DNA of 64,000 nucleotides from Spartobacteria bacterium (GTDB taxonomy: Bacteria > Verrucomicrobiota > Verrucomicrobiia > Chthoniobacterales > UBA10450). Location of the stretch: assembly GCA_003169975.1 (NCBI GenBank), contig PNAA01000034.1, forward strand, positions 62,001 through 126,000, read 5' to 3'. Below, in pieces: positions 1 through 64,000 of the stretch (position 1 is the first letter of the stretch; each line of letters begins with the position of its first letter). The translations under genes were made by a program, and so were the position numbers. The notes beneath the pieces are model-generated. The model made no database searches. It worked only from the letters and a program-made list of their open reading frames with translations, and had not been told where the DNA came from.

Positions 1-90
1 GTCATGTTGAGCGGAGCGAAACACCTCTGACTATTTCCGCCTCTCCGCGCGCCCGGAATATCAGTGATCCTTCGCTTCGCTCAGGATGAC
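1..90. repeat. REP/REPIN-like inverted repeat
   Basis: The two ends are imperfectly complementary: gtcatgttgagcggagcgaa at the left and ttcgcttcgctcaggatgac at the right. The same word family (GTCATCC-GAGCG) recurs at 5813, 47065 and 53855. It is an intergenic palindromic repeat downstream of the gene ending at 98. The left end coincides with the window edge, so it may extend further. Confidence 0.6.
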
Positions 91-97
91 AACTTAA

Positions 98-463
98 TCA
101 GAAATGCAGATGGGTCGTGATCCAGATGATGGCGAGGGCGAGCGCGATGACGAGCACGATGAAGAGCAGGCGGCCTTCGCTCCGCTGCTTGCGGAGGGAG
201 CGCGGGCGGCGGTTTTCCGCGGCGTATTCGCCGTAGCGTTTATCCTGCAGCGCGATCGAGACATCGAGGCGATTGCGCCCTTCGCTCGCGCGCTCCAGCA
301 GGTCTTCGCGCTCCCGCCGAGTCTTTTCCTCCGCGACGCGGGGCGCCTCCTCGATCATGCGCTGGAGGTCTTCCATCTGCTTGCGCAAATCGCTTTCCAA
401 CTGCGCAAGCTCCTGCTGCTTCAGGTTGAGCGGCGTGTCGGATTGAGCGCGTCGTCGTGCCAT
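98..463 (-). CDS. Small coiled-coil membrane-anchored protein
   Basis: The 121-residue product has a charged, heptad-like helix over about residues 12-75 (QQELAQLESDLRKQMEDLQR), a basic stretch (RRPRSLRKQRSEGR) and one hydrophobic segment near the C terminus (LLFIVLVIALALAIIWI). This predicts a tail-anchored membrane protein with a cytoplasmic coiled coil. It lies 6 bp after the gene at 470-1099, which has the same architecture, so the two are probably co-transcribed and may act together. No family is recognised and no function is assigned. Confidence 0.65.
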   Translation of the reverse strand: MARRRAQSDTPLNLKQQELAQLESDLRKQMEDLQRMIEEAPRVAEEKTRREREDLLERASEGRNRLDVSIALQDKRYGEYAAENRRPRSLRKQRSEGRLLFIVLVIALALAIIWITTHLHF

Positions 464-469
464 GCGCGC

Positions 470-1099
470 CTAACGACTTGCGCCGTTCATGTAGAGAAAA
501 ATGAGCAGGGCGATCACTCCGCAGATGATCAACGGCAAGCTCAGGGCAAAGCCGATCTGGAGCCACTGCGCGAAGGAATGGGTCGGCCCGCCGCTGGTCT
601 CGAAGCCACTACTGGTCTCAGGCAACGGCACGGACTCATGCTCGTCGGCCGTCGCCTGGAGCCGACTGCGCTGCTGGCTGTATTCCGTCCGGGCGTCGTC
701 CACCGTGCTCAGCGCGCGACTTAATTCCTTGCTCAGGTCGGCCGGGTTCCAGGTCCGCGGATCAATCGCCTCGAGCAGCTCGAGGTGTTGCCCAAAACTC
801 TCCCGCGTCGCGCGAAGCTGCTCCATTTTTTTCTGTGCGTCGTAGGCTTCGCGCTCAAGCACGACCAGAGAGCGCGTCAGCTTGTCGGTCATCTCGGCCC
901 GACCGTGCTCGAGCTCTTCCTGGCGTCGGCTCAGCTCCTCGAGTTCGCGCTTTTGTTTTTCGATCTGTTCCTGTTGGCGCTTCAGCTGGAGCAATTGCTC
1001 CTGCGCTTTCTGCACCTGGGAGTCGAGGTGCTCGGTGCCAAGACTGTCGTCTTCGTTGAGTTCCAGCATTTGTTCGATGGGACGGATGCGTTCGGCCAT
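470..1099 (-). CDS. Coiled-coil membrane protein
   Basis: The 209-residue product begins MAERIRPIEQMLELNEDD. A long coiled coil (about residues 25-110, rich in Q, E, K and R) is followed by a Ser/Pro-rich linker and a C-terminal hydrophobic segment (about residues 183-205, LSLPLIICGVIALLIFLYM). It is upstream of the similar 121-residue gene in a two-gene unit. The stop codon lies inside a copy of the CCTAACG word. Possible roles are scaffold or envelope-spanning tether, but this is only inference from shape; the family is not recognised. Confidence 0.65.
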   Translation of the reverse strand: MAERIRPIEQMLELNEDDSLGTEHLDSQVQKAQEQLLQLKRQQEQIEKQKRELEELSRRQEELEHGRAEMTDKLTRSLVVLEREAYDAQKKMEQLRATRESFGQHLELLEAIDPRTWNPADLSKELSRALSTVDDARTEYSQQRSRLQATADEHESVPLPETSSGFETSGGPTHSFAQWLQIGFALSLPLIICGVIALLIFLYMNGASR

Positions 1100-1225
1100 G
1101 GCGTTTTAGTGCGCCGGGCGACTGACGTTGTCCGGTCGCGCGAACGCTACGGCGGCATATTAATTGGCCGCGCTGGGATTGCCAGAATTTTCACCGCGCG
1201 AACTGCGAAATATCAAAGCTGCGTC

Positions 1226-1255
1226 CTCCCGAGCGGAGCGCAGCGCAGTCGGGAG
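1226..1255. repeat. Small hairpin repeat, possible terminator
   Basis: ctcccga and tcgggag are complementary arms around a GC-rich, self-repetitive loop (gcggagcgcagcgcag). It sits between the ends of the 404-residue methyltransferase gene (stop at 1261) and the coiled-coil gene start at 1099. It belongs to the same GAGCGCAG word family as the REP elements. No T-run follows, so terminator function is uncertain. Confidence 0.45.
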
Positions 1256-1260
1256 ATGAC

Positions 1261-2475
1261 CTAACGACCGGGCATCATCTCGAGCAGCATCCCGCGAAAA
1301 TATTCCGTCTCCGGCAGCGTCGGGAGGACGGGATGATCGAGCGCCTGTTCGTAACGCCGCAGCCGCCGCGCGGACCGGCGCGCATCGACCAGCGCGTCGG
1401 CGATCATCCCCTCGAACACTTCCGCGCCGACGTGATGCGAGCAGGAAAAAGTCGCCACCATTCCGTGAGGCGAAAGCAATTTGAAGGCGCGGACGTGCAG
1501 CTCCTTGTAGCCGCGCAAGGCGTCGTCCAGGCCACCCTTGCTCTTCGTAAACGAGGGCGGGTCGAGAATGACGAGATCGAATTTTTCTTCCGCCTTTTCG
1601 GCGCCGCGGAGGAATTGGAAAACATCCTGCTCGACCCAGCGCACCGCCAACTGATTGCGGGCCGCGTTGTGGGCGGCCGCGCGCAGGCTCTCAGCACCCG
1701 CTTCCACGCCGACGACTTCGCTTGCCCCGGCGCGGGCGCAGGCGAGCGCGAATCCACCCTGGCTGGTGAAACAATCGAGCACGCGCCGCCCTTGGGCGTG
1801 CTGCGCGACGAGCGCGTAGTTCGGCAGTTGGTCGAGATAAAAACCGGTTTTCTGCGCATGGAGCAGGTCGACCTGCAGTTTCAGGCCGGCGACTTCGATC
1901 TCGACTTCGTTAGGCGCTTCGCCCCGCAGCATCCCGCTGCGCAACTCCATCCCTTCCGCGCGGCGCACCGGCGCATCGTTGCGCTCGATGATTTGTAGGG
2001 CGGGCGCTCCGCCTGCCCTGTCGCCCTCTGCAGGCGGAGCGCCCGCCCTACAACAATCTTCCAGCGCCCTAACGATAAGTTCCTTGCGCTGGTCCATCGC
2101 GAGGGTCAGCGTCTGGAGCACGAGACAATCGCCATAGCGATCGACGATCACGCCGGGCAGCCCGTCGCTCTCGCTCCAGACGAGGCGGCAGAGGCGCGGA
2201 TCGATCCCACGCCGCGCCCGGTACTCGATCGCCTGCGCGATGCGCCGCTGGAAAAAATCGAGATCGAGATCCTGCTTCCGGCGCGAAAAACGCCGCGCCA
2301 CGAGCTGCGATTTCGAGTTGTAGATCGCGCTTCCCAGCAAGTGGTCGCGGCCATCCTTGAGTGAAATCACATCGCCGTCGGCGGGATTCCCAAACACCTT
2401 CAGGACTTCGCCGCTGAACACCCAATCGTGTCCGTGGAAAATCCGCGCGCGAGGTTTAACAACAAGGCCGCCCAT
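1261..2475 (-). CDS. RlmI/RlmK-like rRNA large-subunit methyltransferase
   Basis: The 404-residue class I SAM-dependent methyltransferase is of the RlmI-like family, which makes 5-methylcytosine in 23S rRNA. An N-terminal PUA-like region (about 1-70) is followed by a middle domain with SDGLPGVIVDRYGD (about 103-116), the SAM-binding strand VLDCFTSQGGFALACARAGA and the catalytic loop LDPPSFTKSKGG. FSCSHHV near the end carries the Cys typical of m5C enzymes. Residues about 142-161 (CRAGAPPAEGDRAGGAPALQ) are encoded by a perfect inverted repeat and look like an insertion that stayed in frame. The start is ATG at 2475. The gene ends in a CCTAACG word. The exact rRNA target cannot be read from the sequence. 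Confidence 0.85.
   Translation of the reverse strand: MGGLVVKPRARIFHGHDWVFSGEVLKVFGNPADGDVISLKDGRDHLLGSAIYNSKSQLVARRFSRRKQDLDLDFFQRRIAQAIEYRARRGIDPRLCRLVWSESDGLPGVIVDRYGDCLVLQTLTLAMDQRKELIVRALEDCCRAGAPPAEGDRAGGAPALQIIERNDAPVRRAEGMELRSGMLRGEAPNEVEIEVAGLKLQVDLLHAQKTGFYLDQLPNYALVAQHAQGRRVLDCFTSQGGFALACARAGASEVVGVEAGAESLRAAAHNAARNQLAVRWVEQDVFQFLRGAEKAEEKFDLVILDPPSFTKSKGGLDDALRGYKELHVRAFKLLSPHGMVATFSCSHHVGAEVFEGMIADALVDARRSARRLRRYEQALDHPVLPTLPETEYFRGMLLEMMPGR
1993..2053. repeat. Perfect inverted repeat inside a coding region
   Basis: Two 24-base arms are exactly complementary (1993-2016 and 2030-2053) around a 13-base loop. They lie wholly inside the RlmI-like gene and are translated as a Gly/Ala/Pro-rich loop. 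A half copy with two mismatches lies in the intergenic gap at 21714-21737, which supports a dispersed repeat family rather than native coding sequence. Confidence 0.8.
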
Positions 2476-2546
2476 CGGCTCTCACTGACGGGCAGAGCGA
2501 ATTCCGGGGCAAGCGGAAGTCGTCGACCCGCAGACGCGGCGCGAAC

Positions 2547-2794
2547 GTGCAGACGAACGAACCGCCCGAGCCGGAACCATCGCCCACGCCGCCAGGCGAC
2601 GAGCAAGCTTTGCCCACTCCCGGAGGAAGCGCCGAGCCCTCCGTCTCCCCCTCGCCGGAAAGCAGCGCCGAACCCTCGCCCACTCCCGAAAAAGCACCCC
2701 GAAGCCGCGCCGCAAACCGACCCCGCGTCCACGACCCCCGACTCCGGACGACATCAAACGCACGTTGCGCAAGCTTTTGCCCGGCGGCAATTAG
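2547..2794 (+). pseudogene. Proline-rich small protein, frame-interrupted
   Basis: Two frames together make sense as one protein. The first reads NEPPEPEPSPTPPGDEQALP and onward with Pro/Ser/Glu-rich coding. After an A5 run at about 2690 (cccgaaaaagcacc) the sensible frame becomes TPKPRRKPTPRPRPPTPDD followed by IKRTLRKLLPGGN and a stop at 2794. One extra A would join them. No good ATG is visible; GTG at 2547 is the only start in the first frame, although the open frame runs from 2460. It may be a real gene with a sequencing indel or a decayed one. The family is not recognised. Confidence 0.35.
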
Positions 2795-2898
2795 CTGGGA
2801 CCGCGGGGCTGATTTCGCATTCGCGCTGGCAATCCTGGCATCATTGCCTAAGAGTACACGGCTAAACTTGTCATTTAAACGGCCACCCTACTCGCTGC

Positions 2899-4830
2899 GT
2901 GAATCCAACACCCAACCTGCCCGAAAACAATCCGCCCGCCCCCGCGTCCGAACGCGCTGACCTGCGTCCCGAGAGCATCAACGACGCCGTCATCCGCCTC
3001 GCCGGCAATTCGCAGGACGGCATCCAAAGCGCGGGCGCGTTTCTCGCCCGCCTCGCCGGCCGGAGCGACCAGGACGTGATGACCTACATGACGATTCCGG
3101 CCACGATTTCGGGCGGGCCGTCGATCTTCCAGGTGCGCATCGGCACCGGCGAAGTTCTCTCCGCCGGCGATGAAGCCGATTTCCTCGTCGCCTTTTATCA
3201 ACACAGCTACCAGGACCACATCGATTTCCTGAAAGAAGGCGGCGTCCTTCTCTACGACTCGGACAACGTCGAGCCGAATCTCGACGACAAACGTTTCGTT
3301 TACGTCGGAGTGCCAATCACCGGTCTAACGGTTGAGGCACTCGGCGGGACGGCGAAGGACAAAGGCAAAAACATTTTCGTCCTCGGGCTGATCTCGAAAA
3401 TTTTCCAGCTCGATGTCGAGAAGATGAAAAAGCTGATCGGCGAGAAATTCGCCGGCAAAGACGCGAGTATTGCCAACACCGCGCTGATGGCGTTCCAGGC
3501 CGGTTACGGATACCCGGTCGGGAAAGTCCTTTCGCACCAGTATCAATTTGAGCACGTCGCGAAAAAGCCGGGCGCGCCCGCGCAGATCACGATGGATGGC
3601 AACCAGGCCCTCGCCTACGGCCTCATCGCCGGCGGCGTGCGCTATGGAGCCGGTTATCCGATCACGCCCTGGTCGTCCGTCATGGAAATATTGCGGAGCG
3701 AACTGCCGAAATATGGCGGCCTCTTCGTCCAGGCCGAGGACGAGCTCGGCGCGGTCTCGATCGCGCTCGGCTTTTCTTATTCCGGCAACCTCGCCATCAC
3801 CGGCAGCGCCGGACCCGGCATCTCGCTCAAGACCGAAGCGATCGGTTGGGCGTCGATGGCGGAAATCCCGCTCCTCATCATCAACGTGCAACGCGGCGGC
3901 CCGAGCACCGGCCTGCCGACCAACGTCGAGCAGAGCGATCTTTTCCAGGCGATTTACGGCGGCCACGGCGACAGCCCGCGCGTCGTTCTCGCCGCCAAGA
4001 CGGTGGAGGATTGTTTCTACATCGCGATCGAAGCAGCCCGCATCGCGCGCAAATACAGCACGCCGGTTTTCATTCTCAGCGACACCTCGCTCGCCACCCG
4101 CATCGAGGCGTTCGACGAACCAAAGCTCACCGAGTTAATGCAGGATCCGAAACCGGACCTGACTCCGCTCGACACCCACAAGCCCTACGCGCTCGACAAG
4201 ATCACCCGGCACGCGCCGCCCGGCACGCCGATCCGCGACGGCAAATACCCGCTCATCAGCGGCCTCGAGCACGACGAGTTTGGCCATCCCACCGGCAGCC
4301 CGAAGTTGCACATGGCCATGACCGCCAAGCGCCGCAACAAGCTGCGCCAGCTAGCCGAGGAAATCCCGGTCCCGGAAGTTTTTGGCGACGCCGAGGGCGA
4401 CACCCTTCTGGTCGGCTGGGGCTCGACCTACGGGCCGATCCACGACGCCGTGAAACGCGCGCTCGAGCATGGCGAAAAGATCGGCGCGATCCACCTGCGC
4501 CATCTGCACCCGTTGCCTAACGGGCTCGAGAAAATCTTCGCGAAATTCAAGCGCATCGTCGTCGTCGAGATGAACGACCAGGGCGTCTACGGTTTCGGCC
4601 AGCTCGCCACCATCCTGCGCGCGCGCTACTGCGAACCGAAAATCCAGAGCGTGACCAAGACCGACGGCCTCACCTTTCGCGTCCGCGAAATTCTCGAGGA
4701 CGTTTTCCAGGGCCGCACCTTTGCGGAAAAGAAAATTACCAAGCACGCCGCGCACGCGCCGGAGCACATCGACACCGCCCCGGAGAACGTGGATTCCGTC
4801 AAGGAAGTCGTGCCCCAGGGAGTCGGCTAA
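2899..4830 (+). CDS. korA: 2-oxoacid:ferredoxin oxidoreductase, alpha subunit with fused gamma domain
   Basis: The 643-residue subunit is of the 2-oxoglutarate/2-oxoacid:ferredoxin oxidoreductase class (oxidative decarboxylation to acyl-CoA with ferredoxin reduction). The N-terminal third (about 25-215, with GNSQDGIQSAGAFLARLAGR) is the gamma domain. The alpha pyrimidine-binding domain follows (DGNQALAYGLIAGGVRYGAG, YPITPWSSVMEIL), with GSAGPGISLKTEAIGWASMA and the C-terminal transketolase-like domain (TLLVGWGSTYGPI). A GTG at 2899 starts the open frame and gives the family's usual gamma-alpha fusion length. korB follows after 30 bp, so the two form an operon. Pyruvate or another 2-oxoacid could be the true substrate; a separate NifJ in the window makes 2-oxoglutarate more likely. 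Confidence 0.92.
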   Translation: MNPTPNLPENNPPAPASERADLRPESINDAVIRLAGNSQDGIQSAGAFLARLAGRSDQDVMTYMTIPATISGGPSIFQVRIGTGEVLSAGDEADFLVAFYQHSYQDHIDFLKEGGVLLYDSDNVEPNLDDKRFVYVGVPITGLTVEALGGTAKDKGKNIFVLGLISKIFQLDVEKMKKLIGEKFAGKDASIANTALMAFQAGYGYPVGKVLSHQYQFEHVAKKPGAPAQITMDGNQALAYGLIAGGVRYGAGYPITPWSSVMEILRSELPKYGGLFVQAEDELGAVSIALGFSYSGNLAITGSAGPGISLKTEAIGWASMAEIPLLIINVQRGGPSTGLPTNVEQSDLFQAIYGGHGDSPRVVLAAKTVEDCFYIAIEAARIARKYSTPVFILSDTSLATRIEAFDEPKLTELMQDPKPDLTPLDTHKPYALDKITRHAPPGTPIRDGKYPLISGLEHDEFGHPTGSPKLHMAMTAKRRNKLRQLAEEIPVPEVFGDAEGDTLLVGWGSTYGPIHDAVKRALEHGEKIGAIHLRHLHPLPNGLEKIFAKFKRIVVVEMNDQGVYGFGQLATILRARYCEPKIQSVTKTDGLTFRVREILEDVFQGRTFAEKKITKHAAHAPEHIDTAPENVDSVKEVVPQGVG

Positions 4831-4860
4831 CCATTTTTCCTAACGAACAGATTTTCACCA

Positions 4861-5796
4861 ATGAGCACTGACACACTGACCGCCGAACCGCCAAGAGAGA
4901 AACTCACCAAGAAAGCCATCACCGCCGATCACCCGACGTGGTGTCCCGGCTGCGGCGACTTCGCCGTCCTCGCCTGCTACTACAAAGTCCTCGAGAAACG
5001 CCAGATCGAGCACGAAAAAATCGTCACCCTCGCCGGCATCGGCTGCTCCTCGCGCTTCCCTTATTTCGTCAACGGCCACGGCGCCCACTTCATCCATGGC
5101 CGCGCCGTCCCGCTCGCCAGCGGCATCAGCCTGGCCCGGCCCGACCTCCACGTCTTCCTCTTCGGCGGCGACGGCGACGGTTTCTCGATCGGCGGCAACC
5201 ACCTCGACCACGGCGCGCGCAAGAACATCAACATGACCTACGTCATCATGGACAACTTCGTCTATGGCCTGACGAAAAAGCAGACCTCGCCCACCTCGCC
5301 GATCGGGTTCAAGAGCAAGACCGACCCGCAGGGCGCGATCGACCAGCCGGTCAACGCGATGAAAAAACTCGTCGCCAGCGGAGCCACCTTCGTCGCACGC
5401 ACCCACGCCAGCCAGGTCAATCACATGATCCAGATGATCGAGCGCGCGATGGATCATCCCGGCTTCAGCGTCATCGAATGCCTGAGCGAATGCGTCGAGT
5501 TTTTCCCCGGCGCCTTCGACAATGCGAACCCGCGCAAAGGCGGCGCCTTCGAGGTGATCGAGGAGAAAAAATACGACAACACTCCAGAGGACGAGGCGCG
5601 CCACGACGTCACCGACGAGCTGGCGGCCTACAAGCTGGCGCAGATCCCATTCCCCGGGGTCTTCGGAGTCTTCTACCAAAATGATCGCCCGACCAAAAAC
5701 GCGTTGGAAAAGAAATGGATTGATAGCACGAGGGAGAAACTCGGTCAGCCGACCGATCTCGCGCTTCTGCAGAAGACGTTTGATCGAATGAAGTGA
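4861..5796 (+). CDS. korB: 2-oxoacid:ferredoxin oxidoreductase, beta subunit
   Basis: The 311-residue thiamine-diphosphate-binding beta subunit partners KorA. It shows HPTWCPGCGDFAVL (cluster/TPP-binding Cys pair), GIGCSSRFPYFVNGHGAHFIHGRA in the expected order, and the TPP/Mg motif GGDGDGFSIGGNHLDH with NINMTYVIMDN. The Cys residues of the single [4Fe-4S] cluster are the CPGC pair, the Cys in IGCSSR and a later Cys in the middle of the chain. ATG at 4861 follows korA by 30 bp in a gap holding a CCTAACG word. Reduced ferredoxin is the expected product. Confidence 0.93.
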   Translation: MSTDTLTAEPPREKLTKKAITADHPTWCPGCGDFAVLACYYKVLEKRQIEHEKIVTLAGIGCSSRFPYFVNGHGAHFIHGRAVPLASGISLARPDLHVFLFGGDGDGFSIGGNHLDHGARKNINMTYVIMDNFVYGLTKKQTSPTSPIGFKSKTDPQGAIDQPVNAMKKLVASGATFVARTHASQVNHMIQMIERAMDHPGFSVIECLSECVEFFPGAFDNANPRKGGAFEVIEEKKYDNTPEDEARHDVTDELAAYKLAQIPFPGVFGVFYQNDRPTKNALEKKWIDSTREKLGQPTDLALLQKTFDRMK

Positions 5797-5812
5797 CGAC
5801 GCGCTTCGCGTT

Positions 5813-5840
5813 GTCATCCTGAGCGCAGTCGAAGGATCTC
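5813..5840. repeat. Half copy of the REP-like repeat
   Basis: gtcatcctgagcgcagtcga followed by aggatctc matches one arm of the REPIN-like elements at 47065 and 53855. It lies just 3' of korB. Confidence 0.6.
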
Positions 5841-5956
5841 ACGCTGCTCCTTCCAGCCTGGTCTTCTTCCTGATAGCCTGAGCGCGTGGCTGTTTACGTA
5901 TTCACCCCTACTTCGAGAAACAGGTTCTGCGCAAACGCCCAAACCTGACCAAGGAG

Positions 5957-6127
5957 ATGTGCATTCGAGTCATCCAATCGCCCGCGCGCGTCGAACTGCA
6001 GGAACAGGATCGCTATCGATTCTGGGCTTCAGTTGCGGAACTCCAGGGTCGCTTCTTGCGGGTTGTCACGCTCTCCGATAAACTGACCATCCACAACACA
6101 TTCCTCGACCGCAGATTCCGGCCATGA
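5957..6127 (+). CDS. DUF4258-like small protein, 5' end disturbed
   Basis: The C-terminal part (about VELQEQDRYRFWASV, then FLRVVTLSDKLTIHNTFLDR) resembles DUF4258-type proteins that are commonly paired with DUF2283. Similarity appears to extend upstream of the first ATG: the same frame is open from 5882 and encodes RIHPYFEKQVLRKRPNLTKE, but no start codon exists there. Either a start was lost or the short 56-residue form from ATG 5957 is used. The stop overlaps the ATG of the DUF2283 gene (ATGA), so the two are translationally coupled. Such pairs are often listed as toxin-antitoxin-like, but no activity is shown here. Confidence 0.45.
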   Translation: MCIRVIQSPARVELQEQDRYRFWASVAELQGRFLRVVTLSDKLTIHNTFLDRRFRP

Positions 6128-6333
6128 AGCTCAATTATTTTCCAGACACCGATTCGCTCTACATCGACCTCTCCCAAAAGCCGAGCATCGAAAGCCGCGA
6201 GGTATCTGAAGGAGTCGTTCTCGACTACGACGCGGAAGGAAATCTGGCCGGAATCGATATCGACCACGCCAGCCGCAAGCTGGATCTGCGCGAACTGGTC
6301 ACGAGCCAGCTTCCTCTCGCCGCGAAGGCGTAG
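6124..6333 (+). CDS. DUF2283 protein, copy 1
   Basis: The 69-residue product starting MKLNYFPDTDSLYIDLSQKP has the DUF2283 signature (Y-D-x-E-G-x-L-x-G-I-D/E-I-x-x-A-S) as YDAEGNLAGIDIDHAS. The ATG overlaps the stop of the upstream DUF4258-like gene. A second copy at 13104-13313 differs at only two residues but at many synonymous sites. A role as the partner of the DUF4258-like protein is likely from gene pairing; the biochemical function is unknown. Confidence 0.8.
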   Translation: MKLNYFPDTDSLYIDLSQKPSIESREVSEGVVLDYDAEGNLAGIDIDHASRKLDLRELVTSQLPLAAKA

Positions 6334-6407
6334 CATCCGCCGTCCATAAGCGGGCGCCGCCTATTACATATCCTGGATCCGGTAATTGATACAAATTACT
6401 CCAGCGA

Positions 6408-7103
6408 ATGAAGACCCTCGGCATCGTCGGCGGGATCGGGCCGGAATCGACCATCGAATACTACCGCTTCATCCTTGAGGGCTATCGCGCGCGCGTGCCC
6501 GACGGGAGCGCGCCGCACCTCATCATCGACAGCATCGACGTGAACCGCGCGATCGCGCTGCTCGACGCGAACGATCTCGCCGGCCTGACGAATTATATTT
6601 CCGCCGCGATCGACCGGCTGGCGCGCGCCGGCGCCGAGATCGCGCTCATCGCGGCCAACACGCCCCATCTCGTCTTTGACGAGGTCCAGCGCCGGGCGAC
6701 GATCCCGATGCTCAGCATCGTGCAGGCAGCGTGCGACCATGCGCGCGGACTCGGGCTCCGACGGCTCGGTTTGCTCGGCACTGGATTCACCATGCGCGCA
6801 CGGTTTTTTCCCGATACCTTCGCGCGCGCCGGACTCGAGCTGATCACGCCGCGAGAAGACGAGCAGGCGTTCATCCACGAAAAATACATCCACGAGCTGC
6901 TCAAAAACCAGTTCCTGCCCGAGACCCGCACCGCGCTCATCGGCATCATCGAGCGGATGCGAAAGGACGAGGGAATCGAAGCGCTGCTCCTTGCCGGAAC
7001 CGAGCTGCCCCTCATCCTCCGCGGCGCCGAACCGGAAGGCCTCGCGTTTCTCGATACGACCATGATTCACGTCAATGCCGCCGTTGACGCAATCGTGCAG
7101 TAA
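6408..7103 (+). CDS. Aspartate/glutamate racemase-fold protein lacking both catalytic Cys
   Basis: The 231-residue product has the Asp/Glu racemase family fold. It starts MKTLGIVGGIGPESTIEYY (typical N terminus) and carries the two half-site motifs as IAANTPH and LLLAGTELPL. In classical two-base racemases these positions read C-N-T and G-C-T-E, so both Cys are replaced here (by Ala and Gly). FGTGFTM-like RLGLLGTGFTMRARFF is also present. The length is normal. The substitutions argue against ordinary cofactor-independent racemisation. A related isomerase, a lyase or a non-catalytic role is possible. It is a single gene with no obvious operon partner. Confidence 0.8.
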   Translation: MKTLGIVGGIGPESTIEYYRFILEGYRARVPDGSAPHLIIDSIDVNRAIALLDANDLAGLTNYISAAIDRLARAGAEIALIAANTPHLVFDEVQRRATIPMLSIVQAACDHARGLGLRRLGLLGTGFTMRARFFPDTFARAGLELITPREDEQAFIHEKYIHELLKNQFLPETRTALIGIIERMRKDEGIEALLLAGTELPLILRGAEPEGLAFLDTTMIHVNAAVDAIVQ

Positions 7104-7133
7104 AGGTGTGTTCTGCTCGTGACTGTACGCGTC

Positions 7134-7355
7134 TCAGCTCATGAAGAGCGAACGCGGCAGGCCACTCTGCTCGATAATGCTCTTCAACGTCCCGCGTCGA
7201 ATTTCCGGGTGATTCGGCACGATCACCGTTCTCCCGCCATCCGTGGTTTGCTTGCGCATGACGATGTGACTGCCGGATTGCCGCGACTTCACGAATCCGT
7301 GCTCCTGCAGGATCCGGCAAACTTCGCGCGCCGAGAAGGCGCGCAGCCTAGGCAT
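7134..7355 (-). CDS. hicA: HicA-type mRNA interferase toxin
   Basis: The 73-residue product has the double-stranded RNA-binding-like HicA fold: REVCRILQEHGFVKSRQSGS then HIVMRK, with the conserved SGSH His, and VPNHPEIRRGTLKSIIEQSG near the end. HicA toxins cleave mRNA and are blocked by HicB. The start at 7355 overlaps the 3' end of the upstream hicB by 8 bp, giving the order hicB-hicA on the minus strand. Confidence 0.88.
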   Translation of the reverse strand: MPRLRAFSAREVCRILQEHGFVKSRQSGSHIVMRKQTTDGGRTVIVPNHPEIRRGTLKSIIEQSGLPRSLFMS

Positions 7356-7572
7356 GTGCCGGTTCGAGCGAAGTCACCTTCACGCCCCGATTGAGCCGCC
7401 GCTTGATTTCCTTTTCGTCCGCATTCTCGAGCAACAGCTCCACGGCCTCTTTGATCATTTTTTCCGCTTCTTCAATCGTCCGCCCCTGGCTGGCGACGCC
7501 AAGTTCCGGACACGTGGCGACGAACCAATCCTCTTCCCGTTCGATCACGGCGGTCAGTTTGGGCAGCTTCAC
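7348..7572 (-). CDS. hicB: HicB-type antitoxin
   Basis: The 74-residue product begins MKLPKLTAVIEREEDWFVA and contains the HicB core CPELGVASQGRTIEEAEKMI with an amphipathic helix after it. It is of the short HicB class that ends soon after the partial RNase-H-like domain, with no separate DNA-binding domain visible. It lies directly upstream of hicA with an 8 bp overlap and is expected to neutralise HicA and to autoregulate the operon. Confidence 0.85.
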   Translation of the reverse strand: MKLPKLTAVIEREEDWFVATCPELGVASQGRTIEEAEKMIKEAVELLLENADEKEIKRRLNRGVKVTSLEPAHA

Positions 7573-7794
7573 AGTGCAGAGATTACCTCAGTTCCGATGA
7601 TTTTGGAAGACGCGTCACTCGTCACCACTCATTTCAGCGTTTGATTCGCTCGCGCCTCATCGCTCACCCTTCGGGCATGGTCTATGTCGCGGCCTCCCGC
7701 GCTGAAGCTGTGTGCGTCTGGCCCGTCTCCTCTTCAGACGGGGAATTTTTTTGAATCCAAACCGGCGTTCGGCCGCATCCATTCAGTAGACACC

Positions 7795-8175
7795 ATGGAA
7801 ACTTCATTCCCAACCACGCCGGTCAGCGCCCCGGCCGTCCCTAGCGTGCGCACCTGGACCATTCTTTGTCACGCCACCGCCTTGCTCGGCGTCTTCTTTC
7901 CTCTCCCGGGCCACCTCGTGGGGCCGCTCATCGTCTGGCTGGCCAAGCGCGGCGACTCGCCCGAGATCGATGCCCACGGCAAAGAGTCGCTCAATTTCCA
8001 ACTCTCGATGCTCCTCTACACCCTCATCTCCGGGGTCTTTTGCCTCATCCTCGTCGGCTTCGTCTTTCTCGCCACCCTTTGGGTTCTGAACGCCATCCTC
8101 GTCATCATCGCCTCGATCCAGGCGAGCGACGGGAAGTTTTATCGCTACCCGATGACGATCCGGTTCATTCAATAA
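7795..8175 (+). CDS. DUF4870 membrane protein
   Basis: The 126-residue product from ATG 7795 has the DUF4870 pattern: a hydrophobic first helix (WTILCHATALLGVFFPLPGH), then LVGPLIVWLAKRGDSPEIDA and HGKESLNFQLSM, then two more hydrophobic segments, ending YRYPMTIRFIQ. Three or four membrane helices are expected. An open frame continues upstream to 7684 but lacks family similarity, so the ATG is preferred. The biological role of the family is unknown. Confidence 0.85.
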   Translation: METSFPTTPVSAPAVPSVRTWTILCHATALLGVFFPLPGHLVGPLIVWLAKRGDSPEIDAHGKESLNFQLSMLLYTLISGVFCLILVGFVFLATLWVLNAILVIIASIQASDGKFYRYPMTIRFIQ

Positions 8176-8186
8176 CCCGAGTTGTA

Positions 8187-8239
8187 GAGCAAGCGCGCCG
8201 CTTGCCGTCTCTGGAGGGACGCGCGCCGTCGCGTCCTCA
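8187..8239. repeat. GC-rich intergenic repeat mosaic
   Basis: gagcaagcgcgccgcttgcc and ggagggacgcgcgccgtcgc are two short palindromic words. The second resembles the hairpin at 55120-55147. The element sits between the ends of two convergent genes and may also terminate transcription. Confidence 0.45.
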
Positions 8240-8282
8240 GCCCATTAACAAATAACCGATAACTGAGAACGGCGCGCAGCGC

Positions 8283-8738
8283 CTAAATCTCCTTCGTCAT
8301 GAAGACGCTGTTCGGATCGTCGGTGTAATCGGCGAACGGGCCGCAAGAGCTAAACCCCGTCCGCTCGTAAAGCCGGCGGGCCGGCTCGAACGCAGGCTGC
8401 ACCCCTGTCTCCAGGCTCAAGCAACGATACCCACGCCGGCGCGCTTCCTCGAGGATGTGATTCAGCATCGCGGTCGCGACACCTTTGCGCAGATGCCGCG
8501 CCACCGTCCGCATCGACTTGATCTCGCCGTGGAGTGCGTCCAGTTCCTTGAGCGCGCCGCAACCGAGCAGTTCGCCATCCTCCCAGATGCTCCAGAACGT
8601 CACCTCCGGTCGGCGCAATCCTTCGATCGGCAGCGCATGCACACTCTCCGGCGGTGATTGCCGCCGCATCTGCGCCATATGCTCCTCCAGGAACACCGCT
8701 ACCTCCGGCCCGCTCAGGTCATCTCTCTTGATCTGCAC
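8283..8738 (-). CDS. GNAT family N-acetyltransferase
   Basis: The 151-residue product has the acetyl-CoA binding GNAT core: MRTVARHLRKGVATAMLNHI (motif A, R-x-x-G-x-A) and LETGVQPAFEPARRLYERTG then FSSCGPF (motif B). The order and length fit small-molecule or peptide acetyltransferases of the YsnE-like group. The acceptor substrate cannot be inferred. It is a lone gene with the next gene more than 350 bp away. Confidence 0.85.
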   Translation of the reverse strand: MQIKRDDLSGPEVAVFLEEHMAQMRRQSPPESVHALPIEGLRRPEVTFWSIWEDGELLGCGALKELDALHGEIKSMRTVARHLRKGVATAMLNHILEEARRRGYRCLSLETGVQPAFEPARRLYERTGFSSCGPFADYTDDPNSVFMTKEI

Positions 8739-8983
8739 GAGTGACTGATTTTACCGCGCCGCTCCGAAGGTCAACCCGGCAAATGCCCGATCTTTTCGAA
8801 TCCGCGGTCCCCGTCGTTTCAGCATTTCAGCTTTCGGTTTTTCAGCGTTTGGCCTTCGGCTCGCTCGCCTCTCCCAGAAACCATTAACGAATAACCAATA
8901 ACGCGCTCGCCACCGAGCGTCCTGTTTGAGGGCGCGTTGTCGATCATGACCGCGACCCCATTTCCCCCGCGCGTCGATCCAGT

Positions 8984-9030
8984 TCGTTAGCAGAAATTTG
9001 TCAAGATTTGCACACTGACCCCCAATTGCC
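8984..9030. repeat. Dispersed repeat, copy at the 3' side of the peptide transporter
   Basis: cgttagcagaaatttgtcaa then gatttgcacactgaccc matches the words at 12420-12460 and 13545-13579 (gtcagc-ga-acttgtcaagatttg then ttgcctgaccc). The rest of the 8739-9104 gap shows low-complexity text (tttcagcatttcagctttcgg) but no gene. Confidence 0.6.
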
Positions 9031-9104
9031 CCCCGGCCTCGCCTGATCGGCTGCGTAATGCGAGCCGCTGCTTCGCGACGTCGCAAGAGCGGGGCGCGGC
9101 GTTT

Positions 9105-10610
9105 TCAGATCATCGGGACGACGGTAGCCCTTGCCATTTCCTCAGGCGGTATCTCGGCCTTGTCGGTGATCAGCTTGCGCAGGAACGGAATGAGCAGGAC
9201 GAGCGCGACGCCGACCACGAGGCTGCCCGCGCCGAGCGCGCCGAAGAGCTTCACATACTCGGGGTTGGTCGCGACCGCCGTGGTGCCGTTCGGCTCGGGG
9301 ATCATGCCCGAGAAGTCACCCGCGAAGAGCGACGCGAGGCCCGTCACGAGCATCCAGCTGCCCATCATCACCCCCTGATACTGCTTCGGCGCGAGCTTGC
9401 CGATCATCGCGTATCCGATCGGAGAGATGAGCAACTCACCGACGCTCTGCAGCACATAACTCATGAACAGCCACAAGAACGCACTCTTGCCGTCCACGCC
9501 GGCCAGCTTGATGCCTAACGGGAGAATGAGAAAGCCCAGCGCCATCAAGAGCAGCGCCGTCGCAAACTGTTTCGGGATGTCGATTCTCCAACCCCGTGCG
9601 CGCATCCCTGTAAACAACGACGCGAGCACCGGCCCGCCCAACACGATGCAGACGGTGTTGATGTTCTGAATCCACTGCGGCTGAATCTGCACCTTGCCGA
9701 CCATCAGGTTGACGTTGTTAACGGCGAACAGCATCAAACCGCTCGGCGCCATCTGATACAATGACCAGAACGCCAGCGAGCCGAGCGTCAAAATCAGGTA
9801 GGCCGTCATGTTCCGTTTTTCTCGACGATCCCCATGGCTAAGTGTGAGGTAGATCAACGTGACCGCGACGGCGGCGCAGATGCCCTTGACGAGCGTTTCG
9901 GTCATGTCGGGGTGCTGGAGCATCAACCACACAACGGGTATGAGACCAAAGAGAATGCCGATGCCGGCGAGCAGGCGCAGCCGAAATTGCTTCGACGTCG
10001 CCTCGAGCAGCGGGGTGTTGCGGTCGGTCAGCGTCTTCCACGACAGCACCGCGAGGATGATGGCGACAAAGTTGCCGAGCGTCGCGAAGATAAAAAGGCT
10101 CGAATAGCTCTGGGTCCCCTGGAAGTAGCCAGCGACGGCGAACCCGACGAAGAACCCGACGTTCATGCCGGCGTAGTTCCAGAGGAAGGCTCCTTCGCGG
10201 CGCGGATCCTCCGAGGTGAAGCGCTGCGTCAGCATCATGTTGATGCAGGTGACGTTCAGGCCGCTGCCGGTCAGGAAGAAGGCGAGGCCGACGTAGAACA
10301 GCGCGAGCGAGCCGACCGCAATGCACCCGCAACCGATGACCTGCAGCGCCATGCCCCCGACGAAGAGATTCCGGTTCGAGAGGAAGCGGCCGCCCAGGTA
10401 GCCGCCGAAGAGGTGCAGGCCGTAGTTGAAGGCACCAAACACCCCCATCAACGTCGTGGCCACTTTCACCGAGAGCTGCAGATGCTTCGTCGCGTAGAGG
10501 ACCAGCGTCGAGTAAAGGACGGCGAAGCCGAGCGTCGCAAAGATCTGAATAAAGAAGAGCACGGCCGTTCCCTCCGGAGCCGCGGAGAAAAGGCGTTTGG
10601 GCGAGTTCAT
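9105..10610 (-). CDS. POT/PTR2 family peptide:proton symporter
   Basis: The 501-residue major-facilitator protein of the oligopeptide transporter (POT) family starts at ATG 10610 (MNSPKRLFSAAPEGTAVLFF). About 12-14 hydrophobic segments are visible. Family marks include GAFNYGLHLFGGYLGGRFLS near helix 2-3 (in place of the usual GAxIADxxLG), an FLWNYAGMNVGFFVG motif (PTR2 motif F-Y-x-x-I-N-x-G-like) and GELLISPIGYAMIGKLAPKQ near the end (E-L-x-x-S-P-x-G-x-x). The open frame runs on to 10949 but that extension is not transporter-like. Fragments matching its first 17 codons lie at 12151 and 13421. Expected to import di- and tripeptides with protons. Confidence 0.9.
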   Translation of the reverse strand: MNSPKRLFSAAPEGTAVLFFIQIFATLGFAVLYSTLVLYATKHLQLSVKVATTLMGVFGAFNYGLHLFGGYLGGRFLSNRNLFVGGMALQVIGCGCIAVGSLALFYVGLAFFLTGSGLNVTCINMMLTQRFTSEDPRREGAFLWNYAGMNVGFFVGFAVAGYFQGTQSYSSLFIFATLGNFVAIILAVLSWKTLTDRNTPLLEATSKQFRLRLLAGIGILFGLIPVVWLMLQHPDMTETLVKGICAAVAVTLIYLTLSHGDRREKRNMTAYLILTLGSLAFWSLYQMAPSGLMLFAVNNVNLMVGKVQIQPQWIQNINTVCIVLGGPVLASLFTGMRARGWRIDIPKQFATALLLMALGFLILPLGIKLAGVDGKSAFLWLFMSYVLQSVGELLISPIGYAMIGKLAPKQYQGVMMGSWMLVTGLASLFAGDFSGMIPEPNGTTAVATNPEYVKLFGALGAGSLVVGVALVLLIPFLRKLITDKAEIPPEEMARATVVPMI

Positions 10611-10739
10611 CCGCCGCTCTTGTCGCTCGCCGTCCCGGGCAATGTCAAGCCCGCCCATGTTCCTCAGAGCCTTTACCGCCTGCGTCGAGCATGCGAGAAT
10701 TTGCCTTGACGCTGTGCAGTATCGTTGTTGAACTTCGAC

Positions 10740-11408
10740 ATGCTTGCCGTCCAAGACGCCAGATATTGCGTTGCTGCCGCCGAATCTGCTCCACTGCTTG
10801 ATGTGAATCGAGACGCCTTCGAAACTGAACTTCTCGGCCTTCTCAAAGAAAAATCCGTCTGCGAAGGTAACTTTACGCTGGCTTCTGGCGCGCAAAGCGA
10901 CCTTTATATCGACGCCAAGTTGACGACCTTGGACCCGCGCGGGGCTCACTTAGTCGGCGAAGTCGGCTGGCGATTGGTAAAGCAGACCGCGGAAGAGCTG
11001 GGCGTGCATGTTGATGCGATCGGCGGATTGACGATGGGCGCAGACCCGATCGCCTTAAGTATCGGGATCGCTGCATTCCGGCACAATCCTGCCACCGCAC
11101 TCCAAACATTTACCGTGAGAAAGACGGCAAAATCTCATGGACGACACAAACTCATCGAAGGAAATTTCTCGCGAGGTGATTCAGTCGTAGTCGTCGACGA
11201 TGTCATCACAACCGGTGGCTCAACGCTCCAGGCGATCGAGGCGGTTGAGACCTCTGGAGGCAATGTAGCCTTCGTCCTAGTCCTGGTCGATCGTCTGGAG
11301 GGAGGTCGGCAGGCAATCGAACAACGTGGCCACAAAGTGGTGTCTGTTTTCACCCGGGAAGACGTGGTCACGGATGCCTCGCGACAACCAAATACCTCAG
11401 CTACTTGA
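10740..11408 (+). CDS. pyrE: Orotate phosphoribosyltransferase
   Basis: The product converts orotate and PRPP to OMP in pyrimidine synthesis. It shows GNFTLASGAQSDLYIDAKLT, IGGLTMGADPIALSIG and the PRPP-binding loop VVVVDDVITTGGSTLQAIEA, all in the expected order. ATG 10740 gives 222 residues. TTG 10725 or GTG 10803 (VNRDAFETE) are alternatives; the latter fits the usual family N terminus best. Base composition looks lower in GC than the flanking transporter. The only other pyrimidine-like gene is the DHOD-like gene at 34369, which is not adjacent. Confidence 0.9.
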   Translation: MLAVQDARYCVAAAESAPLLDVNRDAFETELLGLLKEKSVCEGNFTLASGAQSDLYIDAKLTTLDPRGAHLVGEVGWRLVKQTAEELGVHVDAIGGLTMGADPIALSIGIAAFRHNPATALQTFTVRKTAKSHGRHKLIEGNFSRGDSVVVVDDVITTGGSTLQAIEAVETSGGNVAFVLVLVDRLEGGRQAIEQRGHKVVSVFTREDVVTDASRQPNTSAT

Positions 11409-11709
11409 GCGGTTATCTGGCCCGCTTAGCCAGGACAAACTGGAGTCGTTGTCCAAGGAGTTTCAGAGCCTGACACAAGATCGCGCCGAAACTCTCACCT
11501 TCTTCGTTCTTGAAAACGTTTGTCGCACTCTCGCTCGTACCCTGGAAGGCGAAGCAGTATCCGTCCGGCGCTTCCATGACCTGACGAATGGAATCGCCGA
11601 AGAGATCAAAGATGTGCTCCGCGCCGTTCAGAATGCGACTCAGGACGTCGAGAAACTGCAGTCATTGGTAGGCTTGCTATTTCGCAACCTGGCGCTCTAT
11701 CGCAAGTGA
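11374..11709 (+). CDS. Unrecognised 111-residue protein downstream of pyrE
   Basis: From ATG 11374 (MPRDNQIPQLLERLSGPLSQ) the product is hydrophilic and mostly helical with no signal peptide or membrane segment. LRAVQNATQDVEKLQSLVGL near the end suggests a coiled coil. It overlaps the 3' end of pyrE by 35 bp in a different frame, which implies co-transcription and coupling. No family recognised. Confidence 0.6.
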   Translation: MPRDNQIPQLLERLSGPLSQDKLESLSKEFQSLTQDRAETLTFFVLENVCRTLARTLEGEAVSVRRFHDLTNGIAEEIKDVLRAVQNATQDVEKLQSLVGLLFRNLALYRK

Positions 11710-11760
11710 GCTAGTTCCCTAAATTCAAAATTCCAGGATCGCCCCCTTTTTGTTGCGTAC

Positions 11761-11811
11761 CAATTCTCCCTGACTCGTCACTCGTCACCCGCCACTCGCC
11801 ACTACTTTCAG
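11761..11811. repeat. Direct repeat (attctccctgactcgtcact family)
   Basis: caattctccctgactcgtca followed by cgtcacccgccactcgccac recurs nearly identically at 12090-12130 and in part at 13384-13396. It is a dispersed low-complexity repeat with no coding sense. The rest of 11710-11887 shows no gene. Confidence 0.7.
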
Positions 11812-11887
11812 GCGCATTCTGGGATCGACCCCTTGGATTCGGAGGGATGCGGTTGCAACTTTTGGCGCCGGCAAGTATCCTGCCGTT

Positions 11888-12085
11888 GTGAGCGGGGTAG
11901 CGGAAATCAAGCAGGCGATTGACAGGCTTAGCTTCCAGGAGCGCTGCGAATTGATGGCCATGCTCGCTCCCCCGGTTTATGATGAGTGGGATCAACAGAT
12001 GCTGAGCGATTCGGAGCCGGGCGGAAAACTCGACCGGCTGAAGGAAAGGGCACACGAAGAGTATCAGGCTGGGAAGTGCACCTGA
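11888..12085 (+). CDS. Small antitoxin-like protein
   Basis: The 65-residue product (GTG start; begins MSGVAEIKQAIDRLSFQERC) has the layout of small addiction-module proteins: an N-terminal helix with EIKQAIDRLS, then W-D-x-Q at DEWDQQM and a C-terminal GKLDRLKERAHEEYQAGKC. Antitoxins of this look normally precede a RelE/ParE toxin, but here the coding sequence ends directly at a repeat junction (12081) and no toxin follows. The end may have been trimmed by the repeat. Assignment is by resemblance only. Confidence 0.45.
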   Translation: MSGVAEIKQAIDRLSFQERCELMAMLAPPVYDEWDQQMLSDSEPGGKLDRLKERAHEEYQAGKCT

Positions 12086-12460
12086 CCCCAATTCTCCCTG
12101 ACTCGTCACTCGTCACCCGCCACTCGCCACTGTTTTCAGCTTTGAAAGCGCGGCCGTTCCCTCCGGAGCCGCGGAGAAAAGGCGTTTGGGCGAGTTCATC
12201 AACCGCCATTTCGCTCCTCGCCCCGGGCGATGTCAAGCCTCCCACGATGATCATGTCGATCTTGCTTGCCACGCCGACTTGCCTGCCAAGCCGAAGCCTT
12301 GGCGTAGGCTGGTCACGCCAAAGCTTCAGCGTCGGCGGAAGTCAAACGAAGGCGGGTCGCCCGCCGCCCCGGGCGATGTCAAGCCGCCCATGATGCCAGG
12401 AGTGAAAAACCGTCGCGTCAGTTCGTCAGCAGAGACTTGTCAAGATTTGTTGCCTGACCC
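12081..12460. repeat. Repeat mosaic holding a relic of the peptide-transporter start
   Basis: In order: the attctccctgactcgtcact repeat (12090), cactcgccactgttttcagc, then about 45 bases at 12151-12196 identical to the complement of the first codons of the POT gene (compare 10562-10610), more diverged sequence matching its upstream region to about 12240, a second copy of ccccgggcgatgtcaagcc at 12367, and the cttgtcaagatttgttgcct word at 12432. The relic would encode MNSPKRLFSAAPEGTA on the minus strand before running into repeat. Confidence 0.7.
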
Positions 12461-12574
12461 GAATTCTCCGAATTCTCCAATTCGTCCAGGTAGCGCGCGC
12501 GTCTCGCGTGCTGGTTTGCGCGTCCCGCGCAAACGAACTTCTCGACTCTCTGTAATCTTCGCTATGATCCCACT

Positions 12575-12811
12575 ATGGCTTCCCGTGAGCAAAACGAGGG
12601 GAAGTTTGGGAACTGGGAAGGACAGCCAAACGGTGGTCGCCGCTATTTCCGAGACTTCTTGGGACGCGCTGGTGGGCGCGCTCGCTGCATCAAAGAAGTG
12701 GATTCCAACGAAACCACGATTCGATTTGTTCAGAAAATATACAATTCAACCGGTCGGCTCGTCGCCGTGCACGAGAAGTTTCCCGTCGATTTGGGCCACA
12801 ATAAGCTGTAA
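12575..12811 (+). CDS. Unrecognised 78-residue protein, first of a pair
   Basis: The product starts MASREQNEGKFGNWEGQPNG and contains GRARCIKEVDSNETTIRFVQ and a C-terminal HEKFPVDLGHNKL. It is soluble, mixed alpha/beta, with no Cys cluster and no membrane segment. It lies 11 bp upstream of the 86-residue gene, which suggests a two-gene operon. I recall small bacterial proteins with a similar layout but cannot name the family. A toxin-antitoxin or immunity role is possible from size and pairing only. Confidence 0.55.
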   Translation: MASREQNEGKFGNWEGQPNGGRRYFRDFLGRAGGRARCIKEVDSNETTIRFVQKIYNSTGRLVAVHEKFPVDLGHNKL

Positions 12812-12822
12812 AATCCGTTGCC

Positions 12823-13083
12823 ATGAAAATCATGCGTCAGACCGTCGCCGATAAGATCGCTGACTACCTGCACGGAAAGGTCAGCCAAGCCGAACTGGTT
12901 GACTGGGCCGAGTGCGCCATGATGGACGCAGATTTCGACGAACCGGATACAGAGGGCCTCGCGGAGATCATCGGCCGTCTCGGACTCGCCGATGTCGCCG
13001 AATTCGGATTACGCTGGCAGGACTGCGAGGAATTCCTTCGTCGGCTCGGCTACCGCGCAAAAGTAATCGTTTCAAGCGAATGA
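12823..13083 (+). CDS. Unrecognised 86-residue protein, second of a pair
   Basis: The product begins MKIMRQTVADKIADYLHGKV and reads SQAELVDWAECAMMDADFDE, then IIGRLGLADVAEFGLRWQDC. It is acidic and helical, with a C-terminal beta-like RRLGYRAKVIV. ATG 12832 (MRQTVADK) is an alternative start. It is close behind the 78-residue gene. It shows no HTH signature strong enough to call. The duplicated DUF2283 gene starts 20 bp after it. Confidence 0.55.
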   Translation: MKIMRQTVADKIADYLHGKVSQAELVDWAECAMMDADFDEPDTEGLAEIIGRLGLADVAEFGLRWQDCEEFLRRLGYRAKVIVSSE

Positions 13084-13103
13084 GGGCAGCGCAGATTCCG
13101 GCC

Positions 13104-13313
13104 ATGAAGCTCAATTATTTTCCAGACACCGACTCTCTTTACATCGACCTCTCGCAAAAACCGAGCGTCGAGAGCAGGGAGGTTTCCGCAGGAGTCGTAC
13201 TTGACTACGATGCCGAGGGGAATCTTGCCGGAATCGACATCGACCACGCCAGCCGCAAACTGGACCTGCGCGAACTGGTCACGAGCCAGCTTCCTCTCGC
13301 CGCGAAAGCATAA
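13104..13313 (+). CDS. DUF2283 protein, copy 2
   Basis: The 69-residue product differs from copy 1 (6124-6333) only at residues 22 (Val for Ile) and 29 (Ala for Glu), while the DNA has many synonymous differences. The shared sequence begins at 13091, so only the last few codons of the DUF4258-like partner came along. The pattern suggests an old segmental duplication followed by purifying selection on the protein. The partner gene is absent here. Confidence 0.75.
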   Translation: MKLNYFPDTDSLYIDLSQKPSVESREVSAGVVLDYDAEGNLAGIDIDHASRKLDLRELVTSQLPLAAKA

Positions 13314-13383
13314 TTCTCCAAGTTTCGACCTCCCAACGCCAATTTCAGCGTTTCAGCTTTCAGAATTTCAGCATTTGGTTAAG

Positions 13384-13616
13384 CCGCCACTCGCCACTGC
13401 TTTCAGCTTTGAAAGCCCCGGCCGTTCCCTCCGGAGCCGCGGAGAAAAGGCGTTTGAGCGGAGTTCATCAGGCGCTCTTGTCGCTCGCCGCACCGGGCGA
13501 TGTCAAGCCGCCCATGATGCCAGGAGCGAAAAGGCGTCAGTTCGTCAGCGGAGACTTGTCAAGATTTGTTGCCTGACCCCCAATTCTCCCTTCGGGTCAG
13601 GCAACAAATCTTGACA
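13384..13616. repeat. Repeat mosaic with transporter relic and 23-bp inverted repeat
   Basis: cactcgccactgctttcagc leads into cggccgttccctccggagcc and cgcggagaaaaggcgtttg (13424-13462), again the complement of the first codons of the POT gene, now with a frame-breaking change (gtttgagcgg). After the ccgggcgatgtcaagccgcc word comes tgtcaagatttgttgcctga ccc (13557-13579), whose exact reverse complement is at 13594-13616 around a 14-base loop. The whole gap 13314-13686 has no gene. Confidence 0.75.
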
Positions 13617-13686
13617 GCTCCATTGGGCCGGCCGCTTCCCGCACAATATGCTGGTTCCCTCCCGTCGAGCGTCGAATCGCGAACCG

Positions 13687-15714
13687 TTACGCGATTTCGG
13701 GAATCCCCAGCTCCCTTAGGTAATTGAAAGTCGAATCGTAGAACGCGGGCGCGCGTGTCGGGTCGCTTACGTTGCCCGGCGGAACGAAGACAACCATGCC
13801 TTGCCTCGCGCGTGTGAGCAGAACTCGGTACGCATTGCGTAAGTAAACGCGATTGTCGGCATTCGCGATGTTGCACCACCGACTGCCACGGAAGTCGTGA
13901 TGGTCCCAGCCCGATCCATTGAATCGGAAATCGCCGTCCCACGTCACGCACACCCAATCGAGTTCCAATCCCTGGACCTGAAATTCGGTCGCGGCGTCTT
14001 CCAGATAAAAGCTGGATCGCGTGTCGTTCCGCTCGTTGAGAAAATAATGCACGGGGTCAACCGACACTCGGATGTCGATTGCGTGAGGCTTCAGCCGCAT
14101 CGCCTTTGACGAGGCGACCAAGCCGTAGCGCTCGGTTCCTCTGGCGCGAGAGCGAACCCACTGCTTGGCCGCATCGAGATCGCGAGTGATTGCTATCGGA
14201 TAACGGGTGGCCAATTCCGCAAATTCTGTTCTGGCCTGGTCTTTTTCACAATCGAGAAGTGCTTTAACGAAGGCGGAAACGTTTTCCGCTCGAAACGATC
14301 TCATCGAGACGGCGAGGTGGAGAGAATCATCGAAATGAGCTCGGGGGCGTTTCCGCACAGCTTCGAGCGCTTTTCCTGCGGCGTACTCGCTGTCGATCAG
14401 CCTGGACGAAATGAACATTTCCCACTCCGGGAAACTTCGATTCACCGCGTCAAGCCACGCATCAATACCGGCTTCGCCTCTGTTGATTTCTTGGCCGCCG
14501 CCAACCAGACAGACGATTACCGCCCAATCTTTGTGCCTGTCCATGTAGGAAATCAGAAACTCCGGCTCCGAGTAAGAGAAACCCGCGCGCCTTTTTTTGC
14601 GGAGCATAAAACTGGCGGTCTCCTTCAAGTTCCACGCGCGTTGCGCTTCATCGAAAATGACGACGCGCTCGATTGGCGGGCCAGAATCGATCAGCGCGTC
14701 ATCGCGGAAGTGGTGAACGTTTTGAATGAACGCTTTTACGCTTTCGCCCACTTTCCCTTTCCTCACCTTCTCCCCCTGTTGCTTCCTGCGTGCGACTTCG
14801 TCGCGGGTCAGCGCTTCGCGAAGCACAGCGACTAACGGACCGTTGCCGGAGAGAAAGACAGCGTGCGTCGGCTGATCAACCTCGCGTCGCGTCGCGAGGT
14901 TCAAACCGACCAAAGTTTTCCCCGCTCCGGGAACGCCCGTCACAAAGCAGATAATTTTTCGGCCTTTGGCTTTGGCTTCATCAACCAATTCCTCGACGCG
15001 ACCAGACGTCACGTGCAGATTCTGCGCGCCCGCGTCGAAACGCGCGATGGCTTCAACGGAGTGTTGCGCATAGAGAGAGCGGGCCGCTTCGACGATTGTC
15101 GGTGTCGGATGGTACGGCGCGTGAGACCAAATCTGCGGGTCAAGCGGACCACCTTGAGTTGTGCGAAGCGCCAAATCGACAGCGCCACGAAAATTCGCCG
15201 GATCAACGAAAATGGGGCGACAAAGTTTGTCAGTGTCAACACGGAGCTCGACGGGCGGAGATTTCGTGGCTTCGGTAGCTACGAGAATGGGAACGATCGA
15301 AACGTCATGACTCGCCTCGTGAAAATTCTTTAGGTCCAATCCGTAATCCCACACCTGATCGATCGCCGAACGATCAAACGTTTTCTCGCCGACTTTGAAT
15401 TCGATTGCGAAGACCACCGGCCCGATCACAAGAACGGCATCGATCCGCCGTCCCATTCGCGGGATGTTGAATTCGAAGAAGACGGATCCGGAGAGGCCGC
15501 TGAGTTGCGAGCGAAGAAACTCGATCTGCGCAAGCCACGCGTCTCGCTGGGTGGGGATCAACGCGAAGTCGCAGCTCCGCGCAAGCTCGCCCAACACAGC
15601 GTCATCAGCCGCGTCGAGAAACTCCGCAATCGAAGCGCCGTACCAAAACCGCAGCGACGAAGACCGCGTTAATGTAGCCGTAATTGGCTCTTCCACGTCG
15701 ACAACGCTAAGCAA
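13687..15714 (-). CDS. DUF2075 superfamily-1 helicase with N-terminal nuclease-like domain
   Basis: The 675-residue product (TTG at 15714; GTG 15696 is an alternative) has a Walker A ITGVPGAGKT-type motif (VTGVPGAGKTLVGLNLATRR), a Walker B VVIFDEAQRAW, and late helicase motifs including VQGLELDWVCVTWDGDF and NAYRVLLTRARQGMVVFVPP. These match DUF2075, a Schlafen-like SF1 helicase group. The N-terminal 200 residues carry RRIDAVLVIG then VFAIEFKVGEK, the D-x(n)-E-x-K arrangement of PD-(D/E)XK nucleases. A nucleic-acid processing or anti-phage role is plausible; such domain pairs occur in defence loci. Flanked by small unknown genes and repeats, without methylase or restriction partners. Confidence 0.8.
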   Translation of the reverse strand: MLSVVDVEEPITATLTRSSSLRFWYGASIAEFLDAADDAVLGELARSCDFALIPTQRDAWLAQIEFLRSQLSGLSGSVFFEFNIPRMGRRIDAVLVIGPVVFAIEFKVGEKTFDRSAIDQVWDYGLDLKNFHEASHDVSIVPILVATEATKSPPVELRVDTDKLCRPIFVDPANFRGAVDLALRTTQGGPLDPQIWSHAPYHPTPTIVEAARSLYAQHSVEAIARFDAGAQNLHVTSGRVEELVDEAKAKGRKIICFVTGVPGAGKTLVGLNLATRREVDQPTHAVFLSGNGPLVAVLREALTRDEVARRKQQGEKVRKGKVGESVKAFIQNVHHFRDDALIDSGPPIERVVIFDEAQRAWNLKETASFMLRKKRRAGFSYSEPEFLISYMDRHKDWAVIVCLVGGGQEINRGEAGIDAWLDAVNRSFPEWEMFISSRLIDSEYAAGKALEAVRKRPRAHFDDSLHLAVSMRSFRAENVSAFVKALLDCEKDQARTEFAELATRYPIAITRDLDAAKQWVRSRARGTERYGLVASSKAMRLKPHAIDIRVSVDPVHYFLNERNDTRSSFYLEDAATEFQVQGLELDWVCVTWDGDFRFNGSGWDHHDFRGSRWCNIANADNRVYLRNAYRVLLTRARQGMVVFVPPGNVSDPTRAPAFYDSTFNYLRELGIPEIA

Positions 15715-15781
15715 GCGGCCGCCATCCGACTAGAAAAGACTTGGCAGCAGCCGCGAACCTGGCCAGGTAATTGTGCCCATC

Positions 15782-16024
15782 ATGGGCAAAGAATTTCATT
15801 TCAAGCTCGACAGCGTCGATGTCGGACAGGTGCTCGACGGGTTGCGATGTCGGCTACAATCGTGGACGGATACGGCCATTTACCTGCGTGACGAATATTT
15901 CCCCGATGATTCGTTTCTGTGCGAAGAATGCAGTGACGCCAATGAAGCGCAAAAGATCGTAGACGTGTATCAGCGGATCATTACGACAATCGAAAGCCAG
16001 ATCGCCGAACAAGGTGGCCAATAG
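15782..16024 (+). CDS. Unrecognised 80-residue protein
   Basis: From ATG 15782 (GTG 15773 also possible) the product reads MGKEFHFKLDSVDVGQVLDG then RCRLQSWTDTAIYLRDEYFP and CEECSDANEAQKIVDVYQRI. It is acidic and soluble with one Cys pair (CEEC). The gene starts 59 bp from the start of the divergent nuclease-helicase gene. No family recognised; divergent placement leaves a link to that gene open. Confidence 0.55.
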   Translation: MGKEFHFKLDSVDVGQVLDGLRCRLQSWTDTAIYLRDEYFPDDSFLCEECSDANEAQKIVDVYQRIITTIESQIAEQGGQ

Positions 16025-16027
16025 AAC

Positions 16028-16082
16028 GTTTCAATCCCGATGTGACGTGTGCACATCGCAACCGAACGTGGAGTTTCAATCC
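16028..16082. other. CRISPR-repeat-like solitary unit
   Basis: The 35 bases 16028-16062 begin gtttcaatcc, hold a 7-bp stem (cgatgtg / cacatcg around acgtgtg) and end gcaac. This is the usual build of a CRISPR repeat. gtttcaatccacgg recurs at 16073, but the spacing (45 bases) leaves only about 10 bases for a spacer, and no third copy or cas gene is present. It is at best a decayed remnant and may be chance. Confidence 0.25.
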
Positions 16083-16102
16083 ACGGACTATGAGTCACAT
16101 TA

Positions 16103-16764
16103 TCAGCGACTCCTCGACTGAGGACCTCGGTTTGGTAATCTGGCGAGACTCGCTGTCATTTCGTCACCGACGAGAAATTTGGGGGCATCGCAACCGGTGG
16201 CCATCGCTCGCGAATTTGATTCAAGAAGTGACCATATCTTCTCTATCCACTGAACGTCAGTGTAGCCACGGCCGTACATAGAATAATGCGGGCAGCTAAT
16301 CCGATTTGGATACGTTTCCGCGAGGTATCTGTTGAAGCGCGCTATGACCTCGCGGCCGAACAAAATAAATAGCGTATGAATGTTCGCGCCGAGGTCTTTC
16401 ATTTCTTCACGAAAGGTTGCGACGTGCGCAGGCAAATCTACATGCCCCCTTAACAGTTGCTGCCGCAATCGTGCTGAGTTCGGTTCAACGTAGGCCTTAA
16501 TTAGATCAGTCATATAAGCGCCGCGGTAAGGACTCTGGTTGAACGCGTACATTAGTTTTCTTGCAGATCGCGACTGTGAAAGTTTTGCCACTGACCAGAT
16601 AATGCGCGGGATATATTTAGCGCCACCATCACGACTGACGTCTTAAGATCCGCGAGGTTTTCGCGAATGACGGTCGTGTCCTCCGGAGCCTTATGATTCC
16701 ATATCGCCCAGCTGGCATGCTCTGCATATTTTTTTTCGAGGCTTTCGAACGGGCTTGGATGCAT
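16103..16764 (-). pseudogene. Unrecognised protein split by a frameshift
   Basis: One protein appears in two frames. The first (from ATG 16764) reads MHPSPFESLEKKYAEHASWA and ends VVMVALNISRALSGQWQNFH then SRDLQEN. The second continues SARKLMYAFNQSPYRGAYMT to the stop at 16103. The switch is near 16580 where cgcgatctgcaag is read. Joined, it gives about 215 residues. ALNISR-x-LSG-W-NFH followed by YRGAYMTDLIK recalls uracil-DNA-glycosylase-like folds, but I cannot name the family. The frameshift may be real decay or a sequence error. Confidence 0.5.
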
Positions 16765-17102
16765 TGTGCAGACACTCCGCCGAGGCCGAAATGCTTCAAG
16801 CTTTGCCGACGCCGAAGTTCATTCCCTTCTGGAGCGCCGATTCTGCTCCGAAACGAGGGCGTGCTAGCTGATGATGTCGTCGACTTCCATTCGCCGCCGG
16901 AGTGAATCAGAATCCGTAATCGTTGGCCAGGAGAACCCAATCAATCTGCCCGTCGACTGACCAGAGGGTGAACGTAATTCATCCGATTGGCGACCCGAGG
17001 GCGTGTTGGCTCAGAAATCGTGAGTAAGGTTCACCTTGCGGGGGCGGACAATCGAGGCCGCCCGGCAAGAGTTAGGGTTCGATCTGCGAAGTGTTTTTCG
17101 CG
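16765..17102. other. Intergenic region, nothing recognised
   Basis: No convincing open frame, tRNA or repeat is visible. The stretch has lower GC than the neighbouring gene. It would hold the promoter of the frameshifted gene at 16764 and the 3' untranslated part of the FG-GAP gene. Confidence 0.4.
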
Positions 17103-18407
17103 TTACTGTCCGCCGGGGGTGTGCTCGAAAAAGTAGGCGGCGCCCTGGAAGGAATTGCCATTGATGACTGGATGCGGGGTGCTGACGAGCACGGTGCCGG
17201 GGCCGAGGGCGAGGGCGGCACCGAAGAAGTCGTCGGTCGTACCGTCGCTCGCCGTGAGGGTGTCGAACTGGCTCCACGTACCGCCTTGCTTAAGGAAGAT
17301 GTAGACCTTGCCCTGCGAGGTGTGGCCATCGACGGTCGCGACATCGGCCGCGATGATCGCTTTGCCGCCGTGTAGCGTGAGGGTGTTGCCGAAGTTAAAG
17401 AACGATCCGGGATCGCTCGCGGTCAGTTTCTGCATCTGGCTCCAGGTGCCGCTGAGATTGGTGAAGAAGTAGGCCGCGCCGGCGCCCGCGTGGCCATCGA
17501 CGGTCGCCCCGAAGGCGCCGACGAGCGCGTTGTCGCCGCTGATCGAGACCGATTCCCCAAAGCTGTCGCTGGCGGCGCCGTCGCTCGCGGTCAGTTTCTG
17601 GGTCTGGCTCCAGGTGCCGCCGGAGTTGGTGAAAACGTAAACCGCGCCCTGGGCAAAGGCACCCCCAATGACCGCCTGCGGCGAGCCGACGAGAATGGCC
17701 GAGCCATGGAGCGCGGCGGAGAGACCGAAGTTGTCGAAGGCGGCGCCGTCATCGGCGGTGAGCTTCTGGGTTTCGGTCCAGGTGCCGTTGACGAGGGTGA
17801 AGACGTAGACGGCGCCCTGGGCCGGGTTGTTGCCGACGGTCGCGCCATTGGCCCCGATGACGAGGGTGGCGCCATCGACGGAGACGGAGGCGCCGAAGTT
17901 ATCGAAGAGACCGCCATCGCTCGCGGTGAGCTTTTGCGTCTCGGAGAAAGTGCCGGCGACGTCGCTGAACACGTAGGCCGCGCCCTGCGCGACAACGCCA
18001 TTGACGGTTGCGCTAAAGGCGGTCACGAGCAGGTTTCCGTGGTTGAGCGCGACGCGATAACCGAACTCGTCGCCCGCGAGGCCGTCGCTCGGGACGAGCT
18101 TCTGCCCTTCGGTCCAGATGTCGCCGGTTTTGTTGAAGACATAAGCGGAGCCGCGAAAGCTGGCGTCGCCATCCGCGCCGATGACCGCGGTGGTGGCTTT
18201 GATCGCAGCGGCGGAGCCGAAGAAGGTGTTGGCCATGCCGTCGCTCGCAGTGACTTTTTGCTCCGTAAAAGTGTCGGCAGGCGTTTGCGGCCGGACTTGG
18301 GCCGATGCACCCGAGACAAGGCCGAGGCCGACTGCCAATAAGGCTGCGAAGCCGGTGAAGATGGAAGTGTGGGTGAGGGGGATTTGCGGCGTGGTTTCGT
18401 TGATCAT
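17103..18407 (-). CDS. Secreted FG-GAP repeat protein
   Basis: ATG 18407 is preceded by aagggagaaaac, a good ribosome site, and gives 434 residues. A signal peptide is visible (TSIFTGFAALLAVGLGLVSG then ASAQ). After it come about seven units of 55-60 residues, each with the pattern QKLTASDG-x-x-D-x-FG, A-x-x-VIGA, and QGAVYVFT-x-x-x-GTWTETQ. These are FG-GAP (beta-propeller) repeats, a full seven-bladed propeller being likely. The open frame extends upstream to 18599 but has no signal-like start. Function is probably extracellular binding; ligand unknown. Confidence 0.85.
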   Translation of the reverse strand: MINETTPQIPLTHTSIFTGFAALLAVGLGLVSGASAQVRPQTPADTFTEQKVTASDGMANTFFGSAAAIKATTAVIGADGDASFRGSAYVFNKTGDIWTEGQKLVPSDGLAGDEFGYRVALNHGNLLVTAFSATVNGVVAQGAAYVFSDVAGTFSETQKLTASDGGLFDNFGASVSVDGATLVIGANGATVGNNPAQGAVYVFTLVNGTWTETQKLTADDGAAFDNFGLSAALHGSAILVGSPQAVIGGAFAQGAVYVFTNSGGTWSQTQKLTASDGAASDSFGESVSISGDNALVGAFGATVDGHAGAGAAYFFTNLSGTWSQMQKLTASDPGSFFNFGNTLTLHGGKAIIAADVATVDGHTSQGKVYIFLKQGGTWSQFDTLTASDGTTDDFFGAALALGPGTVLVSTPHPVINGNSFQGAAYFFEHTPGGQ

Positions 18408-18753
18408 GTTTTCTCCCTTGATGATTTGGTTGTCGACCAAAACCGAACGTCGTTCGATTCGGCCGGCGGTTTTGTGAACGGCTGACTCTTTGCGCTCGCC
18501 TCTAAAGGAGGCGGTGTCTTTAGATTCGTGCCGAAAGACTCCACTGGACTTACGCGTTGCCTCAGCTATCGACGGCACTTTTCGATCGCGGCTCCGCACA
18601 ATTTAGAAGCTTTTGGTAGTCCATCCTGAGCGCCGGCCCGTTGAGCTCTGCGAATGCCGCGCGGATTTTCCACCCTTGATACTCGTACGTATGATGACTT
18701 GCGCCCTCGACCAATGGCGAGTGCGAGTCTGACGATTGGCGCCTGGTCAAAGA
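18408..18753. other. Intergenic region upstream of the FG-GAP gene
   Basis: Contains the ribosome site of the FG-GAP gene (18408-18420) and presumably its promoter. Short open frames on both strands look like noise. No repeat from the families in this window was seen. Confidence 0.4.
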
Positions 18754-19467
18754 TCACCACGGGATCACTTTGCGGTCTCGCCAAAACTTTCCCGTTTCGC
18801 CTTGTGGCGCATCCGCCGCGAGCCAGACAATTCCGGATGCACCTTCTGCAACGGAACGTGTCGCGTTTGAGCCACCCATATCAGTTCGCACCCAGCCGGG
18901 ACAGACGGAATTGACCGCAAAGTCTGGCAGGGCGGCGGCGAGTTGGACGGTGACGCCGTTTAGCGCCGTCTTGCAGATGCAGTAGGCGGGCGCCCAACCG
19001 TCGGCGCCGTCGGCCAGTTGTCCGCCGCCGCTGGAAACATTGACGATCCGTGGATTGTCGCTCTTTCTCAGGAAGGGCAGGAACGCCTGCGAGACGAGGA
19101 GCGCCCCGAGCGTATTGGTTCGCAGCGTCGTCTGAAACATTTCCGCGGTGAGCGCGAGGACATCCTTGTCATCATCGAGGAGAATGCCGGCATTGTTTAC
19201 CAGCGCGTCGAGACGATCGCTTTGCCTGGCAAATTCTTCGGCCGCGCGCTCGATGCTTTCCGGCTTGGAGACGTCGATCTCAAGGAAGAAAACGTTTCCC
19301 TGATTTTTTTCCTCATGGTCGAGCTTTTCTGCCGCCGCCTTGCCGGCCTCTTCGTTGCGCGCACCGATAAACACCCGAAAACCTTCGCGGGCGAGTTGGC
19401 GCGCCACTTCGAACCCGATTCCTTTATTTGCGCCGGTCACGAAGGCGGCTCTTTGGTTTCGTCGCAT
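18754..19467 (-). CDS. Short-chain dehydrogenase/reductase
   Basis: The 237-residue classical SDR has the NAD(P)-binding TGANKGIGFEVARQLAREGF, the structural NNAGI motif (ALVNNAGILLDDDKD), the catalytic Ser in IVNVSSGGGQ and the Tyr-x-x-x-Lys pair as YCICK. The PGWV motif (CPGWVRTDMGG) follows. It resembles plant-type carbonyl reductase-like SDRs that act on small carbonyls with NADPH. A lone gene; substrate unknown. Confidence 0.88.
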   Translation of the reverse strand: MRRNQRAAFVTGANKGIGFEVARQLAREGFRVFIGARNEEAGKAAAEKLDHEEKNQGNVFFLEIDVSKPESIERAAEEFARQSDRLDALVNNAGILLDDDKDVLALTAEMFQTTLRTNTLGALLVSQAFLPFLRKSDNPRIVNVSSGGGQLADGADGWAPAYCICKTALNGVTVQLAAALPDFAVNSVCPGWVRTDMGGSNATRSVAEGASGIVWLAADAPQGETGKFWRDRKVIPW

Positions 19468-19604
19468 GCACGAAACTGCGACGTCTGCCTTTGGAAATCA
19501 AAGCCTCAAATGAGCAATCCGTCGCGGTTTGTCGGTGACTATGAACTGGGCAATATCGAGGGACTGCCTATAAGGTACCGTCGTCGATTTCCATGAGCCG
19601 GGAA

Positions 19605-19916
19605 CTAGGCGGGGACTAGCTCGATCTTAAGTTTTCGTCCGAGGGATCTCGCAACCTTGTTGAGCGTGGTGAGCGTGACGGACGTATTTTCAGGATCAAG
19701 GATGCGATTGATCGCGGCGCGTGATGTCCGCATCTCCGCCGCCAGCGTCGTTTTGTTGAAATCCTGCTTCTTCATCAAGTCGGCGACTTTCAAGGCGAGC
19801 GCGCGTTTCAGCGCGGCGGCCTCCACTTCCTCGAGGAGGCCGTCTTCTTTCAGCAAATCCTGAAGGCTGCTGCCGCGATGTTTATTCCTGGTCTTTGCTG
19901 CTTTTGATGTAGGCAT
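19605..19916 (-). CDS. XRE-family antitoxin (HigA-like)
   Basis: The 103-residue product has a basic N terminus (MPTSKAAKTRNKHRGSSLQD), a long helix and a C-terminal helix-turn-helix: FNKTTLAAEMRTSRAAINRI then LDPENTSVTLTTLNKVARSL. Such HTH antitoxins bind the toxin and repress the shared promoter. It follows the toxin gene at 19947, giving the toxin-first order of higBA systems. The palindrome at 20245-20262 overlapping the toxin start is the probable operator. Confidence 0.8.
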   Translation of the reverse strand: MPTSKAAKTRNKHRGSSLQDLLKEDGLLEEVEAAALKRALALKVADLMKKQDFNKTTLAAEMRTSRAAINRILDPENTSVTLTTLNKVARSLGRKLKIELVPA

Positions 19917-19946
19917 GTTTTCGTTTCAGAGCCAAAGCCCTGTCTT

Positions 19947-20252
19947 CTAGTGGAGTTTTTCGGTTTTCTTGATGAAGCCGTGGAGGAGAACCAACTCCTC
20001 GTCTTGAACACAAAAGAGAACGCGCGCGATCCGTGTCGGTAATTTGCTCCGAATCTCCCAAAGGCCGGCCCCGAGGTGGTCGACGAGCGGCATCCCGAGG
20101 GGCCACCGAAATTGCCCAGTCATGATGTCCTCACCGATAATCTCTCGTTCTCTTCTGGGTAAATCTCGCAACCATTCGCGCACCGGCTCCCGGCCGCTTC
20201 CGTCTGAAAAAAGAACGCGGGGAGTGGCCGTGGCATCGCATGAATGTATCAT
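19947..20252 (-). CDS. HigB/Gp49-like RelE-superfamily toxin, C terminus possibly cut
   Basis: ATG 20252 (MIHSCDATATPRVLFSDGSG) gives 101 residues. Core text REPVREWLRDLPRREREIIG, GAGLWEIRSKLPTRIARVLF and VLLHGFIKKTEK is typical of phage Gp49/HigB ribosome-dependent mRNA interferases. The reading frame stops at ...TEKLH right after an A5 run. In the -1 frame the expected tail TPLEDRALALKRKHAYIKSS follows and would end at 19882, overlapping the antitoxin start by 35 bp. Either a base is missing, or slippage on gaaaaac makes the long form. Confidence 0.7.
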   Translation of the reverse strand: MIHSCDATATPRVLFSDGSGREPVREWLRDLPRREREIIGEDIMTGQFRWPLGMPLVDHLGAGLWEIRSKLPTRIARVLFCVQDEELVLLHGFIKKTEKLH

Positions 20253-20262
20253 TCTTGATACA
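20245..20262. promoter_or_regulatory. Palindromic operator over the toxin start codon
   Basis: tgtatc-attctt-gataca has perfect 6-base arms with a 6-base spacer and covers the ATG (20250-20252) of the minus-strand toxin gene. Position and symmetry fit an autoregulatory site for the XRE antitoxin encoded at 19605-19916. Confidence 0.5.
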
Positions 20263-20422
20263 TCTTCCAAGCACAAATTGCACCAGTGGAGTCGACGCCT
20301 GAGAATCGTTTCCGCCAAGTCCTTCCATCGGTTTACTCTGAGGCGGATGCGTGCTTGACGGAGTGGCGGCAAGAGGAGTTCGCTCGGCGTGTGCCGATCT
20401 TTCCATTTGCCGCGGGAACACC

Positions 20423-21106
20423 ATGACCGTGTCGAAGCGTGCTTCTCTCGGCATCTCGCTGGGCGCGATCGTCCTTTACTGGATCTACCAGATCGTCTCG
20501 CAACGCCAGGATGCGATACTGCCCGCGCATTTCTCGGACTTGGTCTGGCGCATCGTGCGCGGCAAGATCATCGTGCTCACTGCGCTTTTCCTGCTGCTCC
20601 GCCTGGAGGGCGAAGGATTCAAGACGCTCGGCCTGACCGGTCACAAATGGTCGAAGCATTTCGGGGTGGGTTTGCTCTTCGGCCTGGCGATGTTCCTTAC
20701 GCTGAACGTGGGGCTCGCCGCGGTGATGCATTCGCTGCTTCCCCGGCCGGCGGCGAACGGGCCAACGATCATGTCGTTCTTCAAGGAGCCGGGTAACCTG
20801 CTGGCCTGGCTGCCGATCGGGATCTTCGGGGGAGGCGTGGTGGAGGAACTGCAGCGGATCTTCATTTTCACGCGCTTCGAGAAATGGCTGGGGCGTCCGG
20901 GCCTGATTCTGGGAATCGTGCTGAGCTCGGTGATGTTCGGCCTTGGCCACCGCTACCAAGGGCTCGCGATCGCGATCTCGACCGCGGTGTCGGGATCGCT
21001 GTTGGCGCTCGTCTACCTGCGCCGTCGCTCCGCCCTCGAGCCCATCGCCGCGCATGCTGTTAGTGACGTGCTAGCCATGCTGGCCGCGACGATGCTAGCG
21101 AGGTAA
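20423..21106 (+). CDS. CPBP-family intramembrane metalloprotease-like protein
   Basis: The 227-residue product from ATG 20423 has about seven or eight hydrophobic segments. CPBP (CAAX protease and bacteriocin-processing) motifs are visible: the paired Glu in GGVVEELQRIFIF, the F-x-x-x-H motif in VMFGLGHRYQG and a late His/Asp in HAVSD. In typical members the first motif is E-E-x-x-x-R; here Arg is one residue closer (EELQR), so catalysis is not assured. The frame is open upstream to 20351 without family similarity. Substrate unknown. Confidence 0.75.
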   Translation: MTVSKRASLGISLGAIVLYWIYQIVSQRQDAILPAHFSDLVWRIVRGKIIVLTALFLLLRLEGEGFKTLGLTGHKWSKHFGVGLLFGLAMFLTLNVGLAAVMHSLLPRPAANGPTIMSFFKEPGNLLAWLPIGIFGGGVVEELQRIFIFTRFEKWLGRPGLILGIVLSSVMFGLGHRYQGLAIAISTAVSGSLLALVYLRRRSALEPIAAHAVSDVLAMLAATMLAR

Positions 21107-21347
21107 CGCACCTTAAGCCCGTCACGGGGCCGACGGTCGAAACACGCCGCTCGTCGAGGCAAGAGCGCGACGGTCCGAAAGCAAATCCGGCGGTTATCCC
21201 TTTTCTCCTGTCACCCCGATGAGCCCGGCATTTGGCGAGTCGCGTGCGCTCCCCAATCCAGCTTCTGCAGTGCCTTAATCGACGGATCTAATCATTACGA
21301 AGGCGTTTTTCATCTTCGCTACAGGTCGATGGACGCGGCCTAACGAT

Positions 21348-21674
21348 TCATTCTGCGAGCGGCTCGAAGCCGGCGAACATTTCCGCGGCTTCCGGGAGGG
21401 TTTTCAGCGGCACGCAGTCAATGACGGCGAACATTTCATTCCAGAACGCGAGCACGTTGGGATTCTTGTGCGCGGCGTCGATCGCGGCCTGCGATTTCCA
21501 CTCCGATACTTCGATGATGGTGCCGTCGCGGCAACGCATGATCACGGGCGCGCGGTCGGTCACGAGTCCTTCGCCACGCAAAAGCGGCATGCGCCGCCGG
21601 ACGAGCGCCAGGACTTCCTCGCTCTCTTTGCCGGGCTTCGGCTTGTAAGCGACGATCACCACCACTCCGTTCAT
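21348..21674 (-). CDS. ABM-domain (antibiotic biosynthesis monooxygenase-like) protein
   Basis: The 108-residue product starts MNGVVVIVAYKPKPGKESEE, has IMRCRDGTIIEVSEWKSQAA and HKNPNVLAFWNEMFAVIDC. This is the dimeric ferredoxin-like ABM fold, found in small quinol monooxygenases and stress proteins. The His in AHKNPNV and W in EVSEWKS fit. The exact activity is unknown. Its stop is preceded (3' side) by a CCTAACG word at 21339. The gap 21107-21347 shows no gene. Confidence 0.75.
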   Translation of the reverse strand: MNGVVVIVAYKPKPGKESEEVLALVRRRMPLLRGEGLVTDRAPVIMRCRDGTIIEVSEWKSQAAIDAAHKNPNVLAFWNEMFAVIDCVPLKTLPEAAEMFAGFEPLAE

Positions 21675-21713
21675 GGCCGCACTCTAGCGTGATCGTATTT
21701 TCCGGCAAGCGCG

Positions 21714-21737
21714 GCAGGCGATGCGCCCGCCCTACAA
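21714..21737. repeat. Half copy of the 61-bp inverted repeat
   Basis: gcaggcgatgcgcccgccct plus acaa matches 22 of 24 bases of the right arm of the repeat inside the RlmI-like gene (2030-2053). It lies in the gap upstream of the ABM gene. Confidence 0.6.
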
Positions 21738-21783
21738 TCGACTTCCTGCGTTCCTGCTTTCCTAAGAGATTATCCAGCGTCGA

Positions 21784-22092
21784 TCACCCGTTGGCGGTCT
21801 GGGCCAGCACGATGAGGAGATCGACCAGTGGCCAGGCGGCAAGCGCGCTGACGAAGCCAAAGAGGAACAACTCCATGGGTTCGTCTCGTTCGTGTTTGAT
21901 CAGCATTTCCGCAGTCATCCTGCGGAACGCGCGGCGGGCCCGGTCGCTCGGGCGACGCCGGGCGCGGCCGAGCGTTACGCCCGCCCGCGGCCGGAAGAAA
22001 TAGTCGGTCGCCGGGCAGGCGCGACGACTCTCTGCTCGACGGTCGTGCCGGGCGAGCAGGTGTTCGATGGTAGAGATAGACGTTGGCTTCAT
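21784..22092 (-). CDS. Small basic protein with C-terminal membrane helix
   Basis: From ATG 22092 (MKPTSISTIEHLLARHDRRA) the frame gives 102 residues: a basic, Arg-rich first two-thirds and a clear hydrophobic end (MELFLFGFVSALAAWPLVDL then LIVLAQTANG). A shorter form from ATG 21876 would encode only the 30-residue membrane peptide. Neither start has a clear ribosome site. The Arg-rich part may be GC-driven noise, so the short form is a real alternative. Family not recognised. Confidence 0.4.
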   Translation of the reverse strand: MKPTSISTIEHLLARHDRRAESRRACPATDYFFRPRAGVTLGRARRRPSDRARRAFRRMTAEMLIKHERDEPMELFLFGFVSALAAWPLVDLLIVLAQTANG

Positions 22093-22574
22093 ACTGTTTT
22101 GGTGGGTTGAGGTTTCCGAAAAATTTCGAGGTCTCTTCAGTGGAACGAAGGGCGAACGCCCCGCAGGACAGAGGTTGGGCCGGAGAATTCGCCGCGGGCG
22201 ATCCGGTCGTCGAATCAGACACCGATCGCAGACTGCCGCAGCCGGGCGTTCTGAATCGAAGTGTTGGTTTTCATGATGAGGAAAACTAAACCGGCCGGGC
22301 GGGCTGTCGACTTCCACCCCGTTACATTCAGGTGACGTTTTCTGCGAGGGCCCGGGAAATTGCCCAAGGGGACACATCACGGGCCAGCGGCTTGGCTCGG
22401 CGCTTCGTTCCCCTGGCAGGATAGCGCCGCCGACAAATGAAGTGATTTCCTAACAGATTCTCGCGCGCCGATCGCAGACAGAGGCGGGTTCTTCATCGAG
22501 TCGCGGCCATAGGAGCTGGGCGAATCCGGCATAAGCTCGACTTCGACTTGTCCGGTTGATAAAGCTTCCTGCCG
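22093..22574. other. Intergenic region, nothing recognised
   Basis: No convincing gene, tRNA or repeat is visible in this stretch. A CCTAACA word (one mismatch to the dispersed heptamer) lies at 22449. It presumably holds the promoter of the TPR gene. Confidence 0.4.
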
Positions 22575-23894
22575 GTGAATAAAGGGACAAAGACCGCTCT
22601 CTCCGCGGTCGCGGCGACTTTCGTCCTCTTTGTTGCTGTGATGGGGTACTCTGTTTACCAAGTGGCTGGGTTCGTAGCGGGCAAGGGCGCTTTCGATAAA
22701 GGTTACGCCGCGGAATATCGTCGCGAATACGCTGCCGCTATCGTTCAGTTCGACCTTGCCCTGAGCAAGCCGATTACTCGCTATTGGCGGGCTTATGCGC
22801 TTGAGAATCGCGCATACTGTTACCAAGAGCTGCGGCGCCGGGCGGAGGCTATCCGGGATTATTCCGACGCGCTGCGCTTAAAGCCTGAGCTGAGCGAAGC
22901 GCGAGCGGACCGAGGAACTCTCTATGAGGGAGCAGGCCAGAAGGACCTGGCTCTTGATGACTATAACGAAGCGATTCGTCTTAATCCGAACCTGACCCGG
23001 GCGTTGTATCGCCGGGGGATGACCTACATGGGGCAAGCCGCTTACGCGAAGGCGCGGTCGGATTTCAGGGAAGCCATTCGATCTTTCCCGAATTTCGAGG
23101 CGGCTTTTGCCTAGAGGTATTTGCATGATCGTGACGGCGCCATGTCCGGTTTCGACGTTGCAATCACTCTCAACCCTCGCGATGCCCGGGCCTACGGCGG
23201 GCGGGCCTCGCTTTATTATAAAGAGAAAGAGTACGCCAAGGCAGAGGCGGATTTGGACGAAGCGATTCGGCTCGCGCCGAAGAATCTGAATTATCGGTTC
23301 TCCCGGGCGGCAGTCTATGACTACGAAAAACGGCCGAGTGAGAGTATCGCAGATTTCACCGAGGTGCTTCGCCTCGATCCGCGAAACGAAAAGGCCTTGC
23401 TTGATCGTGGCATGGCCTACCGAGGGGCCAAAGATTATGCGCGGTCGCTCGCCGATTTTACGGAGCTCATTAGGATCACGCAAGCCGGCAGCGCCTATAG
23501 AGAGCGCGCGCGGACTTACTTTCGCAGCGGCAAATACGCGCTCGCCCTGGCTGACTATAAACAGGCGTCCACCTCTCCGGGTGGAACGGTCCGGAGCAAG
23601 GCCAGACCTTTAGCCTGGCTCCTCGCCACCTGCCCCGATCCGCAGTTTCGGAATGGAGCGGAAGCCATCGCGCAGGCGATGAAAGATTGCGAACCGAACG
23701 GATGCCATGATGCACTCCGGCTCGATACGCTCGCCGCCGCCTATGCAGAGGCAGGAAAATTTGAGGAAGCGGTCCGCTACGAGCGCCAGGCCCTCGACTT
23801 GAACGAGGATGACGCGGAATGGCGAGCGGGATTAGAAAAACGACTGGCGTTGTATCCGCGGTGGCAACCTTACCGCGAAGAACTCAAACATTAG
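22575..23894 (+). pseudogene. Membrane-anchored TPR protein interrupted by an in-frame TAG
   Basis: GTG 22575 (MNKGTKTALSAVAATFVLFV) opens a frame with one N-terminal membrane helix and then tetratricopeptide repeats. TAG at 23112-23114 stops it after NFEAAFA; the same frame continues with RYLHDRDGAMSGFDVAITLN and further 34-residue repeats (AYGGRASLYYKEKEYAKAEA, ALLDRGMAYRGAKDYARSLA) to 23894. The repeat holding the stop is about five residues shorter than its neighbours, so a small in-frame deletion may have gone with it. Without the stop the product is about 439 residues. The downstream part could also be made from TTG 23121 or ATG 23142. Confidence 0.7.
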
Positions 23895-24007
23895 GGAATC
23901 CCCGCGTAGCGCCGGAATAACTAACTCGAGCGCTCTTGAAGTTGTTAATCCTGGCGACAAAAAACTCCAGCGCGCCTAGCTTCACTGACAAACAGAGGAA
24001 AAACTCT

Positions 24008-24442
24008 ATGGGATTATTCGATTCACTTCTCGGCGATGCAACCGGCAAATCACCAGCGGCGGGCGGGACAGAGGCGGCGGTCGTCGGCGTGCTCGGCGCG
24101 GTGCTGGCGCAAAATGGCGGCGTGCAAGGACTGATGAACAAATTCTCGCAGGGCGGCCTAGGCGGGGTTTTCTCGTCCTGGGTCGGCACGGGGGAAAACC
24201 AGCCCGTCTCCGCGTCGCAGGTGCAAAGTGCGCTCGGCTCGGAACAGGTGCAGGCGCTGGCCGCGAAGGTCGGCGTCGATCCCGCGACCGTATCGAGGTT
24301 GCTCGCGCAATTCCTGCCGAAGGTCGTGGATAAATTAACCCCCACCGGCCAGGTCGATCCCAACGCGGATCATCAACAAGGCCTCGCGGCGCTGCTGCCC
24401 TCGCTCCTCCAGAGCCTCGGCGGTCACAGTCAGCAGAGCTGA
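24008..24442 (+). CDS. YidB/DUF937-like protein
   Basis: ATG 24008 follows agaggaaaaactct, a fair ribosome site, and gives 144 residues: MGLFDSLLGDATGKSPAAGG, GLGGVFSSWVGTGENQPVSA, then LAAKVGVDPATVSRLLAQFL and a Gly/Gln-rich end. This matches the YidB family (Pfam DUF937), small helical proteins of unknown role. No membrane segment or signal. The gap to 24644 has no gene. Confidence 0.85.
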   Translation: MGLFDSLLGDATGKSPAAGGTEAAVVGVLGAVLAQNGGVQGLMNKFSQGGLGGVFSSWVGTGENQPVSASQVQSALGSEQVQALAAKVGVDPATVSRLLAQFLPKVVDKLTPTGQVDPNADHQQGLAALLPSLLQSLGGHSQQS

Positions 24443-24644
24443 GGCTACCCCGGGAATTTAGCGCGACCCGCGCCTGGAGCTGCGCTAAACGTGGCCAGGA
24501 ATAAGAGGCCAGAAAGAGCGGCGACCAGCCAGGGCTGGTCGTTAGCTTGAACTGCGTGGAACGAGAAGCGGCGATCGAAACGAACCAGCATCGGAGCCAG
24601 TCGTTTCGATTGGGGCAACGAACTCGTTTACTCGTTAGGTAAGG

Positions 24645-25673
24645 TTACTTCGTCGCGGCGAAGTAAAGCTTGCCCTGGGCGAAGTCGATAATGCCCCAGC
24701 TTTGACCGATGAAGTCCATGCCGAGCAAACCAACCACTCGGCCTCCCGTGGGCAGAAGATAAGGCACGGGTTGCACCTGCACTTTGGGACGATAGGTCTC
24801 CACTCCGCCGATCTTGAAGCTGGCGGGGTCGGCCCATTCCGGTTCGATTTCCGCTCCCGCAGCGTCGGTCATTGTCCTTCCCCCCGACCGGTAGGTTTTC
24901 AGCCCCGCCCGCGCCGCAAAGTGACTTTCCACCAGGGTGATGTCATCCCCGGTGTCAATGATCATCTTGCCTGAAACACCGTTGATCGAGACGTCAACGA
25001 GCAATCCATAACCTGTCACCTGGAAGGAAGCCTCGGAAAAACCCAGCGGCTTGAGCGCTGGTCCAAGTCGAGGAGTTCGTCCGGTTCCCGGCGGTTTCAG
25101 ATAAAGGCGCCGATTGGCGGGATCAATGATCGCGGCGCACATGCGCAAAAACCCCAGGCCGAGAAACCCGTCCGCATCGTTCCTCACTGCTCGCGCGTTG
25201 TCGAGCATGCCGTCCGTAAACCAAAGGCCCCCCTGAGCGTGTCCCTCCAGGACTGGAAGCGACGCGAAGTGAAGAGTGACTCTCGAGACCTGAACATTTC
25301 CGAGCACCAGCGAGTCGGCGATTCCCTTGCTCTGATGCCCGATGGCCTTGCCGCTCAGGCTGTGCCCGACGTCTTTGATGGGCTGCAGCGCGGTACGCAA
25401 ATAGACGGCGGCCGCGTTTTTCATCGTAATCTCTTCGGAGCAAAATCCGGTGTCCAGAAGGAAGCGAACCGGGTGGCCGTTGAGAGCTCCTTCCATGAAA
25501 AATTCGTTTTCCACCGGCTGTTTCATCTCGACCACGCCGTAACCATCGCGCCGGAGCGCGTCGAGGTGCAGTGGGCTTCTGGCTTGGGCGACGGAAAGGC
25601 AAAGCGTCGCAACAGCCAGACGGCAAGCAGTTTGAACAATCCGTACCCACGCTCCGGGAAAAACATTTTGCAT
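24645..25673 (-). CDS. Secreted retropepsin-like aspartic protease with two DTG domains
   Basis: ATG 25673 gives 342 residues with a signal-like start (VRIVQTACRLAVATLCLSVA then QARS). Two tandem aspartic-protease half-domains are present: FLLDTGFCSEEI in the first and MIIDTGDDITLVESHFAARA in the second, the latter followed by the hydrophobic LLGMDFIGQSWGIIDFAQGK. The open frame reaches 26069 but the extension is not protein-like and crosses the neighbouring gene. One chain with two DTG motifs could form a pepsin-like bilobal enzyme without dimerising. Target unknown. Confidence 0.82.
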   Translation of the reverse strand: MQNVFPGAWVRIVQTACRLAVATLCLSVAQARSPLHLDALRRDGYGVVEMKQPVENEFFMEGALNGHPVRFLLDTGFCSEEITMKNAAAVYLRTALQPIKDVGHSLSGKAIGHQSKGIADSLVLGNVQVSRVTLHFASLPVLEGHAQGGLWFTDGMLDNARAVRNDADGFLGLGFLRMCAAIIDPANRRLYLKPPGTGRTPRLGPALKPLGFSEASFQVTGYGLLVDVSINGVSGKMIIDTGDDITLVESHFAARAGLKTYRSGGRTMTDAAGAEIEPEWADPASFKIGGVETYRPKVQVQPVPYLLPTGGRVVGLLGMDFIGQSWGIIDFAQGKLYFAATK

Positions 25674-25965
25674 CCTTTTATTTGGGACCCGAGGCCCCGG
25701 GTTTGGCAAGCTCGAAAGCGTGAAAATCCTCCACCTGTGAATAGAAAGGTGGGGAATTCGAATTCGGGCGGGCTGGTGAAGGAAAAAGGGAGAATCAGAC
25801 CTCAACCGCGGCGCCGGCCGAAAATCTGCGACCGATGGGGATGGCATTCCTCGAGGCCAATCCCGTCTTTCCTGCGGTCGATGGCTGCGCGGAGGCCGAT
25901 TGCCGAAATGGTCGGAAACATGTCTTGGCGCGGCGTGCGTTTCACCAGCAGGAAACCAGTCGTTG

Positions 25966-26430
25966 ATGAAAGCTCTGCCGATCGTCGCGCTCTGCTGCGC
26001 TGGTTTGTTCTTGTCCTTCACGGCGCCGTTCCCAGTCAGGCCGGCGAAGGAGCCAACGGCGTCGCTCAAAGAAGAATTGGTGAAACTGGAGAAGCAGTCG
26101 TGGGAGGCCTGGAAGAATCATGACGGGAAGTTCTTCGAGGGCTTTCTTTCTGACGATCACGCGGAGATCGGCTTTGGCGGAGTAACCAGCAAGGCGTCAG
26201 TCGTGGCCGGCGTGGCCAGCGGGGTGTGCGAGGTGAAGAGCTATACGGTGGACAACTTCGAGCTGCGGATGCTGGGAAGCGATGCGGCGTTGCTGACTTA
26301 TCACGAAGCACAAGATACCAGGTGCCAGGGGAAGGCGGTCCCTTCGCCCTGCTGGGTTAGCTCGCTTTACATGAAGCGGGGCGAACGCTGGCTCAACGTG
26401 CTGTATCAACAGACGCCAGCGGCGAAGTAG
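25966..26430 (+). CDS. Exported NTF2-like/DUF4440 protein
   Basis: ATG 25966 (MKALPIVALCCAGLFLSFTA) gives 154 residues with a signal sequence. The rest reads LKEELVKLEKQSWEAWKNHD, FFEGFLSDDHAEIGFGG and a C-terminal WVSSLYMKRGERWLNVLYQQ, the cone-like NTF2/DUF4440 fold. Cys 126 and Cys 133 (region RCQGKAVPSPC) could pair in the periplasm. Such proteins bind small ligands or have no enzyme activity. The function is not known. Confidence 0.75.
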   Translation: MKALPIVALCCAGLFLSFTAPFPVRPAKEPTASLKEELVKLEKQSWEAWKNHDGKFFEGFLSDDHAEIGFGGVTSKASVVAGVASGVCEVKSYTVDNFELRMLGSDAALLTYHEAQDTRCQGKAVPSPCWVSSLYMKRGERWLNVLYQQTPAAK

Positions 26431-26458
26431 CCATGGGAGAAGCAGCGACGTTTCGTCG

Positions 26459-27132
26459 TTAATCTTCGCGCGAGGTCGAGCTATCGGCGTGGACGATGTG
26501 CAGACCGACAAGACGCGCGACCAGCACGGTGAGGTAAATCTGTCCAGTTATTGCCTCGAGGACAGCCAGGTGCGCGCGGCAGGCGAATGCGGGAGGATGT
26601 CACCGTAACCTACCGTAGTAAGGGTAATGAAACTGAAGTAGCGGAACTGCATCACACGGCCAACGTAGTCGTCTGCCGCCGTCGCGGATAACGCAAAAAA
26701 CGAACCCGGCTGCAATTCGTCGATCAGGGCGTAGGTGAACGTCCAGGTGTAGCCGATGAGCATGTAGACACAAATGGCGGCAAAGATCTTGTCGGCGGTA
26801 ACCCTGCTGGAGCGCAGGACATAGCCAAGAATGGTGACCGAGAAAAAGGCGATGAGAAGGATGATAAAACTGTGCGAGAGAAGCGCCGCCCAGTGCTGCC
26901 GAGAAGCGACTAGCACCCAGGTCGCAATGATCGATATCGCGGACAAGGCGACCGCGAAGAGTCGCTTGCGCTCGAAGAGCGCATAGGATCCGGCGATCAG
27001 CACTGTTGCCGCGATGACGTTCAGAATGAGGGCTCCCTGGCGAACGCCAGCTGCCAACGGGGTGACAAGGAAGAGAAAGAGAATGGAAATCAGCAGCGCG
27101 AGATGCCGCCAGTGCTCCTTGGGCTTGACCAT
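26459..27132 (-). pseudogene. Ion channel (TVGYG pore) interrupted by a frameshift
   Basis: ATG 27132 (MVKPKEHWRHLALLISILFL) opens a frame with about six hydrophobic segments and the potassium selectivity filter in FSFITLTTVGYGDILPHSP. It then runs out of frame at AARTWLSSRQ. One missing C in the acctgg at about 26578 explains it: the other frame gives LAVLEAITGQIYLTVLVARL then VGLHIVHADSSTSRED and a stop at 26459, the normal ending of this two-pore-helix channel family. The uninterrupted product would be about 224 residues. A K+ channel is expected; a sequencing error is a serious alternative to real loss. Confidence 0.75.
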
Positions 27133-27155
27133 TACGCTGCTGGTCCCGTGATCGC

Positions 27156-27665
27156 CTAGTGACGGCAACGCGCCATCAATTCGCCGCGGGCGAGGATGTG
27201 ATTTTTGAGAGCGCGGTCCAGCGCAGAACGTTTCGCGCCGGACTTGAGATCCATTTTTTGGTCGAGCGCGAAGACGCGAAAGTAGTAGCGATGTGTGCCG
27301 GAAGGCGGACACGGCCCGCCGTAGCCGCGTTTCCCGAAATCGTTAGTCCCTTCGATCGCAACGTTGGGGACGCTCTGCGCGCTGATCTGCGTTGTGCCAG
27401 GGTCGATGTTCCAGACGAGCCAATGCGTGAACAAACCGCCCGGCGCGTCGGGATCATCCACGATCAGGGCGAGGCTCTTCGCTGCTTTCGGGATGCCGCG
27501 AAACTGAAGCGGCGGGTTCCGGTCGGCGCCTTGGCAGGTGAACTCGGTCGGAATCATCCCGCCCGATTGGAAAGCAGGGCTGCTGACGTTGATTTGCGCC
27601 GATGCCGTCGCGCTCAACGCGAAAGCCAATGCGAAACCTGACAACATGATCCTGCGCGTTTTCAT
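27156..27665 (-). CDS. YbhB/YbcL-type PEBP protein, exported
   Basis: ATG 27665 (MKTRRIMLSGFALAFALSAT) gives 169 residues with a signal peptide ending ASAQ. Phosphatidylethanolamine-binding-protein family marks: GGMIPTEFTCQGADRNPPLQ, LALIVDDPDAPGGLFTHWLV (D-P-D-A-P and H-W), YGGPCPPSGTHRYYFRVFAL (G-P-x-P-P-x-G-x-H). Lies 23 bp upstream of the ion channel gene in the same direction. Bacterial members are soluble proteins of unknown target. Confidence 0.9.
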   Translation of the reverse strand: MKTRRIMLSGFALAFALSATASAQINVSSPAFQSGGMIPTEFTCQGADRNPPLQFRGIPKAAKSLALIVDDPDAPGGLFTHWLVWNIDPGTTQISAQSVPNVAIEGTNDFGKRGYGGPCPPSGTHRYYFRVFALDQKMDLKSGAKRSALDRALKNHILARGELMARCRH

Positions 27666-27727
27666 TCGAGACCGATTAATTCCTAACAGACAATCGGTGC
27701 AGAGGACAAGAATCCGCTCGCGACGAT

Positions 27728-28258
27728 TCAAGCTTGTTTCTCGTAGATGCCGACGAAAGCGGTCTTCCAACTCGCGCCGGTGTTGGTCGAGGTGGCCCAT
27801 TCCTGTTTGACCTTGCCATCCGGGAGCGGCGTCCAGGTGATGCGGTTGATCACGGTCCCCTTCGCGCCTTTGCTTTCCCCGCTGAGGACCATGGCGCCGT
27901 CTTTGAGGTTTCCTCGAAGATGCAGAATCGTGCCGTCGCCGCCGACCCAATCCTGGTGCCATTTTTGATCGGTGGAATCGTAATAGTTGATGCTCATCCC
28001 GCCCTTGCCGGACACGGAAGTCCATTGCTCGCGGATGGCGCAACCTTCGGATTGCCGGCTAACCTCGCTCGTGCCGACCTGTTGGCCCTGCGGGTTGGTG
28101 ACTTTCCATTTGCCTAACCAAAAGTCGAATTGCCGGAACTCCGGCGCGACACACGCGGGCGGCGGGGAAGGCGCGGGCGGGCGCGCGGGGGCCGGCGACT
28201 CCGCCCGCGAAGTCGAGATGAGCGCGAGAGAGACGACAATCGGCGCCAGGAATTTCAT
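27728..28258 (-). CDS. Exported DUF1579-like protein
   Basis: ATG 28258 (MKFLAPIVVSLALISTSRAE) gives 176 residues: a signal peptide, a Pro-rich linker (PAPARPPAPSPPPACV) and a lipocalin-like domain starting FRQFDFWLGKWKVTNPQGQQ with VNGG-like SINYYDSTDQKWHQDWVGGD. F-W-x-G-x-W at the start of the domain is typical of DUF1579/DUF1794-type barrels. It is upstream of the PEBP gene by 62 bp. A second DUF1579 protein is at 29883. Ligand unknown. Confidence 0.7.
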   Translation of the reverse strand: MKFLAPIVVSLALISTSRAESPAPARPPAPSPPPACVAPEFRQFDFWLGKWKVTNPQGQQVGTSEVSRQSEGCAIREQWTSVSGKGGMSINYYDSTDQKWHQDWVGGDGTILHLRGNLKDGAMVLSGESKGAKGTVINRITWTPLPDGKVKQEWATSTNTGASWKTAFVGIYEKQA

Positions 28259-28390
28259 CGACGTATCATTAGCTGATTTCTGTCCGCCTTGAAAGTCCGG
28301 GCGGTTCCTGCGCAGCCGGGAGAGCGAACCTGGAAGCAATGACGAATGAGAAAAACAGGACGCAGGATCGCAGCCGTTCAGATCTCTTCG

Positions 28391-28679
<289 letters not shown>

Positions 28680-28736
28680 CCCGGTCGCACCCAGCCTAAC
28701 GAATCTAAGATGGACGCCCGGAAGGCGAATCCGCCG

Positions 28737-29852
28737 TCACGCCATCACCTCGCGGAAGGCCGCGAGGAAAGCTTCCATCTCGGATTTCTTGCCGATGGTG
28801 AGGCGCAGGTGGTTAGGCATGGCGCGGAATAATCGGCCGACCTGGACTTTTCTCTGTTTCAGCGTCGCGATGAGCGGAACGACCGGACGTTTCACGTCAA
28901 TCATGATGAAGTTCGCCTGCGGCGGGATGGTCTCGTAGCCCATTTTCTTGAGTTCGCCGATGATGAACGATCTCGTTTCCGCGTTGAGCCGGCGCCCATT
29001 CGTCACCCGGTCCGGGTCGTCCAGGCTCGCCGTCGCCGCGGCCAGAGCCATGATGTTGATGCTATCCCAGGCTTGCCGCACGCGCAGTCGTTCCACCGCA
29101 TAAGATTGCGCGACACAATAGCCGCAGCGCAGTCCCGCCATGCCGTAAATTTTGGAGAAGGTGCGCGCAACCATCAGGTTGGGATGATCTTTGACCAGCG
29201 GGATGACGCTCTCGTAGTCGGGACTATCGGCGTAGTGATGATACGCTTCGTCGACCAAAATCATCGTCTTGTCCGGCGCTTTCTCGATGAACTCGCGCAG
29301 CGCGTTCTTCGGCGAAATGCTGGCGGTGGGATTGTTCGGATTGCAGATGTAAACCAGACCGCCCTTCGCCGCCGCCATCATCCTGGGCAGATCGTGACCA
29401 AAGGTCAGCGTCAACGGAACCTTCACGATCTCGGCGCCGCCCTGGGTGGCGTGATAAAGGATGGCCTCGAAGGTCGGGTCGGCGACCACGAGCGCGCCGC
29501 GGCCGATGCCGGATCCGGTGAAGACGTCGGCGCAGAGTTTGAGGATCTCGCCCGAGCCATCGCCGAGCAGGATCTCATCACGACCGACGCCGTTGACCTT
29601 GGCGAGCGATTCCACGAGCGCGTCGGCCTGTTCATCGGGATAACGACAGGCCAGGCCGAAGGCATCGCTCATCGCCTGGAGCGCTTTGGGCGAAGGGCCG
29701 TAGGGATTTTCGTTCGAGCTCAGGCGGACGATCGTTGGGCCCGCGGGCGACGCGGCCGGTGCCGTCTGAGCAAGAGAAAGCGCCGGCCTGGCCACCGCGG
29801 CGGCCGCGCCGGCGCCTAACAATTGCGCGAATTTGCGCCGGGAGATGGTCAT
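28737..29852 (-). CDS. Tat-exported HisC-like pyridoxal-phosphate aminotransferase
   Basis: ATG 29852 (MTISRRKFAQLLGAGAAAAV) begins a twin-arginine signal (S-R-R-K-F) with a hydrophobic stretch and ALSLAQ cleavage region. The mature 340 residues are a class I/II aminotransferase of the histidinol-phosphate type: LSSNENPYGPSPKALQAMSD, LGDGSGEILKLCADVFTG, the PLP-binding YICNPNNPTA and MILVDEAYHHYAD, and the Schiff-base lysine in TFSKIYGMAGLRCGY. Its substrate outside the cytoplasm is unknown; aromatic amino acids or their keto acids are plausible. The gene next to it (29883) is a secreted DUF1579 protein in the same direction. Confidence 0.87.
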   Translation of the reverse strand: MTISRRKFAQLLGAGAAAAVARPALSLAQTAPAASPAGPTIVRLSSNENPYGPSPKALQAMSDAFGLACRYPDEQADALVESLAKVNGVGRDEILLGDGSGEILKLCADVFTGSGIGRGALVVADPTFEAILYHATQGGAEIVKVPLTLTFGHDLPRMMAAAKGGLVYICNPNNPTASISPKNALREFIEKAPDKTMILVDEAYHHYADSPDYESVIPLVKDHPNLMVARTFSKIYGMAGLRCGYCVAQSYAVERLRVRQAWDSINIMALAAATASLDDPDRVTNGRRLNAETRSFIIGELKKMGYETIPPQANFIMIDVKRPVVPLIATLKQRKVQVGRLFRAMPNHLRLTIGKKSEMEAFLAAFREVMA

Positions 29853-29882
29853 TTGCGACGAACGCTTTGAGTTACCGACCAC

Positions 29883-30533
29883 CTACTTTTTGCGCGTGTA
29901 GTTGATTTCCATCGTTTTCATTTCTCCCTGCCCGCGATCTTCGTAGTATTCCAAGGAGTGCTGCTTCTTGTCGGCAAGCTTGACCACCTGGCGGACCTTG
30001 CTGGTCATTCCCGGCATCATCTCGGCCGTCCCTGTGTAGGTTAAGCTTTGCGTCGCCGGATCGTAGCTCCCTTCCAACATCATGATCCCCGTCCCCATGT
30101 TGTCGATCCAGGTTGAAACAAATTTCTGTTTCACGTTGTCGTAAGCGTCGATCGACATGCCTTTGAATTCCACCTTCTTCATTTTTCCGTCCGCTCCGGG
30201 CATCTCCATTTTGCCGCTGACATCGCCAATGACATAGCGGCCACCCATGATCGACTTATAGACCGTCGTGCCGCTCGACTCGCTCGGCGGAGCGTCGGGC
30301 GCCATCCAGAATTTCACTTTGTAACTCCAGGTGCCGACCATGTCGGCCAGAATTTTGTGATTGTCCCCCGGCTTGGCCATTTCCATCATCTTGGCCATCA
30401 TTTCTTTTTCGTCCGGCTTGGCCGCGGGCGAGGCGGCGGGGCCGTCGGTTTTTGGCTCCTCGGCAAACAGCGGAGCCACCATGAATGCCGCGGTGAGAGC
30501 GGCGGTGAGTGAAGCAATCTTGATCGTGTTCAT
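29883..30533 (-). CDS. Exported DUF1579 protein
   Basis: ATG 30533 (MNTIKIASLTAALTAAFMVA) gives 216 residues with a signal peptide, a Met/Lys-rich helix (KEMMAKMMEMAKPGDNHKIL) and the DUF1579 barrel: MVGTWSYKVKFWMAPDAPPS, MGGRYVIGDVSGKMEMPGAD, FVSTWIDNMGTGIMMLEGSY. The start is 138 bp from the divergent nifJ start, and the pair may share regulation through the palindrome at 30614. It is followed by the Tat-exported aminotransferase after 30 bp. Role unknown. Confidence 0.85.
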   Translation of the reverse strand: MNTIKIASLTAALTAAFMVAPLFAEEPKTDGPAASPAAKPDEKEMMAKMMEMAKPGDNHKILADMVGTWSYKVKFWMAPDAPPSESSGTTVYKSIMGGRYVIGDVSGKMEMPGADGKMKKVEFKGMSIDAYDNVKQKFVSTWIDNMGTGIMMLEGSYDPATQSLTYTGTAEMMPGMTSKVRQVVKLADKKQHSLEYYEDRGQGEMKTMEINYTRKK

Positions 30534-30613
30534 GGCGCGATTCTTTTCAGTGATTCGCATTCGGTCAAGCTTATCCAGCGGGCTTGCTGAGTATGGCCGC
30601 GCAATAATTGCAC

Positions 30614-30638
30614 AGCTAAACGCAACCAGCGTTTAGCT
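30614..30638. promoter_or_regulatory. Palindromic operator candidate between nifJ and DUF1579 gene
   Basis: agctaaacgc and gcgtttagct are perfect 10-base arms around aacca, lying 32 bp upstream of the nifJ ATG in a 137-bp divergent gap. The position suits a repressor or activator site for nifJ and perhaps the divergent gene. Confidence 0.5.
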
Positions 30639-30670
30639 GAGAAAGAGAGGCTTGGTTACGCTGCGGTCGA

Positions 30671-34368
<3,698 letters not shown>

Positions 34369-34372
<4 letters not shown>

Positions 34373-35370
34373 ACCTGACGACCACCTATCTCGGATTGAA
34401 GCTGCGGACGCCGTTTGTGCCCTCGGCTTCGCCGCTTTCGGAACATCTCGACAACGTCAAGCGGATGGAAGACGCCGGCGCCGCCGCCATCGTTTTCCAT
34501 TCCCTCTTTGAGGAGCAGCTGCGGCATGATCGCCAGGAACTGAATTACAATCTCACCCAGGGGACCGAGAGTTTCGCCGAGGCGCTGAATTATTTTCCCG
34601 AGCCGCCCGAGTTCAAGGTCGGTCCCGAGGCGTATGTCGAGCATATCGCGAAAGCGAAAGCGGCCACCAGCATTCCCATCATCGGGAGCCTGAACGGTTC
34701 GACCTTTGGCGGCTGGCAAACCTACGCGCGGCAGATCGAGCAGGCCGGGGCCGACGCCCTCGAGCTGAACATTTACTCACTGCCGACCGATCCGGATCTC
34801 TCGAGTGAGGACATCGAGGAGAGCTACCTGACGATTCTCGCTTCGGTCAAAGGCCAGTTGAAAATTCCGGTGGCGGTGAAGCTCAGCCCGTTCTTCACCA
34901 ACTTCGCCCGCTTCGCCCGCCGGCTCGACCAACACGGGGCGAACGCGCTCGTCCTTTTCAATCGTTTTTACCAGCCGGACATCGAGCTCGAGACGTTGGA
35001 GATCACGCCAAACGTGCTCCTGAGCACGCCGATGGCGATGCGATTGCCGATGCGGTGGATCGCGATTCTCTACGGCCGGATCGGCGCGAGCCTGGCCGCG
35101 ACCAGCGGGATTCATCGCGCGACCGATGCGCTCAAGATGCTCATGGCGGGCGCCGACGTGACGATGCTTTGCTCGGTCCTGCTCCGACGCGGCATCGCGC
35201 ACATCCGCGTGATGGAGCGCGAGATGCGGGAATGGATGGAAGAACACGAATACGAATCGGTCGAGCAACTCAAAGGCAGCATGAGCCAGAAGAATTGTCC
35301 CGAGCCGGTCGCCTTCGAACGCGCGCAATATATGCGGGCGCTCCAAACCTATCCGGTCCGCGACGTTTGA
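34369..35370 (+). CDS. Dihydroorotate dehydrogenase-like flavoprotein
   Basis: The 333-residue TIM-barrel FMN protein starts MNLTTTYLGLKLRTPFVPSA and has LELNIYSLPTDPDLSSEDIE, VKLSPFFTNFARFARRLDQH and TSGIHRATDALKMLMAGADV (phosphate-binding end of the barrel). It resembles class 1 DHODs such as PyrD, but the catalytic-loop region lacks the usual Cys/Ser context. The gene overlaps the nifJ stop by 4 bp (ATGA), and similar genes are often next to nifJ in other bacteria, so a role tied to PFOR rather than pyrimidine synthesis is likely. The precise reaction is unknown. Confidence 0.85.
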
Positions 35371-35385
35371 GCCGGAGGCTTCGGG

Positions 35386-36888
35386 CTATCCGAAGGAAGC
35401 AAGGATCCGCGCGACCAGTGTTCCCGGGATGATCCCGAGCAGGAGCACGGCGCCGGCGAGCACGAGCAGCGTCATCTTGGGCAGGTAATCGGCGCGCATC
35501 TCGAAATCGTAGCGAGCGACCGCCGGCGTGGCCTGCGCGTTTTCATCGAGAAAGATGACCTTGAGGACGATGAGGTAGTAATAAAGCGAGATCAGGCTGC
35601 CGAAGAGCGCGAGCGCGACGAGCCAGAGCAGGCCGTGATTTGCGCCGGCCCGCAGGGCGGTGCTGAAGAGATAAAACTTGCCGAAAAATCCGGCGAGCGG
35701 CGGAAGCCCCGCGAGCGAGAGCAGAAAGATCGCCATGCAGCCGGCAAGGAGCGGCGAGCGCGCGCGCAGCCCGGCGAAGTCGGCCAGGTCGTCGCCGCCA
35801 TTTTCACGCCTAACGAATCCAACAACACCAAAAGCCCCGACGAGCGTGACCGCGTAGATCGTCGTGTAAAAAAGCGTCGCGGAAAATCCGGCGCGGCCGC
35901 CCGCGATGAGTCCGAGCAAAGTGTAACCGCCATGGGCCACGGCTGAGTAGGCGAGCAGTCGACGAACATTTTTTTGCACGAGCGCGACGAGGTTGCCGAT
36001 GAGAATTGAGAGGGCGGAGAGGACCGCTAGGATCGGCGTCCAGCCGGCGATCAGCCCATGCCAGTCCGCGCTGCCCGATACCGGACCGAAGCCAATGAGG
36101 AGGATTTTCCCGAGGACGATGAAGGACGCGACCTTCGAGCCGGAAGCGATAAAACCGGCGGTCGAGACGGGCGCGCCCTGGTAGGCGTCCGGCGCCCAGA
36201 GATGAAAAGGCGCCGCTGCGATTTTGAAGAGGAACCCGATCAGGGTCATGACGATCCCGACGAAAAGCAGCGGCGGGAGAGCCTGCTCGGCGAGGCGCGG
36301 CCCGATCGCAGCCAGCGAAGTCGTGCCGGTGAAGCCATAGATAAGGCTCAGCCCGAAAAGCGTGAACGCGCTCGCCATGCTGCCGAAGAGGAAATATTTC
36401 AGGCCCGCTTCGGCCGAAGTCTGACTCGCTTTGTCGAACGCGGTCATGACGTAGAGCGAAAGCCCGGTCAGTTCGAGTCCGATGAAAATCATGAGCAGCT
36501 CTTCGCTTCCGATGAGGAGCATGAGCCCGACAGTGGCGAGCAGGATCATCGCGAGGTATTCGCCTTTGTTAGGCAAAAGTCGCTCGCCGCGCGCGAGAAT
36601 GACGGTGAAAAACGCCAGCACCAGAACGATCACCTGGAAAAGCGAATTGAGCGGCGAGACCACGAGCATCCCGTGAAAGAGCGTCGCGTGTCCGGGCAGC
36701 CTAACGATCGTGGCAGCGGCGATTGCCAGCCCCAGCGCCGCGACGAGTGCACCAAGTCCCGCTGTAGCGGCGGGCGTGTCGCCCGCTTCCCTTCGGCCCG
36801 TCACGAGCCCGATCGTCAAAACGACGAATGCCGTGAGCACAACGATCGCTTCCGGCGCGGCCAGTCGAAGAAGTTCCAGATAGCTCAT
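35386..36888 (-). CDS. nuoN: NADH-quinone oxidoreductase subunit N
   Basis: ATG 36888 (MSYLELLRLAAPEAIVVLTA) gives 500 residues and overlaps the nuoM stop by 4 bp (ATGA). It is an antiporter-like membrane subunit with about 13-14 helices. Conserved Glu and Lys of the proton path are visible in MIFIGLELTGLSLYVMTAFD (first Glu) and FGSMASAF/KIAAAPFHLWAPDAYQGAPV (Lys then His). The larger open frame to 37554 is only an upstream extension through nuoM. It ends the leftward nuo run, 15 bp from the end of the convergent DHOD-like gene. Confidence 0.93.
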   Translation of the reverse strand: MSYLELLRLAAPEAIVVLTAFVVLTIGLVTGRREAGDTPAATAGLGALVAALGLAIAAATIVRLPGHATLFHGMLVVSPLNSLFQVIVLVLAFFTVILARGERLLPNKGEYLAMILLATVGLMLLIGSEELLMIFIGLELTGLSLYVMTAFDKASQTSAEAGLKYFLFGSMASAFTLFGLSLIYGFTGTTSLAAIGPRLAEQALPPLLFVGIVMTLIGFLFKIAAAPFHLWAPDAYQGAPVSTAGFIASGSKVASFIVLGKILLIGFGPVSGSADWHGLIAGWTPILAVLSALSILIGNLVALVQKNVRRLLAYSAVAHGGYTLLGLIAGGRAGFSATLFYTTIYAVTLVGAFGVVGFVRRENGGDDLADFAGLRARSPLLAGCMAIFLLSLAGLPPLAGFFGKFYLFSTALRAGANHGLLWLVALALFGSLISLYYYLIVLKVIFLDENAQATPAVARYDFEMRADYLPKMTLLVLAGAVLLLGIIPGTLVARILASFG

Positions 36889-38342
36889 CGGTGTAAAAAC
36901 CGCATCGTTTCCACCGCCGGCATGATCCGGTCGAGGAGGAGCTTGGGATAAAGTCCGACCGCGAGCGTCGCGCAAATTAAGAGACTGGCGCCAAGCTTCT
37001 CCGCCAGGGTCGCCGCCCCGTTCGGCACCCGCGTTTCCTGCCGCACGCGCCCGCCCGTTTGATCGCCGAAGAATGATTTTTTCAACGCGCGCAGGGTAAA
37101 CGCTGCGACCAGCACCATCCCGAGGCCGGTGATTCCCACCGCCAACGGAAACGTTTTCCAGGCGCCAATCAGGATCGTGATTTCCGCCGCGAATCCGCTG
37201 AAACCGGGAATGCCCATGGAAGCGGCGGACGCGACCACGAACGCAAAAGTGATGAACGGCATCGTCCGGCTTAGGCCCATCAAGGAGAGGTCGTTCAGGT
37301 TGCGCGTGTGCGTCCGATAATAAACGGCGCCGGCGAGCGCGAAGAGGAGCGCGCCGATCACGCCGTGCGAGAACATTTGCAAAACCGCGCCCGAAACGCC
37401 GAGCACGTTGGCCGTGGCCAGCCCGAGCAGGACAAAGCCCATGTGACTCACGCTCGAGTAGCCAATGACGAACTTGAGGTCGTTCTGGCGCAGCGCGACC
37501 GCCGCCGCGTAAACGATCCCGATGACCGCGAGGACGGCGATCCATTTGCTCCACATCTGGAAGCCTAACGGAAAGAGATTAAGCGCGACGCGGAGCGCGC
37601 CGTAGGCGCCGAGCTTCATCACGATCCCGGCGAGCAACATCGAGCCGGCGGTCGGCGCGGCCACGTGACCGGTCGGCGCCCAGGTGTGGAACGGCCAGAT
37701 GCCGCCGAGGACCGCGAACCCGAGGAACAAGACCGGAAAGGCCCAGGCCTGGAGCTGCGGGGCGAATTGAAACTGCGTGAGCTGCAGCAAATCGAGTGTT
37801 CCCGCCGTCACGTAGGCGACGAGGATGCCGATGAAAACGAGCGCGCCGCCGAGGAAGGAATAGAGCGTCAGCTTCATCGCGCCGTATTCCTTGTTGGTCG
37901 AACCCCAGATCGCGATCAGGAAATATTTCGGCACGATCACCAGCTCGTAGAAGACGAAAAAGAGAAAGAGATCGGCGCTCAGGAAAACGCCGTACGAACC
38001 GGCGACGACGAGGAGCAACCAGAAAAAGAATTCGTTGGGCCGATTCTCGACTTTCCAGGAGAAAAGAACGGCGGCGAGCGCGGTCAGCCCGGTCACGAGC
38101 GTCATCGTCAGGCTGATCCCGTCGGCCGCGAGATGGTAATTCATCCCGAGCGCCGGCACCCAGGGCACGCGCACGATTGTGGTGAAATGCGCGAAATCGG
38201 TGTGTTGCGCGAAAAGCGCGGCCAGGCCGAGGCCGAACCCGCCCGCCGTGGCGACGAGCGCGACCCAGCGCGCCAGAATGCGCGGGAGAAGGAGCGCGAG
38301 AAGCGCGCCCGCCAAAGTGAGGTAAATCGTCCAGGCAATCAT
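36885..38342 (-). CDS. nuoM: NADH-quinone oxidoreductase subunit M, second copy
   Basis: The 485-residue antiporter-like subunit starts MIAWTIYLTLAGALLALLLP and shows FFVFYELVIVPKYFLIAIWG, GIWPFHTWAPTGHVAAPTAG and GYSSVSHMGFVLLGLATANV, typical for NuoM. The other NuoM (38961) is not identical, so it is an old paralogue. Its start overlaps the stop of the ORF6N gene by 4 bp and its stop overlaps nuoN. An extra NuoM occurs in some complex I forms and could add a pumping module. Confidence 0.92.
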   Translation of the reverse strand: MIAWTIYLTLAGALLALLLPRILARWVALVATAGGFGLGLAALFAQHTDFAHFTTIVRVPWVPALGMNYHLAADGISLTMTLVTGLTALAAVLFSWKVENRPNEFFFWLLLVVAGSYGVFLSADLFLFFVFYELVIVPKYFLIAIWGSTNKEYGAMKLTLYSFLGGALVFIGILVAYVTAGTLDLLQLTQFQFAPQLQAWAFPVLFLGFAVLGGIWPFHTWAPTGHVAAPTAGSMLLAGIVMKLGAYGALRVALNLFPLGFQMWSKWIAVLAVIGIVYAAAVALRQNDLKFVIGYSSVSHMGFVLLGLATANVLGVSGAVLQMFSHGVIGALLFALAGAVYYRTHTRNLNDLSLMGLSRTMPFITFAFVVASAASMGIPGFSGFAAEITILIGAWKTFPLAVGITGLGMVLVAAFTLRALKKSFFGDQTGGRVRQETRVPNGAATLAEKLGASLLICATLAVGLYPKLLLDRIMPAVETMRFLHR

Positions 38343-38950
38343 CGGCGTGAGCGCGTCCGGTAACGCGGGGATGTTTCGCGCACGTGGAATCCGATTTCGC
38401 GAGGCGGCTTGTTCGGCGGCGCGATCAACCGCCGGATCGCTTCAATAATCGCAGCGATCTCGTCGTCGTGTGCCCCGACCCGTTTTTCGAGTTCGGAAAA
38501 CTTTTGCGCCAACGCGCGGTTGGTCTCCAGCGCCTCGCGCCACCGGACAAAGGCGCACATGATCGCGATGTTCACCTTCACCGCGCGTTCGCTCCTCAGC
38601 ACGCTGAAGAGCATGGCCACGCCTTGTTCGGTAAAGGCGTAGAGCAAGTAGCTCTTGCCTCGGTGTTTACGTGAACTCATCACAATTTGTGATGAGTTCT
38701 TCTTCCCCGTTTTCGCGCCTTCCTCGGCTTGAGATATCACAGACTGTGATATCCTCTCAGCCTCTTCGGCAGAGATCTGACACATGAAATCAGCCGGAAA
38801 GCGGGATGCGCTTCGCTTCACCGCTTGATTGAGAACGCGCGTTTCAACCCCATAGAGGACAGCCAAGTCGAAATCGAGCAACACCTTCTGTCCGCGCAGT
38901 AGATGGATCGACTGCGCGATTTGGGTCGTCGAAATGATCTGTTTACTCAT
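38339..38950 (-). CDS. ORF6N-domain protein inside the nuo run
   Basis: The 203-residue product begins MSKQIISTTQIAQSIHLLRG and continues QKVLLDFDLAVLYGVETRVL, then FPADFMCQISAEEAERISQS and YLLYAFTEQGVAMLFSVLRS. This is the ORF6N DNA-binding-associated domain seen in phage antirepressors and mobile islands. A coiled-coil-like C-terminal part (LAQKFSELEKRVGAHDDEIA) follows. It overlaps the downstream nuoM start by 4 bp, and is 10 bp after the upstream nuoM stop, so it is translated within the operon. A role in complex I is not expected from the family. Confidence 0.88.
   Translation of the reverse strand: MSKQIISTTQIAQSIHLLRGQKVLLDFDLAVLYGVETRVLNQAVKRSASRFPADFMCQISAEEAERISQSVISQAEEGAKTGKKNSSQIVMSSRKHRGKSYLLYAFTEQGVAMLFSVLRSERAVKVNIAIMCAFVRWREALETNRALAQKFSELEKRVGAHDDEIAAIIEAIRRLIAPPNKPPREIGFHVRETSPRYRTRSRR
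38673..38753. promoter_or_regulatory. Two perfect palindromes with TGTGAT half-sites inside the ORF6N gene
   Basis: Site 1 (38673-38699) is gaactcatcacaa-t-ttgtgatgagttc with 13-base arms. Site 2 (38733-38753) is gatatcacag-a-ctgtgatatc with 10-base arms. Both place ATCACA facing TGTGAT and lie 33 bp apart within coding sequence. They could be binding sites for a repressor, possibly this gene's own product, or arise from the repeated ISQ/SSQ codons. Confidence 0.4.
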
Positions 38951-38960
38951 TTCAAGATAC

Positions 38961-40433
38961 TCAGCCTAACAACCGCGCCATCTGTGTGACGGTGCTGTTG
39001 AAGATGTGGAGAACGAACTGCGGGTAGAGGCCGACCGCGAACATGAGGAGCGTGACCGGGACGACGACCCACTTCTCGCCGAGGCGAAGATCAGGAAAGT
39101 TTCCGCAAGTATCCGCGAGCGGCCCGCTGAAGAGCGCCTGCATCGCACGCAGAAAAACAATCGCGGTGATGAGCAGACCGAGCACGGCCGCCGCGGTGTA
39201 GCCGGCGGCGAGCGCGAAGGAACCCTTGAAGATGAGGAATTCCCCGATGAAGCCGTTGAGGCCGGGCAAGCCTAATGACGAGAACATCGCCACGCTCATC
39301 CAGCCGCAGAGCAGCGGCGTGCGTTGCATCAATCCGCCGAAGTCGCCGAGCCCGCGCGCCCCGCGCCGTTCCTCGAGCAGTCCGACGAAATAGAAGAGCG
39401 CCGCGGCGGTCAGGCCGTGGTTGAAGATTTGCAGGAAGACCCCGCTCAAGGCCGCCTGCGCTTCGACCGCCGGGGCGGCCGTCGAAGCGGTCACCGCGAA
39501 GAGGCCGAGCATGCAGTAGCCGAGATGGTTGATCGAAAGGTAGGCGACCATCCGTTTCAAATCGGACTGCGCCCAGGCCGCGAGGGAGGCGAAAACGATC
39601 GAGCAAACCGCAAGCCCGAGGAGCCACGGTCCGACGATTCTGATTTCGTTAGGGAAAAGCGGGAGGAGGAGCCGGATGAAACCGTAGACGCCCATTTTCG
39701 AGAGCAGGCCGGTCAGGACCATCGAAGCGCCGGTGGGCGCGGTTTCGTAGGCGTCGGGCAGCCAGGTGTGAAAGGGAAAGATCGGCACCTTGACCGCGAG
39801 CCCGAGGAAAATGCCGGCGAAGGCGAGCCAACGGAGATTGCCGGTAAGCAATCCGGTTTTTCCGAGCACGGCCAGCTCCGCGAAATCGAACGTTCCCCTA
39901 ACGAAATAAATGTAAAGAAACGAGAGGAGGAGCGCGACGCTGCCGAGAAAGGTGTAGAGGAAAAACTTGGTCGCCGCGCGATCGCGCTTCTCGCCGCCCC
40001 AGATCCGGATGAGGAGGAACGCCGGGAGCAGGCTCATTTCGTAAAAGAGGAACCAGAGGACGAAATTCTGCGCGGTGAAGGTGCCGTAGAGCGCCGCCTG
40101 CGTCACGAGCATGATCGAATAAAAGCCGCGGCTCATGCGACCGGCGCAAAAGGCGAACGGGAAAATCAACGAAGTGAGGAGGACGAGCAGGAGGCTGAGG
40201 CCGTCGATCCCGGCGAGCGCTTGCGCACCGATCGCCGGAATCCAGACATGCTGCTGGATCATTTGCAGCGCCGGGTTGGCGGCGTCGAAGTGATGCCACA
40301 TTTCGAGGGCGAGACAGCCGGTGATGAAGCTGCAGCCGAGAGCGGCCGGGCGCGCCAGCCTCGGCGGGACGACGCTGAGAAAAAGCGCCCCGAGGAGGGG
40401 AATGAAAATCAGGCCGGTGATCAGGTGAGCCAT
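38961..40433 (-). CDS. nuoM: NADH-quinone oxidoreductase subunit M, first copy
   Basis: ATG 40433 (MAHLITGLIFIPLLGALFLS) gives 490 residues. Hallmarks are FLFYEMSLLPAFLLIRIWGG, VKVPIFPFHTWLPDAYETAP and HLGYCMLGLFAVTASTA. The frame stays open through nuoL to 42452, but similarity starts at this ATG. It overlaps the 3' end of nuoL by 13 bp. Five CCTAACG/TCGTTAGG words lie in this gene and its flanks. Confidence 0.93.
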   Translation of the reverse strand: MAHLITGLIFIPLLGALFLSVVPPRLARPAALGCSFITGCLALEMWHHFDAANPALQMIQQHVWIPAIGAQALAGIDGLSLLLVLLTSLIFPFAFCAGRMSRGFYSIMLVTQAALYGTFTAQNFVLWFLFYEMSLLPAFLLIRIWGGEKRDRAATKFFLYTFLGSVALLLSFLYIYFVRGTFDFAELAVLGKTGLLTGNLRWLAFAGIFLGLAVKVPIFPFHTWLPDAYETAPTGASMVLTGLLSKMGVYGFIRLLLPLFPNEIRIVGPWLLGLAVCSIVFASLAAWAQSDLKRMVAYLSINHLGYCMLGLFAVTASTAAPAVEAQAALSGVFLQIFNHGLTAAALFYFVGLLEERRGARGLGDFGGLMQRTPLLCGWMSVAMFSSLGLPGLNGFIGEFLIFKGSFALAAGYTAAAVLGLLITAIVFLRAMQALFSGPLADTCGNFPDLRLGEKWVVVPVTLLMFAVGLYPQFVLHIFNSTVTQMARLLG

Positions 40434-42394
40434 GCGTAAAGAAAGAGAAGCGCGAGCATGCCCACGGCGATGACGCTGAGGTAAATCTGGACCTGGCCCG
40501 AGTGGCGCGCGGAAACGAAGCGGCCGAGAGCACGCGTCACCCCGGTGGCATCGTCGACCCCGGCGTTGATCCCGCGCTCGTCCAAGCTTTTCGTTAGGCC
40601 GCCGAAGAGCCGGCCCAGCCCGCCGCAAAGCCGGACGAGGCCGTCCCAAAAATAGCGATCGAGAAAATCGGATAGCCGGGCGGCGAAACGCGCCCAGCCG
40701 AGAATCGTCCGGTCGTAGAGTTCGTCCAGCCACATCCGGTTTTCGAGAAAACGAAAGAGCGCGGGAAGCGTTCGCTCGATCGGATCGATCTCGCTCGCCC
40801 GGCGATAGAGCAGGATTCCCAATCCAATCCCCGCCGCGACGAGCGCGAGCGCGAAGTAGAGCATCGGCTGAATGAGGAGCGAGAAATTGTAGGTCGCGCG
40901 CTCGCCGGACAAATAATCGTGCAGCCACGGCCAAGCCGGAGTGAGCACGACGCTGAAACCGACCGCGCAGACCGCGAGCACGATCAGGGGAAGCATCATG
41001 ACCGGTGGGCTCTCGTGCGCGTGCGCGGCGGCGGCGCGCCGATCGCCGAAGAAGACGTAGATCATTTGCCGCGTCATGTAGAGCGCGGTCAGGACGACCC
41101 CGGCGAGCATCAGGTAATGCGGCACCCGCGACGGCGACCACTGCGAGGTCGCGTGCAGGATTTCCTCCTTCGTCCAGGCGCCGGCGAAAAAGAGCGGCAC
41201 GCCGCTCAGCGCCAGCATGCCGATGGCGTAGGTGAAAAAGGTCACGGGCATGAGCCCGCGCAAACCACCCATCCGGCGGATGTCCTGTTCCTCGTGGCAG
41301 CCGTGAATGACGGAACCGGAGCCGAGGAAAAGGAGCGCCTTGAAGAAACCGTGCGCGAGCAGATGCATGATGCCAGCGGCCACTCCGCCCACGCCTAACG
41401 ACACCATCATGAGGCCGAGCTGCGAGACGGTCGAGTAGGCGAGAATGCGCTTGATGTCCGGCTGGGCGAGCGCAATCAGAGCGGAGATGAGCGCGGTGAT
41501 CACGCCGATCCAGACCACGACGGTGAGCGAAGGCGTGACCCCATTGATCGCGCCTAACGAAAAGAGGGGATAGACCCGCGCGACCAGGAAAACACCGGCC
41601 GCGACCATCGTGGCCGCATGGATGAGGGCGCTCACCGGCGTCGGACCTTCCATCGCGTCCGGCAACCAGACGTGGAGCGGGAATTGCCCCGACTTCCCCG
41701 CGGCGCCACAGAAAATCAAAAGCGCGATGAAGGTGGCGCTCGTGCCTAACGAGAGCAAACCGACACTTTCGAGGGCCCCGGTCCCGCCGTCGTAAAAGAG
41801 GAGCGTGCCGCTCCGGCCGTAGAGCCAGAGGATCCCGAGAAAGAAACCGATGTCGCCGATGCGCGTGGTGATGAACGCCTTCTTCGCGGCCGCCGCCGCG
41901 CTCGGTTTGTGAATCCAAAAACCAATCAGGAGATAGGACGCGAGCCCGACCAATTCCCAACAGACGAAAAGCAGGAGCAGACTGTTGGCGATGACCACCC
42001 CGAGCATCGCGGCGGAGAAAAACGAGAGATAGGCGAAGAAGCGGGTGAAATTCCTGTCCGCCGCCATGTAGCCGACGCTGAAAACAAAAATGCAAAGACT
42101 GACCAGCGTGATCATGACGAGCATGACCGCCGCGAGCGGATCGAGGACAAAACCAATCCGGAGCGCTTGTTCGCCAAAGGCGAACCAGGTGAAATTTTGG
42201 AAGACGCGGTAACCGGGCGTCTGCAAGGTCGGCCAGAAAGCGCCGAGCGAGAGCAGGAGCGCGATCACCTGCCCGGCGATCGCGAATCCGGCCGCGGCCG
42301 CGCGCTGCACGTTCGTTAGGCTGAGAATGACAAACGAGGCCGCGAGCGGCACCGCGGGAATCAGCCAAAGATGAGCGACGATCGAGGTGCTCAT
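40421..42394 (-). CDS. nuoL: NADH-quinone oxidoreductase subunit L
   Basis: The 657-residue largest antiporter-like subunit starts MSTSIVAHLWLIPAVPLAAS. Motifs: FVCWELVGLASYLLIGFWIH, KSGQFPLHVWLPDAMEGPTP, HAATMVAAGVFLVARVYPLF and a long lateral helix at the C terminus (LDERGINAGVDDATGVTRAL). It overlaps nuoK by 4 bp (ATGA) and nuoM by 13 bp. Several loops carry the rare TTA leucine codon inside a TCGTTAGGC word (SLGVGG, SLGAIN, SLGTSA). Confidence 0.95.
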   Translation of the reverse strand: MSTSIVAHLWLIPAVPLAASFVILSLTNVQRAAAAGFAIAGQVIALLLSLGAFWPTLQTPGYRVFQNFTWFAFGEQALRIGFVLDPLAAVMLVMITLVSLCIFVFSVGYMAADRNFTRFFAYLSFFSAAMLGVVIANSLLLLFVCWELVGLASYLLIGFWIHKPSAAAAAKKAFITTRIGDIGFFLGILWLYGRSGTLLFYDGGTGALESVGLLSLGTSATFIALLIFCGAAGKSGQFPLHVWLPDAMEGPTPVSALIHAATMVAAGVFLVARVYPLFSLGAINGVTPSLTVVVWIGVITALISALIALAQPDIKRILAYSTVSQLGLMMVSLGVGGVAAGIMHLLAHGFFKALLFLGSGSVIHGCHEEQDIRRMGGLRGLMPVTFFTYAIGMLALSGVPLFFAGAWTKEEILHATSQWSPSRVPHYLMLAGVVLTALYMTRQMIYVFFGDRRAAAAHAHESPPVMMLPLIVLAVCAVGFSVVLTPAWPWLHDYLSGERATYNFSLLIQPMLYFALALVAAGIGLGILLYRRASEIDPIERTLPALFRFLENRMWLDELYDRTILGWARFAARLSDFLDRYFWDGLVRLCGGLGRLFGGLTKSLDERGINAGVDDATGVTRALGRFVSARHSGQVQIYLSVIAVGMLALLFLYAWLT

Positions 42395-42708
42395 CCTTTA
42401 AGCTGATCGACTTGATCGACGTCGGTCGTGCGATAGTGGCGATAAACAGCAATGACGAGCGCGAGCCCGACCGCAGCTTCCGCGGCGGCGATCGCGATCG
42501 CGAAGATCGTCACCATGACACCGATGGGCGGGGCCGGTTGCGGACCGAAACGCCAGAAGGCGATGAAATTCAATCCCGCCGCCGCGAGCATCATCTCGAT
42601 CCCGATGAGAATGAAGATCGCGTGCCGCCGGCTGAGCGCGGCGAGCAGGCCGATGCAGAAGAGCGCCGCGGAAATCATGAGGAAAGTGGGCAGCGTTGGT
42701 GTCATCAT
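42391..42708 (-). CDS. nuoK: NADH-quinone oxidoreductase subunit K
   Basis: ATG 42708 overlaps the nuoJ stop (ATGATG) and gives 105 residues (second ATG 42705 gives 104). The three-helix protein has ALSRRHAIFILIGIEMMLAA with the conserved first Glu and FAIAIAAAEAAVGLALVIAV with the second Glu, the proton-path residues of NuoK. An upstream open extension to 42885 belongs to nuoJ DNA. Confidence 0.94.
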   Translation of the reverse strand: MMTPTLPTFLMISAALFCIGLLAALSRRHAIFILIGIEMMLAAAGLNFIAFWRFGPQPAPPIGVMVTIFAIAIAAAEAAVGLALVIAVYRHYRTTDVDQVDQLKG

Positions 42709-43187
42709 CGTTTCTCCTCCAGGACGAGCACGAGGGCGCCAATCAAGGCGGCGGTCAGCAGCAGACCGACGCATTGCAGCGGCCAGACGTAATCGCTCAT
42801 GAGCGCTTCGCCGATTTGCCGGACGGTTACGGTCACCCCCGGTTGCGCCGCGACGTAAAGCGCGGGGGTCCGCATGATCGCCCAAAGCAAAGCGGCCAGC
42901 ACCGCGAGCGCGATCACGACTCCGCTCCAGTTGAAACCGCGATTCTCATCCGTCCCGTGGCGGGTGAGCAAGATGGTGAAAACGATCAGGACCGCGACCG
43001 CGCCGACGTAGACAAAGACCTGGACGAGGCCGACGAATTCCGCGCCTAACAAAAAGTAAAAGGCGGCGACACCGACCAGCGCGACCGCGAAACTGAGCGC
43101 GGCATGAACGAGCTGCCGCAAGCACGCCGCCGCGACGGCCGCACTGAGGGTGAGGACCGCGATGAAAAAGAAAGCGGCGCTGTTCAT
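42705..43187 (-). CDS. nuoJ: NADH-quinone oxidoreductase subunit J
   Basis: The 160-residue five-helix membrane subunit starts MNSAAFFFIAVLTLSAAVAA and has GAEFVGLVQVFVYVGAVAVL then IVFTILLTRH, the V-Y-V-G-A-V-x-V-L pi-bulge helix of NuoJ. It overlaps nuoH by 4 bp and nuoK by 4 bp. Confidence 0.94.
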   Translation of the reverse strand: MNSAAFFFIAVLTLSAAVAAACLRQLVHAALSFAVALVGVAAFYFLLGAEFVGLVQVFVYVGAVAVLIVFTILLTRHGTDENRGFNWSGVVIALAVLAALLWAIMRTPALYVAAQPGVTVTVRQIGEALMSDYVWPLQCVGLLLTAALIGALVLVLEEKR

Positions 43188-44371
43188 TCGGCAAAACGAT
43201 AGGTGCGCGGGGCAAATTTCTTCCCGACCCCGAGGACACGGGAGAGCGTGAGGTAGACGAGCACGATCCAGCCTAACGACCAGAGCGAACCGCTGAGGCG
43301 CCTTCCCTGGTAATGCCAGATCGCCGCCGCGATGACGCAGGTAAACGCCATCGGGAGCATGAATTTCCAGGCGAAGCTCATCATCTGGTCGACCCGGATG
43401 CGCGGGAGGGTGCCGCGAATCCAGATGAAAACGAAAAGCAGCACGCCGAGCTTGAGGAAAAACCAGAGGTAGGACGGAACGAACTGCAGCACGCTGAACG
43501 GCGCGTGCCAGCCACCGAGGAAGAGCGTCACCGCCAGCCCGCTGACGGCGAACATCCCGAAATATTCCGCGAGAAAAAAGATGGCGTACTTGAAACCGGA
43601 GTATTCGGTCATGTGGCCGGCGACGATTTCCGATTCGCCCTCCGGCACGTCGAAGGGCGTGCGGTTCGATTCCACCAGGCCCGAGACGAAAAAAAGGATG
43701 AAGGCGACCGCGCCCCAGGGCGTGAAGACGAACCAGTGCGGCAGAATGCCTAACGAGTAACCGCCCTGTGCGGCGACGATCGCGTCGGGCGTGAGCGAGC
43801 CGGTCACCATCACCACCGGCAAAACGGTAATGATAAGCGGCAGCTCGTAGCTCACCATCTGCGCGATCGCGCGCATCGCGCCGAGCATGGAAAACTTGTT
43901 GTTGCTCCCCCAGCCGGCCATGAAAACGCCGACCTCGTTAGTCGACCCGACAGCGAAGAAAAAGAGGATGCCGCCGTCGATCGTAAAGGGCGTCATGTTG
44001 CGGCCGTAGGGAATGATGCCGAGTGCGAGGATGGCCGCAGCGGCGATCAGGATCGGGGCAAGGAAGTGGACGACCTTGTCGGCGCGCGCGGGCACGATGT
44101 CTTCCTTGATCAACATCTTGATCCCGTCGGCGACCGGCTGGAGAAGACCGAAAGGGCCGACGCGATTGGGCCCGTAGCGATTCTGGATGCGGGCAAGGAT
44201 TTTCCGCTCGAACAACGACATGAGGGCGAAGAGCGTAAGAAAGACGGCGAGCAGCGCACTGATATTGAGCAGGCTGGAGGCGATCTGGCCGACCCAGTCC
44301 GGCGCGCCGGCAAGGAACGAGAGAAGCCATTGTTTCCCAAGGACGAAAATCTGGTCGAGAAAACCGCTCAC
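43184..44371 (-). CDS. nuoH: NADH-quinone oxidoreductase subunit H
   Basis: The start is uncertain. GTG 44371 (VSGFLDQIFVLGKQWLLSFL) gives 395 residues; a longer form from ATG 44449 would add 26. Signature text: FERKILARIQNRYGPNRVGP, LKEDIVPARADK-like MLIKEDIVPARADKVVHFLA, the quinone-site loop ESNRTPFDVPEGESEIVAGH and IRGTLPRIRVDQMMSFAWKF. It is the first gene of the leftward run nuoH-J-K-L-M, and no nuoI lies between H and J because nuoI is in the rightward run. Confidence 0.93.
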   Translation of the reverse strand: MSGFLDQIFVLGKQWLLSFLAGAPDWVGQIASSLLNISALLAVFLTLFALMSLFERKILARIQNRYGPNRVGPFGLLQPVADGIKMLIKEDIVPARADKVVHFLAPILIAAAAILALGIIPYGRNMTPFTIDGGILFFFAVGSTNEVGVFMAGWGSNNKFSMLGAMRAIAQMVSYELPLIITVLPVVMVTGSLTPDAIVAAQGGYSLGILPHWFVFTPWGAVAFILFFVSGLVESNRTPFDVPEGESEIVAGHMTEYSGFKYAIFFLAEYFGMFAVSGLAVTLFLGGWHAPFSVLQFVPSYLWFFLKLGVLLFVFIWIRGTLPRIRVDQMMSFAWKFMLPMAFTCVIAAAIWHYQGRRLSGSLWSLGWIVLVYLTLSRVLGVGKKFAPRTYRFAE

Positions 44372-46045
<1,674 letters not shown>

Positions 46046-46053
46046 CCGCACGG

Positions 46054-46428
46054 ATGATGCCGGATCCTTATTTCTTTCTCGTCATTTTTGGCGCGGTCGC
46101 CTTCGTCTTCCCGGTCATGCCTCTGGCCCTGGCCTGGCTCTGGCGGCGTTTCTTTCAACCGCCCAAGCCGGGGGCGGGGAAAAATGCAACCTACGAATGC
46201 GGTGTTGAGTCGTTAGGCGAGGCGCAGATTCAGTTCCACTCGCATTATTATCTCTACGCGATCATCTTTTTGATTTTCGACGTCGAGGCGATTTTCCTCG
46301 TGCCCTTTGCGGTCGCATTTACCGGGTTGCCCTTCGGCGCGTTCATCGCGATTTTGGTCTTCCTCCTTCTCCTGCTGGAAGGGCTGGTTTGGGCCTGGGG
46401 CAAAGGGTGTTTAAGTTGGGTGAAGTAA
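46054..46428 (+). CDS. nuoA: NADH-quinone oxidoreductase subunit A
   Basis: ATG 46054 gives 124 residues. It has three membrane helices and the conserved loop [20 protein letters not shown] then [20 protein letters not shown]. It is 8 bp after gdhA, and its stop shares a base with the nuoB ATG (TAATG). A TCGTTAGGC word encodes the ESLGEA turn. Confidence 0.94.
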
Positions 46429-47057
46429 TGGCAAGCGCGCCGCCAATCGATGAAGGGCTCCGGAGCGAGCTGCAAAAACAAGGCATCTGGGTGACCTCGA
46501 TGCAGGAGCTCTACAATTGGGGCCGGCGCAATTCGATCTGGCCGCTCCAGTTCGGGCTCGCCTGCTGCGCGATTGAGATGATCGCGACCGCCGCCTCGCG
46601 CTACGATCTGGCGCGCTTCGGCGGCGAAGTCTTTCGGCCCTCGCCGCGCCAGGCCGACCTCATGATCGTCGCCGGCACGGTGACCAAGAAGATGGCGCCG
46701 CAGATCGTCAGGCTCTACAACCAGATGCCCGATCCGAAATACGTCATCTCGATGGGCGCGTGCGCCATTTCCGGCGGGCCTTTCAAGCAGGGCTACAACG
46801 TCTTGAAAGGGATCGACCGCTACATCCCGGTCGATGTTTACATTCCCGGCTGCCCGCCACGGCCGGAGGCATTGCTCCATGCCTTCATGGAACTGCAGCG
46901 CAAAATCGACGGACAGAAACTGACCGGGACGGGGAAAGCCGCCTTTCTCGACAAAACGGTGCCGAGCGAGTTCCCGGTGCCGGCCTTCGGGGCGCACGAT
47001 CTGGAGCCACCGGCGAATGCGGACGTGTTTCATCCGCCGAAAATCGAGCGGCATTGA
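46428..47057 (+). CDS. nuoB: NADH-quinone oxidoreductase subunit B
   Basis: ATG 46428 ([20 protein letters not shown]) gives 209 residues. The ligands of cluster N2 are visible: the Cys pair in [20 protein letters not shown], Cys in [11 protein letters not shown] and Cys in [34 protein letters not shown] is also typical. The C terminus is about 30 residues longer than many homologues. A REPIN-like element follows directly. Confidence 0.95.
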
Positions 47058-47064
47058 TGAGCAC

Positions 47065-47157
47065 GTCATCCCGAGCGCAGCGCAGCGGAGTCGAGGGATC
47101 CCGTGATGCGAGCTTGAAGGTCACGCCACGGGATCCCTCGACTGCGCTCGGGAAGAC
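47065..47157. repeat. REPIN-like inverted repeat between nuoB and nuoC
   Basis: The 93-bp element runs from gtcatcccgagcgcagcgca to gactgcgctcgggaagac. The arms gagtcgagggatcccgtg and cacgggatccctcgactg are complementary around a short centre. The near-identical element at 53855-53947 shares the same length. It separates nuoB and nuoC by 100 bp within an otherwise tight operon and could form a strong RNA hairpin there. Confidence 0.8.
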
Positions 47158-47160
47158 GTG

Positions 47161-47823
47161 ATGGAAGCACTTGACGAAATAAAAGTCCGCATTGAAGCGG
47201 CGATACCCGGGGCCAGGCTCGAGATCATTCCCAATCCCGGACCCGCAAACCAGTCTTCTCTCCTGCTCGATCACGCGCACGCCTCCACGGTCGCGCGCTT
47301 CCTCCGCGACGACCCGGCGCTGCGCCTTGATTATTGCTCCAACGTGACCGGCGTCGATTGGCTCGAGCGCACGGTAAAGAAAAAGGTGAAAGTGAAAAAG
47401 GTCGTCGAGGGCGAGGAGAAGGAACTCGAAGAAACGCGGGAAGAAATTTTTTCCGGCTACCTGGAGGCGGTCTATCATCTTTACTCGATGGCGCACAAGC
47501 ATGGGCCGCTTGTCGTTAGGCTACGGACACGCGACCGGGCCGAAGGTGCCCACCTGCCGTCGCTCACGCCGGTCTGGCGCAGCGCGGAATTCCAGGAACG
47601 CGAGATCTACGACCTCTACGGCATCCATTTCGACGGGCATCCGGATCTGCGCCGCATTTTGATGTGGGATGAATTTACGGATCACCCGATGCGCAAAGAC
47701 TATCGCGAGCCGGACGATTACGAATACGAACCCACGCCCCACGACGACGTCCTGGAAAAAGCGAAGCAGCACTACGTCCCGCGACCGGCCCAGGACGGCA
47801 CGGCAAACATCGCGGCCCAATGA
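47161..47823 (+). CDS. nuoC: NADH-quinone oxidoreductase subunit C
   Basis: ATG 47161 ([20 protein letters not shown]) gives 220 residues; the preceding GTG is part of the repeat. Family marks: [17 protein letters not shown], the loop ending [34 protein letters not shown] and [17 protein letters not shown]. An unusual charged insertion ([20 protein letters not shown]) sits after VDWLERT. The stop overlaps the nuoD ATG by 4 bp. Confidence 0.93.
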
Positions 47824-48986
47824 GCCTGTCAACCCGAGCGCAGCACAGCGCAGTCGAGGCTCCACCCGGGATGCCGTCCCGCCTCGACGGCGAGTTGCTC
47901 GAAGTGTCGATGGGCCCGCAGCACCCATCGACCCACGGCGTCTTTCGAATGAACGTCGCGCTCGAAGGCGAGGTCGTGCGCAGGCTCAAGCCCGTCTTCG
48001 GTTACCTCCATCGCAATCACGAAAAAATCGGCGAGAACACCAGCTACCTCGGCTCGATGCCCTACACCGATCGGCTCGATTACATCTGCTCCATGAGCAA
48101 CAACTGGGGCTACGCGCTCAGTGTCGAGAAGCTGGCCGGCATTGAAGTGCCCGAGCGCGCCGAATACTTGCGCGTCATCCTCGCCGAACTGACCCGCCTG
48201 GTGAATCACGCTTCGCTCCTCGGGTTTCTCCTCAGCGACATGGGCGCGTGGGGCACGCCGCTCATGTATGCCTTCCGCGAACGCGAGAATATTCTCGATC
48301 TTTTCGAGTCGCTCTCCGGCTCGCGCATGATGTGTGATTACATGCGGTTCGGCGGTTGCCGCTGCGATCTGCCGCCGGGTTGGATGGAGCGCGCGCGCAA
48401 AGTCGTGGATGGGTTTCCGCATTTTCTTGACGAGTTCGAACAACTGATCACGGGAAATGAAATCCTCATCGCCCGCACGCAGGAGGTCGGAAAACTTTCC
48501 GCCGAGCTGGCGATCAGCGCTGGCATTACCGGTCCCGGGCTGCGCGCCTCTGGCGTGAACTACGATCTTCGCAAAGTGGACGGCTACGGATTTTATCCGC
48601 GCTTCAAGTTCCGGGTGCCGTTAGGCGAGCACGGTGATTGCTACGATCGGCTCATGATGCGCGTGCTCGAACTGCGCGAGACGCTCGGGATCCTGCGCCA
48701 GGCGATGGACGATTTGCCCGCGGGACCGATCATGAATCCGAAAGTGAAGATTCGCGCTTTCAAGCCGCCGGTCGGCGAAGCCTACGGGCGGATCGAGGCT
48801 CCGAAAGGCGAGCTCGGTTTTTATTTGATCAGCGATGGCAGCGGGAATCCATATCGTTACCGGGTGCGCCCGCCGAGTTTGATCAACCTAACGGTCCTGG
48901 AAGACATGTGCCTCGGGCACACCGTGGCCGACGTGATGGTGATTCTCGGGAGCATCGATATCGTGATGGGAGAAGTGGACCGATGA
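47820..48986 (+). CDS. nuoD: NADH-quinone oxidoreductase subunit D
   Basis: The 388-residue product has [20 protein letters not shown] (the signature GPQHPSTHG), [40 protein letters not shown] and a C-terminal DPVMGEVDR-like [14 protein letters not shown] 47820 overlaps the nuoC stop; the first 17 residues ([17 protein letters not shown]) are encoded by a partial REP sequence, so ATG 47871 ([14 protein letters not shown]) could be the ancestral start. Works with NuoB at the quinone site. Confidence 0.94.
47828..47862. repeat. Partial REP-like repeat within the nuoD start
   Basis: gtcaacccgagcgcagcaca followed by gcgcagtcgaggctc matches the left arm of the REPIN-like elements and is read as [11 protein letters not shown] in nuoD. 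It appears to extend the gene at its 5' end. Confidence 0.6.
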
Positions 48987-49549
48987 TGATTGGCGCGGGA
49001 ATTCTAAAAGGCATGGCGGTGACGGGGCGGAACTTCATCGGGAGTTACTTCGAAAAAGATCGCCTCACGACGGTGCAATATCCCGAGGAGCGCGACGTGC
49101 TCCCGGAAAACTCGCGCAACTTTCCTTTTCTCGTTTACGACACGAACGATCCGGAGGCCGGTTTGCGCTGCGTCGCCTGCAAGATCTGCGAGAAGGAATG
49201 CCCGCCGCAATGCATCTACATCGAGAAAAGCGCGGACAAGAAGCCCGATTACATGGGCAAACCGCAGTTTTATCCGGCCACGTTCGACATCGACATCTCA
49301 GTCTGCATGAGCTGCCAGATCTGCGTCGAGGTCTGCCCGTTCGAGGCGATCAAGATGGACAAGGTTTACGAGCTCAGCCGGCGCGAACGTTTCGACGCGC
49401 TGTTGATGCGCAGGACCGACCTGGCCAAGTCGAACAGCTATTATCACAGCATCCACCCGCTGGAAGCCGAGCAGGTGGATGCCACGCTCGCCGCCGCCGC
49501 GGCAAAGAAGAAACCGGCGCCCACGCCGGCGCCGCCAGCCTCTGGGTAG
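48983..49549 (+). CDS. nuoI: NADH-quinone oxidoreductase subunit I
   Basis: ATG 48983 ([20 protein letters not shown]) overlaps the nuoD stop and gives 188 residues. Two [4Fe-4S] motifs are clear: [19 protein letters not shown] and [19 protein letters not shown]. The C terminus has an Ala/Lys/Pro-rich tail ([20 protein letters not shown]). It closes the A-B-C-D-I run; H, J-N are in the divergent run and E, F, G are absent from the window. Confidence 0.95.
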
Positions 49550-49572
49550 AGCACTCGGGACGAGTGCGCTAC
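49546..49572. repeat. Hairpin repeat at the nuoI stop
   Basis: gtagagcactcg-gga-cgagtgcgctac has 12-base arms with one mismatch and includes the nuoI TAG. It is a repeat-like hairpin that could act as a terminator of the nuo run, although no T-run follows. Confidence 0.5.
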
Positions 49573-49614
49573 CCGGAGGCTGGAGCGACGCGCCAAGTAG
49601 TTTATCGTGCGCTC

Positions 49615-52600
49615 GTGCAAATCCGTTTCCTTTTGTCGCTGCTCCTTGCATTGGCTCTTCACGCTGACGCTTTCGCCACTCCGGATTTTTCCGACCTCCT
49701 GCGCTGGCGAAACATCGGGCCGTATCGCGGCGGCCGGACGCGTGCGGTCTCGGGCGTCCCGTCGCAGCCTAACGTTTTCTACATGGCGCAGGTGGATGGC
49801 GGCGTTTTTAGAACGAACGATTACGGGCGCACCTGGCAGCCGATTTTTGATGATCAACCGACCGGCTCGGTCGGCGCGCTCGCGGTTTCGGTTTCGAATC
49901 CAAACGTCATTTATGTGGGGAGCGGCGAAGGACTGCATCGCCCGGATCTCTCGGTCGGCGACGGCATTTATAAATCGACGGACGCCGGGAGAAGCTGGAC
50001 GCACCTCGGCTTGCGCGAAGCCCAACAGATCGCGCAGATCGCGGTCGATCCACGCAACCCCGATCACCTGCTCGTGGCGGTGCCCGGGCATCCCTACGGG
50101 CCTAACGAGGAGCGCGGCATCTTTCTTTCGCTCGACGGCGGGAAGACGTTTGCCAAGACGCTCTCAAAGGATGAAAACACCGGCGCGGCGGATGTACAGT
50201 TCGATCCGACGAACCCGCAGATCGCCTACGCCTCGCTTTGGGAAGCGCGCGAGGGTCCGTGGGAAAACGCGGAATGGAACGGAACTAACGGCGGCATTTT
50301 CAAAACCTTCGACGGCGGCCAGACGTGGAAACAACTGACGAACGGTTTGCCTAACGACATGGTGCAGGCCCAGCTCGCGATCGCGCCGAGCGCGCCGCAC
50401 ACGCTTTTCGCCGCCGTCGCGACGCTCGACGCCGGAAAACTCTATCGCTCCGACGACGGGGGCGAAAACTGGACCCGGGTCACGACCGACGAGCGCCCGG
50501 GCGCGCGGATCGGTGGCGGCGATCTTCCGGTGGTGCGGATCGATCCGAAGAATCCAAAAGTGGTTTACGCCGCGAGCGTGGTTTGCTGGAAATCGATCGA
50601 CGGCGGCGAGACCTGGGAAGGCTGGCGCGGCGCGCCCGGGGGCGACGATTATCAGAACGTCTGGATCAATCCGAACAATCCGCAGATCATTCTGCTTGGC
50701 AGCGACCAGGGCGCGATCGTCACGGTGAACGGCGGTCAGACGTGGAGCTCGTGGTACAACCAGTCGACCGCGCAGCTCTATCACGTGAGCGCGGACAACG
50801 CGTTTCCCTATCGCCTCTACAGCGGGCAACAGGAGAGCGGCTCGGTCGGCATCGCGAGCCGCGGACCGGATGGCGCGATCACTTTTCGCGACTGGCATCC
50901 GGTGGCAGCGGAAGAATACGGCTACGTCGTGGCCGATCCGCTCGACCCCGACATTATCTATGGCGGCAAGTTGACCCGTTACGATCGGCGCACCCACCAG
51001 GCCCAGAGCATTCTGCCGAAGCCGTTTCGCGATGATGAATTCCGGATGATCCGGACGATGCCGATCTTGTTTTCGCCGCTCGACCCGCACCTCCTTTTCT
51101 TTGCCACCAATCATTTGTGGCAGACGCGCGATGGTGGGCAGAAGTGGACGCAGCTCAGCCCCGACCTGACCCGCAAAACGTTCGCAGTCCCGACGAGCGT
51201 GGGAAAATTCCGGGACTGTCCCACCGCGCAAGCGAGGCAGCGGGGTGTGATCTACGCGGTCGCGCCCTCGCCGCTCGACAAGAACCGGATCTGGGCGGGA
51301 ACGGATGATGGACTGATTCACCTCACGACCGACGGCGGCAAAAGCTGGACGGAAGTGACGCCCCCGCAGATCGGCCCGTGGTGGAAAGTCTCGGTGATGG
51401 ACGCGAGCCATTTCGACCAGAACACCGCCTACGCGGCGGTGAACACGATCCGGCTCGATGATCTGCGGCCGCACATCTATCGGACGAAGGACTCCGGCAA
51501 AACCTGGCAGGAAATCGCGCGCGGCATTCCGCCTAACGAAAACGTGAACACGGTGCGGGAAGATGCGCAGCGGCGCGGCCTCCTCTTCGCCGGGACGGAG
51601 CGGGCGGTTTATGTCTCCTTCGACGACGGCGAAAACTGGCAGTCGCTCCGCCTGAAGATGCCGGCAACTTCGGTGCGCGACCTGATCGTGAAGGACGACG
51701 ACCTCGCGATCGCGACCCATGGGCGCGGCTTCTGGATTTTGGATAACATCACGCCGCTGCGCCAACTCGCGGTGAGCGACCGGGACTCGCTTCTCTTCAA
51801 ACCGCAGACCGCGTTGCGGGTGCGCTGGGATTTCAACACCGACACGCCGCTCCCGCCCGATGAACCGGTAGGCGAAAATCCGCCCGAAGGCGCGATGATT
51901 GACTATTCGTTAGGCAAAGATGTCACCGGCCCGGTCACGCTCGAAATCAAAGACGGGGCGGGAAAGGTGGTGCGTCGTTATGCGAGCACCGACCCGCTAC
52001 CAACGCCGGATCCGAAGTTGAAGATTCCGCGCTACTGGGTGCGGCCGCCGCAGGCCTTGTCGGGCAAGCCGGGCCTGCATCGCTTCTTCTGGGACCTGCA
52101 CGGCGAGCCGTTAGCGGACGCCGAACCGGAGTACCCAATGACGGCGGTGGCGCATAAAACAGCGCCGCAGCCGACCGTACCCTGGATCGTGCCCGGAAAT
52201 TATTCCGTCGCCCTAACGACGGGCGGCAAGCGTTTCACCCAGCCGCTCATCGTGAAAATGGATCCGCGCGTCAAGGCCCCGGCCGCGGATCTGGCAAAAC
52301 AGTTCGAGCTGTCGAAAACGCTGGCTGAAATGCGCGCCACCCTCCAGCCCGTAGGCCAAAGCTTCGAAGGGCTGACGGCGGAACTCAGCAAGGCAAAGGA
52401 ACGCCTCGGAGAAAACGCGGCCCAGGAAGCGGTCGCTGCCTTGCGCAAGAAGCTGGAAGGCTTTGCCAGTCCCGCGGACGTTCGTTCCGGGGAACCACTC
52501 GAGTTGGGTGTCCTGCGCAAGGTCGAAAAACTTTTCGGCGATCTGCAGGACGTCGATGCCGCGCCGACTCCGCCGCAGCAAGCCGCGGTGGCCGCTCTGC

Positions 52601-52710
52601 AGCGCGACGCGCGGTCCGTCGTTGAGCGCTGGCGCGCGCTCCCGCAGGATGTGGCGGGCTTGAATGCACAGCTCAAAGCTGCCGGCTTCGAGCCGATCAA
52701 GTCTCCTTAG
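49615..52710 (+). CDS. Secreted VPS10/sortilin-like beta-propeller protein
   Basis: GTG 49615 (VQIRFLLSLLLALALHADAF) gives a 1031-residue secreted protein. More than ten Asp-box-like units recur (STDAGRSWTHLG, SLDGGKTFAKTLS, TFDGGQTWKQLTNGLPNDMV, SDDGGENWTRVTTDERPGAR, TTDGGKSWTEVTPP), the BNR/sortilin propeller pattern. It begins LRWRNIGPYRGGRTRAVSGV, like the DUF-type glycosyl-hydrolase-related secreted proteins, and has a C-terminal helical region. The open frame continues upstream to 49198 but overlaps nuoI and is not protein-like. Ligand or substrate unknown. Confidence 0.85.
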   Translation: MQIRFLLSLLLALALHADAFATPDFSDLLRWRNIGPYRGGRTRAVSGVPSQPNVFYMAQVDGGVFRTNDYGRTWQPIFDDQPTGSVGALAVSVSNPNVIYVGSGEGLHRPDLSVGDGIYKSTDAGRSWTHLGLREAQQIAQIAVDPRNPDHLLVAVPGHPYGPNEERGIFLSLDGGKTFAKTLSKDENTGAADVQFDPTNPQIAYASLWEAREGPWENAEWNGTNGGIFKTFDGGQTWKQLTNGLPNDMVQAQLAIAPSAPHTLFAAVATLDAGKLYRSDDGGENWTRVTTDERPGARIGGGDLPVVRIDPKNPKVVYAASVVCWKSIDGGETWEGWRGAPGGDDYQNVWINPNNPQIILLGSDQGAIVTVNGGQTWSSWYNQSTAQLYHVSADNAFPYRLYSGQQESGSVGIASRGPDGAITFRDWHPVAAEEYGYVVADPLDPDIIYGGKLTRYDRRTHQAQSILPKPFRDDEFRMIRTMPILFSPLDPHLLFFATNHLWQTRDGGQKWTQLSPDLTRKTFAVPTSVGKFRDCPTAQARQRGVIYAVAPSPLDKNRIWAGTDDGLIHLTTDGGKSWTEVTPPQIGPWWKVSVMDASHFDQNTAYAAVNTIRLDDLRPHIYRTKDSGKTWQEIARGIPPNENVNTVREDAQRRGLLFAGTERAVYVSFDDGENWQSLRLKMPATSVRDLIVKDDDLAIATHGRGFWILDNITPLRQLAVSDRDSLLFKPQTALRVRWDFNTDTPLPPDEPVGENPPEGAMIDYSLGKDVTGPVTLEIKDGAGKVVRRYASTDPLPTPDPKLKIPRYWVRPPQALSGKPGLHRFFWDLHGEPLADAEPEYPMTAVAHKTAPQPTVPWIVPGNYSVALTTGGKRFTQPLIVKMDPRVKAPAADLAKQFELSKTLAEMRATLQPVGQSFEGLTAELSKAKERLGENAAQEAVAALRKKLEGFASPADVRSGEPLELGVLRKVEKLFGDLQDVDAAPTPPQQAAVAALQRDARSVVERWRALPQDVAGLNAQLKAAGFEPIKSP

Positions 52711-52912
52711 CCGCGTTTTGAGGCAGCGAATGCGGCGATCGCTCGCGCGGCGCAGCGATCGGCTCGGAAATGGCGAACACTTCCCAGGAGCCCGGCAAAT
52801 TGTGGAGAGCGAACTGCCCCAACGGTTGCAGCTCGAAATGCTCCACGATGAGCGCCTCGACGGTTTTGCTTACGATTAATTCCGCACCGACCCTCTTGGT
52901 CAGTTCCTGCAT
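52697..52912 (-). pseudogene. Adenylate/guanylate cyclase C-terminal fragment
   Basis: On the minus strand MQELTKRVGAELIVSKTVEA followed by LIVEHFELQPLGQFALHNLP and GSWEVFAISEP is the end of a class III nucleotide cyclase catalytic domain (the G-x-E-x-x-V-S and L-x-x-L-G-x-x-x-L-x-x-x-P-G-x-W-x-V-x-x motifs). No upstream catalytic domain exists; the homology ends at about 52915, where a kinase fragment starts on the other strand. The 3' end overlaps the VPS10-like gene stop. Likely a deletion relic; about 71 residues could still be made. Confidence 0.65.
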
Positions 52913-52914
52913 CT

Positions 52915-53022
52915 TCCAAGTCGATCGTGACCGCTCACCAGGAAGAAATCTCCATTGCGAGCGTGCTCGGCAAAGGCACCACCGTCGAGATCCGGCTCCC
53001 TCTGCCAACCGGCCAGGCTTAA
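52915..53022 (+). pseudogene. Sensor histidine kinase C-terminal fragment
   Basis: SKSIVTAHQEEISIASVLGK followed by GTTVEIRLPLPTGQA and a stop matches the end of the HATPase domain of histidine kinases (I-V-x-A-H-x-G-x-I and G-K-G-T-T-x-x-x-x-L-P-L). Nothing upstream on this strand is kinase-like. It adjoins the cyclase fragment head to head within about three bases. Confidence 0.7.
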
Positions 53023-53100
53023 AACTCATCGCCTTCCCGGCGGGCTGCGATCGTTTGCGCATTGCCAAGCTCACGGTCGCGCCCGCAGGCTAAACATCGA

Positions 53101-53844
53101 ATGGATTTGACCGGCTATCTCCGGGCTTCGCACCGTGCGCTCATCTTTACCGGCGCGGGAATATCGACCGGTAGCGGGATTGCCGATTTTCGCGGACCGC
53201 AAGGTGTCTGGACCCGGCGCCAGCCGGTCTACTACCAGGATTTCATGACCTCGGAAGCAGCCCGGCTCGAGCATTGGGATTACAAACTGGAAGCGTGGGA
53301 GGCTTTTCGTCAGGCTCAGCCTAACGAGACCCATCGAGCGATCGTCAAGCTGGAGCGGGCCGGCAAACTGCGCCTGGTGGTGACGCAAAATATCGACGGC
53401 TTGCACGGGCTCGCAGGCACCGCGCCGGAGCGCCTGGTGGAACTTCACGGCACCAACTCCCTGGTCGAATGCCAGAGCTGCAAACGGCGGAGCGATCCGC
53501 AACCGCACTTCGATTTTTTCCGGACTCATCGCCAACCGCCGCTCTGTAGCTGTGGAGGATTCCTGAAACCGGCAACGATCAGTTTTGGCCAGAGTCTCGA
53601 TCCCGCTGAACTCGAACGGGCGCGCGCGGGCGCGATGGAAGCGGATCTCGTCGTTGCGCTCGGCTCGACGCTTTCAGTTTATCCGGCGGCGGCTTTTCCG
53701 CTGATGATCGCGCGGCGCGGCGTGCCATATGTGATTATCAATCGTGGCGCGACCGAGCACGATGATGAATCCTGCGTCGCGCTGCGCCTCGAGGGCGAGG
53801 TGAGCGAGATTTTTCCACCGGCGGTTGCGGCCGCGATTGCTTAA
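53101..53844 (+). CDS. Sir2-family NAD-dependent protein deacylase
   Basis: ATG 53101 (MDLTGYLRASHRALIFTGAG) gives 247 residues. Motifs: FTGAGISTGSGIADFRGPQG, VTQNIDGLHGLAGTAPERLV with the active-site ELHGTNSL His, two Cys pairs (CQSC and CSCG) for zinc, and GSTLSVYPAAAFPL. Sirtuins remove acyl groups from lysines using NAD. A single gene, 16 bp before a REPIN-like element. Regulation of acetyl-CoA synthetase or other metabolic enzymes is plausible but not shown. Confidence 0.92.
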   Translation: MDLTGYLRASHRALIFTGAGISTGSGIADFRGPQGVWTRRQPVYYQDFMTSEAARLEHWDYKLEAWEAFRQAQPNETHRAIVKLERAGKLRLVVTQNIDGLHGLAGTAPERLVELHGTNSLVECQSCKRRSDPQPHFDFFRTHRQPPLCSCGGFLKPATISFGQSLDPAELERARAGAMEADLVVALGSTLSVYPAAAFPLMIARRGVPYVIINRGATEHDDESCVALRLEGEVSEIFPPAVAAAIA

Positions 53845-53854
53845 GGTTGATTCC

Positions 53855-53947
53855 GTCATCCCGAGCGCAGTCGAGGGATCCCGTGATGCCATCTTAAAAG
53901 GATCGCCACGGGATCCCTCGACTCCGCTGCGCTCCGCTCGGGATGAC
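53855..53947. repeat. REPIN-like inverted repeat, second full copy
   Basis: The 93-bp element runs from gtcatcccgagcgcagtcga to gcgctccgctcgggatgac. The arms gtcgagggatcccgtgatg and cacgggatccctcgactc are complementary. It has the same ends, length and central region as 47065-47157. Confidence 0.8.
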
Positions 53948-53952
53948 GACCA

Positions 53953-55116
53953 ATGCGATCGATCTTCTGCGCTCTCTTATTGTTAGGCAGTCTTGCCGCC
54001 GGAGCGCGCGGCGCGGAGCGCGAATTCCGCGGTGCGTGGGTCGCGACGGTCTATAATCTCGATTGGCCTTCGCAGCCCGGCCTGCCCGCCGCGGTCCAGA
54101 AAGCGCAACTGCGCGCCCTGCTCGATCGCGCCGCGAAGTTAAAACTCAACGCCATCCTCCTCCAGGTCCGACCGGCGAGCGACGCGCTTTACGCCTCGCC
54201 GATTGAACCGTGGTCGCAATTCCTGAGCGGCAAGGCGGGCGTCTCGCCGGGCTACGATCCGCTCGCCTTTGCCATTGCCGAAGCACACGCGCGGGGAATC
54301 GAGCTGCACGCCTGGGTGAATCCCTTTCGCGCGGCCACGAGCGCGAGTGAAAATTTGCCGTCGAATCATGTGGCGAAACAGCATCCGGAATGGGTTCGAC
54401 GGTTCGGAAAACAGCTCTGGATCGATCCCGGTGAACCCGCGGCGCGCGCGTATGTGATCAGCGTCATCACCGACATCGCGCGCCGTTACGACATCGATGG
54501 CCTGCACATCGACGACTACTTTTATCCTTACCCGCTCAAGCCGGGCGACGCGTCGTTCCCCGACGACTCCACCTGGCAGCGTTACGGCATAAAGAGCGGC
54601 CTGGGCCGCGCCGATTGGCGGCGGGAAAACATCAACGATTTTGTCCGCTCGATGTATCGCGCGGTCAAAACGACCAGGCCGCGCGCGCGCGTCGGGATCA
54701 GCCCATTCGGAATCTGGCGGCCGGGCGTGCCGCCAACAATCGAAGCGCAGCTCGACGCCTACGCCCAACTCTTCGCCGACTCCCGCAAGTGGCTCGCGCA
54801 AGGCTGGGTCGATTATCTCGCGCCGCAGCTTTACTGGAGCATCGAACCGTCGAAACAAAGTTTCCCGGTGCTGCTCAATTGGTGGCGCGCGCAAAGCCAC
54901 GGCAAGGCGGTCTGGCCTGGCATCGCCACCGAACGAATCGGATCGAACCGGCCGGCGCGCGAGATTATCGAGCAGATCGATTTGACCCGTCGCGGCACGT
55001 CGTCACCCGGTCACATTCATTGGAGCATGAAAGCGCTCCTTCGAAACCAGGGCGGGATCGACGATCTTCTCGAGGCTGGCCCCTACGCCGAAAAAGCCGA
55101 AGTGCCGCCGCCCTAA
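53953..55116 (+). CDS. Secreted family-10-like glycosylhydrolase (GHL10/DUF187)
   Basis: The 387-residue product has a signal peptide (MRSIFCALLLLGSLAAGARG) and GHL10 text: EFRGAWVATVYNLDWPSQPG, LKLNAILLQVRPASDALYAS, HARGIELHAWVNPFRAATSA, DIDGLHIDDYFYPYPLKPGD and GWVDYLAPQLYWSIEPSKQS. These domains are TIM barrels linked to peptidoglycan or surface-glycan lysis; the acidic residues in IDDYF are the expected catalytic positions. Target glycan unknown. The gene follows the REPIN element by 5 bp. Confidence 0.88.
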   Translation: MRSIFCALLLLGSLAAGARGAEREFRGAWVATVYNLDWPSQPGLPAAVQKAQLRALLDRAAKLKLNAILLQVRPASDALYASPIEPWSQFLSGKAGVSPGYDPLAFAIAEAHARGIELHAWVNPFRAATSASENLPSNHVAKQHPEWVRRFGKQLWIDPGEPAARAYVISVITDIARRYDIDGLHIDDYFYPYPLKPGDASFPDDSTWQRYGIKSGLGRADWRRENINDFVRSMYRAVKTTRPRARVGISPFGIWRPGVPPTIEAQLDAYAQLFADSRKWLAQGWVDYLAPQLYWSIEPSKQSFPVLLNWWRAQSHGKAVWPGIATERIGSNRPAREIIEQIDLTRRGTSSPGHIHWSMKALLRNQGGIDDLLEAGPYAEKAEVPPP

Positions 55117-55119
55117 TTC

Positions 55120-55147
55120 GGAGGGACGCGCAGAAGCGCGTCCCTCC
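55120..55147. terminator. Hairpin between convergent genes
   Basis: ggagggacgcgc-agaa-gcgcgtccctcc is a perfect 12-bp stem with a 4-base loop in the 40-bp gap between the convergent GHL10-like and Tgt-fusion genes. Its symmetry suits a bidirectional terminator, though no T-run is present. The same ggagggacgcgc word occurs at 8209, so it is also repeat-like. Confidence 0.55.
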
Positions 55148-55156
55148 GCGAGCTGC

Positions 55157-57178
55157 CTAACGAAATTGCCGGTGCTCCAGAATCTGCCGTTCAAACGCGG
55201 GCCGCTCGTCGGCGAGAACTTCCGCCGGGAACTTGGCGTGCGAACGATTCCAGCGACCCACCCATTCCGCGGCGAGCAATTCATAGGACCGGACAAACGG
55301 AGAACCCAACGCCGCCGGCGTGAAAGCGATCGTGGTCTCTTCCTTCGCGCCGGCCGGGCGGCCTTTGGCGAGATAAAAGCCGGCGGCGAGAAGCGCGGCC
55401 CGCGCCGCCGTCGAGTGTGTGTAAGTGAAAAGCTCCGCTGCCCGTCCGGCGCAGGCGGTAAACAACCGGCGGAAAATCTCGATCGTCCATTGTTCGCCGT
55501 GCGTTTTGCTCGAGAACATGTCGTAGAAAATCAGGTCGGGCGGGGCGGGCGCGCCAGCCACGGTTTCGAGGAAATCGCCCGGGACGAGCTGCCAGCTCAG
55601 GCCCGCGTGCTGTTTCGACTGCCACCGGCCGCGCAGGAGAATTCCCGCGGGAGCACCATGCCGGAGATAGGAAAATTTGTCGTCATGACGGAGCGCGAGT
55701 CGGAGCGAGTCGAGATCGTTTTCAAAGCTGATGATCTGCATCGGGCGCACCGGCCCGAGCGCGGCCTGCTCTTCATAGCAAAGAATTGCCGCCATCGCGT
55801 TGGCCGCCGCGCCGAGGCCAACATCCCAGATCACAAGCGGGTCCGTCGTCGTTAGGCGAAGGCGCTGTGCGAGCCCGGACTGCTCGACATAAAGACTGCG
55901 CGCTTCCTTCATCGGCGGCGTGCGCAGGTGCATGATCTCGCCCGAAGAAACCTGCCGGATGCTGGCGAAGCCTTCGTGCGCGATATGCACTTCGTAGTTG
56001 CCTAACGAGCGCGATTTTCCGCGCGCCGGCCGCGGATGGCGCCTCGGGTTGGCGCGATCGGATTCCTGGAGGAGAGCGCGTTTTCCCAGGTAAAACTCGC
56101 CAAACCGGCCGGCCAGGATGCTTTCCCGGATGTCGCGCATCAACTGGTGATAGAAATGAATGTTGTGCTTCCCGAGGAGCTGCCAGCCTAACGTTTCGCT
56201 CGTCTTCGTGAGGTGATGCAGGTAGGCGCGCGAGTAGCGCGCGCAGGTCGGGCAGGCGCAGGCGGGATCGAGTTTCTCCTCGGAGAATTTGTAAACGCCG
56301 CGGCGCATCTGGAGAAAGCCGCGCGAGGTGAAAACGGCCCCGCGCTGCGCGAGCTGTGTCGGCATGATGCAATCGAACATGTCGACGCCGCGATGGACCG
56401 CTTCGAGGATGTCGAGTGGCGTGCCGACTCCCATGAGATAGCGCGGCTTGTCGGCCGGCAGAAGTTGCGCGGTGAACTCGCAGAGGTCCTCCCGCTCGCT
56501 CCTGCTCTCCCCGACCGCGAGCCCGCCGATGGCGAAACCATCAAAGGGCATTTCGCCCAACGTCGTCGCGCTCTCGCGCCGCAATTCCGGATAGAGCGCG
56601 CCCTGCACGATCCCGAAGATCGATTGCGGCGAATCCCTCCGTGCCGCCAGGCTGCGCGCCGCCCAGCGATGCGTCACCCCGACCGCCACGCGCGCGGTCG
56701 CTTCATTCGCGGTCGAGGCGATGCATTGGTCGAGCGCCATCATGATGTCGCTCCCAATCGCTTTCTGCGTCTCGATGCTCAGCTCCGGACTGAGAAGAAT
56801 CGTCTGCCCGTCGAGATAACTTTGAAAGACCGCCCCCGCTTCGCTCATCGAGCGCGAATGCGGCAGCGAGAAGATTTGGAATCCGCCCGAATCGGTGAGC
56901 ACCGCGCGATCCCAGCTCATGAAACCGTGAATCCCGCCGGTCCGGCGAAAGACTTCCGCGCCCGGACGGAGGAGCAAATGATAGGTATTCGCGAGCAGAA
57001 TCTGGGAGCCGGCTTCTTCGAGCGTGCGGGTCAGCTGCGCCTTCACCGTGGCCTGTGTCCCGACCGGCATGAAGAGCGGCGTCTGCACTTCGTTATGCAA
57101 AGTGCGAAAGGTCGCGGCGCGGGCGCGCGAACGCTTCGCCGTAGCGTCGAGACGAAAATCCAAACGGGAACGAGTCAT
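55157..57178 (-). CDS. tgt: tRNA-guanine transglycosylase fused to an MnmC-like methyltransferase domain
   Basis: The 673-residue protein is a clear fusion. Residues 1 to about 385 are Tgt, which inserts the queuosine precursor at tRNA position 34: TDSGGFQIFSLPHSRSMSEA with the first Asp, FGIVQGALYPELRRESATTL, GTPLDILEAVHRGVDMFDCI with the nucleophilic Asp, and a zinc site CACPTC with a later His. Residues from about 390 carry an SAM-binding DUF752/MnmC-like domain: VIWDVGLGAAANAMAAILCY (about 449) and LIFYDMFSSKTHGEQWT. MnmC acts on U34 of other tRNAs. It ends in a CCTAACG word. Confidence 0.88.
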   Translation of the reverse strand: MTRSRLDFRLDATAKRSRARAATFRTLHNEVQTPLFMPVGTQATVKAQLTRTLEEAGSQILLANTYHLLLRPGAEVFRRTGGIHGFMSWDRAVLTDSGGFQIFSLPHSRSMSEAGAVFQSYLDGQTILLSPELSIETQKAIGSDIMMALDQCIASTANEATARVAVGVTHRWAARSLAARRDSPQSIFGIVQGALYPELRRESATTLGEMPFDGFAIGGLAVGESRSEREDLCEFTAQLLPADKPRYLMGVGTPLDILEAVHRGVDMFDCIMPTQLAQRGAVFTSRGFLQMRRGVYKFSEEKLDPACACPTCARYSRAYLHHLTKTSETLGWQLLGKHNIHFYHQLMRDIRESILAGRFGEFYLGKRALLQESDRANPRRHPRPARGKSRSLGNYEVHIAHEGFASIRQVSSGEIMHLRTPPMKEARSLYVEQSGLAQRLRLTTTDPLVIWDVGLGAAANAMAAILCYEEQAALGPVRPMQIISFENDLDSLRLALRHDDKFSYLRHGAPAGILLRGRWQSKQHAGLSWQLVPGDFLETVAGAPAPPDLIFYDMFSSKTHGEQWTIEIFRRLFTACAGRAAELFTYTHSTAARAALLAAGFYLAKGRPAGAKEETTIAFTPAALGSPFVRSYELLAAEWVGRWNRSHAKFPAEVLADERPAFERQILEHRQFR

Positions 57179-57216
57179 GGAAAGTGCGCGGATGCCGCCC
57201 CGCCCTCTCGCCCGCT

Positions 57217-58164
57217 TTAGAGACTGGCGCGCACCGCGGCGAGTTGATTCGCCGACCCGAGCTTGCCGTTCTTGTGCGCGATGAAGTTGGCGTACTCCTC
57301 GACGAAAATTTTGCCGGGCGGCCGGAAATCGAATTGCTCGGGATGATCGCGGAAAAATTCGCGATGGACGCGGGTCCAGACCAGCCGCCCGTCGGTATCG
57401 ATGTTGACCTTGGTCACGCCGAGCTTGGCCGCGGGCAGGTATTCGTTTTCGTTCACCCCACGCGCGGATGGATCGAGCTGGCCGCCGGCGGCGTTGATCC
57501 GCTCGACTTCTTCGATCGGAACACTCGAGCTGCCGTGCATCACGATCGGCGTGCCGGGAATGCGTTTCTGGATTTCCTCGATGACGTTGAAGTGCAGGCC
57601 TTGTTTGCCCTTGAATTTATAAGCGCCGTGGCTGGTGCCGATAGCGGCGGCGAGCGAGTCGCAGCCAGTTTGCCTAACGAATTCAACCGCTTCTTCCGGA
57701 TTCGTGAGGGAAGCGTGCCCTTCGTCGACTTTGATGTCTTCCTCCACCCCGCCGAGTTGGCCAAGTTCCGCCTCGACGCTGATGCCTTTCGGATGCGCGC
57801 GATCCACGACGCGTTTGGTGATGGCGACGTTCTCCGCAAACGGCTCATGGCTGGCGTCGATCATCACGGAGCTGTAAAAACCGGAGTCGATGCAATCGTA
57901 GCAAGTTTCCTCATCGCCGTGATCGAGGTGGACGGCGAAGATGGCGTCTGGAAACATTTGTTCGGCGGTGCGAATCAACGCCTCGAGCATTCTTTTGTCG
58001 GCGTACTTCCGCGCGCCTTTTGAGAGCTGGATGATAAACGGCGCCTGGCTTTGCACGCAGCCGCGGAACAGCCCGAGGATCTGCTCCATGTTGTTCACGT
58101 TATACGCGCCGACGGCGAATTTTGCGTAGGCGACTTTGTAGAGCTGCTTGGTGGTAACGATCAT
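57217..58164 (-). CDS. fba: Class II fructose-bisphosphate aldolase
   Basis: ATG 58164 (MIVTTKQLYKVAYAKFAVGA) gives 315 residues. Zinc-dependent aldolase motifs: FAVHLDHGDEETCYDCIDSG, VMIDASHEPFAENVAITK, VEAELGQLGGVEEDIKVDEG, IGTSHGAYKFKG, IVMHGSSSVPIEEV and NIDTDGRLVWTRVHREF. Central glycolysis and gluconeogenesis. The open frame begins at 58254 but its extra 30 residues are not conserved. Confidence 0.95.
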   Translation of the reverse strand: MIVTTKQLYKVAYAKFAVGAYNVNNMEQILGLFRGCVQSQAPFIIQLSKGARKYADKRMLEALIRTAEQMFPDAIFAVHLDHGDEETCYDCIDSGFYSSVMIDASHEPFAENVAITKRVVDRAHPKGISVEAELGQLGGVEEDIKVDEGHASLTNPEEAVEFVRQTGCDSLAAAIGTSHGAYKFKGKQGLHFNVIEEIQKRIPGTPIVMHGSSSVPIEEVERINAAGGQLDPSARGVNENEYLPAAKLGVTKVNIDTDGRLVWTRVHREFFRDHPEQFDFRPPGKIFVEEYANFIAHKNGKLGSANQLAAVRASL

Positions 58165-58299
58165 GGCTGAATTGTTGATGGTTGATCCGCCTGAGGCGGA
58201 CTGATTGCTGATTAGGGCGTCGCCAACCTTATGGCGCTCTCGGCAGTTTCCCAATTAGAAATCAATCCTTCTCAGGCGAATCCGCAATCAGCAATGGAC

Positions 58300-60300
58300 T
58301 CACGCACCGTTTTCCACCACCGGGAGCAGGACGCTGACCGAAGTCCCGTGCGGATCGGAGGCAATATCGACCCGGCCGTTGTGGTCGAACACAGTGCGCT
58401 TTACGATCGGCAGACCGAGGCCCATGCCGCGCGCCTTGGTCGTGCAAAAGGGCGAGAAAATTTTGTCTCTCAGGTCGGCCGCGATGCCCGTGCCGTTGTC
58501 GCGCACGGTCACCACCACTCCGCTGGTGTGGTCGCCGTCGCGGACCGGCTGAGCCGAAAGGGTGATCTTCGCCTTCGCCTGGCCATGGGTGGCTTCGGCC
58601 GCGTTCGCGACCAGGTGCGCGAAGACTTCGGTCAGCGCGGTTTCGTCGCCCAGGACTCGGGGCAGATCGTCCGGAAAGGTCGTCTCGAGCGAGAAACCGT
58701 TGCGCGCCGAGCGCGCGCGCACCAGTTCCACCGCTTTTTTCATCGGCGCGCGCAGGTCGATCGATTTGAAGTTCAGTTCGGGCGGGTGCGCGAAGTTGTT
58801 GATCTGCGTGATGATGAGGTCGAGGCGATCGATTTCCTGCACCACGATCTCGTTGAAATCGCGCCGAAAATCCGCGTCGTCGAAGCGCTCGGGCAGCAGT
58901 TGCGCAAAGGTTTTGATCGCGACGAGTGGATTGCGCACTTCGTGCGACATGCTCGCCGCGAGATCGGTCCAAAAAGCGGCGCGATCCAGCAGCTCCTGTT
59001 TTTGACGGAGCGATTCTTCCGGCGTCCGGTCCTGGATGACGGCAACGGCGCCTAACGGTTTTTGGGCGTGAATGAGCCGGCGGGTTTGGACGGAGAGCGA
59101 GCGCCGGTTGTGGGGATCGATCCACTGCTTGGGCGGAAGCTGGACCGTGCTCTCGAGCGTCTCACGCAAAATGGAGGCGATGTGGCTGCCGGCGAATTCG
59201 ATGGGCTTGTTCAGCACGTCCGCTGCCGCGAGACCGAGGATCGATTCGGCGGTCGGGTTGCACCAGCGGATAATCGCATCCTCATCGCTCGCAATGATTC
59301 CCGGCGGAATCGCGGTCAGGAGCGTTTCGGCGAGCGTTTTTTGGAGAGTGACCTCTTCGTTGAGGAGCGCATTTTCCAGCGCGGTGGAGACATGATCGCC
59401 GAGGATCATGAGTGCCTCGAGGCTCTGGTAATCGAATGGTTGACCGGTCAGGCGGTGACCGAAAAAGAGCCAGCCGCTGATCCGCCGGCGCACATGCAAC
59501 GGGACGATCACTTCCGCGCCGACGCTGTCGAGCGCGCGGCGGAGCAGCTCGCGCTGCGCGTGATCGGGGGTTTGCGCGAGATGTGCGCGGCAAATGAGAT
59601 GAGCATGCAGCTCAAACCACCGCACCAGGGGACCGCGCTCGCGATATTCGAGCTCATAGCTCTCCGGCAAACAGCGCAACCCGGCGATCAAGCGATAGCT
59701 CTCACCCGCGGCGCGGCGGAAAAACATTCCGACTCGCGTCACCATGGCCGCGTCGGCCAGGCCCTCGACCACGCTGTTGACCAGCATCTCTGTATTTTCG
59801 AAGCGACGGAAGACCCGCGGGAAGCGCAATATCGAGGGCGCCGGTCCGCTAGATTCCGGCGCGGGCTCGAGGGCGCGGCTATTGGAAAGCGCAGGCACGC
59901 GCGTAGCTTCGGCGCGGAGTGCCCGGTTGTCTTCCAGAACGCGCAGGTGATCGAGAGCCCGGCCGACGAGGGCTTGAAAATGGCGGCGTTCCAAATCCAC
60001 TTCGTCGACGGCATAAATGCCGGCCTGCTCCGCCTCGCGCAAGGGGTCCGAGCGCAACATGCCGAAGCCGATCATCAACACATTCGGCCATTCCGCCTGC
60101 ACTTGTGCGAGAAGATCACGGCTCTCCCGGGCGCGCAGATCGAGCAAGAGAAGAGCCGGGCTGTTTTGCTGGAGCACGGCGTCGAGCCGGTCGGCCTGAT
60201 CCACATGGCGGAACGGCGTGAGGCCGCGGAGGAAGGCGCGCGTTCGCCTAACGAAATCCGGATCCTGCGTGTAGAGGACGCACGCGGCGGGTAAGATCAT
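58300..60300 (-). CDS. Sensor histidine kinase with receiver-like N terminus, GAF and PAS
   Basis: The 666-residue soluble kinase has a receiver-like N terminus (LLLLDLRARESRDLLAQVQA), a GAF-like sensor (about 160-320), a PAS domain (about 325-430, AIPPGIIASDEDAIIRWCNP), a HisKA phosphoacceptor SMSHEVRNPLVAIKTFAQLL (about 452) and a HATPase with RDNGTGIAADLRDKIFSPFC and GLGLPIVKRTVFDHNG. The gene overlaps the 840-residue kinase stop by 4 bp, so both are made from one message. No output regulator is next to it. It may be a phosphorelay partner of the upstream kinase. Confidence 0.9.
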   Translation of the reverse strand: MILPAACVLYTQDPDFVRRTRAFLRGLTPFRHVDQADRLDAVLQQNSPALLLLDLRARESRDLLAQVQAEWPNVLMIGFGMLRSDPLREAEQAGIYAVDEVDLERRHFQALVGRALDHLRVLEDNRALRAEATRVPALSNSRALEPAPESSGPAPSILRFPRVFRRFENTEMLVNSVVEGLADAAMVTRVGMFFRRAAGESYRLIAGLRCLPESYELEYRERGPLVRWFELHAHLICRAHLAQTPDHAQRELLRRALDSVGAEVIVPLHVRRRISGWLFFGHRLTGQPFDYQSLEALMILGDHVSTALENALLNEEVTLQKTLAETLLTAIPPGIIASDEDAIIRWCNPTAESILGLAAADVLNKPIEFAGSHIASILRETLESTVQLPPKQWIDPHNRRSLSVQTRRLIHAQKPLGAVAVIQDRTPEESLRQKQELLDRAAFWTDLAASMSHEVRNPLVAIKTFAQLLPERFDDADFRRDFNEIVVQEIDRLDLIITQINNFAHPPELNFKSIDLRAPMKKAVELVRARSARNGFSLETTFPDDLPRVLGDETALTEVFAHLVANAAEATHGQAKAKITLSAQPVRDGDHTSGVVVTVRDNGTGIAADLRDKIFSPFCTTKARGMGLGLPIVKRTVFDHNGRVDIASDPHGTSVSVLLPVVENGA

Positions 60301-62819
60301 GCCGCAGCCACTTCTTCCTGAAAGCGAACAAGGGGGAGGAGAATGTGAAAGCTCGTCCCGTGGGCGAGTTCGCTCTCAACCTCAATCTGGCCGCCGTGTT
60401 CCTGCACGATGCCGTGCACGACCGAGAGGCCGAGGCCGGTACCGTGATCTTTCGTCGTAAAAAAGGGATCGAAAACGTGCGCCACATCCTCCGGTTTGAT
60501 GCCTCCGCCATCGTCGGCAATCATGATGCGCAAAATCTCCTGTACATCGCCGGAGTCGCCAGGCAGCGCGGCCGGCCAGGTCTCAGGGGAACCAATCTCG
60601 GTCGCCACCGTGAGGGATCCTCCTGATTTCATCGCGTCGAGGGCGTTGAGAAAAAAGTTAAGGAAAACCTGCTCAATCTGGTCCGCATCAGCGCGGATTG
60701 TATCCACTTCCGCCTGCCAGGAACGAGTTAATTTAATATCTTTTTGATAAAGCCGGTGACCGATGAGAAGGAGCGCTTTTTCCAGGACCTCGTGGACGTG
60801 CATCGGCTTGAGCAGCGGTTTTGTCGGCCGGGCGAAGCGGAGTAGCTGGTTGACTAACGAATCGATCCGGTCAACCTCGTGTCCGATGAGGGAGAAGAAG
60901 GTCTCCCGGAAATCGGAGTCCTGATAACGCTCGGGCAGAAGCTGCGCAAAGGTCTTGATCGAGACGAGCGGATTCTTGATCTCGTGCGCCATGCCGGCGG
61001 AAAGCGTGCCCAGGCTGGCGAGACGATCGCTGCGACGGATTTGCTGCTCGAGCCGCTTCAGCATCGAGATATCGGTCAGCACCATCAAGGCCCCCAGGGG
61101 CTCGCTATCCTGCCCGTGGAAAATCGAACTGCTGGCCCGCAAAGTCGTGTTCTTGTCGCCCGTGCGCAGCACGATTTCGCGATCCTCCTGGCGCTCGCCG
61201 CGGCTGAGCGTCTCCGCCAGAATGTCCCGCAGCGCGTCCGGCAAATTGCTGATCTTGCGCGCGAGAAGCTCGGAGGCCGGGAGACCGGTAATCTGCTCCA
61301 CCTCGTGATTGAAGACAGTGATCAGTCCGTTTTGATCGGCGGCTACCACTCCGGTAGTGAGGTTTTGCAAAAGGGTCTCATTGTAGATTTTTGCATTCTG
61401 CACTTCCGTAAAGAGCTGCGCGTTCTCGATCGCGACCGCCATTTGTCCGCAAAGGACGCGGAGCGCGCTCTGCTCGACGTTGCCGTAAATACGACCCGAG
61501 CGGCGCGCGCCGAGGAGCATGACGCCAGCGAGATTTTCGCGGGAGAAAATTCCCATCGCGACGGCGATTTGCAGGGAACCCATCTGTCGTTTCACGCGTT
61601 CCAGCCCGGCAGTCGAAGGCACGCGGTGGAGTTCGTCGACGACGATCGGTTCCTGCGTCTGTTCGAGATGGGCAATGATGGCTTGATCGCGATGGAGTTC
61701 CACCCGCGTCGTGCGCGAACCCGCCTGCACCGCGGGGTATCGCTGGGCGTAAAACTCCGGCTCCGGAAGGAGAAGGAAGACTCGCTCGGTATCGACCGCC
61801 TGCCCGATCGTTAGGCCGAAACGTTCGAGCAGATCACCGAGCGTCGTGACCGAGCGCAGGATCGCGGTCGCCTGATTCATCGTCGCTTGAAAATCAAGCC
61901 TGCGCGTTCCGATGAAGAGGCGGTCGGCTAACGAACGTGAAACTCCCCGCGCCGGCGCCATCGCAAAGGCGACGACGACGGATGCGATCACGTGCGAAAG
62001 GGTGAGACCATCGGAGCCCAGCAACGGAACGAAAACGGAATAGCACAGCCAAAAAATCAAGGTATAGAGCGCGATGAGATAAACTGCCAGGACGCCGTAG
62101 GAGATCGCGCGGCGCATGAAAAAACCGACTTCCAGGATTTTTCGCGTCGCGATGCCGTAGGCCATCACGAAACTGAGGCCAATCATGCGAAACGGCGCGA
62201 ACCAGAGAGCTCGCGAGGGGCCCAGAAAATAATCCAGAACAAACGAAAGCAGTAATCCGGAAACGACGGCCGCTATTGCTCCGATGAAAATGAAGGAGAG
62301 CTCAGCCCGCTCAGCCCCCTTCGAATTTCGAATGTCGTGCCAATAGCTGATGATGAGCGCACTGAAAGCGGCGATGATGTAAATCGAATAAAGCCAAACC
62401 GCCGGCCCATACTCAGGGCGCGGCGGAACGTGCACTTCCTGCGACAACACTGCGCCTTTCAGGAAAGCTGCCGTCTGACAAAGGATGACGACCAGGATCG
62501 TGAGGAGAAGCCACGCCTTCGAATGCGTCAGGAGTCCTTTCCAAACAAGCTGCCGTTGCCGAATGGAGAGACGCAAAAAATTAAGAATCGCGAGATAGAC
62601 GGCCCCGGCGGCCGAAGCCTGCCGAATGGCAAACTCAGCGGCCTGGGGGGTTGTGGCGCCAAAGGCGAGGAGAAGGCTGCCGAGCCAGGCATCAACCGTG
62701 AGGGAAAGAAGCAAGAAGCACTGATTCGCGAGACGGCGCCGATTTGCCTGGAAAACGGCCAGCCCGAGCGAAAGCTGGAGCAGCATGGCCGCCGAAGTGG
62801 AAACTGAGGCGCCCGTCAT
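60297..62819 (-). CDS. Membrane sensor histidine kinase with GAF and PAS
   Basis: The 840-residue kinase begins with about eight membrane helices over residues 1-290, then a GAF domain (about 330-490, with LCGQMAVAIENAQLFTEVQN), a PAS (about 495-590, TGVVAADQNGLITVFNHEVE), a HisKA site GMAHEIKNPLVSIKTFAQLL (about 611) and a HATPase ending DDGGGIKPEDVAHVFDPFFT, GTGLGLSVVHGIVQEHGGQI. The layout resembles PrsK-like kinases of PEP-CTERM systems, but no such system is seen here. It is the first gene of the two-kinase unit. Confidence 0.9.
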   Translation of the reverse strand: MTGASVSTSAAMLLQLSLGLAVFQANRRRLANQCFLLLSLTVDAWLGSLLLAFGATTPQAAEFAIRQASAAGAVYLAILNFLRLSIRQRQLVWKGLLTHSKAWLLLTILVVILCQTAAFLKGAVLSQEVHVPPRPEYGPAVWLYSIYIIAAFSALIISYWHDIRNSKGAERAELSFIFIGAIAAVVSGLLLSFVLDYFLGPSRALWFAPFRMIGLSFVMAYGIATRKILEVGFFMRRAISYGVLAVYLIALYTLIFWLCYSVFVPLLGSDGLTLSHVIASVVVAFAMAPARGVSRSLADRLFIGTRRLDFQATMNQATAILRSVTTLGDLLERFGLTIGQAVDTERVFLLLPEPEFYAQRYPAVQAGSRTTRVELHRDQAIIAHLEQTQEPIVVDELHRVPSTAGLERVKRQMGSLQIAVAMGIFSRENLAGVMLLGARRSGRIYGNVEQSALRVLCGQMAVAIENAQLFTEVQNAKIYNETLLQNLTTGVVAADQNGLITVFNHEVEQITGLPASELLARKISNLPDALRDILAETLSRGERQEDREIVLRTGDKNTTLRASSSIFHGQDSEPLGALMVLTDISMLKRLEQQIRRSDRLASLGTLSAGMAHEIKNPLVSIKTFAQLLPERYQDSDFRETFFSLIGHEVDRIDSLVNQLLRFARPTKPLLKPMHVHEVLEKALLLIGHRLYQKDIKLTRSWQAEVDTIRADADQIEQVFLNFFLNALDAMKSGGSLTVATEIGSPETWPAALPGDSGDVQEILRIMIADDGGGIKPEDVAHVFDPFFTTKDHGTGLGLSVVHGIVQEHGGQIEVESELAHGTSFHILLPLVRFQEEVAAA

Positions 62820-62879
62820 CTTGCCTTACTCCCCGGGAATAACATGACACTCGCTGATTGACGTGCCCGAGACGGGCGA

Positions 62880-64000
62880 TCAAGTCGCACGCACTCTTTC
62901 CACCACCATGCTACTATTACCGCCGCCCAAGCCACGCACATTGATTAGAGCGCATTTCAGTAGCGCTTTTCGGGCCTTTCCTGAGACAAAATCCCACTCG
63001 CAGCCCGGCAGGGGGAATTCGTGATTAGCAGTCGGGGGGATCGTGTTGTGCTGAAAGGCGAGGGCACAGGAGATCAACTGCATCGGTCCGGCGGCCGCCA
63101 AGGGGTTACCGGTTACCCCCTTGATGGAACTCACTGGCACCTGATGCCCTTCCGGTAAAAATACGCGGCGGATCACCTTCACCTCAGCCGCATCGAGCAC
63201 CGGGTGCCCGGGCCCATAGGAACAGATGTAATCAATCTCCCGCACGCCGCGGCCAGCGTTCGCCAAGGCCAGGCGCATGGTCGCTTCGAGGCCATCGAAA
63301 GGATCGTCCGGGTCGCTGTCCATCTGCGCCGCGCAACCGGTTATTTCGAGGTACATCCTGGCGCCTCGTGCCACGGCATGATCGAAGTCCTCGAGAATCA
63401 CGACGCCGCAACCTTCCGAGATTACGCCCGAATCGCTGCTCATATCGTAGGGTCGGCTCGCGCGGGTGGGCTCGGCGTTGGCGAACGAGCTCAATCCAGC
63501 CGAGGCGAGACTCGCCATCGCCAGCGGCGTGACCGGCGCATCCGCTCCTCCGGCAATCGCGAGCTCGGCGTCCCCGTTCCTGATCATCGTTGCCGCCGAA
63601 GCGATCGCGTCGATCCCGGAGTTACAGGCGGAGGAAATAGTCGAAGCCTGGGTTTCAACTCCAAGTTGCTGCGCGATCAGCAGCGCGGCGGCCTGCGGCT
63701 GGCAATTGCGCACCATGCCCGCATTGATCCGCTGCGCACCGCGGGCCTGCAGCTCATGAAACCCATTTTCGATCACGTCGAAGGCGCTCGAACTGACCCC
63801 AATGCAGACGGGTAACACCATCGCCAGCTTGCCGACTTTCGGATCGAAATCCGCGTCCTTCAGAGCCATCTGGGTGGCCGCGTAGGCAAACTGCGTGTGC
63901 CGCCCCATGCGTTGCGGTTTCCACTGCGGATTCATCGAGTCGAGGGGATCGAAATCTTTTACCTCGCCCGCAATCTGGCTCTTAAATCCGGTCGCATCGA
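62880..64000 (-). CDS. Beta-ketoacyl-ACP synthase-like protein, 5' end beyond the window
   Basis: The last 370 or so residues of a thiolase-fold ketosynthase lie in the window. The frame is open to base 64000, with KAS II-like text before the first ATG (GEVKDFDPLDSMNPQWKPQR), so the start is outside. The active-site Cys is present in STISSACNSGIDAIASAATM. The two expected catalytic His are not: YICSYGPGHPVLDAAEVKVI takes the place of the N-A-H-G-T-x-T-P region, and SSIKGVTGNPLAAAG takes the place of K-x-x-x-G-H-T-x-x-A-A-G. Chain-elongating activity is therefore doubtful. Neighbour on the left is the kinase pair. Confidence 0.82.
   Translation of the reverse strand, partial: DATGFKSQIAGEVKDFDPLDSMNPQWKPQRMGRHTQFAYAATQMALKDADFDPKVGKLAMVLPVCIGVSSSAFDVIENGFHELQARGAQRINAGMVRNCQPQAAALLIAQQLGVETQASTISSACNSGIDAIASAATMIRNGDAELAIAGGADAPVTPLAMASLASAGLSSFANAEPTRASRPYDMSSDSGVISEGCGVVILEDFDHAVARGARMYLEITGCAAQMDSDPDDPFDGLEATMRLALANAGRGVREIDYICSYGPGHPVLDAAEVKVIRRVFLPEGHQVPVSSIKGVTGNPLAAAGPMQLISCALAFQHNTIPPTANHEFPLPGCEWDFVSGKARKALLKCALINVRGLGGGNSSMVVERVRAT

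Follow-up and report, generated by a model that had tools for sequence, protein, structure and literature searches.

The window analyzed here, a stretch of 64,000 nucleotides from a Spartobacteria bacterium, carries on its minus strand nuoH, nuoJ, nuoL, nuoM, an ORF6N gene, nuoM and nuoN, in that order (Table 1). The ORF6N gene starts with ATG, is uninterrupted by stops in an open reading frame check and encodes a protein whose residues 14-117 score 93.4 bits against the Pfam PF10543 cut-off of 27.8. The original prediction had described a 203-amino acid ORF6N gene in the direction of its neighbors, 10 bp past one nuoM and overlapping the next by 4 bp, and both the coordinates and the Pfam assignment agree. 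It had also assigned the ORF6N family to mobile elements; members are indeed found in phages and plasmids, as well as in chromosomes. No prophage or phage location was found for the copy in the window, which has nuo genes on both sides here and in relatives. The packing is operon-like: the ORF6N stop and the nuoM2 start overlap by 4 nt in 21 of 32 intact copies and by 1 nt in 4 more. Two perfect palindromes within the gene had been overlooked.

Table 1. Positions in the window of the ORF6N gene, its internal features and its nuo neighbors (-, minus strand).
Feature	Position	Strand	Basis or remark
nuoL	40421..42394	-	Pfam PF00361 + PF00662
nuoM1 (first nuoM)	38961..40433	-	Pfam PF00361, E = 7.4e-66, scanned as 38961-40439; start set at the ATG of MAHLITG
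ORF6N gene, 203 aa	38339..38950	-	Pfam PF10543, E = 1e-26
Predicted helix-turn-helix, residues 26-46	38813..38875	-	AF2 model m4f93ca25a53a + mutual information
Intragenic palindrome A, 21 bp, center 38743	38733..38753	.	Codes for residues 66-73
Intragenic palindrome B, 27 bp, center 38686	38673..38699	.	Codes for residues 84-93
nuoM2 (second nuoM)	36885..38342	-	Pfam PF00361, E = 1.6e-62
nuoN	35386..36888	-	Pfam PF00361, E = 1.2e-64; named from its position in the nuo run

The nuo set of the window is split, since nuoH and nuoJ to nuoN lie on the minus strand and a nuoA-like gene (PF00507; region 43184-46428) lies on the plus strand, directly after an ORF at 44660-46045 that resembles glutamate dehydrogenase. 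The heptamer CCTAACG occurs 43 times in the window (31 plus, 12 minus; sites 469 to 61815) against 3.3 expected, a count matched by none of 100 shuffles. The genomes with the nearest nuoM2 genes carry the names Chthoniobacterales, Spartobacteria and Udaeobacter, which marks the genome as a Chthoniobacterales relative. The term 2M complex I (PMC9040806) denotes a complex I that has two NuoM subunits, and the window likewise has a tandem pair of nuoM genes, with nuoL on one side and nuoN on the other; the Chthoniobacterales family differs by an ORF6N gene between the nuoM pair.

The original prediction regarded the gene as an odd, perhaps unique insertion. ORF6N sequence was found at the nuoM1-nuoM2 junction in 48 of the 63 Chthoniobacterales-family genomes examined: 32 carried an intact gene, 12 a truncated or broken one and 4 a copy at a contig end, whereas 12 had none and 3 were undecidable. 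These 63 were the scorable ones among 83 family genomes, the other 20 having no usable nuoM2 match or lying at contig ends. Absence here means no tblastn match at 1e-3, and at least one such genome (G062) retains a recognizable remnant with a palindrome. Five further contigs carried ORF6N in pieces (G006), intact (G061), as a contig-end partial (G045 and G067) or as a fragment (G056). Overall, 11 of 14 genera have ORF6N at the junction, or 12 of 14 counting G006. Because the same nuoM-ORF6N-nuoM junction is found in many independently assembled genomes, an assembly error at the join is very unlikely.

A NuoM2 tree built from 83 rows recovers the family as a single clade; ORF6N presence changes on it at least 9 times among 55 scorable family rows and 10 times in all. 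This fits an old single gain with repeated losses, although the number of changes by itself cannot separate gain from loss. The nuo copies of ORF6N form almost one clade as well, in that the smallest clade with 32 of the 33 includes two other rows, one of which (L262) itself precedes nuoM2. Apart from the variable middle, the gene shows purifying selection, with a median omega of 0.133 (200 pairs with dS < 2, of 406; pairs non-independent) compared to 0.109 for NuoM2. Thus neither absence from close relatives nor a lack of purifying selection, as expected of a recently inserted mobile gene, was observed, and a recent or unique insertion is rejected on the basis of the junction survey, the NuoM2 tree and omega together. 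The order that the original prediction would have accepted as evidence against itself if shared by distant genomes under selection is shared throughout the family and not beyond it: ORF6N is missing between the nuoM genes at all 23 loci from outside the family, which make up the more distant portion of the 80 loci examined. In 13 of those 23 the gap between the nuoM genes is -1 to -7, and these genes therefore overlap. ORF6N would have entered the tandem nuoM junction in the common ancestor of the family and then been kept by selection. It is nevertheless dispensable in nuo, as the 12 genomes without it indicate.

Other sequences also occupy this junction. At six loci (L065, L082, L086, L113, L066, L074) other genes accompany or substitute the ORF6N insert, namely one family of 209-aa membrane proteins and an M23-peptidase-like protein of 387 aa, whole or as a remnant (names assigned by eye), and the junction thus looks like an insertion hotspot. 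At seven (L071, L077, L082, L084, L085, L087, L111) truncated ORF6N genes run into what is apparently one shared repeat, translated GERTRL...GHARRVCSP and perhaps a MITE.

Other energy operons also harbor ORF6N genes. By Pfam, they lie between atpA and atpG in G067, G023, G029 and the distant G322, and the same AtpG start lies downstream of ORF6N in four more family genomes (G015, G060, G078, G058). Similarly, G094 has one between nuoF and nuoG, and G199 has two ahead of nuoG. The loci of these atpA/atpG- and nuoF/nuoG-embedded genes are L188, L194, L208 and L263, and L287 and L247, respectively. Upstream of ORF6N in L232 is hsdM. Flanks were available for 173 other loci, including one later recognized as a nuo copy. 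In 77 of them a same-strand ORF of 100 aa or more begins within -25 to +40 bp of the ORF6N stop, and 72 have a close upstream ORF; these ORFs were called mechanically and have no control set. In an Akkermansiaceae locus (L135, 9161-9742) an ORF6N gene of the shifted-reading-frame type, judged by its peptide, follows nuoN and precedes an ORF resembling a McrB-type ATPase (named by eye).

To place the palindromes of the window in context, we collected ORF6N genes from plasmids, from the Chthoniobacterales family and the phylum it belongs to, and from the phylum represented by a second genome, G320, which is titled Acidobacteria. Of 199 genes, one shorter than 300 nt was dropped, as were six that belong to a divergent DQLGL type and lack the middle region, which left 192. 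A palindrome was accepted when it lay between the helix region and the FTE motif with a net arm score of at least 7. A palindrome of 15-29 bp is present in the middle of the coding sequence in 177 of the 192 genes; the other 15 have no strong one. Stretches of equal length further downstream in the same genes contained a palindrome in 2 of 173 cases, and in whole-gene scoring 39 of 66 family genes exceed every one of 200 recodings each. Individual genes have one to three palindromes, and copies within one gene can differ (e.g. in G043), for which a single specificity gives no simple account. Furthermore, 6 of the 12 degraded nuo copies, which are truncated or internally deleted (G005, G017, G025, G041, G053, G060), retain a palindrome with a score of 13 or 14.

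The palindrome arms vary in sequence yet remain complementary. Among 211 palindromes, viral genes included, pairs 4, 5 and 8 to 13 are Watson-Crick in 82-98% of cases, against 34-59% expected for independent arms; for pair 4 the values are 97% and 37%. A by-product of a conserved peptide motif, with selection acting on the protein only, could in principle produce a recurrent palindrome, as the motif sits in the ORF6N domain and palindrome A falls within a predicted helix (residues 61-81). When all amino acids were kept and codons replaced synonymously, however, the palindrome survived in 82 of 3840 recodings (2.1%) compared to 92% of real genes, and the 211 palindromes comprise 87 distinct 15-mers. 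The palindrome is read in one frame in 165 genes and in another in 11. The core CTGGTCACAAnTTGTGAC translates as NWSQIVTSS in nuo copies and, one frame over, as the unrelated ELVTNCDRF in other copies. When both arms change jointly, the frame yields the alternative peptides SQxV, SQxA, FQxG and CQxG. The same DNA read in two different frames indicates that the conserved entity is the DNA and not the peptide. This refutes the strict peptide-only explanation, and we regard the explanation as having a negligible chance of being correct.

An RNA hairpin in the mRNA, serving attenuation, processing or translation control, is a second alternative. In the transcript, as many as about 12 pairs could form a stem closed by a 3-nt loop, and the innermost pair shows no excess complementarity (0.69 observed, 0.69 expected among the 211 palindromes), which is how a loop would behave. 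Since arm mismatches of the A-C type (38) are more common than those of the G-U type (17), the pattern argues against a hairpin. A hairpin also makes no prediction about the pairing of bases with helix residues described below, and this disfavored reading is highly improbable in our view.

Mutual information between protein columns and palindrome bases was calculated for 176 genes, after removal of one spurious palindrome (L338), with bases numbered from the center. At base 4, residue 42 explains 81% of the entropy and residue 39 explains 64%; at base 7, residue 38 explains 68%, and at bases 9-12 residues 97-101 explain up to about half. The median over 156 columns is about 0.02, and the remaining high columns are mostly in the stretch encoded by the palindrome itself. 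For residue 42 the relation reduces to a rule (Q with A, E with G, R or K with C) that describes 164 of 171 genes, including 31 of 31 nuo copies, in the same gene set on which it was found. The seven exceptions are three genes with R39 and Q42 that share TG and form a class of their own, two with a fitting second palindrome and two others. In ordinary base-contact chemistry Gln pairs with A, Arg or Lys with G, and Glu with C, and by this analogy the residue 42 code would be of the ordinary kind.

The rule was later tested on ORF6N genes from viral contigs, of which 35 of 43 distinct genes have a palindrome and 8 lack one; a scan of viral contigs with the window protein alone as query gave no match. 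The residue 42 rule was right in 35 of 35, and at base 7 K38 went with G in 12 of 12 whereas other residues went with A in 22 of 23. Additionally, we counted phylogenetically independent pairs on a tree computed without the helix and palindrome columns. Nearly all of the data are metagenome assemblies, and many of the sequences are related. The Q42-A association changed the same way in 14.8 and the opposite way in 0.3 of 16 pairs (p = 6e-5), with corresponding values of 9.8 and 0.3 of 12 for E42 (p = 0.002), 8.0 and 0 of 9 for R/K42 (p = 0.008), and 11.1 and 0 of 15 for K38 with G at base 7 (p = 0.001). All 18 control columns in this test gave p > 0.05, the strongest being position 43, adjoining residue 42, with a weak trend (5.6 same, 0.6 opposite, p = 0.07).

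The residues concerned coincide with a candidate recognition helix. An AF2 prediction from 57 sequences places helices at 26-33 and 37-46, with blocks of residues 11-60 at pLDDT 91-93, so that residues 38-42 lie with high confidence in the second helix of a predicted helix-turn-helix; residues 81-100 are poorly defined in the model. Neither sequence nor fold gave a significant match to a solved structure, the best fold match (Z 5.8) being under the trust level of that tool. Among viral predicted structures the best matches of the model are KilA-N and antirepressor proteins. Nearly all of the ORF6N genes examined contain a palindromic site that matches the predicted recognition helix of their own product.

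Could the link between helix and palindrome reflect no more than inheritance or exchange as a block, with another protein, or none, binding the site? Some linkage is expected because the two lie about 70-140 bp apart in one gene, and cassettes do appear to have been exchanged. The signal, however, is confined to columns 38, 39 and 42 and the loop at 96-101, and neighboring variable columns lack it. Moreover, the independent pairs agree, the control columns stay below significance and the rule held in new, viral data. We therefore consider linkage alone very unlikely as an explanation.

An exact search of the 4.47-Mb genome found ATCACANNNTGTGAT in 2 places, both within the ORF6N gene of the window. 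The core of the two other ORF6N genes of this genome, GGTCGCANNNTGCGACC, was found in 4 places, all inside those two genes. For these two patterns there are no other exact matches in the genome. Across the larger set, the exact core of a gene was absent from the flanks of 174 of 177 genes in 523 kb searched, in which a degenerate site would be missed, and present in those of 3, in one case about 50 bp upstream. By exact core, then, a promoter-proximal site is not the usual arrangement. None of 20 within-genome paralog pairs shares a half-site, which shows nothing about paralog orthogonality because only about 0.6 was expected from the 3.1% over all pairs.

From the match of helix and palindrome we infer that the ORF6N protein, probably a helix-turn-helix dimer, binds to between one and three palindromes within the sequence that encodes it. 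Binding to the palindrome in its own gene is, on sequence grounds, very probable. The most likely consequence would be that bound protein hinders RNA polymerase within the gene and so exerts negative feedback; the position of the site makes such feedback on ORF6N expression likely. With the operator inside the reading frame, control would be portable between operons, because the operator travels with the gene into any operon it enters. A coding sequence that contains a palindrome matched to its own protein makes ORF6N look like a portable self-regulating gene. In nuo, ORF6N would limit its own expression and perhaps tune or damp the distal nuoM2 and nuoN. As a counterpoint, a roadblock at this position in nuo should lower nuoM2 and nuoN transcription. 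Taken as a whole, a gene addressed to its own intragenic palindromes, most likely for negative feedback, and kept in nuo since the common ancestor is the reading we think probable.

Binding of the protein to its palindrome might instead serve mobility, recombination, copy exclusion or segregation. Plasmids, phages and many chromosomal places harbor ORF6N genes, tandem copies and copy-plus-fragment arrays are seen at the nuoM1-nuoM2 junction, and a site-specific integrase adjoins 2 of the 11 plasmid genes whose neighbors were read. In contrast, the other 9 have no recombinase alongside, and the nuo copies are nearly one clade and stay put. On balance such a role appears unlikely, and transcriptional feedback remains our preferred account. 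A wider form of that account, which we offer tentatively and with some doubt, is that ORF6N genes are widespread operon-embedded governors with a private in-frame operator and a simple co-evolving code, recruited to nuoM-nuoM, nuoF-nuoG and atpA-atpG, where the output of the transcript itself would throttle the genes behind it.

The proposed arrangement has partial precedents. ORF6N (PF10543) proteins are kin of the KilA-N or Bro-N phage antirepressors; the window protein exceeds the Pfam cut-off and its model resembles these proteins, but its gene, unlike those of phage antirepressors, has no surrounding prophage and is passed on within a respiratory operon. Bacterial autorepressors whose own gene contains an operator include E. 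coli purR, a dimeric helix-turn-helix protein with a palindromic operator, and such sites can lie past the promoter. ORF6N resembles purR in its helix-turn-helix, palindrome and control of its own gene, with dimerization, binding and control as predictions. In contrast to purR, nearly all members of the family have the ORF6N site far inside the coding sequence; its specificity shifts frequently, and copies beyond the gene are rare. The lac O2 and gal OI sites also lie inside coding sequences, although these belong to target genes and not to the repressor's own gene as in ORF6N.

No description of the ORF6N palindrome or of its residue-to-base code was found in the literature searched, from which subscription journals were largely absent. 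Nor did that literature yield an earlier mechanistic hypothesis for ORF6N proteins, and the one presented here would be the first. A repressor and its operator are normally separate pieces of DNA. In ORF6N, one stretch appears to encode the protein and also, by prediction, to serve as its binding site; this applies to nearly all of the 192 chromosomal and plasmid members and to most of the 43 genes from viral contigs. The genes thereby form a natural collection of matched protein-site pairs with a residue-to-base code that is testable via single changes, and may be a source of mutually independent regulators. Self-regulation of this kind would explain how a phage-type gene has persisted in an essential operon through the whole history of a family of soil bacteria.
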